64,000 bases of DNA, taken from contig CAIIXF020000007.1 in NCBI GenBank assembly GCA_903813345.2, positions 27,019,564 through 27,083,563 on the forward strand, written 5' to 3'. This DNA comes from Owenia fusiformis. Taxonomy: Eukaryota; Annelida; Polychaeta; Sabellida; Oweniidae. The notes beneath the pieces are model-generated. The model did no database searches. It saw only the letters and a program-made list of their open reading frames with translations, and was not told the origin of the DNA. Every line of letters starts with the position of its first letter. Position 1 is the stretch's first letter. Both the position numbers and the translations under genes were made by a program. Below are positions 1 through 64,000 of this stretch, piece after piece.

Positions 1-3000
1 AAAATAAAATTATTGAAGAGTACAAACACAATGATTCTCAGCTATCAAATTACCCTTTGCTTCGTTCAACTTAACTTCTTAAAAGAGAGCTTCATTTTCA
101 CTCTTCCAGTTTACAATAATTCTCTGAATTCACCGAGCCAATCAGAGATCATCATTGAAATATGGATGACTTTCTATTATTTGGTCATATCTTCTGAGAT
201 CATTGCATTGTTGACAAGTATGTACTTCGCATGTGTTCCTACCAGTTCACTGATTGGTCGAGAAAAGGTCAATGCGGTAGGTGTGAAATGATTTATGACC
301 CGAGCTGTCACGGGTATCGGTCGTGGGGACGGGGCTACTAAACTGTAATATTGTCTATACTAGGTAGAGGGTAGTTTATAACTAGACTCTGCACACAGGG
401 TAACATAAAATGAGCCTCAATTTCACTTATTGACAGCTCCCAATAATTTATGTTTTCCCTCCACTTGTAGATTATTTCAATTTCTATTTGGCTAAGTATT
501 CAACCATTTGTCATTTATTTCCTTTAAAACAAATGCGAGTATGCTATATTGATCAACCTGAATATCTCTTTAAATGGTATATGAATATATTGCACACTTG
601 GGATCTGTCAATTTGTTGAAAAAAGTGAAAATTCTTGAGACATCATGAAAAGTGAAGTTAGTTCAAGAGAGGCATTATTCACGATGTGTCAGTGATTTTG
701 AACTGCATGGGGAAATGATAAAGAAGTCAATCCTAGCTAATAATAGAGTTCACAGAACCTTGAAACTAGTTTTTCCTGAATTATTGGGGAAATCATAAAT
801 CTTGGGGTAATCTCTAAAAAGTACATAGTCCAGTCTTAAATGAAGGGAATATAAGTTTTAAATGATGATGTCATTTGCCGGAGCTTGTGAGCAATAAGAA
901 GCCATATTATCTTGTATTAAAGTTTCTTGTTGACCAATTTCTGACTTTGAGAGGAACTTGTTTTAGACTCTGGGAAAGAAGTGTGACGACTGAATTGTTT
1001 TTGAATAAGAAGTGCCAAAAATGCACTTTTTGTTTATCGATTTCAGTCCAAAGAGGGGACATCATTGTAGACCCTGAGATAGTAAAATGATGACTGGATT
1101 GTTGTATATGGGTGTGCCAAATATTTCACAAAAGACAAAACACATAGTAAAAATATGTCATAATATAAGCTTTAATGAACAATAACGTATTAATACTCTT
1201 TGTCACCAATTCATTTTTGATGGAAATTTTAAAAAATCCTTTTACGCTTATTTTTTCCAACTTATTTGCTGGCATCCTATACATGTATTTTCATTTTTTA
1301 CTTCTAAGACTTTAGAACATGTACCACCATGATTTTTTCTAGAGTAATTAAGTTTCATAATTTCTGGTCAATTTATTGACAAAAACATTTCTATCGACAA
1401 GAATTGAGAGTTCTTTTTTAATCATTTCAATTTGATTATGTATAGAGGATGAGATGGGACTTAAATATAGGTAGCATCTTTCATTGATTCTCTTGAGAAT
1501 ATGACCTTTTGTGTTTCAAATTATCTACTAATTAGATTGACTTTTGGAACTGATGGAAAAAACAGCTTGTTAAAGGTTACAATACTAAGCAACTCAAGTT
1601 TTTGGTATCAGTTGTCAAGCCCTAAATGAAATACATACTAAATGGAATACTTTACACTCTATATACCTCCTTCAAAAATGGTGACATAAATGGTCAATCC
1701 ATTTAATGCAAAATCTGTAGATGTCACCATATCGCCTGCTTTGACGGACATTTACTATTTTGTTATTTTGGCATCATATTTTTCTATATTTGACTTGAAT
1801 CGTGGAATAATGTATATTGTCCATAATATCATTGACCATATCAATTGAGTGTCATGAACTAACTATCAAATATATGTCTAATTGACAGGGTTACACCTTT
1901 CCCCGAGTCAGGTATAGTGTATCAAAATCTACAGAGAAAATACAAATGATTGAAGCCAATATTTGATCATCATAATTACACTTCCGTTTCTTTCTGATCC
2001 TTGATTGGTATCGATATGTCTTTTATAGGAAAACCTTTCATAAGTCACCCTCTCTTTAATGCCGTATCAAATATTTACTGTATTGATAGTTAACAGCCCC
2101 TTATTGATGGAAATATCAAAGCAATAGTAATCATCTATACATTTCAAAAGATCAAAATTGGGGAGGTTTTATTACATGCATCTCAATTGTATGTGTATAT
2201 TGATCTATTTATGTAGAAAGACCCCGTATTTACTATTATATACCTGTGTATTTTAACGATATCCTGCAATGAATATAGAACCTACAATTTCATTTCAGAA
2301 AAATAACATTAAAAACAGCTAGGATAATAAGTTTTTGGAATTTGGACACATTCGGTTGTGACGAAAGTTACTTCCTCTATGGTGTATGAGCAGAATTTTA
2401 ATAAGATTACACAAAAGAGCAATACATTTCAATTGGCAGTGAAATTCTTTTTTTGTCAATCGAAGAACGTCATTATTTGAGTCATTTGGGAAATATGTAA
2501 GAAGTCTTGGTATAAGGAATGCTCTTAAGGTAACGGATTGTTATATCATATATGTGGATAGAAACGCACCACAGTCATTTGTGATGAGACTGTAGGATAG
2601 GAATGTATAAATGGCATTTTCTTTGAGGAAATGTGGAATATTGCATTGAAGTAAGGCGCATATCTCTGTTCTAGCAAGACAGAAATGAGAAAGAATGGAA
2701 AAATTATTATATGTATTCTACTATGGTTTCGATGAAACTAGCCTAGTTGGCCCATTTGTCAGGCTAGGGTATTCTATAAGATAGGAGGTGACAGCATCAT
2801 TTCTGATCACCATGACAACCAATCTGTTTTGCAACTGAAAATATGAATGGAAATATTACTGCATGTATTCTGCTCTGGTTTCAGTAAGACAAGTCGAGTG
2901 ACTTACATGTACTTCAATTAATAGGTCATGCCAGGGTACCTTAAAACAGGAGATGACAGCATCATTTTTGATCACCATGACAACCTTTCTGTTTTGATAT

Positions 3001-3385
3001 TGAAAACTCAGAACTGAAAGGAAAAGAGATGCAATAGCTTATATGGTTTATCATGATACTGGAACATAATGAAACAGTATTTGATATTGAGGATTCTCTT
3101 TCTTGAAAACAGTAACAATTTAAGGCTGGACTTACGAGTTCAAAAGATTCAAACCAATGTCTCAATCACTTCTTGTGTATTTTGGAATTTTTTGTTTAAA
3201 AGTAAGACCAAAAATTGTGATCAAATTCTGAATCGAACAAAATGGTGGTTGTTTGGATTCAAATTTTGTTATCACAGCATCTCCAAATATGGCTGCATAT
3301 CAAATAAGAACCCTGGGAGCCCACCCTCCTTGATTCATGTGTTCATTATTCATTTCAAATGATAATTTTTTGTTTTCCATTTCAG
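1..3385. other. Intron or 5' flank of the SKT/p140Cap-like gene; no exon recognised
   Basis: AT-rich noncoding sequence. I looked for an exon that would extend the KIAA1217/SRCIN1-like N-terminus upstream of 3386 and found none; short open frames here have no protein-like composition or good splice sites. Because the exon at 3386 starts directly after an acceptor, earlier exons of the long isoform should lie left of the window. Confidence 0.6.
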
Positions 3386-3602
3386 GAGCGTCCAAGTTCA
3401 GCCCTAGACCAGCCACTATCATCTCCCCGTCGCAAAACAGTCGTCACTTACAATCCAAACCAGAACACGTCGCATACCTATGACAACAGTGACACAATGT
3501 CAGAGGCTGATACAAGTGCGACTGGATTTCGCCGTGGTGGAAAACTTAGGGCCAGTTTACCAATCGTTAGGGATGCGTCAAAGACTTTAGATAAACCTCT
3601 AG
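3386..3602 (+). CDS. KIAA1217/SRCIN1-like: SKT-like long-isoform N-terminal exon (5' exons outside window)
   Basis: Acceptor ccatttcag at 3377-3385, donor CTAG|gtgagt at 3602/3603. It starts in phase 0 and ends with one base of the next codon. It encodes about 72 residues with SDTMSEADTSATGFRRGG and LRASLPIVRDASKTLDKPL, which corresponds to the vertebrate SKT segment with a MSEGD block and an RASLPVVR block just before the conserved AIP3-like domain. The dangling G joins GT of the exon at 10907 to give Gly. An internal ATG exists, but the frame is open through the acceptor, so this is an internal exon rather than a first exon. Confidence 0.88.
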
Positions 3603-6600
3603 GTGAGTGGCATGCTTGAAATCTCAGCTTGAAAACTCAGAACATTAGACCAAGAAGAATGAAGTAAAACATGCTTCGAGTAATTTGAGCAAAACATGTT
3701 TCAGGGAGCTTGAGTAAAACATGTTTCAGAGAGCTTTAGTAAAACTCAAACACAGTTCAGCAAGCTAGATTAAAATAAGCTTCAAGGAGCTTGAGTAAAA
3801 CTTGCTTCAGGGAGCTTGAGTGAAACTTGCTTCAGGGAGCTTGAGTAAAACTTGCTTTAGAGAGCTTGAGTAAATAGCCTCCAGGGAGCTTCAGTAAAAC
3901 AAAAACGCCAGTTAAGCTCGAGTAAAGCTTGCTTCAGAGAGCTTGAGTAAGACGTGCCTCAGAGAGCTTAAGAAAAATTTGCTTCAAAGAGCTTGAATAA
4001 AATTAGCTTTTGGGAGATTAGAGTAAAACTTGCCTCAGAGAGATTGAGTTAATTTGCCTCAAGGAGTTTGTAGACTATAGAAATTGTCTGTGCATTGCAA
4101 TAATATTTTGATTAAATCGTTTGAGGTCTAACCCATCACAGCTGATCTTCTTAATGTGATTAGCATTCGTGCATTTCTTCATTGAATTGCTAAATAGAGG
4201 GAAGTTAATGAATTGACTTTATTGATCTTGTACATAATTGTGTTACCTTTCATTTCTCTCTTATAGATGTCATGTTAGGTGATACCATCTAGAGATAAAA
4301 TTGAGAATTAAGGATGATTGGATATTATTGTTAGTTTATTTTTTGGTTTGGCATTTCAGTCAATATAGCCTTTCATCAAGCTCTTAGCTTCCCAAAGAGT
4401 AAAACATTCTTCAGGGAGCTTGAGTTAACATCTTTCAGGGAGCTTCAGTAAAAATACTTTAGGACACTTGAGTAAACATCTTTCAGGGAGCTTGAGTAAA
4501 TATGCTTCAGGGAGTTTGTATAAACTATATATAAAAATTGTCTGTGCATTGCATTGATATTTTGATTTAATTGTTTGAGTCTAACCCATCACAGCTGATT
4601 TTCTTAATATGATCATCTTTCGTGAATTTCATGATTGAATTGTTAAATAGAGGGAAGTTAATGTATTGACTTTATTGATCTTTTATATAATTGTGTTACC
4701 TGTTTCATTTCTCTCTTATAGATGTCAGGGTAGGTGATACCATCTAGAGATACCATCTAGAATTAAGAATGGTTTAATGTTATTGTTGGTTTATTTTTTA
4801 CATTTCAATCAATGTACAATGTAGTCTTCCATCAAGCTTCTTGCTTCCCAAGTTTCTCCCTTACATAAGTCTGTGGGAGGGGGGGGGGGCATAAATTAAC
4901 CGGACACCTGATACAAGAATACTATTAACCTCTTGACTACCCAGAATGACGGACCAGAGGAACGAGAAAATCCGTCACAAAATTGTTCACAAAAATTGCT
5001 CTTATTTGAACAATTTTCATCCAATTTACACAAAAATTGTTTTAAAACGTGTAGAAACGATCTCTGCCATCTAATTTTACTAAGTTGAGCATCAAAAGTT
5101 GTAAAGCTATGTAGTAAAATGTCAAAAGGTGGCAAAAAGGAAAAATCCTCTGGTTTCAACCAATTTTAGAGCCTGGGATTCAAGAGGTTAATGTACACTG
5201 GTTGCTGGTTGACAATGGGCCCACGGTTTTCATTATCCGTCTTCTTTTTTGAAGGGGCCAAAGTGCAAAAAGGGCTGGACTGATTAAGTAGGGGGAGGGG
5301 GGGGGGGTGTCCAGAGGCTTGATTCAAGATTATGAAGTATCATGTAATTCAGACATTTCTGCGTTTGAAATAATGACATGTCAGGAAATTATTGATTTTG
5401 AACTTTCATAGTATCTCATTAAAAACTCATTAGTTAATAGAAAATAGAATTCAATATATTAGGACATACTCTTTATGTATATGCTCTTAATGAAGTCAAT
5501 TAATGATATTCATATAACAGCACACAATTTCTTATTAAAAACTATTTTTACTCATATTTTATCTGTTTTATGGCTGTTGTCTCATATCTGGGATGTATAT
5601 AAAATACATGTATGCCAATCCCAGCTCATGGGAATACTTTAACTTTATGTGTTTTTTTGTCTGCAATCTTACACCCTCTGAATGTGAACATAGCAAGTTA
5701 AAATATATATCTTCCTCCAGCTGGTCCCAAAATGTTCACATTAATTTTATTTATTTATTTATTTCATGATAATATAACAATGGAATGTACAAAGCATGTG
5801 CACTCGACACCCTTAGTAATTGGGCGTATCAGTGCATATATCAAAAATTATTGCAGAGCAATCACAAAACATATAATATATAACAGTATAACATACATAA
5901 TCAGTGTGAAAGGGGGAGGGGGGACAGGGTAGTGTATTAGACATTACATTCAATTCAATTTATTATTCAATTTTAGTTTTCATAAATATAAATTTACAAG
6001 AGATATGAAAAGGACACATATAGTAATGTCCAAAAACCAGAATTACACATAACGATTTTAATCGTTTATTTGTATTAATTTATTGTTTATGACTGTATTC
6101 AGCCAGCCATTGGCAAAGTGGTTGAATTATCCATCTAAGTGTTTCATTTTATGAGCTTTTTATTGTCATATATCAATTTCTGTGTTTGTATATTGTTAAT
6201 TAATACCAAGGTCCCCTGGTTTACTACAATGCCATGACTGTTAGTTATCCTAAAATAGAGAATATATTTTTTATAATTATAAGGTTTATATCATTGCCCT
6301 TTCAGTTGAATATGCCAATATGAAGCAAATGCAGTAAAACATGTCTAAGTGGAACACCTTTGGTACCTCTAAAAAGTGTTCCACTTTGGATGTGTCCCAC
6401 TTATAGAGGTTCATTATTTTGACAATAAGTCAGTCTGAAGTGTATTCAGTAACCATGGGCGTAGCGCTATTTTTCTAGGAAGTACGCCACCACCACGGGA
6501 ACAAGAGTTGAGTGAATCAAAAATCGAGCATTCAGGGGGTCTGGGGGTTATTTTGGAATTTGGTTGTATTTGGAGCGAATTTGCAACCATCTGGTATGCC

Positions 6601-9600
6601 TGTGCATAACCCAGCGTACCGGGCGCTACGCCCATGGTAACAGAGCTGTTCCACAAACAGAAGTGCTGCACTTTAGAAGTGTTCCACTTTACACTATGTT
6701 TCACTGGATATACAAACTATGTATGTAAAATATATTTTAAAGCTTTAAATATTCATCATGATTTCATGTATGTATACATCTATTACAGTGAAAATTTAGT
6801 ATGAAATGTCCCATGGTTAATTAAGTTTTAATTTCAATAATATTTATTTATGCCTTTACAATTGAGTCAAACTTCAAACAAAAGGATACATCACATATGT
6901 AAAATTAAAAAAGAATTAGGTGAAACAAAGCAAATCATTATTGTATTTTGAATTGTGGTTGTTATTGTGCATTTGTAAAAGCATGTAACTTCAAGCTAAA
7001 AAGAGAGCTCTTTTTGATAAATGACAAGTAGTCATATTTTAAAATATGATCTAAGCATTAAAAAATATGATCAACAATAGATTAAATAAACAAAAATGCA
7101 GGAAATACCTGTAATTGTTCAGAAAGGCTTTGCAATCAGATAATACATTCAATTTTTAGAGAGGAATCCTGAGGGACAAGCATGTGATAGAGGAATTTTG
7201 AGAATGGGACATCAACTGCAATTACAAAGTGAGAACAGTTGGCTTTATTGAGTTGCAATCATGAACGAATCAAAAGATTTTTCAAGGGGTCCTTTTAAAC
7301 ACCCGATATATCTCAAATAAAAGGCCCTTGAAATAATTGATTGTTAGAGCAGAGGGACAAAGGAGATCAATACCGATCAAAGTTAGACACTGTTTTAATA
7401 TACACAACTAGCATCTCCCATGCCGAAAACGTATTTTTCATCATTGTATTTCTCAGTATTTCTCTCTAAAATTTGAATAAAGTATCTGATTTTCTCGCAT
7501 TTCTGTACAATTTAGAGTGTTGTTCACATTTCTGTTCACTTTATTTCTTGCTAATTCCAGTCTTTTGTATTCTAATTTCAATTTCAAAACACAACCACCA
7601 ATTCATTTTTTCTCATAACTACCCCTTGCTGAAGATTTATTAGTTAACTATAAAGCTCAGTGATCTTCATCAGCTTTCAAATGAAATGTTTTACATCAAT
7701 ACTATCTAGTTAATTTCTCATAGATTGATTTCCATTAGAGCAAGTTACTTTAATTGTAGAATTACATTATTATATTTAAGTCCAGTTGTTCTTCTCGCTG
7801 GTTTTTTAGCTTCGTTTCATTAGTTTCAATATCACGGCCCATAGAGAGACGACATTGTCCACCTATCCATTTTCCTCTCAGAAGGTGCCAATTGTATTGA
7901 TACCCCATTCCGCAATAAGTCATTTAAAGACAGTTGCTTATTATGACACGAATGCTAATATAATTTGGGTTCATTTTTAGAGGTCTAATAAAGTAGATTG
8001 TGTTCTTGCTCGAGTTTGGCTGGATTATAAGAATGAGGCAGTATAGTAAGATTACATAGAGAGATAAACCACTATGATGTATTGGGAGCAAATAATCTCG
8101 CAAATAATTCACAGAATAAAGAATATTAGGAGTCAGGGATCCGTTTTTGGAACCATTGTAACTTACGATTTGGTCGCAAGTCATTGTTCGTCGAAAAGTA
8201 GACAATGGTTTACTCAGAATAGTAAGTTACGATTGTACCAAAAACTATTCACAGAGTAATAAGATACAACAGAATTTGCAGAGAACTTGATATAAATGAA
8301 CGAAAAATGATCAAATTGCAAAGATGAGGTCTCTTTTTAAATCAAAAGCGAAGAAGCGGCCAGCGGTTGTCATACATGATGCTGCATCTCACAATAGGAA
8401 ACCGCAGGATCGAAAACTAGGTAATACTGATGGGAAAGTTAAGCTCCTTTAACTTAGTTCATTAATATAAAACAATAAGGAAGGCATAGTGGTGCATATT
8501 AGTTCATTAAGGAAAGCATAGTGGTGCAAATTAGTTCATTAAGGAAGGCATTGTGGTGCATATTAGTTCATTAAGGAAGGCATAGTGGTGCATATTAGTT
8601 CATTATGGAAGGCATAGTGGTGCATATTAGTTCATTAAGGAAGGCATAGTGGTGCATATTAGTTCATTAAGGAAGGCATAGTGGTGCATATTAGTTCATT
8701 TAGTTCATTAAGTAAGGCATATTAGGCGTGGCGCATATCAGTTTATTAAGGAAGGCATAATGGCGCATATTATTTCATCAAGGAAGGTAAAGTTGTGCCT
8801 ATTAGTTCAGTAAGGGGCGGGGTCAAAATATCAATGTTCATATGGAGACGAAAGTAATTTCGTTTGGACAACAACCCCCCCCCCCCACCCCCCCCTCTAG
8901 ACGAAAGCTTAGGTCACTTCAAAAAAAACATTGATTTGCATAATCGTATCCTATTTGCCGGGTTATTATTACGGTGAATTAACACACGTTCGCAATTTAA
9001 CTGCATTGAACTCTTCAAAAGGAGGAGGGAAAAGTACGGAATTTATTTGAAAAATGATCGAATTATCGTCTTTATCTACCGATATTTTGGACCTATCACA
9101 CAAAAAAGCTCACGAACTATTGAAAACAAGCCTTTTTATCAGAACATAGCGCCAGAAAAAGTGGGTAAGTCCAATTATTTTTTGTATATCAGATCCGAAT
9201 TATCGATGTTTTTTTGGTCAACGAAAGTGCCCAAAAACCCCCTCCCCCCCTCGCAAAAGTACTTTCGTCTCCATATGAACATCGATATTTTGACCCCACC
9301 CCTAAAGGAAGGCTTAGTGTTACACATTAGTTCATCAAGGAAGGCACAGGGCCGCACATTCCTTCATTTTAGGAAGGCACTATGGTACACATTAGTTCAT
9401 TAAGGAAGGCACATAGGCGCATAATTTTGACCAATTTGCAAGTTATGTCAGTATGCTCGACTGTGTATAGTAAAAGGTTACAGTAAATTGCATTCTACAT
9501 TACTCATTCTACTCAGCCTTTATTAATGTTAATATATTTTATACTTTTTGTATATTATTCTTACAGCGGGCTCACTCTTAATTTACAACATACTGACACG

Positions 9601-12600
9601 TGAATCATGTTGCAGATTGGGGGGGGGGGGGGGGGGGGCAAGGGCGAGCTTAGAGATTTTTGCCCCTCCCCCTTCTTGATTTTCACATGTGTCCCTGGTG
9701 TTAAATAATTTGAATATTGTAGTTTAAGCCTGGAAACACAAAGGTTGAGTTAAGAATCTGAGTTGAACAATTGCTATGAAAAAGTTTTTCAACTGAAAAT
9801 CCTTCACATACAATCGCTTGTAATAATACAGGTACATGTACATACAAGATTTACAAGCTAGAGTCATGTATCATTAGTCATCATCATTAAACGAAATTAA
9901 TTCTCAATTAATATTAAATTGAATGGCCCCTAATGATGTTTACAATTATACATATATCATCATATTAGTGAAACAACTTTGTCTTATTAATACGTATTAG
10001 ATACAAGAAATTGAATTCAAAGTTTGATGTAATAAATACATATCTGTATCCCTATATATATGTATTATGAATGGGGACTATCCAAGAGAATGAAGACCCT
10101 TCTATTCCACATGCTTAACATTTTTTATTGCTCAGTAATGGTTGAGGGATATAGCTCATTGTTGGTTGGTATGTTGAGGGGGCATAGATACAGGAGAACC
10201 TTTCTAATCCAAACACCATTTGGACTGGCTAAAATCATTTGGACTAGGAGGTGTTCACATTTTAAGGTTTTTGCATTCTACACGAGATTCTACATACAGT
10301 TTTTACGATCCCTTCACCTTTAGTCCAAGGGTATTTCAACTCTTCATAATGCTTAGCGAGACCCAATCTTGAAGGATGCTTTCTCTTGGAAAAGAGAGCT
10401 TTAGATAAAGAGAGAAATAAAAATCAAAATCTGAATGGAGATACTGGATTTTAAAAAAAAGTGAACACATTCTCAATATATATTTATAGTTCTATTAGAC
10501 CACATCATTTATGACATTCCAATAATTTGAATTTAAGATTCAAATGAATTCATTAGTCTTGTTTGAAAGACACATTTTCCCAAAAGTATGGATATTATGA
10601 TAAAACAGTTATTAATAGAAAATATTTGAACGATTCTGACATCAGATTTTATGAAAACTGTTCAGATTAGATAGCTTAGTTTTTCAAATGTGACTGTTCA
10701 CCGTTCACATTTTAAAGGTTTTTTAACATGGGGGTCAATGGGAGGAAAAATGGGACCAAAACATTGTTCAGATTTGCCAGGTGTTTGGATATACTGTATT
10801 ATATCCCTGTAATATACATTAATGTTTGTTCTGCACCTTTGTCATGTTGACAAAGATTCACTAGCAATAAAGTAAAAATTCAAATATTCAACATTTCTGT
10901 TTCCAGGTCTCGTATTTCTGATTTATCGAGAGGAAACAAAGAGGGCGCTACTCCCTAATGAGATCACTTCATTGGATACAGTCCGTGCATTATTTGTCCG
11001 CTCCTTCCAAGACAAACTGACCATGCGTTACCTTGACAATCCGTCTAAGAAGATCTACATTATGGACTCTACCACTAATGTCTATTATGAATTAGAGAAT
11101 TTCAGGTGAGACTTGTCTGTTAGTTATAATGTTATGTCACCATAGCAAGTGGTGACATATTGTTCTGGTCTCCAACTTTTTTGTGTTTGGAGTTCAGAGT
11201 TTGGTGTCTGTTAAAAATGGCAGGTGGTGGTACTTTGCATGTTATGCCATGTTGCCATTGATATTGTTATTTTATGTCCATATACCAACATCAACATATG
11301 TTGAGTTTTCAAATTAGGCTGTGTGGGCTCCCGCTCAACACTGTGTGTTAATTTTTGGGGCAGACAGTGGGGCATAGCATGGACACACGGTGGGCAAAGC
11401 GAATAGTTTTATAGCAAGATACCCACCCCCTCCCCGATACCAAATACAAAATTGATTAATTCGAAAAAAATTAATGCCCAAAACATTTCGGAGATACACA
11501 TGCGTGAGCCCACACGGCCTAGTGTGATAGCTACTTAAGGAAGTGTGAACCACATCAACACTTCTCCCATTGTCTCCTGTGGGAGTATCAGCCTTGATTA
11601 AATTCTTACTTACACAGGTACTTCAAGGCCAGGAGCTCCATAATGTCACTTTAGCTAAGGCAATTACTTTTTGATTAGTTGATTAATTGAGTTGAATTAA
11701 TTGTATATTCATGCTTATTGCCTTGGTCAATCACTGTTGTTAGTGACTTGTTGTGATTTATTGTTTGTTAATGGCAAATATCTGAGTTAAAATTCAATTA
11801 GATTCGATTCATTTGTTTTATCTTTTCAAGCTAGTTTATACTGCACTAATTCAGAAAACATATTTGAGGCCTACAGTACATGTATTTTACACCCCCAATC
11901 CACAATCTAAAGTTCTGTATGGTACATTAAGAGTATGGTACCGCACGGTACTGTTTGAGCATGGTGCCATACAGTGTTCACAGTTCCATACAGTACTGTT
12001 TTAGTCTACAGTACCTTATGCTACCATATTTCATGCTACCATACTGTATCCAAAATTTCACCATACGGTACTGTTGGAGATTAACTGTGTATTGTATTGT
12101 ATTGTATTGTATTGTATTGTATTGTATTGTATTGTATCAGGTACATAACATTCAAGTTTTGGATATGTCAGCAAATCAACATGATATTTTCCATTTGGGA
12201 ATATTTGACTCTTTTAGGCTGGCATGCACATAGTTCTTTGTTCTTTCATGCAACCTTTACTGTGGTTGTATACAAATGCAACCTGTCACACGAACATGTT
12301 TTTACTTTCCTATACAAGACAATACAAATATTTCAGAATGTTTTGATTTCATTAAAGCAATGGTGTTCTCTGACAATACTTACTGCCTGATGAAGACAGA
12401 ATATAAATACAAAAAATAATAATTATATAAAAAAATATTTTTGCAACATTTTGTCCTCAGATTTGAAAAACAAAGCTTTAGGGATATTTTTTATCTAAAA
12501 TTTGTTTTTTAAGAGGATTGCCCAGAAGCATGGGCTCTCCTCTCTATAAAAGTACATGATATTAGAGAGAGAATTAAATAATTTAGAGTTGTTTATACTA

Positions 12601-15600
12601 GTAAGTGCGTTTGACGGTTATCATGGGAAATGTCCAGTTTTGTCTAGAATAGGGATATTATATTTGGACGCTGTCACCATGTTTGCTTCCAAGTTCTGCA
12701 TTTGCTGAACATTATGTCTTTTTCAAGTCCCATTGGGTATAGTGCATTACCCTGAAAAAGGAGGGATTCCCAAAGGAATATCAAGAATCAAATTGACTTT
12801 CATGCATTGATTGATAGACCTTGATCTTCTATTGCTTAGTCTTGACTTGTGTCTGAATTACCTTGTATTGACTCTCTGTGATGCCCTGCATTCCAGCTTT
12901 AATCTCTCTTCAGTGTTATAGGCTTACATCATCGTAGTGTCTTTAGGCCCCAATACCTGCTTCAATTCCAGATGTGAGACTGTTCGGGGAGAAGGAGGGA
13001 AAGTATTTGTACCAAGATTACCAGTGTTTTTGATAGGAATGTTAATGTTGGATGAAGGAAGACATGGTCAGTCTTGGGTCAAATCTTCCCCCCCTCCCAT
13101 TATCTGCTTCACCTCCAGAGTTGATGGTGTACAGACACCTTGCATGTTGATAATGCCTTGTATGTCTCATGGTTTAGTCAAACCATCTTGATTGAAATAT
13201 TCTGCAACAATGCCTTGAGACTGGAAACACAAAATGCTGTACGAACGTTTCAATACAGTTCAATGTAAATGTACTGAAATTACCCAAACCTTATTAGACA
13301 TCATATTAAACTGACAATTATGTTGCCTACATGGAATAGAAGGACTTCACCGCCTGATTGGAGTATTAGTCATTTCACGCCTGAAGACTGTTGGAAATTT
13401 TTTCAGGAAATATTGCGTTTTGTAATTAAAGAAATGCCAGAAGGGTGTATTATGTATTTGCAATAGAGTTACCCATGAATGTGGCTGATCATCTGATTAA
13501 AAGGTTGATTGTCTGATTGACAGGTTGATTGATTGATTGAGAGGTTGATTGTCCAGTTGAGAGGTTGGTTGTCTGATTAAAATGTTGTTGTTCTATCGTG
13601 ATGTTGTTTGTCTAATGGAGAGGTTGATTGTCTGTTGAAAGCTATATTGTCTGATTGAGAGGTTGATTGTCTTATCAAGATGTTGATTATCTCATTTAGA
13701 AGTTGATTGTATTATTGAATGACTGATTGTCTGACTGAAAATGTATTTCATACACATTTTTAGCTCACATGAGTCCACTTGTTTTTGTGAAAGCACATTA
13801 CAGTTAAATAATCAAATCATCAAACTATAAATGTCCAATTACAGTATCATATTGAGATATATTATATTACGCTGTGTAAAAATCATACATAACTGTTGTT
13901 ATTAAATCGTAACAATTTCAGTGTATTACACGTTGTAAGAAATTGATAAAGAGTTTGGATAATTGGCAAGCAATGTACCAAAATAATAACAATCAATTTT
14001 GTCAAACTCAGGTCATTCGTTGTTCAGATCCAAGCCGTGTTTATAAACTTAGAATGCATATACCATTGTGGGATCCACGGTCTCAATTATACCTTCAGCC
14101 TTTGACCAAGGGTATTCTAATGCTTTCATAAATTCTTAGCGAGGCCTGATCTTGAAGGATGCTGCTATCCCTTGAAATAGAGAACTTAGATAAATAGAGA
14201 CTCTGATAAAACAATGTACATATATACTGTTAGATGAGAAAAATTAAATCAGTATTGTTTGTTTGGGCAATTTAACATGAAATATAAAATGTCCCATGGT
14301 TTTGCCCCGTGGATGGTGATAACGGTTTCTGAATGATGGGGGGGGGGGGGTAGAGATGTTTTTTTGCCACAGTAATTCTTATATATATGGATATCATTGC
14401 TGCATAGGGGTTGTTTCACTATGGTCACATGCATTTATTTTATGATTCTGATTATATTTCTTTTTATTATGTCACTACCACAAGTGGTAACATTTTGATA
14501 TGATCCCCAACTTTTTTACTGCAGCAGTTGGGGTTGGATGGTGGGTGTTTGGTATTCAGCATCTGTAACAAATGGCAGGTGGTGGTTAATGCCTTTTATT
14601 ATCTTCTGTTTATCCTTCTGGCACGTGACACTTATATATTCATCCAAGAAATTTCTGTGGAAGGGTCGTCTTTTAAATATTGTACTTGACCGATCTTCAG
14701 ATTAGAATATATTGATTGGCTGGTAGTATTTCGATCAAAGCCATGAATGTCTGAATCATTCCTTAGAGTTACTCTTGGTGCTTGACCACTGACTAGTCAG
14801 CCTTTTTGAATACATTGACTGATTATTTAACTCAATGATATGCTCAAGAAGTATCTAGTCTTATTGAGTATTCTGCATTGACTCCTTGCTCCCTACTGGC
14901 TCCCTGGTCCTTGTGATAAGCTATGTTTATGAAGTGGCCAGTGTTGGGCAGTTATGCATGTTTAATGAGTGAAGGCCTGACTTAGACCAGGAATGGGAAT
15001 ATGATTGAGATTTACTGGTGGATGAACCCAGCTGATCTATGGTCATACTGCAAAATATGTTCATTGTGTTAACATTGTGTTAAAAAGGTCCTAATTATGC
15101 TAGCAGGTTGTTATTTAATTATTTTACCATTGATGTCAATGGGCAATATTTAGAAGTATTACATACCCACACTACCCTACCTCGATAGCGCATGCGCGAA
15201 TTTTTGGGCTTTCAACCACGTCGCTTTTGAGTATTTCGACTGCTTAGTCAAAAGGTTAATACGTTTGGTGCTCGGAGTGAGTCAATATTGCTATTCGCTT
15301 AACTTTAGTGGTGCAATAGTGAAGTCCATGTTCCAAGTTATATGATAGTTGAAGAAAGAATGTAAATAATATCGTTTTAAATTTTAAAATATTTGATATG
15401 TCATAGTACACGGTACACAGATGCAAAAGTTGATCAATACAGGGTACAAGGAATGTAAATTGCTCAATAGTACAGGGAGCGAGAAAGTAAGCTGATTATA
15501 CAGACATACTATGTCCCGATCTCATGTACATTTACGTTGGAAACAGTGAAACTAATGCTAAAAAGGCCGCCTGTTGATGCTTTGAGGTGTCATCAATTGT

Positions 15601-18600
15601 TATTTAATCCAAATAAAGTAAACATTATTTTGTAGATTTAGACACTGGCTTTCAGGTCGTATACTAGTATGCATTTTAGTCATTAAAGAATGCTAGATTA
15701 TACGTGTTACTAGGGTATCAATTTAAAATGAAATAATGAAATTAAATATGAACACGTTAATGATAAATGACTATCCGCTATCAGGATTAATGACTATCCG
15801 CTATTCAGAATAATTAAAATTGCCTGAACTACATGTAAAGAATCGTTCTATATAATCCTTGAATGGTCTAATTCACTACCGTCCTGAAAAAACTATCATT
15901 TAAAATATTTTGTTCAAAATATACCATGCCATGACTTGAGAGCATTTTGTTCTTCACGATTTGCTGTAGCGCTGATATGACATCGTATTTCTCTATAATT
16001 GTAAAAAATCTAATACCAGATCGATGTAGTCTTATATGACGTGTTGAATGTCAGATGTTTTTGGATGGTATCTGCTCCAGTGATTTTGCATTTAATCATT
16101 AAACGCTGATCACAAGACACCTCGAAACAAACATTATCCTCTTTGTGACAATAGGAAAAATGTTTCACAACATGTTATGCCTTACGGCAAAGTAAAGATA
16201 CATTTCTGGGACGACGTTTTTTGCATCTTAAGATTTTAGAAAAACAATTAATTCACAAAAATACAGTTGAATAACATACTGGAAAACGTATCCACATATA
16301 ACACGATGACACGCAGTTTAAATAACAGTTAACTGTTTTTTGTTACATATCAATGTAACATTTTCGAAGGGAAACTTACATGCTCCCTGTACGTTGATAG
16401 ATTTACTGAAATGTATCGTGTATTGCATTGAGTTTTGCTTCACTGCGCCCACTATTATCTATCTTTGCCTATAGTGGTTTTTTGCCAACAATATTCTACA
16501 AACTGCTTAATTAATCAATTCTATGTCTGGTAGAATACTAGAAATAAATATAAAATGTATTTTACGTTCAGAAATATGGAATTAAACCCACGTCCTCCAT
16601 TTGCAACTTAGCTGTACCCTGTTTCCCTTTTAAACGTGGTCACGTGGTAGGGTAGTGTGATACCTAGCGAAGCATTTGTATGGAAGTCAATGGGAAAGTT
16701 AGCGAGCTATATCCACCGATATTGCCCGATTACCCCGATATAGCCCGCTTACCTCGTTTTGATATTAGATTTCTTTAATAACCATGATAATATCATGACG
16801 TCACGTCATTGATACAAAGTAACCATGGGAACAAAGGCATGTAATACATCAGTTATGTCACTATGACGTGAAATATGCCTTTGTTCTTGCCCAAATATAG
16901 AGCCTCCCAAGGTCGGCCTATATTGGGAGAACTCAGGCATATTTCACGTCATAGTGACATAACCTCTAAATATTGAATTCAGCAAGGCATATGAATACTT
17001 GAGAAATCAGGAGTTATCTGGTTGACTCTTGTAACCAAGAATTATTATATTTTGCATTTCAATATTTAGACACTTATTTTCGGTAATAAATGTAGAAAAT
17101 CTTAAGTATAGAATCAGTATAAGTCGCATCCCCAGAGTCTTGACCACTTAAATTCATCAAATTAAAACCATATTGAATTCTACTAATTCCAGTAATGCCA
17201 GTAATTTTGTTATGATACATAGCACGTCACCATGGTAATGCTGCCCAACAAATGTAACTTAATTATTATGTAATTCATCTAATAATTCCATTTCATACAT
17301 TGGCGTCTAATGGTTTGTTCTGACCAGATGAATATTGTTTAGAATCGATGGTTGGTCACTTCTTGTAAATACTTAGTGAAAAAGCCTGCTGAATTGTACT
17401 CAGAGTAAAAATGGAACTTTGTAAGAGGAATAAATAAAACATGGATAAAGGGACATGGAGACATGAATAAAGCCAATATTAAAATATCTGAAAACCATTC
17501 GAAGACAATGGAATACATATAACACCTACCTCTGAAAGATATTGAAACATATCAGTTTTCAAAATTATTGAAACAAATTTTGTTGATGAGATTGATTTTT
17601 AGAAAACAAGAATTAGATGGAATTGTTACAGTTTGCAGTGAACAGTGACTTCCTTGCGGGACTTTTAAAGGAATCTGAACGCAAATGTATTTGTCATTAT
17701 CATAGGTATGAATGAGGGAATGTTGAGGAGACTTTGTGGATCAAACGTACTAAGAATATTGTATTTATAATTACGAATATGACAGGAAAATTATAAATAT
17801 TATTATAAATAACTTAATAGCTTTAAATATAGCGATGATAAATCAGTGTTTATTACAGACTTAAAAACATCAGTTGGCTGGTTCAAACATTGACGAAGAA
17901 CAATAAATAATGCATATGTATGATCTCGTACATATGTGTTGACTCAGAACTGGGTTAAAGATCTAGATCAAAGAACCATGATAATTTTTCTTTTTTTTAT
18001 GAGAAATGGGTTCATTCCTTTCAAACACAAAATTTCTTATATTGCATATTTCAACTGTCAATATCGTGCCCAGTTACAAGGCATATAACTCAATTCTGTC
18101 GTCTATGTGGTCGTTTGACTTGAAATGGTAATTGATTTGCTACATAAAAAAACTATCCAATACTTTGCTATACAAAGTTTTATCTCGCTAATTGCTCAGT
18201 AAAGACAAATGATCAATGTGTGTATCAGTCCCTTAGAAATATTAATCTAGAATAGAGAATCAACACGTAGGGCTGAATGGCAGCATTGTTTTTATGTCAG
18301 CACCAGAAGTTGTGTGACATATTGTTATAGTCTCCAACTTTTTTTGTGGATGGTGGTCGGTGTTCGCTCGATGGTGACATTTTGCATGTTAATACCTTGT
18401 ACATATTGCCACAGGGTGATAGGAAGTTGTGCAAGGATTTTATGGACAATTTCAATGACCACTACAGTGACAAAGAATAAGAACACTTGTATAACCCTCA
18501 AAAACAGAGTACTGATATCCCTATCTGGACACTGTTGGAGAGAAAGAAAGAAACCATGGTCAGAAAGGCAACCTTATGATGGTCATTGTAGAGAGGTTTC

Positions 18601-21600
18601 GAACAATGTTCTTAGCTCAATGTATCTACTCCACCCTCACTCAAAATTAGCTCATTTGTTTTAGCAACCATTTCAGAGATTTTTAGAGATTTTTATGCTT
18701 CTCTGAATGCCCTGTTCATCTTCCATCATTTATATATGTGTGGTAAGATTGTAAATTCTTTTAACGCACCAACATTTTGGAAAAAGCCATTTATTTGTGA
18801 GGCATAATAATGGAAATTAGAAATAAATCATCTCCAACTTAAAACACAATACTTAGTCAACATTGAAGAATTGGAAAAGGATCGTTTACGTGAAACAGAG
18901 CTCTTAAAAGGAAATCAAGCTTCTATCTAATTTGAATACAATCCAAACCATAACCTAACAAAAAATATCTGGCTCTGTATATGTATATAATTCTCCATCT
19001 TGAGTCTTACTATACATATGCATTTCTAAATTATGTGGTTTTCTTGTCATGGGCGTTGGTCAGGAAAGAAAAGAGTGAACATTTGAACACTCAAGAATAT
19101 TTTGCGAGGATCTTGTATGATTAATCGAGGAAAGGGCTCGCGGACAAGGTGCATTTTTTTGTTCTCTTTATTGGTGAACATTGATTGGCAGTATCAAGTT
19201 ACAGAATCTAAAACTTAAGTTATAATCATCTTGGAGGCTACGAGTTACTGAATGTAATGCTGCGTAAATTGGAATGAATATTCAGAGTAATGGTATATTT
19301 TGTCAGTGATGTTTGATCGTCAAAAGTTCTACAAGCTCATAGAATGCGTCGGTAATATTGAGCGTTAGGAGGTTCTCTGTTTGTAATAACATACACAGTT
19401 TATTATTTTCTAACAGGTAAAATACCAAAATATGGTGGCTGTAATCTTGTATTAAAATACCAAATGAACGAGAAGAGAGTAGATTTCGCAAGGATTAAAG
19501 AGAATATGTATTCTCTTGATTGTTGAAGTTGCAGAAAATTAGACACTTTTTGATAAGATTTTCAGAGAAAATGAAATGCATAAATAAGAGAAAGACAAAT
19601 GCAGCAAGCTTGAATTGGTATAATGGAATAATCATTTATATCATAGGTTTTGTCGAAAACCTATTTTTATTTAAATAGAAATCCTCATCTTTATACATAA
19701 AAAATTAACCAAAATGCAATTTTTCAGAGATATAAAAGACAGGACTGTACTAAAAATCTATGAGAAGGACAAAGATGGAGTGTTCATAGAGACGTTGAAG
19801 GACAACACATCACCAAAGACACGACTTACAGAAGAGCATTATTTCTCAGACTCAGAAACCATGCCAACCAATCGTAACACAGTGGCTCCCCCTAGGAGTA
19901 GCCAGTATAACCAAGTACAAGTAAGTCAGGAACATCCCTTTAGCCTTTAGTCATTGGTGTGAACTTTAGTCATAAGTGTGAAAGGACTAAAACATTGAAT
20001 GTTATATGTTTTTTACTTACATCTAGGAGTACAATATAACTCTAAAAATAACAGATTTACATTAAGTTGACATCACTAATATGTTAGACTGGGGAGGTGA
20101 TAAGGAACAATCTTTCAATCAACTTCTAAATCAGAATATCAATCAATCCCTCAGTTACTCAACTTCTCAATTGGACAACAAAACAACCAAACTTAAAATC
20201 AAGCAATCAAGCCCCAATGATTCAATCAATCAATTGATTAATCAATCAACCTCTTCCTTCTGCAAGGAGTTAATATTGAATAGGGAGATATGCACATGAA
20301 AAAGTATTTCTTACCTAGCTACAAGCACCTGTGACCCCCTCCCACTATATGAGTACCGCACCTTCTCACACACTTGTGGGAGCTCGAGATGTGTAGTGGG
20401 GGAGTGGGGGGGGGGTTTGCGCTCACAAGAGCTTGTAACTAGACCTAAGTATTTCATGACATGGACAACATCCTTCAGTTATCAATTCAATATAAATTTT
20501 ACTATTAAGACAATTAATTGTTAAGAGATGCATTAATCAGTCCATTTAACTCAACACAGATTTTAGATTACTTCAATGATTAGTGTTGCTTGATTGGTAA
20601 TGAAGATTTATGTTATCATGTACTTAAGGTACCTATATGGTTTTTACATGTTATTTAGAGATAATATTATTATTAACTAGGGATTATGTCCAGTCATTAA
20701 CTGTTGTGGAAAAAATGAACTTAGTTTTGTTAGGGGGAGGGGTTGATGTTGATTTCATTAATTACAAATGTTGGATTTTTTCTAAAATATAAGTGATAGA
20801 CAAATAAACATTTTCCAATTTTTGAATAACAAAGAAGGAGGATTAAACTAGAATACTTTATTTTGCACTTTTTTGTATTTTGTAGTAGAAAAATATTCAT
20901 TAAAAATTCCATTGATCAATACAAGGCCAGAGTTTTTATTTACCTTCCAGCAAAAGTATTGGGTAAATTGGAAATGTATTCATTTAATTATAAAGATCTA
21001 GAAACTGTATGTTATCAAGAAATCAATTGTTCTATTGGCCTGGTACTCTAAGCTTTAAATGCCCTAATACAATAAGAGTACAGTAACACCTGCATATATT
21101 GTTCACTAGAGACAGGTGTTTACTAGAGAGAGGTGTTCACTAAGACAGGTTTTACTGTATAATTTTTTTGAGAGACTTGGCTTACATTCTTCCATAAATA
21201 CCTATCCTTTAGAATATATATTTACCCTGTTCAAGATTCATTTTGTCATATACTCTTAGGATTACTAATAAACAACTGACCTTGTTGAGCAAATCAAAAC
21301 CTGCCATTGCCAAAGAAACTTGCCATAGTTGAAACCCCTTTCTGGAAAAATTGACTGGAATATACTGACCTCTGAAATATTGAAACTGAATATCATAACT
21401 AGTAACCGAATGCTCATATGGCTGATCATAGTGTTTTGTATTTCCGTCAATTTTGTAACTTGATTGTTTTTCTACATGCAGATATCAGTATATTCCTTAA
21501 TGGAACCCTTGATTTATTAGATATTAATGTCAGAAATATAGACTGTTTTACTAGTAAAATCACTCTAATATTGATGGAGGTATAGCTGTTATCATCTCAG

Positions 21601-24600
21601 ATAACCAAGTTATGGAGTTTCATAAACTGGTAAGTGGGTATGAGCTATCATTGAGAACAGTTATGATCCCTCATTCATTGTATTATCCCTCATTCATGAT
21701 ATTATTCTTCGTTTATGATATTATCCTTCATTCATGATATTATCCTTCATTCATGATATTATCCCTCACTCATGATATAATCCCTCATTCGTGATATTAT
21801 CCCTCATTCGTGATATTATCCCTCATTCGTGATATTATCCCTCATTCATGATAGTATCCTTCATTCATGATATTATCCTTCATTTCTTATGATCACTGGC
21901 AGACGTGGTTGTTTCATGCTAAATAAAAAATATTTTTAGCTCATTTTCAATTGAAAATTAGGGCCTGTTCTACCAAAAAGGCCAATTTTTAATTAGGCCT
22001 ATGTTTAAAAATGGGCCCAAATGAAAAAATGTATGAGACCTGACTGCGGTGATTGTTACAATTTAGTACTATGTAATCTGAACATGTACCTGGTATAATA
22101 CTTGTATTTTGTTTTTAGGTTAATCGTAAAAGTGAGACCTTGCCAATGAGCTTCCGAGATCCAATATATGATGTGCCCAGGAGTCAAGCAGCCAAGAGTA
22201 GCACCCTCCAACATATGGCACCTCCAGGGCGAGGAAGTGCTGCTTCCTCACCCCAGCGGTCTCCATATCGACCCTCGGGACTCAATATTAGCGCACGTAA
22301 GTTTGGAACAAGACTCTTAAAGATTTATATGTCAAAGCGTATAGGAGATTATCCCCAAATTGAGTATACTACATTGTAATGTAGGCTCATTTGACTGGAA
22401 TTGAAGTTAACAGGGATGTTTTTGATGATCATTGTCCAATTAAATGGGGTTAAGTATCATCTGGGCAGTAGTATCATCGGTAATCCATAAGCCAACTTAA
22501 ATGCCCAGGTCCCTTGTTATTTTTTGCAATTGTCTGTTTGTCGGTATTTAAAAAAGTTGTGTCAATTATTCAAAAAATTACATAGGATGTTCCACTTTTG
22601 AGATTAAAATTCAAAATTGCTGACTTTGGAAAGATAATTTAAAAGCCTACAACATTGATTCCTTGAAATAATCCCATGGGCCGAAGATAGAAAATACCCC
22701 TGGGAATGTATCCCCTGTGTGATAATTCAGAATAAATAGAAAGTAGACATAAGATACATGCGAACAAAGAGATATTTCAATAAAACATGAGTTTTGCGGT
22801 GTAAACGAGTCAGTCTGATGTAATGTATCAAGATTGATGACTGATCAATATTAGACTGGTAACTCAACACAAAATATCATGAAATAGTCATCATCCTCCT
22901 CGATTCAAAAATACTTGTAGTGGTGACAAAACCAGAAAATCATTAGATACATCAAACTAAATCATTAGGTACATCCTGAAAGTTGGGCTAGGGGGAATGA
23001 ATCGATACAAACGGGCAAAAACTGGTTGTATATTTTTTATGGTGATACATAGAGTATGTAGTGCAATGAAACCATGAGTGCATGATGTTGCATACGATAA
23101 CACTAACATAAGTAGATATGCATGATTTTGTTGAATCCAAATATCTAATGACAATTTATGAGGTATTTTGGACTACATTGTACATTCTCTATGCTTTAGC
23201 CAAGCTTCAGCATGTGTTTTATTTTAGGCTGCATTTTTGTTTAGAATATTATACAAATAGTGACTGCCATTGAGGGCAATAGTGTAAATTATTTCCCCGA
23301 GGGAATATCCTCTACAATGTACTATTCCCGAAGCCGCAGGCTTCGGGAATAGTACATTGTAGAGGATATTCCCTCGGGGAAATCATTTACACTATTGCTC
23401 GAAATTAGGCAGTCACTATTTGTTTTATTATATACCCTATGGCCTATACTGACTCTTGTCCCGTTTCCTCTGCGAAGGCCAAAAGGCTTAGAAAGCCCCC
23501 TCCCCGGGTCCATTGTTAGCATTATAAGCTGTGACGTCATCAGATGCTCAACAGAAATTTTTGCCTCTGAGACTCTCACTTGACAAATTCAATCGCGTTT
23601 AACACGCGGAATAGATTATCACAACACTTAGAATTACACAGACGTATTGAGCTTAGGGAACTTTATACACGTTGCTTATATTGTATCGTTACTGCACGTC
23701 TGTCATGGTGAACGAAGTTGATTTGTGTTTGTGCTCATCCTCCATTTTTCTGTTTTTTGTCTGCGCAGTGATGATGCGCAGACGTTTCCAAGGGTAATAG
23801 AACTTGCAATTGTGACGTCAGCGGGCAATAGTTCAAATGTATATTCCCGCTGACGTCACATTTGAGGGAATATAACTTTCCGAGGGAAATAGTAAATCTA
23901 TTTCGGAACACGTGACTAGGTATTGACCAATCAGGATTAGTGTTACATATTGGGTATATAATAAATATATATATGTATTGTTGATTTTGGCTTTTAAATA
24001 AGTTAATCATCCATTTCATATGTTTTGTTGTATCGTTTAACATGAAACAGTTGTGATTTATTAATAAAAATACATGGGCCATGCTAGGTTAAATCTTAAC
24101 AGCAAAAACCTATCAAACTTGATGTATTGCTAATTTCATAATGAATATCATCAATTAAAAGCTCATTAACTGTTGTTAATGTGATATTTATCATCCCTTA
24201 ACATGTTAAGTACACATTATTTAATCACATGTGTCAATTTATATTTAGTATCACCTTGGTAACTTATTGTTGTATTTCTTTACTTTTATTATTTTTTATT
24301 ATTTCAATAGTGACTAAAAATACCTCATTATACCTATTGTCTGCCTATTTGTTTAGTTCATAAATATTTATTTGTTGTTTAGATTTGATGACTGGTGCAT
24401 GTTGTTGCTTAAATTTTAAATGTTGTTGCTTAAATTATTATTTTATTATAGTTATGGACATTGCCAATATTATCCACACTGTGCCCTATCGAGGTAGTCG
24501 GATGAACACGTTAAGCGAAGGTTGGATTCTTAGCCACATGCTTTAAACTCTAAAATATCACTGTGTGTTTAGGCTATATGTCTCCATTTTTTCTAAAATC

Positions 24601-27600
24601 CTCCAAATATTTGGCCCAAGATCATACCATAACCAAGCAAGCAAACAAAATACATTTCTTAATGATGTCAGAGAGTAATATTCTTTTCAATCATCTGATT
24701 TTGTTTCTTGAGAGAGAGAGCTTTATCCTGGGGGGTTCAGTCTAAATAATTTGGGTAGGTATGTGCAGCAAGGGAAATTTTGGCTTGGGGCATAAATCAT
24801 GGAACCTGGCCAATCTGAGAGGAAAAAAACATGGAAAATTTGTCGAAGAGAGAGATGTAAGCTTTTACCAGTTGCTCAGATGAACATCAATCAATGACTA
24901 ACATTCACCATACTGCTTCCCTGTAAAACCTGGTTCACTGCTTGGGCTGGCAAAAGTGTTCTCATTTAGATGCTATGAGAACACATTTTGATTTAAAGTT
25001 TACTTGTACTGATTGTACAGTAATCTTGCTTCAAGATGTATCCAGGCATTTGAAGATGATCATTGATGAATTTCAACTTTCATTTACAATAGACACTTCA
25101 TGATTTAAAAAACATGGGCCTGTATTTGGAGGATTACATCGTGTGGTAATGAAATATGAAAGCTAGGGTTGTGGGGCGAATCACAAATGGTTTAAGTCTA
25201 AGGGTCATGGTAGCTGGAATCTGGTATAAGCTGTGACTTTGGATATAGGACGAGGTGTATAATGCTTTTTAACATCCCTTAATATCACTGTGTATTATGT
25301 ATAGTTAATGGAATTTCAACCTGACGTCCTTGTGTCATGTGTGTTCTCCACTTCTTAAAATCATATATTGTACTCTAATTGTAATCCTCAGTGTTGAAAA
25401 TCATCCTTTTATTTGCTTATTTTAATTCCTGTGTATTTTTTTTCCTGGTGCTCCAAAATCACCATTTATACGACCTCAGAGCTGAGGGGTGAGCTACATC
25501 TGTTGCTTTGTTTGACACTTCTAGGTGATAGGATATTGCGTGTATCTTTCTATCAAAGTATCTTTAATTTCTAGATATGCTATGTGGGTTTGCTTTGTTT
25601 GTTGTGTTGTGTTGTTTTGATTTTAAAGGTATTAAACCTCTCATATGTGTGTGTGCATATTACCCTGTTTTGTTGTTATACCATATAACCTTTTAAAATT
25701 TTGGGGCTTTATTCTGGACTTGGCCCTGAATAACCAAACAGGGACTTTGCCCACTTGGGGAGTTTGACTTATCTGAACATCAGATAAGCTTAACGTTTTT
25801 ACTTGTGGAAGCAGAATCTTCAATTTTTTGTTCTAAATATTTTTTCATGATGAACCAGCAGAAAAGGTTCTTAAATAATATAAAGCATGTAAAATCCCTG
25901 TCAAACCATGTAACATGTATTTATGCATGATGAATATAACTTTAGCCGTAGCACATTTTGTATCATCCAAATCTTATAATGTATAGCCCAGATTCATTAA
26001 GAATGCATGCTGTGTACTGTATTTCATGAGGAAAATTCATCATATTTGATATTTTGCAACATGAATTTAATCATTGAAATATAAATATTTTTCAGCATAC
26101 AACAGTCCAAACCAGCGCCACTCAATGTCATACATGCCGGCATCATCAGTTTCTGAGCCTATCCCAGAAAGCCGTTTGACCCAGAGTCGCAGTTACCATA
26201 GTTACACTGAAAGTGAGGCCAATGGACAGAATGGCCACCAGGAAGTATTGTCCAAGTCTGGTAGCACAACCCCAGTTATAGTGGATGGTGAAGCAGCGTA
26301 AGTTCTTTGAGATTGTGAATGGCTATTGACCTCAAAAATGTTGTATATTGAACATGTCTATAAAAAACTAAAATGACCATAGTACAGGGTGTTCCAAAAG
26401 TAACAGGACTGGTGCTAGCATTTTGTACTATGCAATTTTGTAATGGCAATATGTCGAATCAAATCCACATTGATGTAGTGTGTCATGTTCACATGTGTCA
26501 TGTCATATATACATGTGGTGTGTCATATATTCCAGTCACAGAATGGAGAAAATGGAGGCTCAGTTGGCAAACCTTACCCATTGGGTCCAGACTGCCGTCA
26601 TGAAAGGGAGCTTAGATGGCAGTCATCCAGGCAGTCGTACAAGTCTCGCATCAGAAAGTTCTTTCTCGACTCGAAGCAGTAAGTTCACTACTTCGATACA
26701 TAGTAACAAATTACATGAAATTTACCTTTATACCAGCTTCAGTGGCTTAAATCCAAAGCCTTTTGCTTTTCAAGTAATTGTTTGCATATGGTTTGTGGAG
26801 TTTAAAACATGCCTGACATTTACACATCTACAAGTAGCCAATTTCCTCATCAATTCTATGGAGATGGGGGTATGCATGGCTATTTATGTATACTCTTGTA
26901 TCGAGCCACTGGTCCCTTTACTTACTTTCAAAGCAGATGTGTTGGGAGAGGGCGTGTTACAGAGAGGGTATGTTAGGGAGAGGGCTTGATGCAAAACTCA
27001 TAAATTTTCTGATTTGAGTAAAACTTACGAATTATATGCAATCAATAAGTTCCAACACTAACCTAAATTGAAGTGAAGTTAATAAATATAACAAGTAATT
27101 TCATTTGTTTTAATTGTATTTTTAAATATGTTATTAATGACATTTTCATTTGTTTGACATTAATTTTATAAGGGAATATTACCCATGGGATGTAATTTAT
27201 GATTGGTATCATAACATCCTTATAACTTTTAACTTTCTTGTTTTCTGGACTAGACTGGTCCATACAAAGATATTGTTTTAAAGTCAATGTCTTCTTCATT
27301 TGGGATATTTTGGTTGGCTATTTTTGGAATTTTGGCAATTTATTTTGTTCTGTATATAGTTGCATATTATGGCATGATCCAAAGGTTTTCACTCTCCCTT
27401 TGTTTTCATAAAGGTCTTGGTAAAATGCTTTTGCATATGGTTACTTTATCAATATATTGAAAATCTTGAGTAGAAAACTTTGAAAAGTCGCTAGTGAGAA
27501 ATGTTCCTAAAATAGTGGTCATACAATGGAATGAAACCATAAAGGTTTTAAACAAGGGAACCTTGGTATTCACTAGAAATACAGGTCTTAATATACGCTC

Positions 27601-30600
27601 ATTATCCCAACGAACGAAGTTCGGTAGGGATATAGTGAAGCCCTCCGTCCGTCAGTCCGTCAGTCCGTCAGTCTGTCAGTCCGTCAGTCCGTCAGTCAGT
27701 CCGTCCGTCCGTCCGTCCGGAAGATAACTCAAATATTATTAGACGGATTTTCTTCATTTTTGGTGGAAAGATGTATATTGATGAATAGTTTTACGCAAAA
27801 AAAAAATTTTTCAAGATGGCCGCCGCTTTAAAAATGACGGGACTTTTTCATAAAAATCATAAATTTTTCATTCTAAACCAAAGCAATTAATATTATTGTT
27901 TGAAATTTTGGTAGTATAATAGCAACATCTATTTATTTTACATATATTCCGTGATTTTCATCCTAACCCCCAGGGGCTGTGTATGGGGGGTCAGGAAAAC
28001 AGAAATTTTCGCTAATTTTTAGATCTTTCTGAAGTATAGCTTTATTATACTCAAATGAAAGGCAATTAAGAGTAGATTGCAAATATTGTATTTTTTTCTG
28101 ATTGGAGCCTCGTAAAATTCAAAATGGCTGTCTAATGTACGATTTCGCAATCATTTTTCGATCCCTTCAAAGTATGGCTATATTATACTCAAATTGAAGG
28201 AATTTTGGAGTAGATCACAATTATGCTATTATTTTTCAGATTTGTACCTCAGAAAATTTAAAATGGCTGCTTTGCAGGAATTCGTAATTCTAAAATCTAA
28301 ATTTTTCAATTTTAACCAAAGTAATGAGTATAATTGATTGGAATTCGGTAATTGATATTTTGTTCGTTGGGATTTGCTACTCCGCGGAGTTGCCATTATC
28401 TAGTTATATGTCCTTAAAATGCTCTTAATATTGACATGTTAATTATAATTTTGTTTATTTCCGCCATTACAAGTGAAATTAATTGTTAAACAATTGCTCT
28501 TGCTCTGTTATGCTTGAGTTAACGTGTGTTAATTATGGCAAAATTCAGACAGTACATGACACATTCACCTTCCAATTTCAAATGTCTCCCTGGTTTTGAT
28601 TTCTCCATTTTTCCTTATAAAAGTGAAAAAATGGTTGGATCTGTTACAGTTACATGCACATACAGTTCCACTATTAAGTGTGGATGATGATTATATTCTT
28701 TCGTGCTGTAAAAAACTGTTTGTGTAACCAATTAATGTTAAATGTCAATTTACTAGTTTGTTTACTTGTTTCATCGTTTCTCTATTGTAAAAGTCACTGG
28801 TCCTGTTGAATTGACAGCTGATTCCCTTGGTGTCTTTTGATGAGTATACTTATCAGGCCCATAGCCAGGGGGGTTCGAGTGAACCAGTGATTTTAGGCCA
28901 ACATCGTCAGTTGTGTATGCTACTTATATGCTACACAGAATGTTGTGTTATGTGTAGGAGTATTTTATTGAACATTAATTAATAACATATTTTTGTTTTC
29001 GATGTGTGTCAGTTTTGCATCAATAAGCCCCACCGTGTTATCCCTCTTCCAAGCCCCTCACCCCAACCTGCCCCTCCCCCGCCCTTTTCCAGAAGCTCTC
29101 CTCCCTACCTCACACATAACTCTTCCAGAAACACAAGTTGGGGTGTAATGTGTTACATAGAAATATCCCCTTCAAACAGCCAATTCGATGTACATGTATA
29201 CATGTAAACCAATCAGACTAGATCTTTCTATGTCTATGGGAAGGGGGAACAGAGGTGATCAATGACCAGGGACATGATGCAAGACTAAATTAACATAAAC
29301 TTTATACTAATCACCATTTGCCTTATTTCAGAGTCGGACCACAGTGTGCACAGTGGCACAAAAGGTACAAAGATATCCTCTCATAGGCTAACATATTGAA
29401 AATAACTCTTCATCTTTATATAGATGGTGTATGTGTAGTAAACGCCAGTCTTTATTGATACCTCTGTCGGCCTGGCATGGTGGTGGTCCTGGTTTCTTAT
29501 TTATTTATTTAAGTTTTATTTAAAGGGAAGCTTACAGGGACATTAAGTGGTAAAGGGAAATTTAGGAGCACTAACTTGAGAGGGGGAACTTAAAGGGATA
29601 CTGACTTGAGAGGATAACTTAAAGGGACACTAACTTGAGAGGGGGAACTTAAAGGGACACTAACTTGAGAGGGGAAACTTAAAGGGACACTAACTTGAGA
29701 GGGGGAACTTAAAGGGACACTTAATTTGAGAAGGAAAAACTTGTTTTCAGGGATACTTGATTGGAGACACCAACTTCAAGGAATGCTTAAAGGAACATTT
29801 ACTTGAAGGGACCTTTTTGAAAGATTATTTAAGATCAAGATTGAACTCATGACAATTGACTATTTAGAAATTGGTAATGAACAAAAATATATTCTCATTT
29901 TCAAAATAGCCTTACATTTTTGAAAGAATGCCAGGGTCACCATGATATCCATGGCTTCTACTCAATAATCTGCATATGTGTACACAGGACATATATGTAT
30001 CTATTGATCAGCATATGATTCGTACAATAAAGGTGAATTGAATAAGAACATTTTGGGAAAGAGAGGGTTCTTACCCTAGTTCTTAAAGGATCTTGTTTTG
30101 GATAATGAACAAAACTCAACTCATGCATATTTATTTGTAATCTCTAATTATTTATCCTTCATTGTACAATCATTGAAAAATTTACTAATTGACATCTTTC
30201 TCTCTTTAGCTTTATTGAACTATCGCCTTATGTGCATTTAGAATAGTATAAACGTATATGCATACACATGGCCCTTACTGCAATGTATGACTATGGTAAT
30301 ACAAATGCATTTTCCAGTAGTAACCCTCTTTCCAAGAAGTGCACTTCTAATATAATAACTCCTTATAATATAACTTCTGATATTATAACTCTATCCCAGA
30401 ACATAAAATGGCTAACCACAATTTGGTGTGGCTATTAGCCACTATGTGGTTTTGATCCATGTTGCACTTACATGTACAAGGGTCTTGCAATAGTCTAGCT
30501 ACAACCAGCCCCTGTAGCCCCCCTCACACTTCTTGACTACACATGTATGAAAATTTCTCTCACAAGGAGAGGTGTTGAGTGAGGGGGAGGGGGGGTGCAA

Positions 30601-33600
30601 AGGCTTGTAGCTAGACATCTCATTTGATGAGTACTTAATAAAACATTGTGTGATGATTTGCTGATAATATATTTTTTGTATGTTCTAAGATTTCTTAATT
30701 TATTTATATATATTTTGGCTGTATGTATGTGAATTGCTTTATTTGTCTCTGCTTCTTCTAGTGAGTAATGCCAGTACTTTAACTCCTACTATTTCGCGAG
30801 CTCTTTCGCCGCTACCTTACTCTAGACGTAAGTCTGTTAAACAAATGTTTCGTTTCTTGAGTTAGTTGTATTTGGTTGGCTTATTTGCATGTTAATGATG
30901 GCGCATACTCTTCCAGTTATTGTCTCTTACCTTGATCTGTTTCAGTATTGTCGTCAGACCTGTAGGTGGGGGGGGGTATTTCTTTCAAAATCATGCAGTT
31001 TTTCACCATTCTGACCAATTTTGGGCCAAAGTTGTCAAGTGAACCCCCTCTGGAATTTTTTGTATTTGTAAATGGTTTATTCGGATGCTCGAGAGACAAT
31101 GATTGTGAAGTATTTAGATTTAGTTATCTTGGTAATTTGTTCTTTAAGACTTCTCGTGCAAAATGTGTATTCATTTTAGTAGGAAGCTTTATATATTGAA
31201 ATGGTGAATGCTGTTTAGTATAGTGATTCTGGCTTTATTTTTATGTCACCACCAAAAGTCTCCAACTTTTATGTGGATGGTGTTTGGCAGTTGGTGTTTG
31301 GTACTCAGAGTTCAGTATCTGTAACAAATGGCAGGTGGTGACATTTTGCATGTTAATGCCTTGTTATGCATTGTATTTACATAGTACAAGTGCTATAGTT
31401 CTCTATCCTGTTTTGAACAAAGTTAATTACTTTTAAAATCTCATGATAGTAATTTTTGATAAATAGTTCATTACATGGATTGATAATGCATTGATCGTGC
31501 TTTGCGTAAGAAGAGAAACCTTGACTTATGCATAATGATTACATACAATTGAGATTAGTCATCTTTCAAGTTCAATATTTTAATCTTCCAATAATCAATG
31601 ACATCCTTCAACATGTAATTTCTTAGCTGAACTTGGACAACATGAGGGATTTTGTCAAGATTTCAAAGTCATTTTATTATGGTACCTGAATGCTAAATTT
31701 TAATGGTAAATTGTCTTTTACTTGAATCTTTTAAAAATCACCAATGGAATCATCAATTACCACCTCCCCCCCCCCTCAAAGAAATCAGCCATATTTTACA
31801 TTTTTGGGATTGTGTCAAAATTTCATATGGTTTAACCCATCCCTACCCTCTGTATGCTAAAATCTTAATATGTTAACTTTTCTTTTACTTGAATCTCAAA
31901 AATCACCACTGGAATCATAATTCAATTAATGACTCACTTTTTGGCCCCCTCCCCCAAAACAGCCATATTCTACAACTGCTGATATTTGGACAACATCCCT
32001 TGCTACCCTTATTATCATGTAACTCTTAATGATTATGTGTTTTATTGGCAGGTATAATCATGTATTTAATCACCTTAATTGCAAAAACAAGACTCGTACA
32101 TTCACTTTGTCCCTAAATGGGTTCAACTTATCTAGTTCTAACTACAAAAACCAGACAATGTAATTTATCTTCAATTTTTTCCTTTGATGTTAGATCCTTT
32201 TCACCTTACATAAGCAAGCTTTTTTGTGAACCTATATCAGAATTGAGAATCGTATTTTTATTCCCTACGTATGCTCCAAAAGTCACAATCATGAGATTAT
32301 TAAGATTCACATTAAATGATGAGAGTCTTGATGAATCCTAATCTGTAGAAAACTTATCATTCAGATATCATATGATCAAAGAAATGTGCTAAATACCATA
32401 CAATCCCTGGAAAGGGAGATGTTTTAAGGCACAATAAATTAGCTTAACTGGTAAAAGCATACCTGATTGTACAAGTAAAAATGAAGATAGAAATAGCGAA
32501 ACATACGTGCCTTCATGAGCTCTAGAAGTATAAAGGAATACATACAAAATGCTCATTTTGAATCTGAGTGAAGATGTCGGTTTATTTGGAATTACTACAG
32601 ATTTATGGTATATGTTAAAATGCGAGTTCAGATTTAATCATTTTAAATGCATGTACTGTATCAGTCATTTGACTGTCAGTTTTCAAAGGAAGATGTCGCA
32701 TGTATTGTAGGTGCATACATTAGGCTTAATTAAGGCAATATTTACATGTAATTTATAATTAATTATCTTTTCATTATTGCATGAGAGCATATTAACTATC
32801 TGTTTTTCAAAAGCATGTTTATGCAAGTTATGTATGTACAAGCAGCGTCATTAAGTTTACAGCTAAATATTCTGATTTCATTAAAGTACATGTATTAAAT
32901 TGATTGTCTTATCTTTAGTCTTATATTCTAATTCATTTCATGTGTTTCTATTTCAAACTGTCCATTTTGAAAATATACTCTGTGTTTGTTCTTGGAGGGA
33001 TCATGAATACTTTTTTAGTGTGAGGTAACTCAAAGTATATTTTCAAATAGGACCTATCAATCCCATAACTTTACATCATTTGATTACATTTTCATTCCTT
33101 TAGTTATATTTTGTGTATTTAGGTAGCTCAGACCTGTCTGGTTCAGCCGCGACTCCCAAGGCTCCTGTAAATGCACTGTTGACGATGTCAGGGAGAAATG
33201 TGAAGATGCAGTTAGGGGAACTACGCAGTGACTTGAACAATCTCCGGAAAGCCCAACAGTCGAATATGCAACACATGAAGTCATCAATACAAGACACTAT
33301 ACAAAAACTACAGGTATGGTATCCAATATTATCGTATGATCTGTAAAATGAAGCCTTCTGATTGGTCAGTTATTGTGCTGTACCAATCTGTATTGCTACT
33401 GAGATTGTCCCCACAGAGTCAAAGTGACATACAGTAAAACCTTTATATCGAAATAACTCTCTAATTTGAACAAAGTATCTTTACTGTACAAATTATCTGT
33501 GTGACCTATTATAAATGCATTCAGATCAGCGTGGAATTAATTCTTTACAGACAATTCGTTCTCAAATGAGCAATAATTTCTCATAAGAGAAACTGTATCC

Positions 33601-36600
33601 TTTTTTTTATGACAAGAGGTCATGTAAGGTTGCCCAATTTCTTTCAGTAGTTGTGTCATTTTCCTCTAAATGCTTAGATAATTTACCCCCTCTGATGCAA
33701 AAAGCATCTCATAAAGTTTGTGTCACCCCTAGATTTCAAACAAACATACATACATGTACTATAAAATCATATTTTTTTATAAGTTATAGGAATATCTTAC
33801 ATTTCAAAGTAAAATGCAGAAATAATGTTTCCAAAAATGTTTCCATTGTAGCGTGCAATATCTACGATCCCAACAAGAGACAATGAGGTGAATTAGCTTA
33901 GAAGTCTGCATGTTGCATGTCTCTTTATAAAACATATTGAAACTGAAAATATATTTATTAATTATAAACTCCCTTCAACACTTTTTGGAACAAATCAACA
34001 TAGCCTATTTTTCCCTTTCAATGTTTTAAAATTAACATAGTTTAGGGGACATTTTTATAATGATACACAAATTATGTACATGTTAATATACAGTAACTAA
34101 CATGAGTTATGGTATAAGGATAGATGCATGAAACACTTAGTTTAAGAAGTTTCACTTTTCAGAATTTACTTTTGGTAAAAATGGCAATATTAGTTCTTGA
34201 ATTGGTAAAACAGTGTTATACGAGTGTCTTACTTACAAGGGTCAACCAAAAAGTCTTCAGATTTTTATCTCATTAAAATATTTTTATCTATTCTTTCTAC
34301 ATCTAATGTGTAACATTGAATTACTCAGATGCGAGTAGGTAGTTACCAGTTTCGCCACCAGGTGGCTGATTCGGGTGAAATAACATGGCAGGGTATTACA
34401 AAATTCCCTTAAACTTGAATATTCATCAGTTTTAGTGGTTCACTTTTCATATTACCCTTATGTATCTGATAGTTATACAAATTAAAATATGTCCAGTAAA
34501 AGAAAATATTATCTGCCCAACACAAGAAAAGATATTTTCATTTTTGTGATTTTACTACATGGGGGCTATGGGGAATCTCCCCGACCTAGAAGTCACATTT
34601 TCAAAGAAAATTAAATTTTCAAAGTTGATAAACTCTTTTCAAAACCACATTTCTAGATGTAATTTTACATGTAATTTTGAATTTTTAATGACGTAAATCA
34701 AGATTATTTCTACTCGCATCTAGGATATTATCCCAGATCATATATAAACACATCGTTATTGACTCAATAATCATACCACATTAATGACAGATTAGTCACA
34801 AAGGTGACCTAAAATTAATAAATGCATTATGTCTCAATAATTTTGAGCGACCCCCTTAACCCCCCCCCCCCCACTTCATCCCTCAATGGTTGATTGCAAA
34901 TACCAGCATGATTCAAAGTGCGCTATATTCCAACCATGCACTATGTCGTAAGTAATGTTGCGAATCAGACATTATTTCTGAGGTGTGTAATATTACATGT
35001 TCTGCACTGATAAATACATAACATATAGCATGTCATCTCATCTTAATTATTAGTTCATTACTACTAGCTTTAATCATGTTTTTGTTGTCATGTTTGTCAC
35101 GATTTGAAATGCACTTGATTAATCCCGAGGTCAAGGATCTTCCATATTTGTTTGGTTCACTTAGAACCGAAATTAAGGCAAAGTCTATGTCACCCCATAA
35201 TATACTCATCCAGGCCTAAGACATGAATTGGAATTTTTGTGTTTTGCTAAATTCATTTATAAGGCTTTTAAAAAACCTTTTTCCAAGTTATATGGGATAT
35301 GCAATATGTTATCGTAATTTGAAGAAATGATTGATAAATTAACACTTTTATGCTATTGATACCATCTTTATTGTTATTAATTGTTCATTGCATTTCATTA
35401 TAGGTAGCTTAAAAATCATAAATTTTATATTTAAATGTTATCAACAAATATTTGAGCTAATTATGTGATGGTGACATACTGTTATAGTTTCCAAATTTTT
35501 TTGTGGACAGTTTTGGTGTCTGTCATTGTGTGTTTGGTGTATGGTATCTGGCATTTGGCATCTGTAACAAATGACAGATGGTGACATTTTGGCTGTTAAT
35601 CCCTTGTAAGGTGAAGAATAAAATCAGAATTCATTGAAAGAAAATGTATTTATTGCACTTACAGGGGAATGGTTTATTTGTGCTTTCAGGGTGCTTTTTC
35701 AGTTGTTCCTGGTGCTAAGTCGCAGCCAATCAGGGCCCAGCGCAACAGAGTATCAGCAGAGTTTGATAGCTACAACCAGGAGAGAGCTGCTGTACAGAAA
35801 CAACTTAGGTAACTGACCCCCATTATTTAATTAGGTTCATATATTGTATTTCCCTCAGATATACCCTGTATCAAAAACCTCCCATTAAATAACCTCTATA
35901 TATCACATCCTTAGATTTTACAAAGTTCGAATCAAACTTCAGAGGGGCTTACATAAGGAAAACAAAAATGTCTAAGTTTCAAAAAATGACTAAAATCCAA
36001 GAAAAAATGACTAAAACTCAAGAAAAAATGACTAAAAATGAAGAAAAAATGACTAAGACCAAAAAACGAACAAAATTATAAAGATACAAAAAACAAAATC
36101 AAGTCATTTTACGCAAACACATTTGAATTATCATCTTTTATGTTCTTCCACATGCAATCTACCCCACAATATTTTGATCATTAAAATCTCCATATTTTCC
36201 AGCAATCTTGAAACAACGGTGGAGCAGCTGCGCAATGATGTCATTAACAAACGTTCCCGTGTTAACATGAATGATGTTGAAGGAATGGCGATGACACTGA
36301 GTCAAATCAGCAAACAACTTGCTTCATTAAAAGGTAGCTACCCTCTGCAAAAGCTTGACTATTTTGCACTCTTTAATTAAAGATTATTGATTGATATAAC
36401 GTGTATTCAAAGAGGGGGCTGATATGCGAAGACATTGTTATTTATGATTCATATGTCACAACCAAGTGGTGACATATTGTTATGGTCTCCATTTTTGTGA
36501 TGGCGGTGTCCCGTGTGTTGCATCTGGCATCTGTAAGAAATAGCAGGTGGTGGCATTTTGCACATTAATGCCTTGTATACAATTGTTTCTATTCTCTATA

Positions 36601-39600
36601 TTTTTGAATATGTAGACTAATGTTACCATGGGAGCATCACATTTAGGAAAAAATAAATAATAATAATTTTAAAATGGTTCGCTATATTTAAATTTTTCAC
36701 TGCAGGAAACTTCCCAGTGCTCCATGATAAACTGAAGGAGATCATGCAGGGAGAGATGGAGGTCGTAGTCAAGGAAGAGAAGTAAGATATAGGGCACTTC
36801 TTAGTTGAAATGGTAGATTTTCATGAAAAATGTGGAAAATACGTAAATTTGGGGGAGAGCGTGGGTACATTTCCCAGTGGGCTAGGGCAAAAAATTTTGG
36901 TATGTGAACTGTTTAGGCCGTTTGTAACTTGATTATTTAATGAGTTACATATGTCCACTTTAGACAGGATTTATTATGCTATGATGTAAATCTATTCATA
37001 TTTTTTCATTTACTATGTCAACTTGTTTGTTTATTACATTTATGTAAATTTATTAGTGTCGATTCAACAATAATTATCAATTCATGTTGTTTACAGCCTT
37101 TTCTTAGGATTCTAATTTTGCTTTGCTTGATTTTTGTTACATATTCAGAATTTTTTTCTTTTTTTTATTTCGTTGGCATATATATTTGTAGTTGTTTCAT
37201 ATCTGTGCATTAAGCACTTTTTGTATCTTGCTTTTGAGTCATGCATAGAAATCGTGGAGTTGTACCAGAAGTAAAGTTACATGTACTCAAGTCTTATGCA
37301 TAACCCCAAATTATGCCCCAACTAGTCTCAAGAGTCTCAATATGAAGGAAATAGAACAATACAATACAATACATTTTAATGAATACCAAGGTGATCTTTA
37401 CCCTGCGCGCAGAGTCTAATTATGAACTACGAAGCTTACTCTTAAGAAGCGAAGTAGAACAGATGCAAAGGGGTGGTGATCTTTTTCTGGGACAACAATC
37501 ACATGTTAGCATGCCTTTCTTTTTATGTTGTCTCTATATTCATATTACATCTTTGCAATGTTGTACGTTGGTGTTAGGTACCTGAAGGAAGAGCCCAACT
37601 ATCTTGACAGTGACCTGAAACGATGTAAACAACTCACTGGAACTTTGTTTACTCTAAAAAGGTAAACCTGACTGGATGCATTTGTGTGAAAGTGTGACTT
37701 CTAGCATTTCAAATATGTCACCAATAGTGATAAAATCCCAATTATAACTGACACCAGAGAAAGTTACTTTGTTGTGCGTGCCCGACAATTTCCCGCAACT
37801 TTCAGTATAGAGCGCAACTTTTGCAAAATACGCAACTTACCGCGACTTTAACACCAGCTAGTTTTCTTGTCAATATGTGTCGTATATATTTCCACTCAAA
37901 ATCAGAAGCAAACAATTTTTTTTGAGAGATTTTTTGTCTTTCTGAGAAATTCTCGTTTTATTCTGGTTTTATGACGTCGCAAATTTTTGGAAAAAAATTG
38001 CAACTTTCTCTGGTGTCAGTTATAATATTACCAATTTTGAACTATTCTTATTGATATAATGCTTATATTATATCTAATGCTTCTATAATATCTAATGCTT
38101 CCCACTCCTCTTCACCATAAATTCTAAATTGTCACCATTTAACATATTATAGTTAGTATGTTAGAGTATGATACAACATTTTTACTTTACCATTACACAT
38201 TGTAAACTACCTAATTCATCACTCATACCATACTGTACATCACTCGTACATCACCAATACCATCCCAGCCATACAACAAAACACATCTTCCATGTCATAA
38301 AATACAACCAATACACCATCTTATACATCACCCATATTGCACACAAGTTGTTTTTATTTAGTTTTAGCTTGCATGTTGTTTTGTATATAACTTTTTTACT
38401 TTTTTTACTTTGGAATTCATCTGTTTTTGTATGTTGTTAACCCGTTAAACTCGTTTTATTTTAATGGTAGGAAACATTACCTATTAGGTTATGTATTTGA
38501 TGATCTTGCTCATGAAGATCTGCTCCAAGACATACTTTTTCTGTCTGAGCTCTTTTCATGCTATTTCTTTCCCTTATTTTCTGCATTTCTTAGCAATTTG
38601 GAGGATTGAATACATGCCTGTTTACTGTTTTCCTTGCTTAACTTTTTTTATACATACAGTAAAACTTGTGTATAGTGAACACCTATGTAGTCACAAAAAT
38701 ATCTTCACTGTTAGATAGGTATTTACTACAAAGAGGCAATTTTATACAGAACTCGGTGAAGTATATGCTGAGAAGGGGTGTTCACTAAACACACGTGTTC
38801 ACTAGACACATGTGTTCACTAGAGAGAGGTGTTCACTAGGACAGGTTTTACTGTATTTATATTTTAAAATACAAGAACATATCTCTACTTCTTCATGTTG
38901 TAGGTTGGCATCTGTACAAGAGCATAGATCTCCTCCGAAGGAAGTGGCGTCACATACGAATGGTCATGTGACCGAAGACACGATGCAAATGTCAGCCAAT
39001 CAACAGGACGTTAGGAAACAGCAAGTAAGTACGATGATCTCTACAGGTTTTTGGGTGCTTAAATCCTAATTATATCACCTCCAGAAATGATGACATATTG
39101 TAATAGTCTCCAACTTTCGTGGCGATGTTCAGCGATCAGCAGTCAGCTTATGTGACAAATGGTAGGTGGTGACATGTTAATGCCTTGTGTTTTACCTGTT
39201 TTTGTCAAAATATCTCAATATGCCATTAATGTGTATAAATATGCAACACCAGGTTACCTATAATAGTTGGTAGATCAATGGAGTGAGTCTTTCTAACATG
39301 TTCAATATGAAAAATTGCTTTATTGTCGTTGTCTTGTGCCGATGAGCATGCGGATGGGTGGGTGGGTGGTCGCCACAGTTATCATTATTATTTATTCTTA
39401 GCCTAGATGTGCATCTTTCCAATGGGTCGTTTTAAAATCAATACATATGAACAGGGACAATGCAAGTTTCATATAATGTAATTAAAGTATCAGATTTATT
39501 ATCGTATCATAGAGATTATCTTTCTTTTTTTGTCTTATTCTTTTTTGTCTCATATCGTTTCTTGTCTTACCTATTTTCTAGAAATCAAAACACTAATAGA

Positions 39601-41505
39601 TTTTCATGTTTATGTGTTCATTTCTCTATAAATGAGGTCAAAACATTTATTTTTTGGGGAAAATTCACACATTTTTCACTTTGAATCTGAAATAACTTAA
39701 TCATTTGATATGATATCATGGATCTTTCGGGAGATCATATATTTGCAATGGTAAATAATACATGGGTAGGTCAATTATGAATGTTGTTTTTATTTTGTCA
39801 TCCTCATAGCTCTGATTTTAGCTTTAAGTATATAAGTAAAAGAAAATTATTTATTTTTCAGAATGGGCCAAGAATGGCTCCTCAGAAGAGTTCAGTTAGC
39901 CAAAATCAAAGCCATAATACCAAAGATACAACACCACAATTGAACAATAAGCCACCAGTTAACAGTGCCCCTGTTGTAACACCAACAAACATTAAAGCAG
40001 ACAAATCTATGCCAGAATTTCGATTGAAGACTCAACAAGCTGACTACAGCACACAGAAATCTTCAGCCTCAAGTTCTGGGTCTAATGAGGTTAAGTTTGC
40101 AGACTCAGTTGATGTGTGGACTAAACAGTTTGATATTAGCTCTAATGCCAATGGTGGCCCCCCAAAGCCACCTCATGTGTATGTAGGGGCGGATGGTAAG
40201 CAGAGGCCATCTCCCCCAGGAACAATCAAATCTGGGGGCCAGGCGATAAAGCCTGGGGGACAGGGTATCTCCCCACCCAAATCTGGAAACCAAAGGCCAA
40301 CAGCCCTACCTATGCAATCTAGCACGACGAAGACACACGGGCCTAGCAATGGGAAGGTCACTACTCCCACTGAGTCCAGACTTCCTCGTAGTGGCCTAAA
40401 GCTCCCTACTCCAACAAGAAACAGCCCAACTGGACTGAAACCACCCTCCCCTGCAGGCTCACTGAACAAGTCCAAGGGCAATGCCATCCCAAGGGTGACT
40501 ATGTCTCCCACAGGGCCTAAACCTAGCAGTGTGAAGAACACTCATGAGAAGAGTAAGGTATCAAAACTGCCCTCTCCTCCTAAAGCCACCACCCCCACAT
40601 CTGCCAAATCTATCACACCCCCTAAGGTAACCACGCCCAGTGGACTACCTTCGAGATCAATGGAAAACCAAGTTTATGTCTCAGAAGTCACCTACACTCG
40701 CCAGGGTTCAGCGGAGAAAGCTGGCCTTAGGAACAAGAAGACTCCTCCTCCCCCACCCCCCAGGAAGAGTAGTCGGTCTAGTGTGATCAAGCCTCTGCCC
40801 CGGGGTCATGCTCGCAGCCACAGTACACCTCCAAGTACCCGTGACCATGACGAGTCTGATTACATGAATATAGAGGAGCTGAACAACCGTATGAATGTTT
40901 CTCTCCATGCTCCAAATAAATCTCAAGCTGCACACACCCAACAGCCAACCACCAAAGCTAAACCAATGTCACGTTTCCAGCAGGATCTTCTGCAGGGGAT
41001 TTATGCGAATGTAACTAGGCCTGATTACCAGGATCAAAACGTGGACAAACTAGGTGTGGTGCGTGCCTGTGAATCTCCCAATCCTGCCACTCGCAGGGCT
41101 AGTGATACTGGGAGCTCAAGTAGCGCAGAGTCTCAAGATGTAATGATTAAGATCAAAACTGCCACAACGAGTGCCATTCCCCAGGGAGGCTCTCCCCAGC
41201 TTCAAAGCTTCCAGCCCAACCCCAGCTCCCCTAGTCAACTCTCCCCTGCTGCCTCATCAGTCACCCTGAGGGACAAGAGAAACCAGGGTCCCGTGCCCCC
41301 TGCTCGGCGTTCCAGTCAGTTATCCCAGGAGGGGGACCTCATGGGGCAGCACAAGTCAGAACTCAGTATGCAGCTACGTGCTCCTCAAGTGAATAACAAT
41401 AACACTACGATTACCCAGCATGAGACTCTTACAGTGAAACCAAAGTCTGGGTTCATAATATCTGCAAACTCTGTACGAAGACAAGCTGAGACTGATATAT
41501 ATTAA
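3386..41505 (+). CDS. KIAA1217/SRCIN1-like: SKT/p140Cap-like cytoskeletal adaptor (KIAA1217/SRCIN1 family), whole-gene summary
   Basis: Fifteen coding exons with GT..AG borders and matching phases. Starting at the ATG at 8324 they sum to 3477 nt, 1158 codons plus TAA. Order: basic N-terminus (1-32); AIP3/Bud6-like domain (about 33-115) with LLPNEITSLDTVRALFV and YIMDSTTNVYYELENF; Tyr/Ser/Pro-rich linker (about 116-289) with DPIYDVPR; a conserved coiled-coil segment with MEAQLANLTHWVQTAVMKG (about 290-315); a longer coiled-coil core (about 395-575) ending in KYLKEEPNYLDSDLKR and FTLKRL; then a Pro/Ser-rich tail (612-1158). These blocks match vertebrate sickle tail and p140Cap in order. The family scaffolds Src, Csk, Cas, cortactin and microtubule-tip proteins in vertebrates; that role here is inferred. 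The tail is shorter than in vertebrate SKT and does not align by eye. Confidence 0.93.
3640..4075 (+). repeat. Degenerate minisatellite, about 22-23 bp unit (first block)
   Basis: Imperfect head-to-tail copies of a unit like GCTTCAGGGAGCTTGAGTAA directly after the donor of the 3386 exon. The same unit returns at 4400-4520 after a spacer that is itself duplicated. Confidence 0.85.
4076..4830 (+). repeat. Duplicated ~300-bp spacer (two copies) with minisatellite remnant between
   Basis: The stretch from about 4076 to 4385 (key words: attgtctgtgcattgcaat, taacccatcacagctgat, agagggaagttaatg, ctcttatagatgtca) recurs with small changes at about 4525-4830. Between them lie further minisatellite units (4400-4520). 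This is a local tandem duplication of about 450 bp covering array plus spacer. Confidence 0.8.
4925..5191. mobile_element. piggyBac-like MITE (TTAA ends)
   Basis: TTAACCTCTTGA at 4925-4936 is mirrored by TCAAGAGGTTAA at 5180-5191. TTAA at both ends fits the piggyBac target-site duplication, with CCTCTTGA as start of the inverted repeat. The 267-bp body has no transposase. Confidence 0.6.
5725..5935 (-). repeat. Possible 3' end of a non-LTR element (reverse strand)
   Basis: Read on the minus strand the segment ends in an AAATAAATAAATAAA tail (plus-strand tttatttattt at about 5745-5765). A tail of this kind is common on truncated LINE copies. No reverse transcriptase is visible, so the call is weak. 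Confidence 0.3.
6332..6706. mobile_element. pogo/Tigger-like MITE interrupted by another element
   Basis: Left end CAGTAAAACATGTCTAAGTG and right end whose reverse complement reads CAGTGAAACATAGTGTAAAG; both continue into GGAACAC. The CAGTRAAAC start is characteristic of pogo/Tigger inverted repeats. Noncoding, and split by the 183-bp insertion at 6454-6636. Confidence 0.65.
6454..6636. mobile_element. 183-bp MITE nested in the Tigger-like element
   Basis: Perfect 14-bp terminal inverted repeats CATGGGCGTAGCGC (6454-6467) and its complement (6623-6636). A 5-bp target duplication GTAAC lies at 6449-6453 and 6637-6641. Noncoding. The short TIR with 5-bp duplication does not let me name the superfamily. 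Confidence 0.8.
8297..8420 (+). CDS. KIAA1217/SRCIN1-like: SKT-like alternative first coding exon (ATG at 8324)
   Basis: The CDS runs from ATG 8324 to 8420; the feature is drawn from the in-frame TGA at 8297, which rules out a longer reading frame. It encodes 32 residues, MRSLFKSKAKKRPAVVIHDA then SHNRKPQDRKL, strongly basic. The donor CTAG|gtaata at 8420/8421 has the same sequence before the cut and the same phase as the donor at 3602, so its G also joins GT of the exon at 10907 to make Gly. No convincing acceptor lies between the stop and the ATG, so it behaves as a first exon and implies an internal promoter. Not confirmed by transcripts; the basic N-terminus has no obvious domain. Confidence 0.75.
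8458..8810 (+). repeat. 32-bp minisatellite (left part)
   Basis: About ten copies of a 32-bp unit, AAGGAAGGCATAGTGGTGCA followed by TATTAGTTCATT, directly downstream of the alternative first exon. Copies degrade towards the MITE at 8814, beyond which the array resumes. Confidence 0.9.
8814..9302. mobile_element. PIF/Harbinger-like MITE inserted in the minisatellite
   Basis: A 489-bp element with nearly perfect ~43-bp terminal inverted repeats beginning GGGGYGGGGTCAAAATATC and running through ATGTTCATATGGAGACGAAA. It is flanked by TAA at 8811-8813 and 9303-9305. A 3-bp TWA duplication is typical of PIF/Harbinger. Poly-C runs lie just inside both ends. No transposase. Confidence 0.8.
9306..9425 (+). 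repeat. 32-bp minisatellite (right part)
   Basis: Three to four degenerate copies of the same unit as 8458-8810, resuming directly after the MITE's target duplication. Confidence 0.8.
10907..11105 (+). CDS. KIAA1217/SRCIN1-like: SKT-like exon, AIP3/Bud6-like conserved domain part 1
   Basis: Acceptor tctgtttccag, donor TTCAG|gtgaga. Residues 33-98 of the short isoform. It encodes GLVFLIYREETKRALLPNEI, then TSLDTVRALFVRSFQDKLTM and a block ending VYYELENF. This is the most conserved part of the KIAA1217/SRCIN1 family: the ...MPNEITSADTIRALFV... and ...NVYYELNDVR... blocks of the vertebrate proteins. It begins with two bases of a codon, so both upstream exons (3386 and 8324) can splice to it, and ends with AG of an Arg codon finished by the exon at 19728. 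Confidence 0.97.
11133..11254 (+). repeat. Dispersed ~130-bp repeat, copy 1
   Basis: Family consensus starts TATGTCACCACCAGAAGTGG and continues TGACATATTGTTATAGTCTC, CAACTTTTTTGTG; it ends GGCAGGTGGTGACATTTTGC, ATGTTAATGCCTTG. The start folds into a short hairpin (ATGTCACCAC with GTGGTGACAT). Nine copies occur in the window. Confidence 0.8.
11317..11519. mobile_element. 203-bp MITE with GGCYGTGTGGGCTC ends
   Basis: Terminal inverted repeats GGCTGTGTGGGCTCCCGC (left) and GGCCGTGTGGGCTCACGC (right, complemented), two mismatches in 18. TA lies on both sides (11315-11316, 11520-11521), consistent with a TA target duplication. Noncoding. Confidence 0.65.
12088..12137 (+). repeat. Pentanucleotide microsatellite (TATTG)n
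   Basis: About ten perfect units of TATTG, preceded by a low-complexity stretch (11915-12080) rich in ATACGGTACTG-like and TACCATAC words. Confidence 0.95.
13484..13740 (+). repeat. Degenerate minisatellite, 23-24 bp unit
   Basis: Roughly ten diverged copies of a unit like GAGAGGTTGATTGTCTGATT. Confidence 0.85.
14468..14600 (+). repeat. Dispersed ~130-bp repeat, copy 2
   Basis: Starts TATGTCACTACCACAAGTGG, ends with GGCAGGTGGTGG and TTAATGCCTT; same family and orientation as the copy at 11133. Confidence 0.8.
15168..16659. mobile_element. 1.5-kb non-autonomous DNA transposon with 5-bp target duplication
   Basis: Terminal inverted repeats CACACTACCCTACC at 15168-15181 and its complement at 16646-16659. 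Target duplication ATACC at 15163-15167 and 16660-16664. The interior is noncoding and AT-rich. An empty relative of the insertion site is visible at about 50411-50455 on the other strand, which confirms the boundaries. Confidence 0.85.
16853..16962. repeat. Perfect 27-bp inverted repeat
   Basis: The arm TTATGTCACTATGACGTGAA plus ATATGCC (16853-16879) is exactly complemented at 16936-16962. The 56-bp loop contains a second weaker palindrome (ccaaatatag...ctatattggg). Confidence 0.9.
18293..18412 (+). repeat. Dispersed ~130-bp repeat, copy 3
   Basis: TATGTCAGCACCAGAAGTTG start, TATTGTTATAGTCTCCAACT core, ends GTGACATTTTGCATGTTAAT and ACCTTGT. Confidence 0.85.
19728..19920 (+). CDS. KIAA1217/SRCIN1-like: SKT-like exon, end of AIP3-like domain
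   Basis: Acceptor gcaatttttcag, donor CAA|gtaagt. Residues 99-163. It starts RDIKDRTVLKIYEKDKDGVF, matching the vertebrate block RNIQDRSLLKVY. Then a linker follows with EEHYFSDSETM and TVAPPRSSQYNQVQ. The first base completes Arg with AG from the previous exon; it ends in phase 0. Confidence 0.95.
20314..20444. mobile_element. CTAGCTACAAGC-type MITE, copy A
   Basis: Left end CCTAGCTACAAGC and right end GCTTGTAACTAG are inverted. The interior carries CCCCCTCCCAC mirrored by GTGGGGGAGTGGGGG. A second copy lies at 30493-30616. Confidence 0.7.
21081..21157. mobile_element. Short pogo/Tigger-like MITE
   Basis: Left CAGTAACACCTGCATATATT, right end ACAGGTTTTACTG (inverted CAGTAAAACCTGT). TA duplications at 21079-21080 and 21158-21159. 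Only 77 bp. Confidence 0.7.
21666..21885 (+). repeat. 19-bp minisatellite
   Basis: About eleven copies of ATGATATTATCCCTCATTC with C/T and A/G variants. Confidence 0.92.
22119..22296 (+). CDS. KIAA1217/SRCIN1-like: SKT-like exon with DPIYDVPR motif
   Basis: Acceptor gtttttag, donor GCAC|gtaagt. Residues 164-222, starting in phase 0 and leaving one base. It encodes RKSETLPMSFRDPIYDVPRS followed by a Ser/Pro-rich stretch (SPQRSPYRPSGLN). YDVP is the phosphotyrosine motif class repeated in Cas-family substrate domains and bound by Crk-type SH2 domains. p140Cap was named as a Cas-associated protein, so the motif may be functional here, but that is inference. Confidence 0.93.
23246..23435. repeat. 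Near-perfect palindrome, arms about 62-90 bp
   Basis: Centre at gaagccGCAggcttc (about 23329-23343). Arms are almost identical for 62 bp (GGGAATAGTACATTGTAGAG is one arm word) and continue with gaps through CAAATAGTGACTGCC on the left and its complement on the right. Probable fold-back/MITE. Confidence 0.85.
23532..23858. promoter_or_regulatory. Three perfect CRE octamers TGACGTCA
   Basis: TGACGTCA at 23532-23539, 23813-23820 and 23851-23858. The last two form a palindrome (TGACGTCAGCGGG versus CCCGCTGACGTCA). They match the CREB/ATF consensus, but they lie in repeat-like intronic DNA, so a regulatory role is only possible. Confidence 0.3.
24452..24520 (+). CDS. KIAA1217/SRCIN1-like: Candidate 69-bp cassette exon of the SKT-like gene
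   Basis: Acceptor ttattttattatag, donor GAAG|gttgga. It is 69 nt (23 codons), open in the required frame, and symmetric (phase 1 on both sides), so it can be included or skipped between 22296 and 26096. Predicted peptide: MDIANIIHTVPYRGSRMNTL then SE. The donor is weaker than the others and I have no homologue for the peptide. Confidence 0.45.
26096..26297 (+). CDS. KIAA1217/SRCIN1-like: SKT-like linker exon, Ser/Tyr-rich
   Basis: Acceptor atttttcag, donor GCAGC|gtaagt. Residues 223-289. It encodes PYNSPNQRHSMSYMPASSVS and SRSYHSYTESEANGQNG, then VLSKSGSTTPVIVDGEAA. Phases fit both neighbours (enters after one base, leaves two). Low-complexity, Ser/Tyr-rich linker with many possible phosphorylation sites; no folded domain visible. 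Confidence 0.92.
26380..26420. mobile_element. Possible mariner-type terminal remnant
   Basis: TACAGGGTGTTCCAAAAGTA at about 26384-26403 resembles a mariner-family terminus. It lies in the 238-bp intron between the exons at 26096 and 26536; no matching second end was found. Confidence 0.35.
26536..26678 (+). CDS. KIAA1217/SRCIN1-like: SKT-like exon, conserved first coiled-coil block
   Basis: Acceptor atattccag, donor GAAGCA|gtaagt. Residues 290-337. HRMEKMEAQLANLTHWVQTA then VMKG aligns with the family block R-M-Q-A-M-E-K-Q-I-A-S-L-T-G-L-V-Q of vertebrate SKT/p140Cap. The second half (SRTSLASESSFSTRS) is Ser-rich. Ends with one base, opening a run of phase-1 junctions that allows the next two mini-exons to be skipped. 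Confidence 0.95.
26679..29331 (+). other. 2.7-kb intron
   Basis: Contains the GTCC-rich element at 27604-28373 and a transposon-end-like stretch at 28855-28890 (GGCCCATAGCCAGGGGGGTT). The frame remains open briefly past the donor at 26678, but the strong gtaagt and downstream stops mark it as intron. Confidence 0.7.
27604..28373. mobile_element. 770-bp element with ATCCCAACGAAC ends and a GTCC microsatellite
   Basis: ATCCCAACGAAC at 27604-27615 is perfectly inverted at 28362-28373. A GTCC/GTCA-rich array lies at about 27644-27720. Repeats beginning with an AACGAAGTTCGG-like word followed by GTCC tracts are, to my knowledge, common in lophotrochozoan genomes. No protein coded. Confidence 0.6.
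29332..29364 (+). CDS. KIAA1217/SRCIN1-like: SKT-like 33-bp mini-exon
   Basis: Acceptor gccttatttcag, donor AAAG|gtacaa. Residues 338-348, KSDHSVHSGTK. It is 33 nt and symmetric (phase 1-1), so skipping keeps the frame. The good polypyrimidine tract and open frame support it; alternative use is likely but unproven. Confidence 0.75.
29550..29745 (+). repeat. 30-bp minisatellite
   Basis: About six copies of AACTTAAAGGGACACTAACT plus TGAGAGGGGG in the intron after the 33-bp exon. Confidence 0.92.
30493..30616. mobile_element. CTAGCTACAAGC-type MITE, copy B
   Basis: Ends GTCTAGCTACAA and TTGTAGCTAGAC are inverted; same arrangement of C-rich and G-rich stretches as 20314-20444. Confidence 0.75.
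30762..30827 (+). CDS. KIAA1217/SRCIN1-like: SKT-like 66-bp mini-exon
   Basis: Acceptor ctgcttcttctag, donor AGAC|gtaagt. Residues 349-370, VSNASTLTPTISRALSPLPY then SR. It is 66 nt, symmetric phase 1-1, Ser/Thr/Pro-rich, probably a cassette exon. Confidence 0.85.
30828..33122 (+). other. 2.3-kb intron
   Basis: Holds dispersed-repeat copy 4 and two related C-rich stretches near 31735-31790 and 31900-31970. Nothing coding recognised. Confidence 0.7.
31242..31368 (+). repeat. Dispersed ~130-bp repeat, copy 4
   Basis: TATGTCACCACCAAAAGTCT start, ends AAATGGCAGGTGGTGACATT, TTGCATGTTAATGCCTTG. The hairpin's second arm is deleted here. Confidence 0.85.
33123..33313 (+). CDS. KIAA1217/SRCIN1-like: SKT-like exon, coiled-coil core part 1
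   Basis: Acceptor tgtgtatttag, donor CTACAG|gtatgg. Residues 371-434. After SSDLSGSAATPKAPVNALLT comes KMQLGELRSDLNNLRKAQQS, then NMQHMKSSIQDTIQKLQ: heptad-like Leu spacing, equivalent to the vertebrate segment that begins the long coiled coil. Ends in phase 0. Confidence 0.94.
33314..35689 (+). other. 2.4-kb intron
   Basis: Contains TACAGTAAAACC at about 33430, a possible single end of a Tigger-like element, a poly-C run at 34861-34872 and dispersed-repeat copy 5. No exon recognised. Confidence 0.65.
35463..35612 (+). repeat. Dispersed ~130-bp repeat, copy 5
   Basis: Starts TATGTGATGGTGACATACTG, ends CAAATGACAGATGGTGACAT, TTTGGCTGTTAATCCCTTG. Confidence 0.8.
35690..35808 (+). CDS. KIAA1217/SRCIN1-like: SKT-like exon, coiled-coil core part 2
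   Basis: Acceptor tgtgctttcag, donor CTTAG|gtaact. Residues 435-473, with RAQRNRVSAEFDSYNQERAA then VQKQL. Phase 0 in, two bases out. A second AG lies 10 bases inside the exon but would break the frame. Matches the family region before the conserved LE-x-V-E-x-L-K block. Confidence 0.9.
35985..36065 (+). repeat. Low-complexity GAAAAAATGACTAAAA repeats
   Basis: Four to five degenerate copies of a ~20-bp A-rich unit in the short intron. Confidence 0.8.
36203..36333 (+). CDS. KIAA1217/SRCIN1-like: SKT-like exon, conserved helical core
   Basis: Acceptor catattttccag, donor AAAAG|gtagct. Residues 474-517. NLETTVEQLRNDVINKRSRV and NMNDVEGMAMTLSQISKQLA then SLKG aligns with vertebrate LE-x-F-V-E-D-L-K, TLKDVEDGA and the ATLKGEFP block. 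The DVEG and LKG anchors are good family signatures. Confidence 0.96.
36452..36580 (+). repeat. Dispersed ~130-bp repeat, copy 6
   Basis: TATGTCACAACCAAGTGGTG start; ends ATAGCAGGTGGTGGCATTTT, GCACATTAATGCCTTG. Fills most of the 372-bp intron between the exons at 36203 and 36706. Confidence 0.85.
36706..36781 (+). CDS. KIAA1217/SRCIN1-like: SKT-like exon, helical core
   Basis: Acceptor tttttcactgcag, donor GAGAA|gtaaga. Residues 518-542: GNFPVLHDKLKEIMQGEMEV then VVKEE. Equivalent to vertebrate GEFPTLQNKMRAILRIEVEAV. Leaves AA of a Lys codon. Confidence 0.95.
37578..37661 (+). CDS. KIAA1217/SRCIN1-like: SKT-like exon, KEEP motif
   Basis: Acceptor cgttggtgttag, donor AAAAAG|gtaaac. Residues 543-570: KYLKEEPNYLDSDLKRCKQL then TGTLFTLK. 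Corresponds to FLKEEPHKLDSLLKR and the following TMLRR of vertebrate SKT. It is 84 nt, phase 2-2, so it could be skipped in frame, although conservation argues for constant use. Confidence 0.96.
37741..38026. mobile_element. 286-bp MITE with perfect 25-bp TIRs
   Basis: ATTATAACTGACACCAGAGA plus AAGTT at 37741-37765 is exactly complemented at 38002-38026. The target duplication may be part of the palindromic TTATAA. No coding capacity. The interior has GCGCAACTTTTGC and CGCGACTTTA words. Confidence 0.85.
38657..38853. mobile_element. pogo/Tigger-like MITE
   Basis: Left CAGTAAAACTTGTGTATAGT, right ACAGGTTTTACTG; TA at 38655-38656 and 38854-38855. Inside are repeated GTGTTCACTAGA words, as in the element at 21081. 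It ends about 50 bp before the next exon. Confidence 0.8.
38904..39024 (+). CDS. KIAA1217/SRCIN1-like: SKT-like exon after the helical core
   Basis: Acceptor cttcatgttgtag, donor CAGCAA|gtaagt. Residues 571-611: RLASVQEHRSPPKEVASHTN and HVTEDTMQMSANQQDVRKQQ. One base completes Arg (AG|G). Ends phase 0. No domain; start of the disordered C-terminal half. Confidence 0.93.
39072..39191 (+). repeat. Dispersed ~130-bp repeat, copy 7
   Basis: TATATCACCTCCAGAAATGA start, ends AAATGGTAGGTGGTGACATG and TTAATGCCTTG. Directly downstream of the exon donor. Confidence 0.85.
39862..41505 (+). CDS. KIAA1217/SRCIN1-like: SKT-like terminal exon: Pro/Ser-rich tail with stop
   Basis: Acceptor ttatttttcag, phase 0, TAA at 41503-41505. 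Residues 612-1158 in a single 1644-bp exon. GC content and Pro/Ser codons stand out from the surrounding AT-rich DNA. Features: Gly/Pro-rich start; many SPxxP and TPxK sites; a poly-Pro run KKTPPPPPPRKSSRS, a likely SH3/EVH1 ligand; SDYMNIEEL, whose YMNI fits a Grb2-type pYxN SH2 site; QGIYANVTRPDYQD; and a final VPPARRSSQLS block before the end FIISANSVRRQAETDIY. Mostly disordered. Vertebrate SKT has a longer tail, so length is lineage-variable. The frame is open 81 nt upstream of the acceptor, but that part is intron-like. Confidence 0.96.
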   Translation, partial: NGPRMAPQKSSVSQNQSHNTKDTTPQLNNKPPVNSAPVVTPTNIKADKSMPEFRLKTQQADYSTQKSSASSSGSNEVKFADSVDVWTKQFDISSNANGGPPKPPHVYVGADGKQRPSPPGTIKSGGQAIKPGGQGISPPKSGNQRPTALPMQSSTTKTHGPSNGKVTTPTESRLPRSGLKLPTPTRNSPTGLKPPSPAGSLNKSKGNAIPRVTMSPTGPKPSSVKNTHEKSKVSKLPSPPKATTPTSAKSITPPKVTTPSGLPSRSMENQVYVSEVTYTRQGSAEKAGLRNKKTPPPPPPRKSSRSSVIKPLPRGHARSHSTPPSTRDHDESDYMNIEELNNRMNVSLHAPNKSQAAHTQQPTTKAKPMSRFQQDLLQGIYANVTRPDYQDQNVDKLGVVRACESPNPATRRASDTGSSSSAESQDVMIKIKTATTSAIPQGGSPQLQSFQPNPSSPSQLSPAASSVTLRDKRNQGPVPPARRSSQLSQEGDLMGQHKSELSMQLRAPQVNNNNTTITQHETLTVKPKSGFIISANSVRRQAETDIY

Positions 41506-44122
41506 CAGCTTATTGAGGAAAACATGAAATGGAGTGAACATATTATAAATACCAATTTGATTCGGCTTGTGTGGTAGCAGGACGATTACATTGGAATATT
41601 AGATGTAGTAAGGCACATGTCGAAACAGATTGTTTATTGACTCTCAAACTTGAATTTGTACTTTGAAAATATATTTTATTCACACAAACAATTAAGTCTG
41701 GTAGCCCAAAATTCCTCATTGGATCAGTGTTAAAGCATATTGACAATGGTACAAACGTCATCAAATTTATCACAAGTTTCCAACCTCTTAAGGTTGTTTT
41801 TGAGAAAAAAGGTTTCAAAAAGCTTTTAGCATGTTATATGATTGGATTCAGGATTGCTAGATGTTTTAGGGTGGTGTACCTCATTGAAATCCTGCACAAT
41901 TTTACACACACTTTATATCCTTTAAAAGACAGATCATCTTATATAATTGCATCTAGTCTTGCACCAAGCTCTTTTGAACCCCCTAAAGTTACACCTCCTA
42001 CACAGTTGGGAAAGCCGATAGTGGGTCGAGACATGGGCTCATACATGTACAAGTATAAGTACAAAATATTTTTTCTTGGAATGTGTACAGGAAGCATTTG
42101 TTCTCCAATTTTGAAAACCTAAGGCAATACTTATGTATGAAATATGGGAAGTTGCATCCCCTTCTGTTGAAAGCCCATGGTTGTCACTTGGTCCAAGACT
42201 ATGATTTACTCAGTAGCTGATACATCGAATAGATTGTACTGTAACATCCAACTTTAAATGTATGTCCATGTACATGTACTTGAGGATATTCTATGATGTC
42301 TCCAAGCATTGAGTGTTCAACTGTGTATATGGTATTGTATGAGTATTTAGATTCAGTTGAAATCTATAATATATCATGTGTATTTATTGATCGTAAGGAA
42401 TTGTATTTATAATGAATGTAACTCCTTAGAACTAATTGATAAGGAATATTGAGACCTTCAAATTGTTTACTGTACAGATTATATCTGTATTTTAAACTAC
42501 AGAAAATCATCCATTCATATTTTATAAGTTGTGAATTTTTTCATATATTTTGTTTGATTATCTCGTGAACTGTAGTATTAAATATAATAGTTGGAGCATG
42601 ATGCTAACCAAACATTGATTAAAATTCCCCATTGCCCAAAAAATGTCATAGAAGGCATATCTTTTCACAGATTTTTGATAAATGAGAATGAAGATGAAGT
42701 ACCTCATTGTACTAATCATATACATTATGTATTTTCCAAGAAAAGAATTACAAAAAAACTGGGAAATTGAGAGGCTTTATTTAGTCAGAAAATGAAATTA
42801 AGTATATTAATATCACTTGCTTGTTAATTTTTCAATTAATTCATTTTTTCTTTGTTTCTGTATATCGAAACTGTTTAGTGATGCTTTATGGGTTGTTGAT
42901 CACAAGAGACCATTGTACTTACATATCAAAATCTTGTTTTTAAAATTGTATTGTATGTAATATGACCTGATTCCAACAATTGGATTTGCCTTACTTAAAG
43001 TTATATTGTTACTCGTTTTGAAACAAGATATAATAAATGAAAAATGAAAATTCAAATAGTTTATTTTAGAAAATAACTGCTCGGACCAAATTGTTTTCAT
43101 GGGGCGATATGTTTACTTTGTTATACTTGAAAAGATTATAATTGTTGAATAGAAATATGCTAAGACAATAAGCACTTGGTTTAAATAAAGAGAAATTGTT
43201 TGGTTGGACGGATATATTGCTCATTTGCTGGTCATCTAGTCAAGTGTTGGAACACACAGATCTGACTGGTGCTATTTGTAGATTTTTTAGTTAACTTTTG
43301 AATCCATTTCCTTGGAAGTACCAATAATGTATGTCCTTTCCTTGCAAGTACCAATAATATATGTACTTTTTATGCTGGTACCAAAAATGTAAGCACTCCA
43401 TGCAGGTAACAATAATTTTTTCATGCAGGTACCAAGAATGTATGCACTCTCCAGATAGGTACCAATAACTATTATTCACCATACAGGTACCAATAATGTA
43501 AGCACTCCATGTAGGTACCAGGAATGCATGTTCTCTCCTTGTAGGTACCAAGAATGTATGTACTCTCCAGATAAGTACCAATAAAATGTATTCGCCATAC
43601 AGGTACGAATAATATACATGTAAGCACTCCATGTAGGTACCAGGGATGTATGTTCTCTCCTTGTAGGTACCAAAATGTATTTATTCACCATGCAGGTATT
43701 AGATAATAATGCACTCTCAAGATATGTATAAAGATTGAAAATGATTATATGTCTCTTAGTCTTAGTCATCACATTTATATGATCCGTTCACTTGGGATTT
43801 ACTTGTAAATAGAATATTTATAATATTTATGCTGAACCAAACGTCCCACAGTTTATTGAAAGACAAAATGTAACATATAGTAAAACAAAATTGAATGTTC
43901 ATACCATGTTCATTCCATCTTGTTTACACTCTGTTTTAATATTTACTGTGACTGTACATACGTGTTTCGTGTTACAATACACAGATTTGCTTTTTGATTA
44001 AAATGAGACCAGCTTCTTCTTTCATTGTGCAATATTAAAGTGAATTTGTTTTGATTTTCTCACTGTGTGTACTACAAGTGAGATGTGAGTGATTTGTGTA
44101 AAACATGAACATTTATAATAAA
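41506..44122 (+). other. 3' UTR and downstream region of the SKT-like gene
   Basis: Noncoding and AT-rich. AATAAA hexamers at 43032-43037, 43184-43189 and 44117-44122 are candidate polyadenylation signals; I cannot choose between them. The minisatellite at 43296-43725 falls inside if the last is used. Confidence 0.5.
43296..43725 (+). repeat. Degenerate minisatellite with AGGTACCAATAATGTA units
   Basis: About twelve diverged copies of a unit of about 30-37 bp carrying GCAGGTACCAATAATGTA and a GCACTCTCC word. Open frames on the minus strand here (WYLSGEYIHSWYL-like) are products of the repeat. Confidence 0.85.
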
Positions 44123-44213
44123 ATGTAGCAAGAATAATTGATATTCAAAACATTAGTTTCTCGATTTTTATCTACCCAGAAATTCCATCGAGCAGTCACT
44201 CAAACACATAATT

Positions 44214-44336
44214 ATGTCACCACCAGAAGTGACATATTGTTATAGTCTCCATTTTTTGTGGCTGTGGTCGGCGGTTGGTGTTCGGCGTCTGTATCTATTA
44301 GCAGGTGGTGACAATTTGAATGTTTATGCCTTGTTT
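44214..44336 (+). repeat. Dispersed ~130-bp repeat, copy 8
   Basis: TATGTCACCACCAGAAGTGA start, ends TAGCAGGTGGTGACAATTTG, AATGTTTATGCCTTG. Confidence 0.85.
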
Positions 44337-46745
44337 ATGAGTTCGATGGAAAGAAGATCTTTATTAATCCACCGAACAAAGATCGTTCAATTTGGGATAA
44401 ACAGAAGCCGTTTATTCGTCCGTCAGCACACACCCATAGCCAAACGTATTTTTACACCCACGTCGGGACTCACGTCCAACGCATTTCCCTCCAACCCAAA
44501 ATACGGATCAAATAAGACATTCCATGTATACATAGTCATAAAATATTAAGTGCCAAGTTGTTGAACTGTGATAGCTAGAGACACTAGAAATACTAGGTCG
44601 GGGAATATTTTTTGAAATATTTAAATGTTAAGAAAATAATCGACAGCCGCTCATTCTATTGTTTTCCAAGTTAATTTTCTAGTTAATTATGAAGACGAAG
44701 CTCTTTTAAATAGCGAAGTCATCAACGCAACACTGGCCACTGAAAGCAATGCTATAATGTTGAGTGGCGTTTTCCATGGCAACCATGATCCAATTAAAAT
44801 AGGCGACAGGCCCTTACGAACTTGGGTCGGGGGTTCGAGCTGTCAAAAGAGTCCTCCCCTTGGCAAAAAGCTGGCTACGGGCCTGGACGAGGCAAACTGA
44901 GTTGAGTTTATTTTATAGTTTTTGAACTATCTACAGCAAACAATGGTGAATGCCCCGTGCATTTATCCCATTACCAGACATGTAGATCATATAATAGTCT
45001 TGGTACGGGATAACCGTACATCATCCGATTCCAGTGAAACACTATTTATAAAATGTATAGTACCCGGTATCCCGGATAAAGTCTAGAGACAGAAGAAAAA
45101 TAAATCATATATAGGGCGAGGCATTCATTAGCGCAATACGCCATAATTTGAATTTTTCAATTAAAGAACGTTTTAAAATATTAATTTTTTGCAGGGCCTT
45201 GGTGTTAGCATTATCTTTTTATTACTTTAACGATCCACTTCGGTACATCGTTCATTTATCAATTAAGATAATTTCATTACGTCGATTGCAATGTAAAAAT
45301 ACACGTAATTGTATTTATTATATAGTAATACTTTAGAAAGTCGTGACAATTATATCGACAATTGCGGGTGATATATTTGATATGTTAATTTCAATAATCG
45401 ATAAATAAAGGAATATTCATTCAACCAAATATAGATCGAATAATGACAACAGGATGCTTACATTTGTACACAATCGATTCTATATTGATTGAATTTAAAT
45501 ATTTCACTTGATAAAGCATTATTTAAAGCCAAAACAAGAATACAGCTTTAAAATCGTTTGACGTTAAATGACTAAGTTTTCCCGGGGATTTAAATTCCAA
45601 ACCATTTCCTTTTGAATCGGTCTTTTTAGTTTTTTTTATAGTCAAAATAGTTATAATCAAATTGATTGCACGTCGCCAGCAAATATCTTTCATATTTATC
45701 CCCATATCACTGGTGATCCACTCGATTACGCTGGTTACCAAAACGAACCGTTTTGGTAACAAAATGTCGGAACGTCGAAGGCACGATTTTTCTTTTTTCC
45801 TGATTTCACGCGTTGTAGGCAGAATCCCCACGACGCTTTTTCTCACAACGTGTATCTGTATCATATGTTTTAGAAAATGTACATGTTTGCGAAAAATAGC
45901 TCAGAAGACAACAGAATCGTCGATTTACTTCCTCACTTAAGTTACATAAACGGTTTTTCGAAAAACAGTTAAGATCTGCACTTTTAACCCAAACCGTTTA
46001 TGTAACTTAAGTGAGGAAGTAAATCAACGATTCTGTTGTCTTCTGAACTATTTGTTCGCAAATATGTACAATTTCTTAAACATATGATACTGATACACGT
46101 TTGTGTTCAAAAATGTCGTGGGAATTCTGCCTACAACGTGTAAAATAAGGAAACGAGAAAAATCGTACCTTCGATGTTCCGACATTTTGTTACCAAAACG
46201 AACCGTTTTGGTAACCAGCGTAATCGAGTGGATCACCAGTGCATATACTGATTTTATCCAATGATTTCTAATACGCTAATTTCTCAGTCTTTCCGATTTA
46301 CCCGAGCCAAGGATCTTCCGGAGTGTCTTTGGGTGGACACCCATTTGCCTTCATTGCAAATGGTGTTTTCATAGAAAGGAAGCTGATATGAAATAGGCTA
46401 AAGCAAAATGACACTTCGCATCATATGATATACATCATATGAGTTTGGACCCAGCTGGTTTTCATAGTCTTCATCATAGAATTTGACATGGCATTAACTG
46501 TTTCAAAAAGATCATTTCAAAATCATTTGAAGTTCGAGTATCTTCGCAAAATCGAGAAAAATAGTACGATGTAGATTTTCTAAATCGATTTTGTTAAGTA
46601 ACGGCCACCGTGGAGCAAACGTGACTGCCAACCTCGCAGTTATAAACTATATATATAAATATAAACATACTTATTTATGATTTTTCAGACAGTTCCATGT
46701 ATTACAAATAACTAAATTGGCATACATTATACCGACTATGGGCCA
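44337..46745. other. Intergenic between convergent genes
   Basis: Holds the 534-bp fold-back element at 45708 and a possible transposon end at about 44810-44890 (CGGGCCTGGAC, ggttcgagctg). No protein-coding exon recognised. Confidence 0.6.
45708..46241. mobile_element. 534-bp fold-back element with 5-bp target duplication
   Basis: Left arm 45708-45956 and right arm 45991-46241 are near-perfect inverted copies starting CACTGGTGATCCACTCGATT. The loop is only ~34 bp. Flanked by CATAT at 45703-45707 and 46242-46246. Each arm contains its own hairpin, GTTACCAAAACG-AAC-CGTTTTGGTAAC. No transposase. Confidence 0.9.
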
Positions 46746-46910
46746 TTAAGGTATCCTTTTTACTGATGGGTGGAAGAAATTCACTTCCGGCTTTCCATAT
46801 CCCAATATTTCTCTTAGCTCCTTAGGGAGACAGTAGTACGATCTTCTCACACAGTCCTCACAAATACACTTGCCTTCTTTGTATGCCAACTCAAATGGCG
46901 ATTTCATAGA
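46746..46910 (-). CDS. VWA protein copy 1, exon 5 (C-terminus)
   Basis: Acceptor cttttttcag, phase 0, stop TAA at 46748-46746. 54 residues: SMKSPFELAYKEGKCICEDC then VRRSYYCLPKELREILGYGK and a tail ending VKRIP. Four cysteines (C-x-C-x2-C-x6-C). Confidence 0.93.
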   Translation of the reverse strand, partial: SMKSPFELAYKEGKCICEDCVRRSYYCLPKELREILGYGKPEVNFFHPSVKRIP

Positions 46911-49900
46911 CTGAAAAAAGGAAATTTCATCTGCATTTGTGAGACTTTAAATATCGTACGAGAATTTTTACCGGAAGGTAGGCCATCTTGTTACAAAGAC
47001 ACGGCGTCTTTGTATTATGATATCTGACACTCAGACTTGTCTTTTCATCGAATAGTTTCATTATCTGCGTTTCTCAAATCGCACTTCTAACGAGTAGCCA
47101 CTCCTAGAGTACAATTACCCCCCCCTTGTTCTTCATAAACCAAGTGGTTTGTGCCACATACGTTTATACTTACTTTCTCTTACACAGTTATCCTATGTGT
47201 CCCTTTGTAAACCCGTTAAGATGCTATTAAAACAAAATATCTGACTAAGCTTGTATTCGAGAATGAAACTAAAGTCTGTCAGCTAACGGATTAACCTACT
47301 ATTTTATGGGAAACTCATTTAAAAATGAATAGTACCTGCCACTATTCCAGTCATAATTAGATGAGTTAGCCATAAAAAAAGTATGTTATACCGTCAGCCG
47401 GCAGGTGAATTCGCGAATGCTACACAAGCCATCCAATTATTACGTGACAAGTATTTTGACCAATGGATTATTCAAATGAATGAAAAATCGAGCTACCTTT
47501 GAAGTGGGGTCCATAAACATGAAGGGACAGCCACAGCATCGTCTGTTGGAAGGATGGCACGCTGACATAGTGATGGGACAAGTTCTCTGGAAGGACGCAA
47601 ACTTCTTGCAGGGGTCCAGGTCGACCACAGGTGGTTCGGTTATTGGAGGATCTTAAAAGTGAATAAACTACTGTGTTGAATAGTATCCTGGGCAGCCACT
47701 AGAAATAGTGTTAATGTATATCTGTGGCTCTCCTTTCTTGAAGTTAACTATATGTCCCATTTTAAAGCTTAGTGGAATATCTTATGACGTACTAGTTTTC
47801 TTCATATTATGCTATCTCTATTTCTAAAGCTAAAGTTTGCAATATTTGTACTGTGGGATAGACAGCCTTAACTATCCCTTGGAATACACAACCATTTGAT
47901 AAAGGGGGGCCCCGATAAAGAGGGGCTCTGATTGTTATAGAAAGGATAACCAGAGACATGGGCCCGGATGAAAATCGCGCCAGAGTCCCTTAAGAAAACA
48001 TTAACTTAAGGACTCCGAGAATCTGATCGGACAAGCTTCGATTTTGACTTAATGTTCCCGGACCTCAGAGATACAATATAATTTTCAGTTATAATCCCAG
48101 TGTAAAAGGGTAGAAGGGCCTATCAAATTATGGTACTACTCTTCATATAAATCAATGGTCCTACTCTTCATTGATTTATATGGCGACCTCTTCCCTTATT
48201 ATCTTATACACAATCAGGGCCAGAAAGGGCCGTTTAGAAAGGGAACCATAATCCCTGGGGTTGGAGGGGGGGGGGGAGGGGGGGAGGGGGGGGGGTTAAA
48301 GTCACATTCATCCTTTACTTACCACAGAAACCTGCCAGGATTTCTTCTAAGGAATTAAGCAATTCGACGAAACCTTTGTTTATAAGGAAATTTTCTGTAG
48401 GCTGACTGGCGATCGCAGAGAATTCAGCAGACCCGTCTTTGTGTTTAGCGTTTGGTAAACTAACCACGAATACCTTAGCTCCAGTCTCTTCTTTTAGCGC
48501 CCTCGCTTCTTTTTTAGTGTCCCCGGCTTTGGATGCAGGAAACGTTGCACCATCAGTGATAACCAGTACGACCTTTTGTATCGGAGGATTCAAAATTCCC
48601 ATTGGATCCCGAAGACCCTTAGCGCTTGTAAGTTGCAATGTTTTAGCTGACCTGAGAGCTAAATCTGTTCTAGTACCACATCTCGGCCTAAAGTCATTTT
48701 CAGGGTGAATATCCATTTTCGTGATGTGGTCAACAATAGGACCTGATGAGGAGTAGGTATTCAAAAAGAATTCGTCATAGACGAACTTATCAAATGTTAC
48801 AAGGCCCAACTGAAATGAATTAAATACATTTTTTCCATGACAAACACTAAAATACTATTTGCTCGTTCATTCAAAAACCACCCGACCACTTTAAGCTTGA
48901 GCTCTTGATGTCGCATACAATACAAAACAAGCAAACAACAATAATAAAAACTCTACTTGTGCTTTCTCCGGTGAAGGACCAATATCCAAGCGATCGGCAA
49001 AGTTTATCATGAATTCATGCACGATTGTCTTGTTTGTCGGAGAGATGCTGCAAGATATATCCAGAATAACGACAATATCAACACCACACTCCACTAAAAA
49101 GAAAACATAAGTGCCAAAGTTATTCCTAAAATAAATGTTAAACCTGTAAGTTATTCTAATAGTGTTTTTTAACATTCTTGTCTGAACCATGGGCTTTCAA
49201 TTAGCGTTGAGTTGAAAGCCATGTCTGAACCGATTGACGAAAAATAAGCATATTTAAAAAAAACGCAACCCAAAGAAATCGCTAATTATGTTCATATTTT
49301 CAGGAAATAAAGAAGAGACTGTGTATGAACAGCTCCTGTAAATGGTTAGTTGTAAAACATGATGCCTTGGACACCTGCTCAAAAGACAGTTGTACGAGGA
49401 AAATACGAAAAACGCAGTCAGGGGTGACAGCAACCGCGAGAAAATTAAATAACTTCCTAACCATAGTGTTTTGGCTAGATTCAAATTTGGCACAAATCAT
49501 CTTCATTTATTGTATTTATTGAATGAGGATAATTTGTGCCAAATCTGAAGTGCCAAAACACCATGGTTAGAAAGTTATTTGGTTTTATTGCTGTGGCAGT
49601 CACCTCTGACTGCGTTTTCATATTTTCCTAGTACAACTGTCATTTGAGCAGGTGTCCAAGGCATCATGTTTTATAACTTACTGACAACAGTAAAAATGAA
49701 CATAATTGAATTCATATTTTCCAAGATATATATATATATATAGTGATTTTCCATTCACGTTTTTCATATTTTGCTAGTACAACTGTCTTTTGAGAAAGTG
49801 TCCAAGATAACATGTTTTACAACTAACTAACAACAGGGGCTATACATACACAGTCTCTTCTTTCTTTCCTGAAAATAGGAACATAATTGGATTAGTATTT

Positions 49901-51785
49901 TCCAAGATATTGCGATTTCTTTGGGTTGCGTTTTTTGAACACCCTGTAAGTGTTAACCCTCGGTGATCGGAAAAGGGGAGTAGGCAATTTCTGCAAGAAA
50001 ATTCAACAAATCTGGAATATTTATTCTTTTAAGAAAAAGTCTACTATTGAATTGCTCAATGGATCTTATATATGTTCATTACAGGTCATGTAGACCATTT
50101 TTGCTTGATTTATAGCAAAAACATTGACTTATGCACGTTAGTGGCCATGCGCCTTTTTAACTTACGGGACGCGTACGTGGGCGTGTAGAATTATTGTCCT
50201 CTAGGCTTCGGTTCCCTTCTTCGTAATATTTACTTGCCGGATAGAGTGTAAAGGTATAAAAGTCACCAGATAAAGTTTAAAAATATGTTTTTATCATTCA
50301 TTTACTATTGTCATGACTTATTTTAGAAATTTAAAAAAAATATATATATTTCTCAAATATTCAAATTTCCCGCTATTTTCAAATAAAAGTTAGAACTTTT
50401 CTAATTACCAATTTCCCATTGACTTCCATACAAATGCTTTGCTAGGTATGAAATACTATACAGTGCAAAACGCATTCTTTACTTTGCTCGATGCAACAGA
50501 AGATACGAATTACAATATGAAAGGAAGTGAGCTTTGTCACTTCAAAAGTTTCTCGGGTTTTCTTGGATATTCAAAAATACTGCAGTCAGAAGATATTTCA
50601 CGTTTACAGTAAGCTTAGTGCCCTTTGGTATCAAAACAGGAGGTTTGATTTTCACTAAGGTGATGAATGCAAATTATCTTTTTAACACGACCAATGCAAA
50701 GATTGAACAAAGGACACTTTATTTCAATAATAAAATGTCATGCCACTTTAATGTTTTAGCATATTAAAACTATTTTGTAACCTCAGTGATATCATCGTGA
50801 CATCACTCAGGTGGCAAAAACTTTTTGAAAAAATTAAAACATTTTTTCTATGTCAATCCTTTCTAAATATGTTAAACTTTAAAAATAAACCAACGTTGAT
50901 TGTCTAATCAGATTATTAAAGGACGACGTTTTAAATATGATTGTATTTTCGGTTTTTATGAGAACTAATATTTTGAAACGCATTTTTCAATTTTCATGCA
51001 TCGATGAGTTCATTTCTCGCTTATTCGTGAAGCAGTTTTCTTAATTATTCGGCAAAATACGTGAGTATGAATGCTATATACATTGGTGTGAAGTATCAGT
51101 TATTAAAATATACGTGTGGCCTCTTAAAATTAGTTTTAAATATAATTCATGATTTTTTGAACAATAAGTCCTTCAAAAATCAAAAATGAACACATATCAC
51201 ACTTTGATAACATTGGGTAAGACTACATACTCGTATAACAATATACACCAAAGTGGTTTAAACTTTATATGAGACCTTTAACACGGGTGTTAAAACACGA
51301 ATATACCATCATGAACACATGCTTTGAGGATCCGCGTTGTTTGAACCTACCGCCGAGCACACTTATACATAAGACCCGTTACACAGTCATGATACCGCCG
51401 GGCAAGCTCACTGCATCATCGGGTCTGCTTTACCCCCGTGTTAAAGGAAAATTGTATGTCCCTGGGGAAAAACTAGTGAGAGTAGACAGTAGACAGTAAT
51501 CACACGTTCTCTAAAAACGTTTAGCTAAACCTCCCGGATAATTTACGAATAATTGAAACTTACACTGGATTTTCTGGGAGTCTACCACCATTGGGCCCAG
51601 TACCATGATACAACCCAACGCCAACAACTTCAACATCTTGACACTTCTAAATAAAAATAACTATATGAATACCTTTAAAACACACTTCACTCATTATTCG
51701 AGATGAAAATCATTAAGTTTATTGTATGTGTAATCCGAAATGAAAAGTATAATAACGTACCTGTTTTCGATTCTGTCTATGTATG
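46746..51785 (-). CDS. Secreted VWA-domain protein with Cys-rich C-terminus, copy 1 (whole gene)
   Basis: Five coding exons on the minus strand (51636-51564, 49093-48957, 48809-48323, 47651-47497, 46910-46746) sum to 1017 nt, 338 residues. Residues 1-20 are a signal peptide (MLKLLALGCIMVLGPMVVDS, cleavage near Gln21). Residues 27-231 are a von Willebrand factor A domain with a complete MIDAS: D36-x-S38-x-S40 in DISCS, T116 in GTRTD, D156 in VITDG. The last 106 residues hold ten cysteines in a pattern I cannot assign: C-x9-C-x6-C-x6-CC-x-C, then C-x-C-x2-C-x6-C. Likely an extracellular matrix or adhesion/biomineral-type protein; the role is inference. It has a close tandem paralogue at 55922-62775. 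Confidence 0.92.
47497..47651 (-). CDS. VWA protein copy 1, exon 4 (Cys-rich)
   Basis: Acceptor cacttttaag, donor TCAAAG|gtagct. The first two bases complete Asp. It encodes DPPITEPPVVDLDPC, then KKFASFQRTCPITMSACHPS and NRRCCGCPFMFMDPTSK. Six cysteines. Over its last ~120 bp it differs from copy 2 at a single, synonymous position. Confidence 0.94.
48099..48262. mobile_element. Second, degraded copy of the ACCGGTGTAAAA MITE
   Basis: GTGTAAAAGGG start, then GATTTATATGGCGACCTC, CAGGGCCAGAAAGGGCCG, CCATAATCCCTGGGG in the same order as 53353-53526. The right end is replaced by the poly-G tract. Confidence 0.7.
48245..48296 (+). repeat. Long poly-G tract (poly-C in the VWA1 intron)
   Basis: Almost pure G over ~35 bp, about 28 bp past the donor of VWA copy 1 exon 3 on the gene's own strand, where it reads as poly-C. 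Absent from copy 2. Confidence 0.9.
48323..48809 (-). CDS. VWA protein copy 1, exon 3 (main VWA exon)
   Basis: Acceptor aattcatttcag, donor TGTG|gtaagt. 487 nt, phase 0 in, one base out. Residues 71-232: LGLVTFDKFVYDEFF, the MIDAS Thr in CGTRTDLALRSAK, and IQKVVLVITDGATFP with the MIDAS Asp; it ends EILAGFCG. About 85% identical to copy 2 (roughly 25 differences in 162 residues). Confidence 0.95.
48957..49093 (-). CDS. VWA protein copy 1, exon 2
   Basis: Acceptor gttttctttttag, donor GCACAA|gtagag. 137 nt. Begins LECGVDIVVILDISCSISPT with the DxSxS metal motif; continues NKTIVHEFMINFADRLDIGP, SPEKAQ. The junction to exon 3 restores the VWA strand (AQ|LGLVTF). Confidence 0.94.
49256..49944. 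mobile_element. Fold-back element in VWA1 intron 1
   Basis: The left arm from AAAAACGCAACCCAAAGAAA (about 49259) to about 49500 is complemented by sequence ending TTTCTTTGGGTTGCGTTTTT at about 49917-49938. The right side is internally duplicated (GTACAACTGTCWTTTGAG occurs twice), with a TA microsatellite at 49725-49741. It ends GAACACCCTGTA, a mariner-like terminus missing on the left. Confidence 0.75.
50411..50455 (-). repeat. Empty-site relative of the 15168-16659 insertion
   Basis: On the minus strand it reads TTTCATACCTAGCAAAGCAT, TTGTATGGAAGTCAATGGGA. This matches the two flanks of the 1.5-kb transposon joined at a single ATACC. Confidence 0.75.
51275..51447. mobile_element. 173-bp MITE with CCTTTAACACGGG ends
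   Basis: CCTTTAACACGGG at 51275-51287 and its complement at 51435-51447. GC-rich noncoding interior. Lies in VWA1 intron 1 close to exon 1. Confidence 0.65.
51564..51646 (-). CDS. VWA protein copy 1, ATG exon (signal peptide)
   Basis: ATG at 51636-51634; coding 51636-51564 (73 nt, 24 residues plus one base), donor CAGT|gtaagt. An acceptor tatttag lies 10 nt upstream, giving a 10-nt UTR piece (51637-51646, AAGTGTCAAG). Copy 2 has the same arrangement (AAGTGTTAAT), supporting a spliced 5' UTR. The peptide has a basic residue, a hydrophobic core and a Ser-Gln cleavage region. Confidence 0.9.
51761..51785 (-). other. VWA1 noncoding first exon (5' UTR)
   Basis: Ends ATCGAAAACAG|gtacgt (donor at 51760). 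The start is set from the TATA box, so it is approximate. The following intron is only 114 bp (51760-51647). Confidence 0.6.
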
Positions 51786-51810
51786 TGGGTCGAGATAAGA
51801 TGACCGATAC

Positions 51811-51818
51811 TATTTATA
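51811..51818 (-). promoter_or_regulatory. TATA box of VWA copy 1
   Basis: TATAAATA on the minus strand, about 50 bp upstream of the first donor. The equivalent box in copy 2 is at 62801-62808. Confidence 0.65.
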
Positions 51819-53352
51819 CTATATATAACTGTCCTATTAATATATGCAGTCTTCTGTCTCTTTCCCCGGTGACGACAACGTATAAACTAAACTCAATTTG
51901 GATTTGGGTGAAATCATCAAATAGAAAACAAATAAATTTTAGAATTTTAAACGTTTTCTGTCTTGATATATTAGAAATATAAAAATTAGTATGCAAATGT
52001 ATGCATATTCGTCAATGTTATACAATATGGACCCTAGTTTCATTTCTGATTTATTAAAATGAAATTTTAATCCAATACACATACAATTTTCATCTTTCGA
52101 TATTTTCAAGGGCATCTATTCAATGGTCTAGAGGATTGTAGATGATAAAATTCATTAATCTCGATTTGAAACAGTAAATCTTCAGTCAATACATAACATA
52201 TATATTGATAAAACAAATAAGCTTCTGATGTTGCATCTTCTTACGTGTAGTCGATGAAATGTAATATTTCTAACTCTCTCTTTTCAATTTGCAAAAATAG
52301 TCGAGTGTGATGTTTTTCTTTTGATTTAAAATCTTAAAATCTTATCACTTCTACAAAACATAGTATGCAAACACAAGAGGTAACTAACAAGTCAGAAAAA
52401 ATAAAATCCGCAATAAACCTGAGACCATCATTTTATGTTAGTCTCAGCTCAAACTATGATTTAAGTCACAAAAAACAATGTTACACCCTTCCCCTCTTGA
52501 CAACTTCAAGGAACCATTGTCAAAATACAAAAAATTATGACACAAGATCAAAAAACACACGCAAGAGTTCACATATTCTGCCATCAAAAAGTCATTGGTT
52601 CAAGTATACCACATAGAACACCTCAACTGACAAAATCCAATAGTCTTAGTCGTCGAAAGGTCAACATTCATTCGCAAAGCCGCAGCCATAGGCCACATAA
52701 CACAATAATTCACAATGGACGCAGGGACTGTAATTTATTAATTGCATTGTCCAAAATTGTTCATATTATTCCAAAAATATCGTTAAATATCAAAACGGTT
52801 GAAGAATCATTTCATAATGTACACATTTTGGAACTTGACGGTTTCAAAAGATAGTTTCAGTCTTCTGAAAGTGGATTATCTAACAATGTTGGTTAATGAA
52901 TATAGTCTTTAGAATGTAAATGCCATCAAAAATACTAATAAAACGATAGCATATTAACCTTGAAGGACATGCCCTTTGACCCCAAGCGATATTAAGTCTT
53001 ACTTAAAATGAATTCAAAGAATATATAGTTAACATATTGGTACATCTAAGGTTAACCATGATGAAACTTTTGTAACATACAAAAAATATAGGACATTTAA
53101 GGATTTAATTGGATGTATTAGTAGGGACATCATATTCTAGACAACAAGTAATACGATGAACAAGAACAGTATGTGAATAAGAAAAACGCCAAAAATCGAG
53201 ATGAATCGAGACTTATTCCCAGTTCCCGCGATAGGATAAGTTCTAATCTATCAGTCAGAAAACATTTCCGTGTTTGGTTAGAAAGAGAATTTCTAGAGAT
53301 GGCGGTAAGAGTTGACGGTGATCGAGTATGTTGAGCAGAATAGTTTTCTAAA

Positions 53353-53526
53353 ACCGGTGTAAAAGGGGAGGTGGTCCTGTCAAATGTTGGTACTACTCTC
53401 TATTGATTTATATGGTGACCTAATCACAATTATTTTCCTTATTATTTATACACAGTCAGGGCCAGTAAGGGCCGCAAGGAAAGGGGACCATAATCCCCAG
53501 GGGACCAAAGTTTATTTTACACCGGT
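53353..53526. mobile_element. MITE with ACCGGTGTAAAA ends
   Basis: ACCGGTGTAA at 53353-53362 and TTACACCGGT at 53517-53526 are inverted. The interior (TATTGATTTATATGG, CAGGGCCAGTAAGGGCCG) is shared with a second, truncated copy at about 48099-48262 in VWA1 intron 3. Confidence 0.7.
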
Positions 53527-54369
53527 AACTCTACTATGGTAGCCCTCTCCAGGTTCATTTATCTTAAAATCCATATGGTCACCGAATCATTATCTTGTAA
53601 TGGCAAGCTAGACGAGACAAAATTTTCTATCAACGCTTCGAATAATATTTTGTTAATATCTGGCGTGTTAACTTATATCATAGTTTGTTATTTCACATCA
53701 AGATAAATAATGATAAAGTAGGAATATGCTTAAATCGATTAAAACATCACAACGACGCGTTATATACGAAAACTAACAAGTGAGACTTTGCGCAAACGAA
53801 GGTGGTATGCAAGAGACGTAATATGTCAGTCACCGCTAAAGCTCTCTGGGGCTTTCCTTCTCTTGTATAAAGTAAGACATTTTGAGCCAAAGTAAGCATC
53901 TTTTAATTATCATCCCGGGATTATCATGCTTCATAGATTCCTGCCAACAAATAAGCAGCTGTGTAGCTAGGAAGAAAAACGACGAAGAGAAAAATATTTC
54001 CAAGCGACGGCGCTGCCTCATCATGGAGCTCTTCAAAAATTATTTCCATTATTCAGATTTTAAATGGCGGCTATGTAACTTAGTCAGAAAAATACGAATG
54101 TAAATTATTTGTTTGGATAACGAACGTAGACACCAATAAAATACGAGCTTATTTAGTTCGATGGCAATAGAACATGATGATGTTACGTGCATAATTGAAT
54201 AAAAAATTGATAAAAGTTATAGATCTTTGAATTTTCAACTCATCATACATGAATATTTCTCAAAGAATGTCTTAGCTATGATATAGCCACCATGCCTTTG
54301 TTTGAATTGAGTTGTATCAAAAAGTAAAAGTCTTTTCTGGGTCACCGCGAATGGCATGATTTCCTCGAG

Positions 54370-54690
54370 TCTCTTCAGTTGCAGGGCAACCATACTGGGA
54401 CCGATTCGTGTCGTTCCACTACTGCCCTTGGTGGGGGCCCGCTACCATACTGTATGACTCCCGGAGTCTACCAAAGCACGTTAGTGGAGGAACCAACCAC
54501 AGTCTCACAATCTGTCTCCGACAAAAGCGGTCAGAGAACCAACCCAAGCCAAGGGCCAGTATACGGTTGGACCTTCGGACCGGGTGTCCGTAGTGACAAT
54601 GATCAACAACTCCGTACCTGGGGCTCGAACGCGGGACCTCCGTATCCCCCGGTACATTCTACCACAGTCTAACCCGCTCGGCCAAACTGC
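54370..54690 (-). mobile_element. tRNA-derived SINE
   Basis: On the minus strand a tRNA-like head carries box A TGGCCGAGCGGGTTAGACTG (54684-54665) and box B GGTCCCGCGTTCGAGCCCC (54638-54620), the spacing of a class II tRNA (Ser/Leu-like). It continues without a tRNA 3' end into a GC-rich body reaching about 54370. GC content is far above its surroundings. Confidence 0.75.
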
Positions 54691-55324
54691 TCAGGTGTCT
54701 AAACTGCTCAAAAAAGTAATATTTGTTCTACTATTTTGCTTGAATGAACCAGAACTTATAACAATCTTATTTTCTAAACCATTTGTTTTGAATTACTAGC
54801 TAATTACAAACAACGACAATCACCACGCGCAAATGCATGCGTAATTGGCTACTTCGCGTAATTGCGCCTTCTGAGATCACATATGCAACAGGGGAACAAA
54901 TGCGAATTCGATTATTAAAACATTTTAATTTTGAATCAATCAATTTCAGCGTTCATAAGCATTAGGGTTTGTTTCAGTCGGGGATTTATAATATAAGAAC
55001 TCATAAAAAGTTCATTCTAATTGTGCAGTAACCACAACGCGACATTTTTAGAATAATCGTGTACATCGTTTAAAAAATTCATAGATCATCCGATATTTTA
55101 GATCAATGTTTGTCACATGTACTTGCTTTTGAAATTCGCCTTCTTGAAAACTTACTGACTTGATAATAGACAAATGCAAAATTATAAAAATGCAAGTACA
55201 CGTCAAAATCTAGCCCTTTGGCCTCGATAAGATATACTTGTTAAAATGTGCATAAGCCTCGTATCATTCGAGGGCACAGTTACATTGTGTTTGGGTTAAC
55301 GATATGTGGTTATTTATGAGACGT

Positions 55325-55735
55325 TTGTAGTCTTGGTATTCCTTTAGAGTTTGATTCATTGGCATTGTAGTCTTGTCATTATTCTAGAATTAAATTTGCT
55401 GGCATTGATAGTCTTGTCATTATTCTAGAGTTTAAGTCATTGGCATTGGTAGTCTTGTCATTATTCTAGAGTTTAAGTCATTGGCATTGGTAGTCTTGTC
55501 ATTATTCTAGAGTTTAAGTCATTGGCATTGGTAGTCTTGTCATTATTCTAGAGTTTAAGTCATTGGCATTGGTAGTCTTGTCATTATTCTAGAGTTTAAG
55601 TCATTGGCATTGGTAGTCTTGTCATTATTCCAGAGTTTAAGTCATTGGCATTGGTAGTCTTGTCATTATTCTAGAGTTTAAGTCATTGGCATTGGTAGTC
55701 TTGTCATTAAAATATTCTAGAGTTGAATTCAAAAG
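55325..55735 (+). repeat. 41-bp minisatellite
   Basis: About nine to ten copies of TAGTCTTGTCATTATTCTAG plus AGTTTAAGTCATTGGCATTGG, the central ones nearly identical. Confidence 0.95.
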
Positions 55736-55893
55736 GAAGAACACTAGAGTCATACTTTAGGACTTGACGATAATCATGCCAAAGGATGCGTCGATCAAAA
55801 TTCCGGGTTCTAAGTTATTAAGGTAAAACAACTCCTACTAAGTGTGCAAACATAATAATAATACACTTCTTGTTTCACTACAATACAGTTCAG

Positions 55894-55899
55894 TTTATT
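55894..55899 (-). terminator. Polyadenylation signal AATAAA of VWA copy 2
   Basis: AATAAA on the minus strand, 22 bp past the stop codon of VWA copy 2. The short distance makes it plausible, not certain. Confidence 0.4.
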
Positions 55900-55921
55900 A
55901 CAAATATTTATGTACAATATC

Positions 55922-56089
55922 CTAAGGTTTCATCCTTTTTACGGATGGGTGGAAATAATTCACTTCCGGTTTTCCATATCCCAATATATCTCTTAGTTCC
56001 TTAGGGAGACAGTAGTACGATCTTCTCACACATTCCTCACAAATACACTTGCCTTCTTTGTATGCCAACTCAAATGGTGTTTTCATAGA
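55922..56089 (-). CDS. VWA protein copy 2, exon 5 (C-terminus)
   Basis: Acceptor gtctattctag, stop TAG at 55924-55922. 55 residues, SMKTPFELAYKEGKCICEEC, VRRSYYCLPKELRDILGYGK, tail ending VKRMKP. Conservative differences from copy 1. Confidence 0.93.
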   Translation of the reverse strand, partial: SMKTPFELAYKEGKCICEECVRRSYYCLPKELRDILGYGKPEVNYFHPSVKRMKP

Positions 56090-59000
56090 CTAGAATAGAC
56101 AAAATATACTCTGAACATTTTTAACAGATGAATGGATATATTAACCCTGATCTAGATATTGTGGCATTGAAATGCCTTTGTCGTTTTTTCTTTCATTCAT
56201 TCATTTTATACAATATTGTATAAAATAATCTTTTTAACATTATGCATAACTGTAATAAATAATACAATAGATAATTTATAAAACTGTCAAGTAAGATTGT
56301 TAAAATCATATAAATGATGCATGCTGTATTAAGTGTTAACTCGATGAATGAACTTGTTTCTTTTTGTGTTTTTGTCCAAAATGTTTTGCTACGTGTGAAA
56401 AGAGTCCAGTCCAAAAAGGTTTTCGTGCCATAATGAATATTTTCATTACTTTGGTCAGATTTGTCAACATATATACCTTAATATCGACGGACACGGGTGT
56501 TACAATAAGCCCTTTTAGCCTAAGCTAATTCCATTTATAGATGGCAGTCATGTGATAAAAATTCAGGAAATGATAACATAGAAGGTATGGGGATTCTCTA
56601 GATTTTTCACCCTTTTCTTATGATTCTTTGAAAAAATTATTTTTATTTTAAAAAATTCTTGGGCCATAGGTCATGATAAGATTGTTATCTATTTAAAGAC
56701 ATATCTTTTCCAACTGTTATATAACTGGAAAATGACTAATTGGTCAAGGGTCACTACAGGGCCATACATTACATCTACTTTCTTCTTAGTATTTCTTCTG
56801 AAAGTACAAGATATCTAACATCTATAATTACATTTTGTAGTATTCGTTAATAAAAATGTCTGGAGAAAAAACTTTAGAAACATTTTCAATGATGTCAAAT
56901 ATAAGTGTAAGTTGGATCAGTTTCTGAGTCTGCGAATAATTTATTTGGGATTAGTTATAAAACTATGTCTGAATGTAAACTCTCAAATCCTGCATCAAAT
57001 ATCTGAATAGTCTCTAACTATCTAGTTAACCTTTTATCCTGTATCAGTATGTGGACAATAGTAAACATTGTAATTCAAGCTGCACTTAAAACAAGCAGTA
57101 TCTTACTGGTGGCTATATAAACTTATTGACCCCAGGTCATTTTGGTGATTTAAGCTGACCAACATCAAGCCAAATATTTTAGACAAAATAGCCAATATTC
57201 ATCTTTATTTTCCATTATTTATGTTGTTTTAAAAGACTAAAAAACTTCATACCAATGATATATAAGATCTTACCTAAAGATCTGATGATTTTCTGAATGA
57301 ATGAGGAAACAGAAATGGTAGCATTATGATGTTAAAATCATAGTATAAAGTGTTATGTTTTACATGTTGGTTCAATGGGGAACTGCTTTAGGCCTAAGAT
57401 TCTTTTCCTGAAAATGGGCTAGACATCTATTGGCTGTTTATAGAGTATTTTCAACTATTTAGCAAGGCTAAACTCCTGTATTGTGACACCCACGGACGAC
57501 CACCCTCAACGGTTATCTCTATATTTTATTAGTTCTACTTCTACTCCCCATGTCCCAACTATTTGAAATGATTTTTGAAATGAATATTCACGTATATGAT
57601 CTACCTTTGAAGTGGGGTCCATAAACATGAAGGGACAGCCACAGCATCGTCTGTTGGAGGGATGGCACGCTGACATAGTGATGGGACAAGTTCTCTGGAA
57701 GGACGCAAACTTCTTGCAGGGGTCCGTGTCGTTCTTTGGTGGCTCGGTTATTGGAGGATCTTGAAAACAATAATATCTCGTTACTGTTTTATATAGAGAT
57801 AACCAAAATATTTAAAAAGGCCCGGGTGAGCTTTAATGTCCTGTTTTAGAGTCCATTTTCTTTCAATTGAAAATGGATTCTAGCAATACTATCCCACATG
57901 AATGTACTTGTTGAGATTCGATCAACTTGAGTTTTAGAGAAAATGAAGATTCCAGCAAGGGTGCATTGATTTAACATGGGAATACAATTGATTTTACCAT
58001 CATATATTTCATGTTTTGGCGTCTTCACTGTATAATGTCAAAGAAGAGAGTCAGAGAAATTGAATGCAAGTTGAGTTAAATTTAAAAATGGATAAAATCG
58101 GACAAAGATAAATCAAGAGAGATATACTCACCGCAGAAGCCTCCCAAGATGTCTTCCAGGGAAATAAGCAATTCGTCGAAACCTTTCTGGATGAGGAAAT
58201 CATCGGTAGGCTGACTGGCGATGGCAGAGAATTCAGCAGTACCATCTTTATTGTTAGCGTTTGGTAAACTAACCACGAATACCTTAGCTCCCGTGTCTTG
58301 TTTGAGCGCCCTTGCTTCTTTTTTGGTATCCGGGGCTTTCGATGGCGGAAACGTTGCGCCGTCGGTAATAACCAGTACGACCTTTTGTATCGGAGGATTC
58401 TTTATTCCCAATGGATCTCGAAGACCCTTAGCACTTGTGAGATGTAATGTTTTAGCTGATCTAAGGGCTAAATCTGTTCTAGTGCCACATCTAGGCCTGT
58501 TGTCATTGTCAGGGTGAATATCCATATTTGTGATATGATTCGCGATTTGACTTGACGATTTGTACGTATTCAAGAAGAATTCGTCGTAGACAAACTTATC
58601 AAATGTAACGAGGCCAAGCTAAAAGTAATGAATATAGCAACTTTAGTACAAGCAGACACATATACAGCCAATTAAATTTCCTCGGTTAATCCAAAACGTC
58701 AATCAATTGAATATATCACATTCAAATGTCACAAGATCAACTTTCAAATTTCATCATCTTATAAATATGTCATGTCATGTTCACGTTCGCGTACATATAA
58801 AGACATGTATCTCAACCTCCCTAATATGTGAGTAAAACGAGCAACCAATATCAATAAAAATCTTATCAACCATACTTGTGCTTTCTCCGGCGAAGGTCCG
58901 ATATCCAAGGCATTTGCAAAGCCAACCATGAACTCATGCACGATTGTCTTATTTGGCGGAGTGATACTACAGGATATATCCAAAATAACGACAATATCAA

Positions 59001-62000
59001 CACCACATTCCACTAAAAAGAAAACATAATACTTAGGCAAAGTAGATCCTCAAAGTGCACTCCTTAATGAAAAAAGGATGGTGCCATTTAAGCAAATGTT
59101 CCAATATAACATTGGAAAGCCGAGAGTGTCAATATCAACACCACACTCCACTAAAAAGAAAACATAAGTAGAACAAAATAGACGAATTTGAAGCATGAAT
59201 AAGGAGTTTAAGCTTACATACAAAATCGAAACGCCAGCTTATACTTATGACCAATCGCCCATACAAATGAATCGCTTAAATATTTTCCATTCACGTTTAG
59301 GTTGTGAAAAACATTGCAAGCTTAAACTCCCCATTCTCTTGCCTAAAGTCAAACTGATTAAGTGCAAGTATCTAGTCTAATTATAGTTTTATGTAATTTG
59401 CATTCTAAACTTACATTCTATTTTCTGGCCATATACTACTGGGCCCAGTGCTAATATACACCCAAGTGCTATCAGCTTCAGCATATTAACACTTCTAAAT
59501 AAAATTACAAAAATATAAAATATACAGGGCTGGACTATACTATTATAAAACAGTTATTATGTCACCACCACATGTGGTGACATATTGTTATAGTCTCCAA
59601 CTTTTTTGTGGCGGCGGTTGGTGTTCGGCCTTTGGGGTTCGGCGGTTGGTGTTTGGGGAGTGTAACTAATGGCAGATGATGAAATTGTGCATGTTTGAAA
59701 TACCTTGTTTATATTTAATACACGACACAATATACCATTTAAAGAAGGCTCGGATTTCTGTTGTTAGTATTAACTGGTCCACACCTGGTTATAAAGACGT
59801 TGCGTCTTTAGGATGAACTTCCGGAGGAAAATTTTATTTTTATCATTTTCAGCAAGAAGGAGGTCGACTTTTAGCCAAATATTTTACCCGTACGTTAATA
59901 GTAACATCTGGTTACTGAAGAGCGAATAAATCTCGGGTGTATTCATACATGGGTCTAATAATCGAATGAGAATTCCTCACTTCAGCAACCAGGACGTTAA
60001 TAGGCTATAAAACAATTGCAACGCAACCAAGACGTTATGCATTTCATCAGATAACGTCCTGGTTGCCAAAGCGAGGGACTCTCACTCGATTTTTGGAGCT
60101 GCTGGGTGTATTTGCTCGCAACTGACTAGCTTTTCCGAAAGGTAATGTTACTATTCACATACTGGTAGAATATATTAGTTTACTACTCGACCTCCTTCTT
60201 GGTGAAAATGATGGCAAGTGATTTTAGACGGTCATATCTTTCACAATGAATACAGTGGTTTTTATTAAAACAATATGTTTTTCCTTCAAGTGCAGTACCC
60301 CTGATGATAAAAATATAAATCAAACAATTCGAAAAATTATGAATAGGGACCCCATGTCAACATTTTTTTTCAAAATATTGAATCTATTTACCCAAAAGAG
60401 GATCTTCTTTTTCTGATTTTTATTGCATGGAAACATTATTCAACAAGGAGTCTAAGACATGTTCAAAAATAGAATGGTATTGAAAGTCTAGTTTTGAAGA
60501 TATCAATTTTCGATGACCAAAATTATGCTGAAAACAATAGATAGCACGAGTTTTCCCTATGGGAAAATGATATGGGATATGTGGTTTTTAACTTTAACTC
60601 ATTTCAATACCCATCCCCTAATCAGAAATTGTTAATATAGTGTAGAGGAGACTTTCGATATGTTTAAATTGAGAAAAACAAGATCCTCTTTTTAGAAAAT
60701 GAGCCTAACATTTTTGAAAAAGTGCCCTTATCCATAATTTTTCAGAGAGTTGGATTGATATTTTACTATCATTGGGACTTCACTTGAAATAAAATATATT
60801 GTTTTAATAAAAGCTACTGTATTTATGGCCAGAAAGTACTCATGGTGAAAGATATGACGGTCTAAAATCACTTGCCATACTGCACGTGGTCTTTTCATGA
60901 ATAAGAAAAAGACATATTTTGAAAAACGGTGATACATAATGTTCAATGATCAATCAAAATGGTATATTCAGACAATTGTAAACATAACCCGAATAAAATA
61001 CATGTACCATAAATCAACTCTGTGTACATCGATTCTGAATATCTAATTTACATCTATTAATGCCTATGATATAAGTTATATGACTAATCACGTATAGTGA
61101 AACATGTTTAGAAATATAAATGTGGTGTTTTCCCAGAATACAGTCATAACGATTTCAAAGAGGAATTCCGTACAAGTTACCCTACCCTTCATTACTTTAA
61201 TCATAAAATCATTAACATATCATGCCAAAACCTTTGTTCCATTTACTCGACACGAAATATAATGTTTTTATGAATTTAAACTAAACTATTAATAGCGACA
61301 GGATGTATAGTAGTATTTAGCCATGAATCATGCAAGCACAATTAAGAAGATTAAAAGAGATATAGATGAGGTTGAGAGTGAGTGAAAAATGTCGCAATTA
61401 ACAATATTTTGCTTTCATCATACCATGTCATGCCCATTTTTCAAATTCATCATTCCCGACTTTGTTTCATGATAGTCCTTCGATTTTTAAGTTATTTAAA
61501 AAATAATTGATTTTTTAAGGGAATTTTTGAAGTTTTGAACCTTTCTGCATCTTGAATTTTCAACAACTTCAATAATTGCTCATTATCTCAATCCTCTTTT
61601 CATTATGGAGAATTAGGATTGTACAGGAAATATTATGGTTTCTAAAGAGATTGGTTACAATATTTCTCCCATCCGTGCTAATTATTTTAACTTTAACTAA
61701 AAATTGTACCTCAACCCCTCCTTTAAACTAAATATGTATACCAAATGTAATTTACTGGTATATATAATGATCTATTTAGTTTTAATTTCAATGATATCAG
61801 TTGGATGTTATACATTTTAGGAAGGTAAATCTCGTATCACATCCGTTTATCTTCCATCAATCTTGTTTTGAGCGTACTTTTATGCTATAATTACGTGATA
61901 TGTTTTATTATGGGATAAAAAGTCATGTCCTTTCGGCATTGTGTATGCCTGGCTATTTCCATGGACTTTCGGCCAATCTACATAGAAGATTTGTAGATCT

Positions 62001-62775
62001 GTATATAGAGATTATCCTTTGTATGGGTCAAGATATTAACAATATTAATTTCCTGCAAAATGAAAACCAACTCGGCGAAGTTCAGCCACATATAATGAAT
62101 CATCGAATTGAATCATTTGACAATCGAACTTCAAACATGTAAATCTTTTTAACGGTTTTTATAAAATAATGTGCAAATTTTCTAACACTATCTTATGGCA
62201 AATGTATTTATCTAACATGGCAGGGACTGAAAATTAAAGCAAAGTTTGGAATTCTCTACAGTAGCGCCACTTATTAAACACTTTTTGTTTTTTTCTTCTA
62301 TGGGTTCAAAATACAGAATTAAATATTTTTAATCTTACCACAGTTTTTGAAAGAAAAATTATGGGCAAACTTTTGTGATTCGAATGGGTCAACATCTAAT
62401 TCTGTTTAAGGTAATTAAAGTAAGAAAAGTTTTGATGTTGTCTTTAAGTAATTTTATGTTATCTTTGATTTAAATCGGTCGAAGAGTTCAATAATCTAAC
62501 CACATTTTTGCTAATCTTAAACATAACAACGCGAACTTTATGTCTACATTTAAATTCAAGTGCCCTCCACTTAAACAATCGAGAATTCTTCGACCGGAAG
62601 TTCCTCTCGGCAATGCTGAAACGAAGACAACATGTCTTCGTAACCAGTTGATACCCAGTGATTTAGTGATAAAACCCAGGATATAGCATCCCTCCACTCA
62701 AATTGAACTAAAATTAAAAAAAAGTAAATAATAACGTTTCACGACGTACCTGTATTTGACCCTGTGTATGTTTAT
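55922..62775 (-). CDS. Secreted VWA-domain protein with Cys-rich C-terminus, copy 2 (whole gene)
   Basis: Five coding exons (59484-59415, 59012-58876, 58618-58132, 57759-57605, 56089-55922), again 1017 nt and 338 residues, with the same phases as copy 1. Signal peptide MLKLIALGCILALGPVVYG with cleavage near Gln20; VWA domain with DISCS, GTRTD and VITDG metal-site residues intact; C-terminal ten-cysteine module. Estimated 85% identity in the main VWA exon and above 90% in the Cys-rich part. Noncoding first exon at about 62775-62750, separated by a 3255-bp intron (114 bp in copy 1). Tandem paralogue in the same orientation; both copies appear intact. Confidence 0.92.
56090..57604 (-). other. 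VWA2 intron 4, 1.5 kb
   Basis: AT-rich sequence with no recognisable gene or clear repeat. The same intron is 586 bp in copy 1. Confidence 0.6.
57605..57759 (-). CDS. VWA protein copy 2, exon 4 (Cys-rich)
   Basis: Acceptor attgttttcaag, donor TCAAAG|gtagat. DPPITEPPKNDTDPC then KKFASFQRTCPITMSACHPS. Only three residues differ from copy 1, all in the short linker before the first cysteine. Confidence 0.94.
58132..58618 (-). CDS. VWA protein copy 2, exon 3 (main VWA exon)
   Basis: Acceptor cattacttttag, donor TGCG|gtgagt. Same 487-nt length and phase as copy 1. MIDAS Thr in CGTRTDLALRSAK and Asp in VVLVITDGATFPPSK. Ends DILGGFCG. Confidence 0.95.
58876..59012 (-). CDS. VWA protein copy 2, exon 2
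   Basis: Acceptor gttttctttttag, donor GCACAA|gtatgg. LECGVDIVVILDISCSITPP then NKTIVHEFMVGFANALDIGP. DxSxS intact. Confidence 0.94.
59130..59169 (-). pseudogene. Orphan fragment of a VWA exon 2 with its acceptor
   Basis: 40 bp identical to the intron/exon 2 junction of copy 1 (ACTTATGTTTTCTTTTTAG then TGGAGTGTGGTGTTGATATTG), lying between exons 1 and 2 of copy 2. Sequence past 21 exonic bases is unrelated, so no complete exon remains. It matches copy 1 better than the adjacent copy 2 exon. Confidence 0.85.
59205..59322. repeat. Inverted repeat GGAGTTTAAGCTT
   Basis: GGAGTTTAAGCTT at about 59204-59216 is complemented by AAGCTTAAACTCC at about 59309-59321. Possible small MITE in VWA2 intron 1. 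Confidence 0.55.
59415..59494 (-). CDS. VWA protein copy 2, ATG exon (signal peptide)
   Basis: ATG at 59484-59482; coding 59484-59415 (23 residues plus one base), donor GAAT|gtaagt. A tatttag acceptor gives a 10-nt UTR piece at 59485-59494, as in copy 1. Confidence 0.9.
59558..59709 (+). repeat. Dispersed ~130-bp repeat, copy 9
   Basis: TATGTCACCACCACATGTGG, TGACATATTGTTATAGTCTC, CAACTTTTTTGTGGCGG start; ends GGCAGATGATGAAATTGTGC. The longest 5' match to the consensus; antisense to VWA2. Confidence 0.85.
59850..60206. repeat. Imperfect fold-back, block 1
   Basis: AGCAAGAAGGAGGTCGAC (about 59851) pairs with TCGACCTCCTTCTTGG (about 60187). GCAACCAGGACGTTA (about 59986) pairs with TAACGTCCTGGTTGC (about 60053). 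Confidence 0.75.
60208..60886. repeat. Imperfect 680-bp fold-back, block 2
   Basis: ATGGCAAGTGATTTTAGACG near 60210 is complemented near 60867-60885. TTTTATTAAAACAATATG near 60258 and AGAGGATCTTCTTTTTCTGA near 60398 also have complements on the right (about 60795 and 60685). Arms span most of the element. Confidence 0.8.
62750..62775 (-). other. VWA2 noncoding first exon (5' UTR)
   Basis: Ends GGGTCAAATACAG|gtacgt; aligns with the copy 1 exon (ACATACATAGACAG versus ACATACACAG). The start is estimated from the TATA box. Confidence 0.6.
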
Positions 62776-62800
62776 GTATCAAATAAAAATGGCTGGATTG

Positions 62801-62810
62801 TATTTATATA
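62801..62810 (-). promoter_or_regulatory. TATA box of VWA copy 2
   Basis: TATATAAATA on the minus strand, about 50 bp upstream of the CAG|gtacgt donor, at the same relative place as in copy 1. Confidence 0.65.
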
Positions 62811-63050
62811 TGGCTATTCAATTGATATATGGCTTCTTTTTCTTCACTTGTCACTGACCACATACCGAGGTTAACTTCAGGATTAAATCGTCATGGGTGA
62901 AACCATTTAACATAAATCAATTATATATTTATGAATGGTATCTGATACCATGGGCTTTCAATAGATTTCTATCATCAAATGGTTCAGGAGTTCTACCTTC
63001 CATTGTTACGTAGGCTAGCTTAGAAACCGAATATCCGAATTAGAGAAGAG

Positions 63051-63310
63051 TGTTTTCAACAAGATGGAGCACTTCCAAACAAAACAAGGCCCGCAAGAGA
63101 GTTCCTACAGACGCTGATCTCTTTTCATGAACACATTGAATGGCCTCCCTGTTTACCAGATTTCATGCCCCTTGACTTCTTTATCTGGGGCTATTTGAAA
63201 GATCGTATGCTCATTTCAAACCAAGAGACCTAGAACAACTTAAGGCCAACATCCGAAGAGAAATGCATTTAGCATTCCACTCCAAATGTGTTAAACAATG
63301 CAGCAGTTAG
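63051..63310 (+). pseudogene. Broken mariner-type transposase C-terminal fragment
   Basis: One frame reads CFQQDGALPNKTRPAREFLQ and then WPPCLPDFMPLDFFIWGYLK before TAG at 63231. A -1/+2 frame change recovers RDLEQLKANIRREMHLAF to the stop at 63308. The QQDGA and PD..PLDFF.WGYLK blocks carry the last two catalytic Asp positions of the Tc1/mariner DDE/D domain. The N-terminal half is missing, so it is inactive. Confidence 0.85.
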
Positions 63311-64000
63311 GATGCAGCCTTTCCTCGGAAGACAAAAAAGTGATCATGTGGAGGTGTAAACGTTAAAGGGCCAAAGCATAAAAAGTCAAACTGAACCTAT
63401 AAACTGTGTATTTGGGAGAAAACTTAAATTTCAAGCTTCGGCTATATGGTCGTGCAAAAATGTTGATTGGTTTATCCAGGCTTGTGAAATACTTTTGGAG
63501 ACATTTTTGAGATATGGGTATATCTGTTTACCATTTAGTTTAATCAATTTTAGGCGATCAGCTTGGGCGGTTGGTCGGCATCATATCAGAGAGGCTATGG
63601 TCATGCTTATCACCCATTTATATACATATATCAAATGTTTTCTTTTTTCCTTGGTCTCCTTTTTGACACATTTGTTTCAGTCATTGGTTTTGGAAATCAG
63701 AAGTTGGGCATTGAGGGGGGGGGGAGGCGTTAGGTGTTGACGTTGACGTTATCCTCGGTACAGGGTTTAGATGTGTAAATACACAGTGAGCCAAAAATGC
63801 CAGACATTTGATTAATCAAATCATTGTTTAGGCATTTACGTCAACATATATTTACAAAATACCATTGGAAGAATTGTTTTCAAATGATATGATATATCAT
63901 TCCATAAATTGTGTTAGTAATTAGGCTCAACAGTTCGCATCAAATTATATATTGAACTTTTAATTATATATCTTAGTCCCAATGACACCCCAAACACCAC
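63311..64000. other. Flank with no gene recognised
   Basis: AT-rich; a poly-G run at 63714-63725. No supported feature. Confidence 0.6.

Follow-up and report, generated by a model that had tools for sequence, protein, structure and literature searches.

Matrilins combine VWA with EGF and a C-terminal coiled coil. The solved VWA domains (PF00092) nearest by sequence to the genes described here are, in phmmer searches, those of collagen VI alpha-3 (E 5e-30, a value summed over many VWA repeats), PTMP1 of mussel byssus (9.9e-09) and integrin alpha-1 (3.4e-08), with which they have the fold family and the MIDAS residues DxSxS, T and D in common. Pif/BMSP-type shell matrix proteins join VWA to chitin-binding peritrophin-A, as described in PMC3374290. 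Inhibitor-cystine-knot peptides share the partial spacing C-x6-C-x6-CC with the cysteine-rich tail considered below.

We analysed a window of 64,000 nucleotides from the annelid Owenia fusiformis. Its minus strand carries two five-exon genes, copies A and B, which, with exons rebuilt from the sequence, each translate to 338 residues. Like the Pif/BMSP-type proteins they combine a signal-like peptide with VWA, and other VWAs of the same class adjoin CBM14 and TSP1 exons; unlike them, copies A and B end in the CCGC tail. Chitin-binding peritrophin-A was not found in copy A, for which Pfam gives VWA-type models only, and an EGF match is absent from the same Pfam results. PTMP1 shows two VWA stretches in the phmmer alignment, copy A one in Pfam. 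From the solved VWAs named above, copies A and B differ by extra cysteines at position 4 of DxSxS and before the loop-2 Thr, while the tail is set apart from inhibitor-cystine-knot peptides by its CC-x-C, its second half C-x-C-x2-C-x6-C and the lack of any significant match. O. fusiformis builds a sand tube and is not known to have a shell. The shell-matrix context mentioned in a first-pass annotation of this DNA is therefore the wrong setting for a tube-building annelid and was rejected. We propose, tentatively and with doubt slightly outweighing confidence, that the genes belong to a family whose secreted products serve in the extracellular matrix or in secretions, lining the tube or contributing to mucus or cuticle.

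Gene models and family members in the genome

All introns of copies A and B are GT/AG, with the same phases in both. Exon 1 (59415..59484 in copy A, 51564..51636 in copy B; all features on the minus strand) contains the start codon and the signal-like peptide and was read from translation, in copy A also from similar first exons in copies L010 and L007. The VWA domain starts in exon 2 (58876..59012 and 48957..49093) with MIDAS loop 1, which reads DISCS in copy A, and is completed by exon 3 (58132..58618 and 48323..48809), containing in copy A MIDAS loops 2 (RCGTRTD) and 3 (ITDGAT); both exons rest on translation and VWA alignment, and on Pfam in copy A. Exon 4 (57605..57759 and 47497..47651) encodes the first tail half with the CCGC module and exon 5 (55922..56089 and 46746..46910) the second tail half and the stop, each identified by translation, tail search and the alignment of the respective half. 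An extra exon 2-start fragment (59130..59169, minus strand) lies inside the first intron of copy A; its 40 bases are identical to copy B exon 2, while copy A's own exon 2 is only 93% identical to it. Beyond the first coding base of copy A at 59484, no coding sequence extending the gene to 62810 was found. The signal peptide of both copies is a hydrophobic first exon judged by eye, and we infer that the proteins, with this putative signal, are secreted. Apart from this judgement by eye, the rebuilt models agree with the initial description of two 338-residue copies with signal peptide, intact-MIDAS VWA and a tail of about 106 residues. Directly downstream of copy A lies a 41-base tandem repeat (55326-55776), and an open frame at 63024-63233 resembles, by eye, the end of a mariner-type transposase.

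The Pfam scan of copy A matched PF00092 over residues 29-212 (E 1.7e-22, 81 bits against a cut-off of 23.8), an overlapping VWA_2 match scoring under its cut-off. The MIDAS residues DxSxS, T and D are complete in copies A and B (DISCS, GTRT, ITDG) and damaged in paralogues H, C3 and C12. Splice sites are kept across copies A-J, a comparison that left out the partial copy H0: the exon 4 donor AAG|GT and exon 5 acceptor AG in 10 of 10, the exon 3 acceptor in 9 of 9 and the exon 3 donor G|GT in 8 of 9, the exception being copy I, where it was not seen. This conservation gives comparative support to the joining of exons 3, 4 and 5.

We searched the genome as 498,259,871 bases in 525 contigs, very probably those of O. 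fusiformis or a close relative of it. The two syt1 primers given for this species in PMC8111721, with the adapter trimmed, each have a single exact match there, facing each other on C11 at a distance of 32 kb, and the reversed controls have none; one of the two sites falls in a frame recognised as the end of synaptotagmin. The elav1 forward primer had no match, perhaps because it crosses an intron. With an E limit of 10, the copy A query gave at least 121 matches (of 376 candidates, 119 were scored) and the tail-only query 36, and VWA exons matched at least 156 times at E ≤ 0.001 (150 of 685 candidates scored). Copies A and B are part of a C7 cluster of seven genes, each with VWA and both halves of the tail, that share a strand and fall within about 120 kb. 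Three other tail-bearing copies, at least one of them partial, are located on C6, and others on C11 and C8; C10, C1, C7, C4 and C3 carry more distant members. The "tandem pair" of the first-pass annotation is thus real as far as neighbouring copies go and too narrow as a description of a cluster of seven with dispersed members.

A strict motif recovered 26 first and 18 second tail halves in the fetched loci, or 28 and 20 with copies A and B; with a looser motif, three more first halves (L033, L034) and one more second half (L026) came to light, for totals of 31 and 21. Two further looser-motif matches, opposite the strand of a Thr-rich repeat in L037, were dropped as chance, and C3:19159322, when read, lacked the full motif and was not counted. 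The count also leaves out C10:21206072, whose sequence was not fetched, and the weak candidates C4:31555516, C2:8021567, C7:17774654, C1:55706785, C1:25930141, C5:30575381, C12:19835916 and C10:17723564. One first tail half shares a 1,404-residue open frame with a Ser/Thr-rich (mucin-like) repeat, and in L020 and L021 a Thr-rich stretch precedes the tail. VWA queries against 20 tail-bearing or neighbouring loci matched in four (L025, L027, L028, L029), two of which (L027, L028) adjoin L015-L016. The 16 loci without a match lie around C11:25.21, C7:7.87, C7:17.77, C7:17.80, C1:6.21, C3:19.16, C10:30.76 and C4:19.84, and include the short C10 pieces L015-L018 and L020; given short flanks and long introns, the missing VWA is weak evidence at these loci, the C4 frame excepted.

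Several loci showed further peculiarities. At L037 (C5:1912500-1922400), TSP1 and chitin-binding CBM14 exons adjoin Thr-rich stretches and VWAs that have the MIDAS cysteine pair described below, a Pif-like combination. L082 (C1:37840300-37846200) contains tandem 1,885-base units with VWA exons, 97.9% and 99.5% identical in two neighbour comparisons; the spacing of matches suggests at least 11 units, perhaps one giant multi-VWA protein. In the C6 copy L008 an 85-base piece with the exon 4 end and donor is present in three direct copies (3623-3877), and the exon 5 stop is also altered.

A cysteine pair in the MIDAS loops

VWAs of the copy A/B class have one cysteine in each of MIDAS loops 1 and 2, located at the fourth position of DxSxS (DxSC) in loop 1 and two residues before the loop-2 Thr. 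Among 51 aligned VWA rows, one of which (L042) was unreadable, both cysteines occur in 27 (including L078, despite its irregular motif), neither in 23 and one alone in none. Fisher's test for their co-occurrence gives 9e-15 with kinship ignored, and the 40 contrast loci in this count were chosen from the copy A and VWA genome searches rather than at random. On a tree of the VWAs built from a 58-row alignment, the loop-1 cysteine requires four changes and the loop-2 cysteine five, with 15 rows that lack the loop-1 cysteine gapped at the loop-2 column, three rows missing the loop-1 exon and a frame error in the cutting of row C8b, the cysteine of that row being evident in a separate reading. Independent pairs number one on starred branches and four overall, too few for significance. 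The pair thus follows the tree, and with so few independent pairs coevolution is not established.

We infer a disulfide joining MIDAS loops 1 and 2 through these two residues. The pair is absent from the alignments with known VWAs, which are partial and cover the best five targets per search. We consider it possible, at a confidence a little below that for the matrix reading, that these proteins represent an undescribed class of animal VWAs, much expanded in this annelid, in which the metal face would be stapled by the loop 1-2 disulfide and part of which would carry an undescribed, mobile ten-cysteine (CCGC) domain.

Selection and proposed sequence exchange between copies

Between copies A and B, the VWA exons give dS 0.613, dN 0.088 and dN/dS 0.14, the tail dS 0.121, dN 0.046 and dN/dS 0.38, and the overall dN/dS is 0.18. 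On these coding-sequence estimates, the two copies are under purifying selection. This bears on an alternative to matrix proteins, a secreted family for immune or defence recognition in which tandem copies would diversify the ligand face of the VWA while the tail stays constant. The tandem cluster and the somewhat faster amino-acid change in the VWA would suit such a role, as would the defensive glue of a slug, described as VWA-rich in a title from the reference list of PMC7333891; the purifying selection overall, with A-B VWA dN/dS near 0.14, argues against it, and we regard it as unlikely.

The greater conservation of the tail was initially taken from the A-B pair as a sign of constrained function. 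In numbers the difference holds, with 98 of 106 residues identical in the tail and 177 of 208 in the VWA, but silent sites share the bias (Fisher 3.1e-06). At silent sites of exon 3, copy H on C6 and copy B are similarly close to copy A (0.49 and 0.63), while the copy A tail is at 0.12 from copy B versus 0.58 from copy H. The pair D-E follows the same pattern (tail dS 0.12 vs VWA 0.38, p 0.0015); tail dS is also lower in four other pairs among copies D-G, the difference not being significant for D-F, D-G, E-F, E-G and F-G. The dN/dS of the tail exceeds that of the VWA in both A-B and D-E. Since the A and B tails are alike at silent sites too, this pair is not a demonstration of constraint and the original argument fails for it. 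The simplest reading that these comparisons suggest is a recent exchange of tail exons between neighbouring copies, and the piece of copy B exon 2 in the first intron of copy A fits such exchange. The aligned A-B blocks end near exon borders, so that the silent sites may themselves be constrained.

Taken to its limit, this reading would deny the tail any special constraint, its apparent conservation being the product of exchange between neighbours, for which the low tail dS of A-B and D-E, the identical 40-base piece and the higher tail dN/dS in both pairs speak. We consider this highly improbable in view of a wider comparison. Among the 28 pairs of eight copies, which are not independent and include copy H with its decaying VWA, full-tail dN is below exon 3 dN in 26, with an unadjusted Fisher p < 0.05 in 17. 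At silent sites tail and exon 3 differ at p < 0.05 in five of the 28, the tail being lower in three and higher in two. Saturation (dS > 1 in one part) affects 19 pairs; in the remaining nine, tail dN is lower throughout, seven times at unadjusted p < 0.05, two of those seven involving copy H. For the cysteine core, dN is lower in all 28 pairs (unadjusted p < 0.05 in 26), but this test favours the tail, since neither the variable linker with which exon 4 begins nor the final nine residues of D-G were included; our conclusion rests on the full-tail test. Seven residues in the first half and six in the second are moreover invariant among distant copies in rows picked by similarity. A tail more constrained than the VWA over the eight copies is thus weakly supported, and a constrained tail function survives to this modest extent on grounds other than the A-B pair.

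The cysteine-rich tail and its proposed role

The tails of copies A and B comprise 106-107 residues with ten cysteines spread over exons 4 and 5, and the spacing reported at first pass, C-x9-C-x6-C-x6-CC-x-C followed by C-x-C-x2-C-x6-C, is present in both. In alignments with rows chosen by similarity, C25, C32, C39, C40, G41, C42 and F46 (row 1 numbering) are invariant in the 16 rows of the first half, and P5, C15, C17, C20, C27 and P29 in the 15 rows of the second.

Neither tail was matched by any Pfam model in a direct scan. Chance-level Pfam matches were obtained with the conotoxin model in 1 of 16 members (E 0.028), with YgbA_NO in 2 of 15 (best E 0.014) and with zf-CRD (E 0.062) for one partly mistyped tail query. 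NCBIfam gave no match for two tail queries and the PDB sequences none for a single tail; for two tail profiles the best PDB matches had E 0.15 and 0.36, values at which the C-x6-C-x6-CC spacing gave chance-level hits to two knottin toxins. Viral contigs scanned with the second tail half yielded 21 pattern matches, none of them confirmed as a relative, a result that does not bear on other animals. Predicted structures of the separate tail exons, with mean pLDDT of 51.0 and 49.9, are too poor to judge a fold. The earlier impression of an unrecognised tail is borne out by these searches of Pfam, NCBIfam and PDB sequences, in which matches stayed at chance level. The idea of a knottin-like tail that would act as an inhibitor or toxin-like effector on a VWA anchor deserves very little credit, since the two toxin matches and the single conotoxin match that point to it are, like every score, at chance level, the ten cysteines are divided between two exons, Thr-rich or Ser/Thr-rich stretches lie next to some members and CC-x-C is short for a cystine-knot fold.

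In the open-licence literature searched (including PMC4595640, PMC7333891, PMC3374290, PMC8111721 and PMC9977687), we found neither the CCGC tail nor the MIDAS cysteine pair described. As far as sequence can tell, the tail is a real, recurrent and unnamed cysteine-rich module on annelid VWA proteins, new in the sense of being absent from Pfam, NCBIfam and PDB sequences, and the tail-bearing VWA proteins are likely matrix or secretion proteins. In the matrix or secretion role that we favour, the protein would be secreted into matrix, mucus or cuticle, where the VWA would bind a matrix ligand via its metal ion, while the disulfide between MIDAS loops 1 and 2 would keep the binding face in a single shape. 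The tail would fold as a disulfide module that ties the protein to itself or glycoproteins; that some members have this tail joined to Thr/Pro- and Ser/Thr-rich stretches points this way.

As a newly named domain, the CCGC tail would help to annotate the matrices and secretions of worms, and the gene clusters that carry it are material for studying sequence exchange in matrix genes. Should the MIDAS disulfide prove genuine, it would offer a natural means of fixing the binding face of a VWA in a single state, which would bear on the switching of integrin-type domains.
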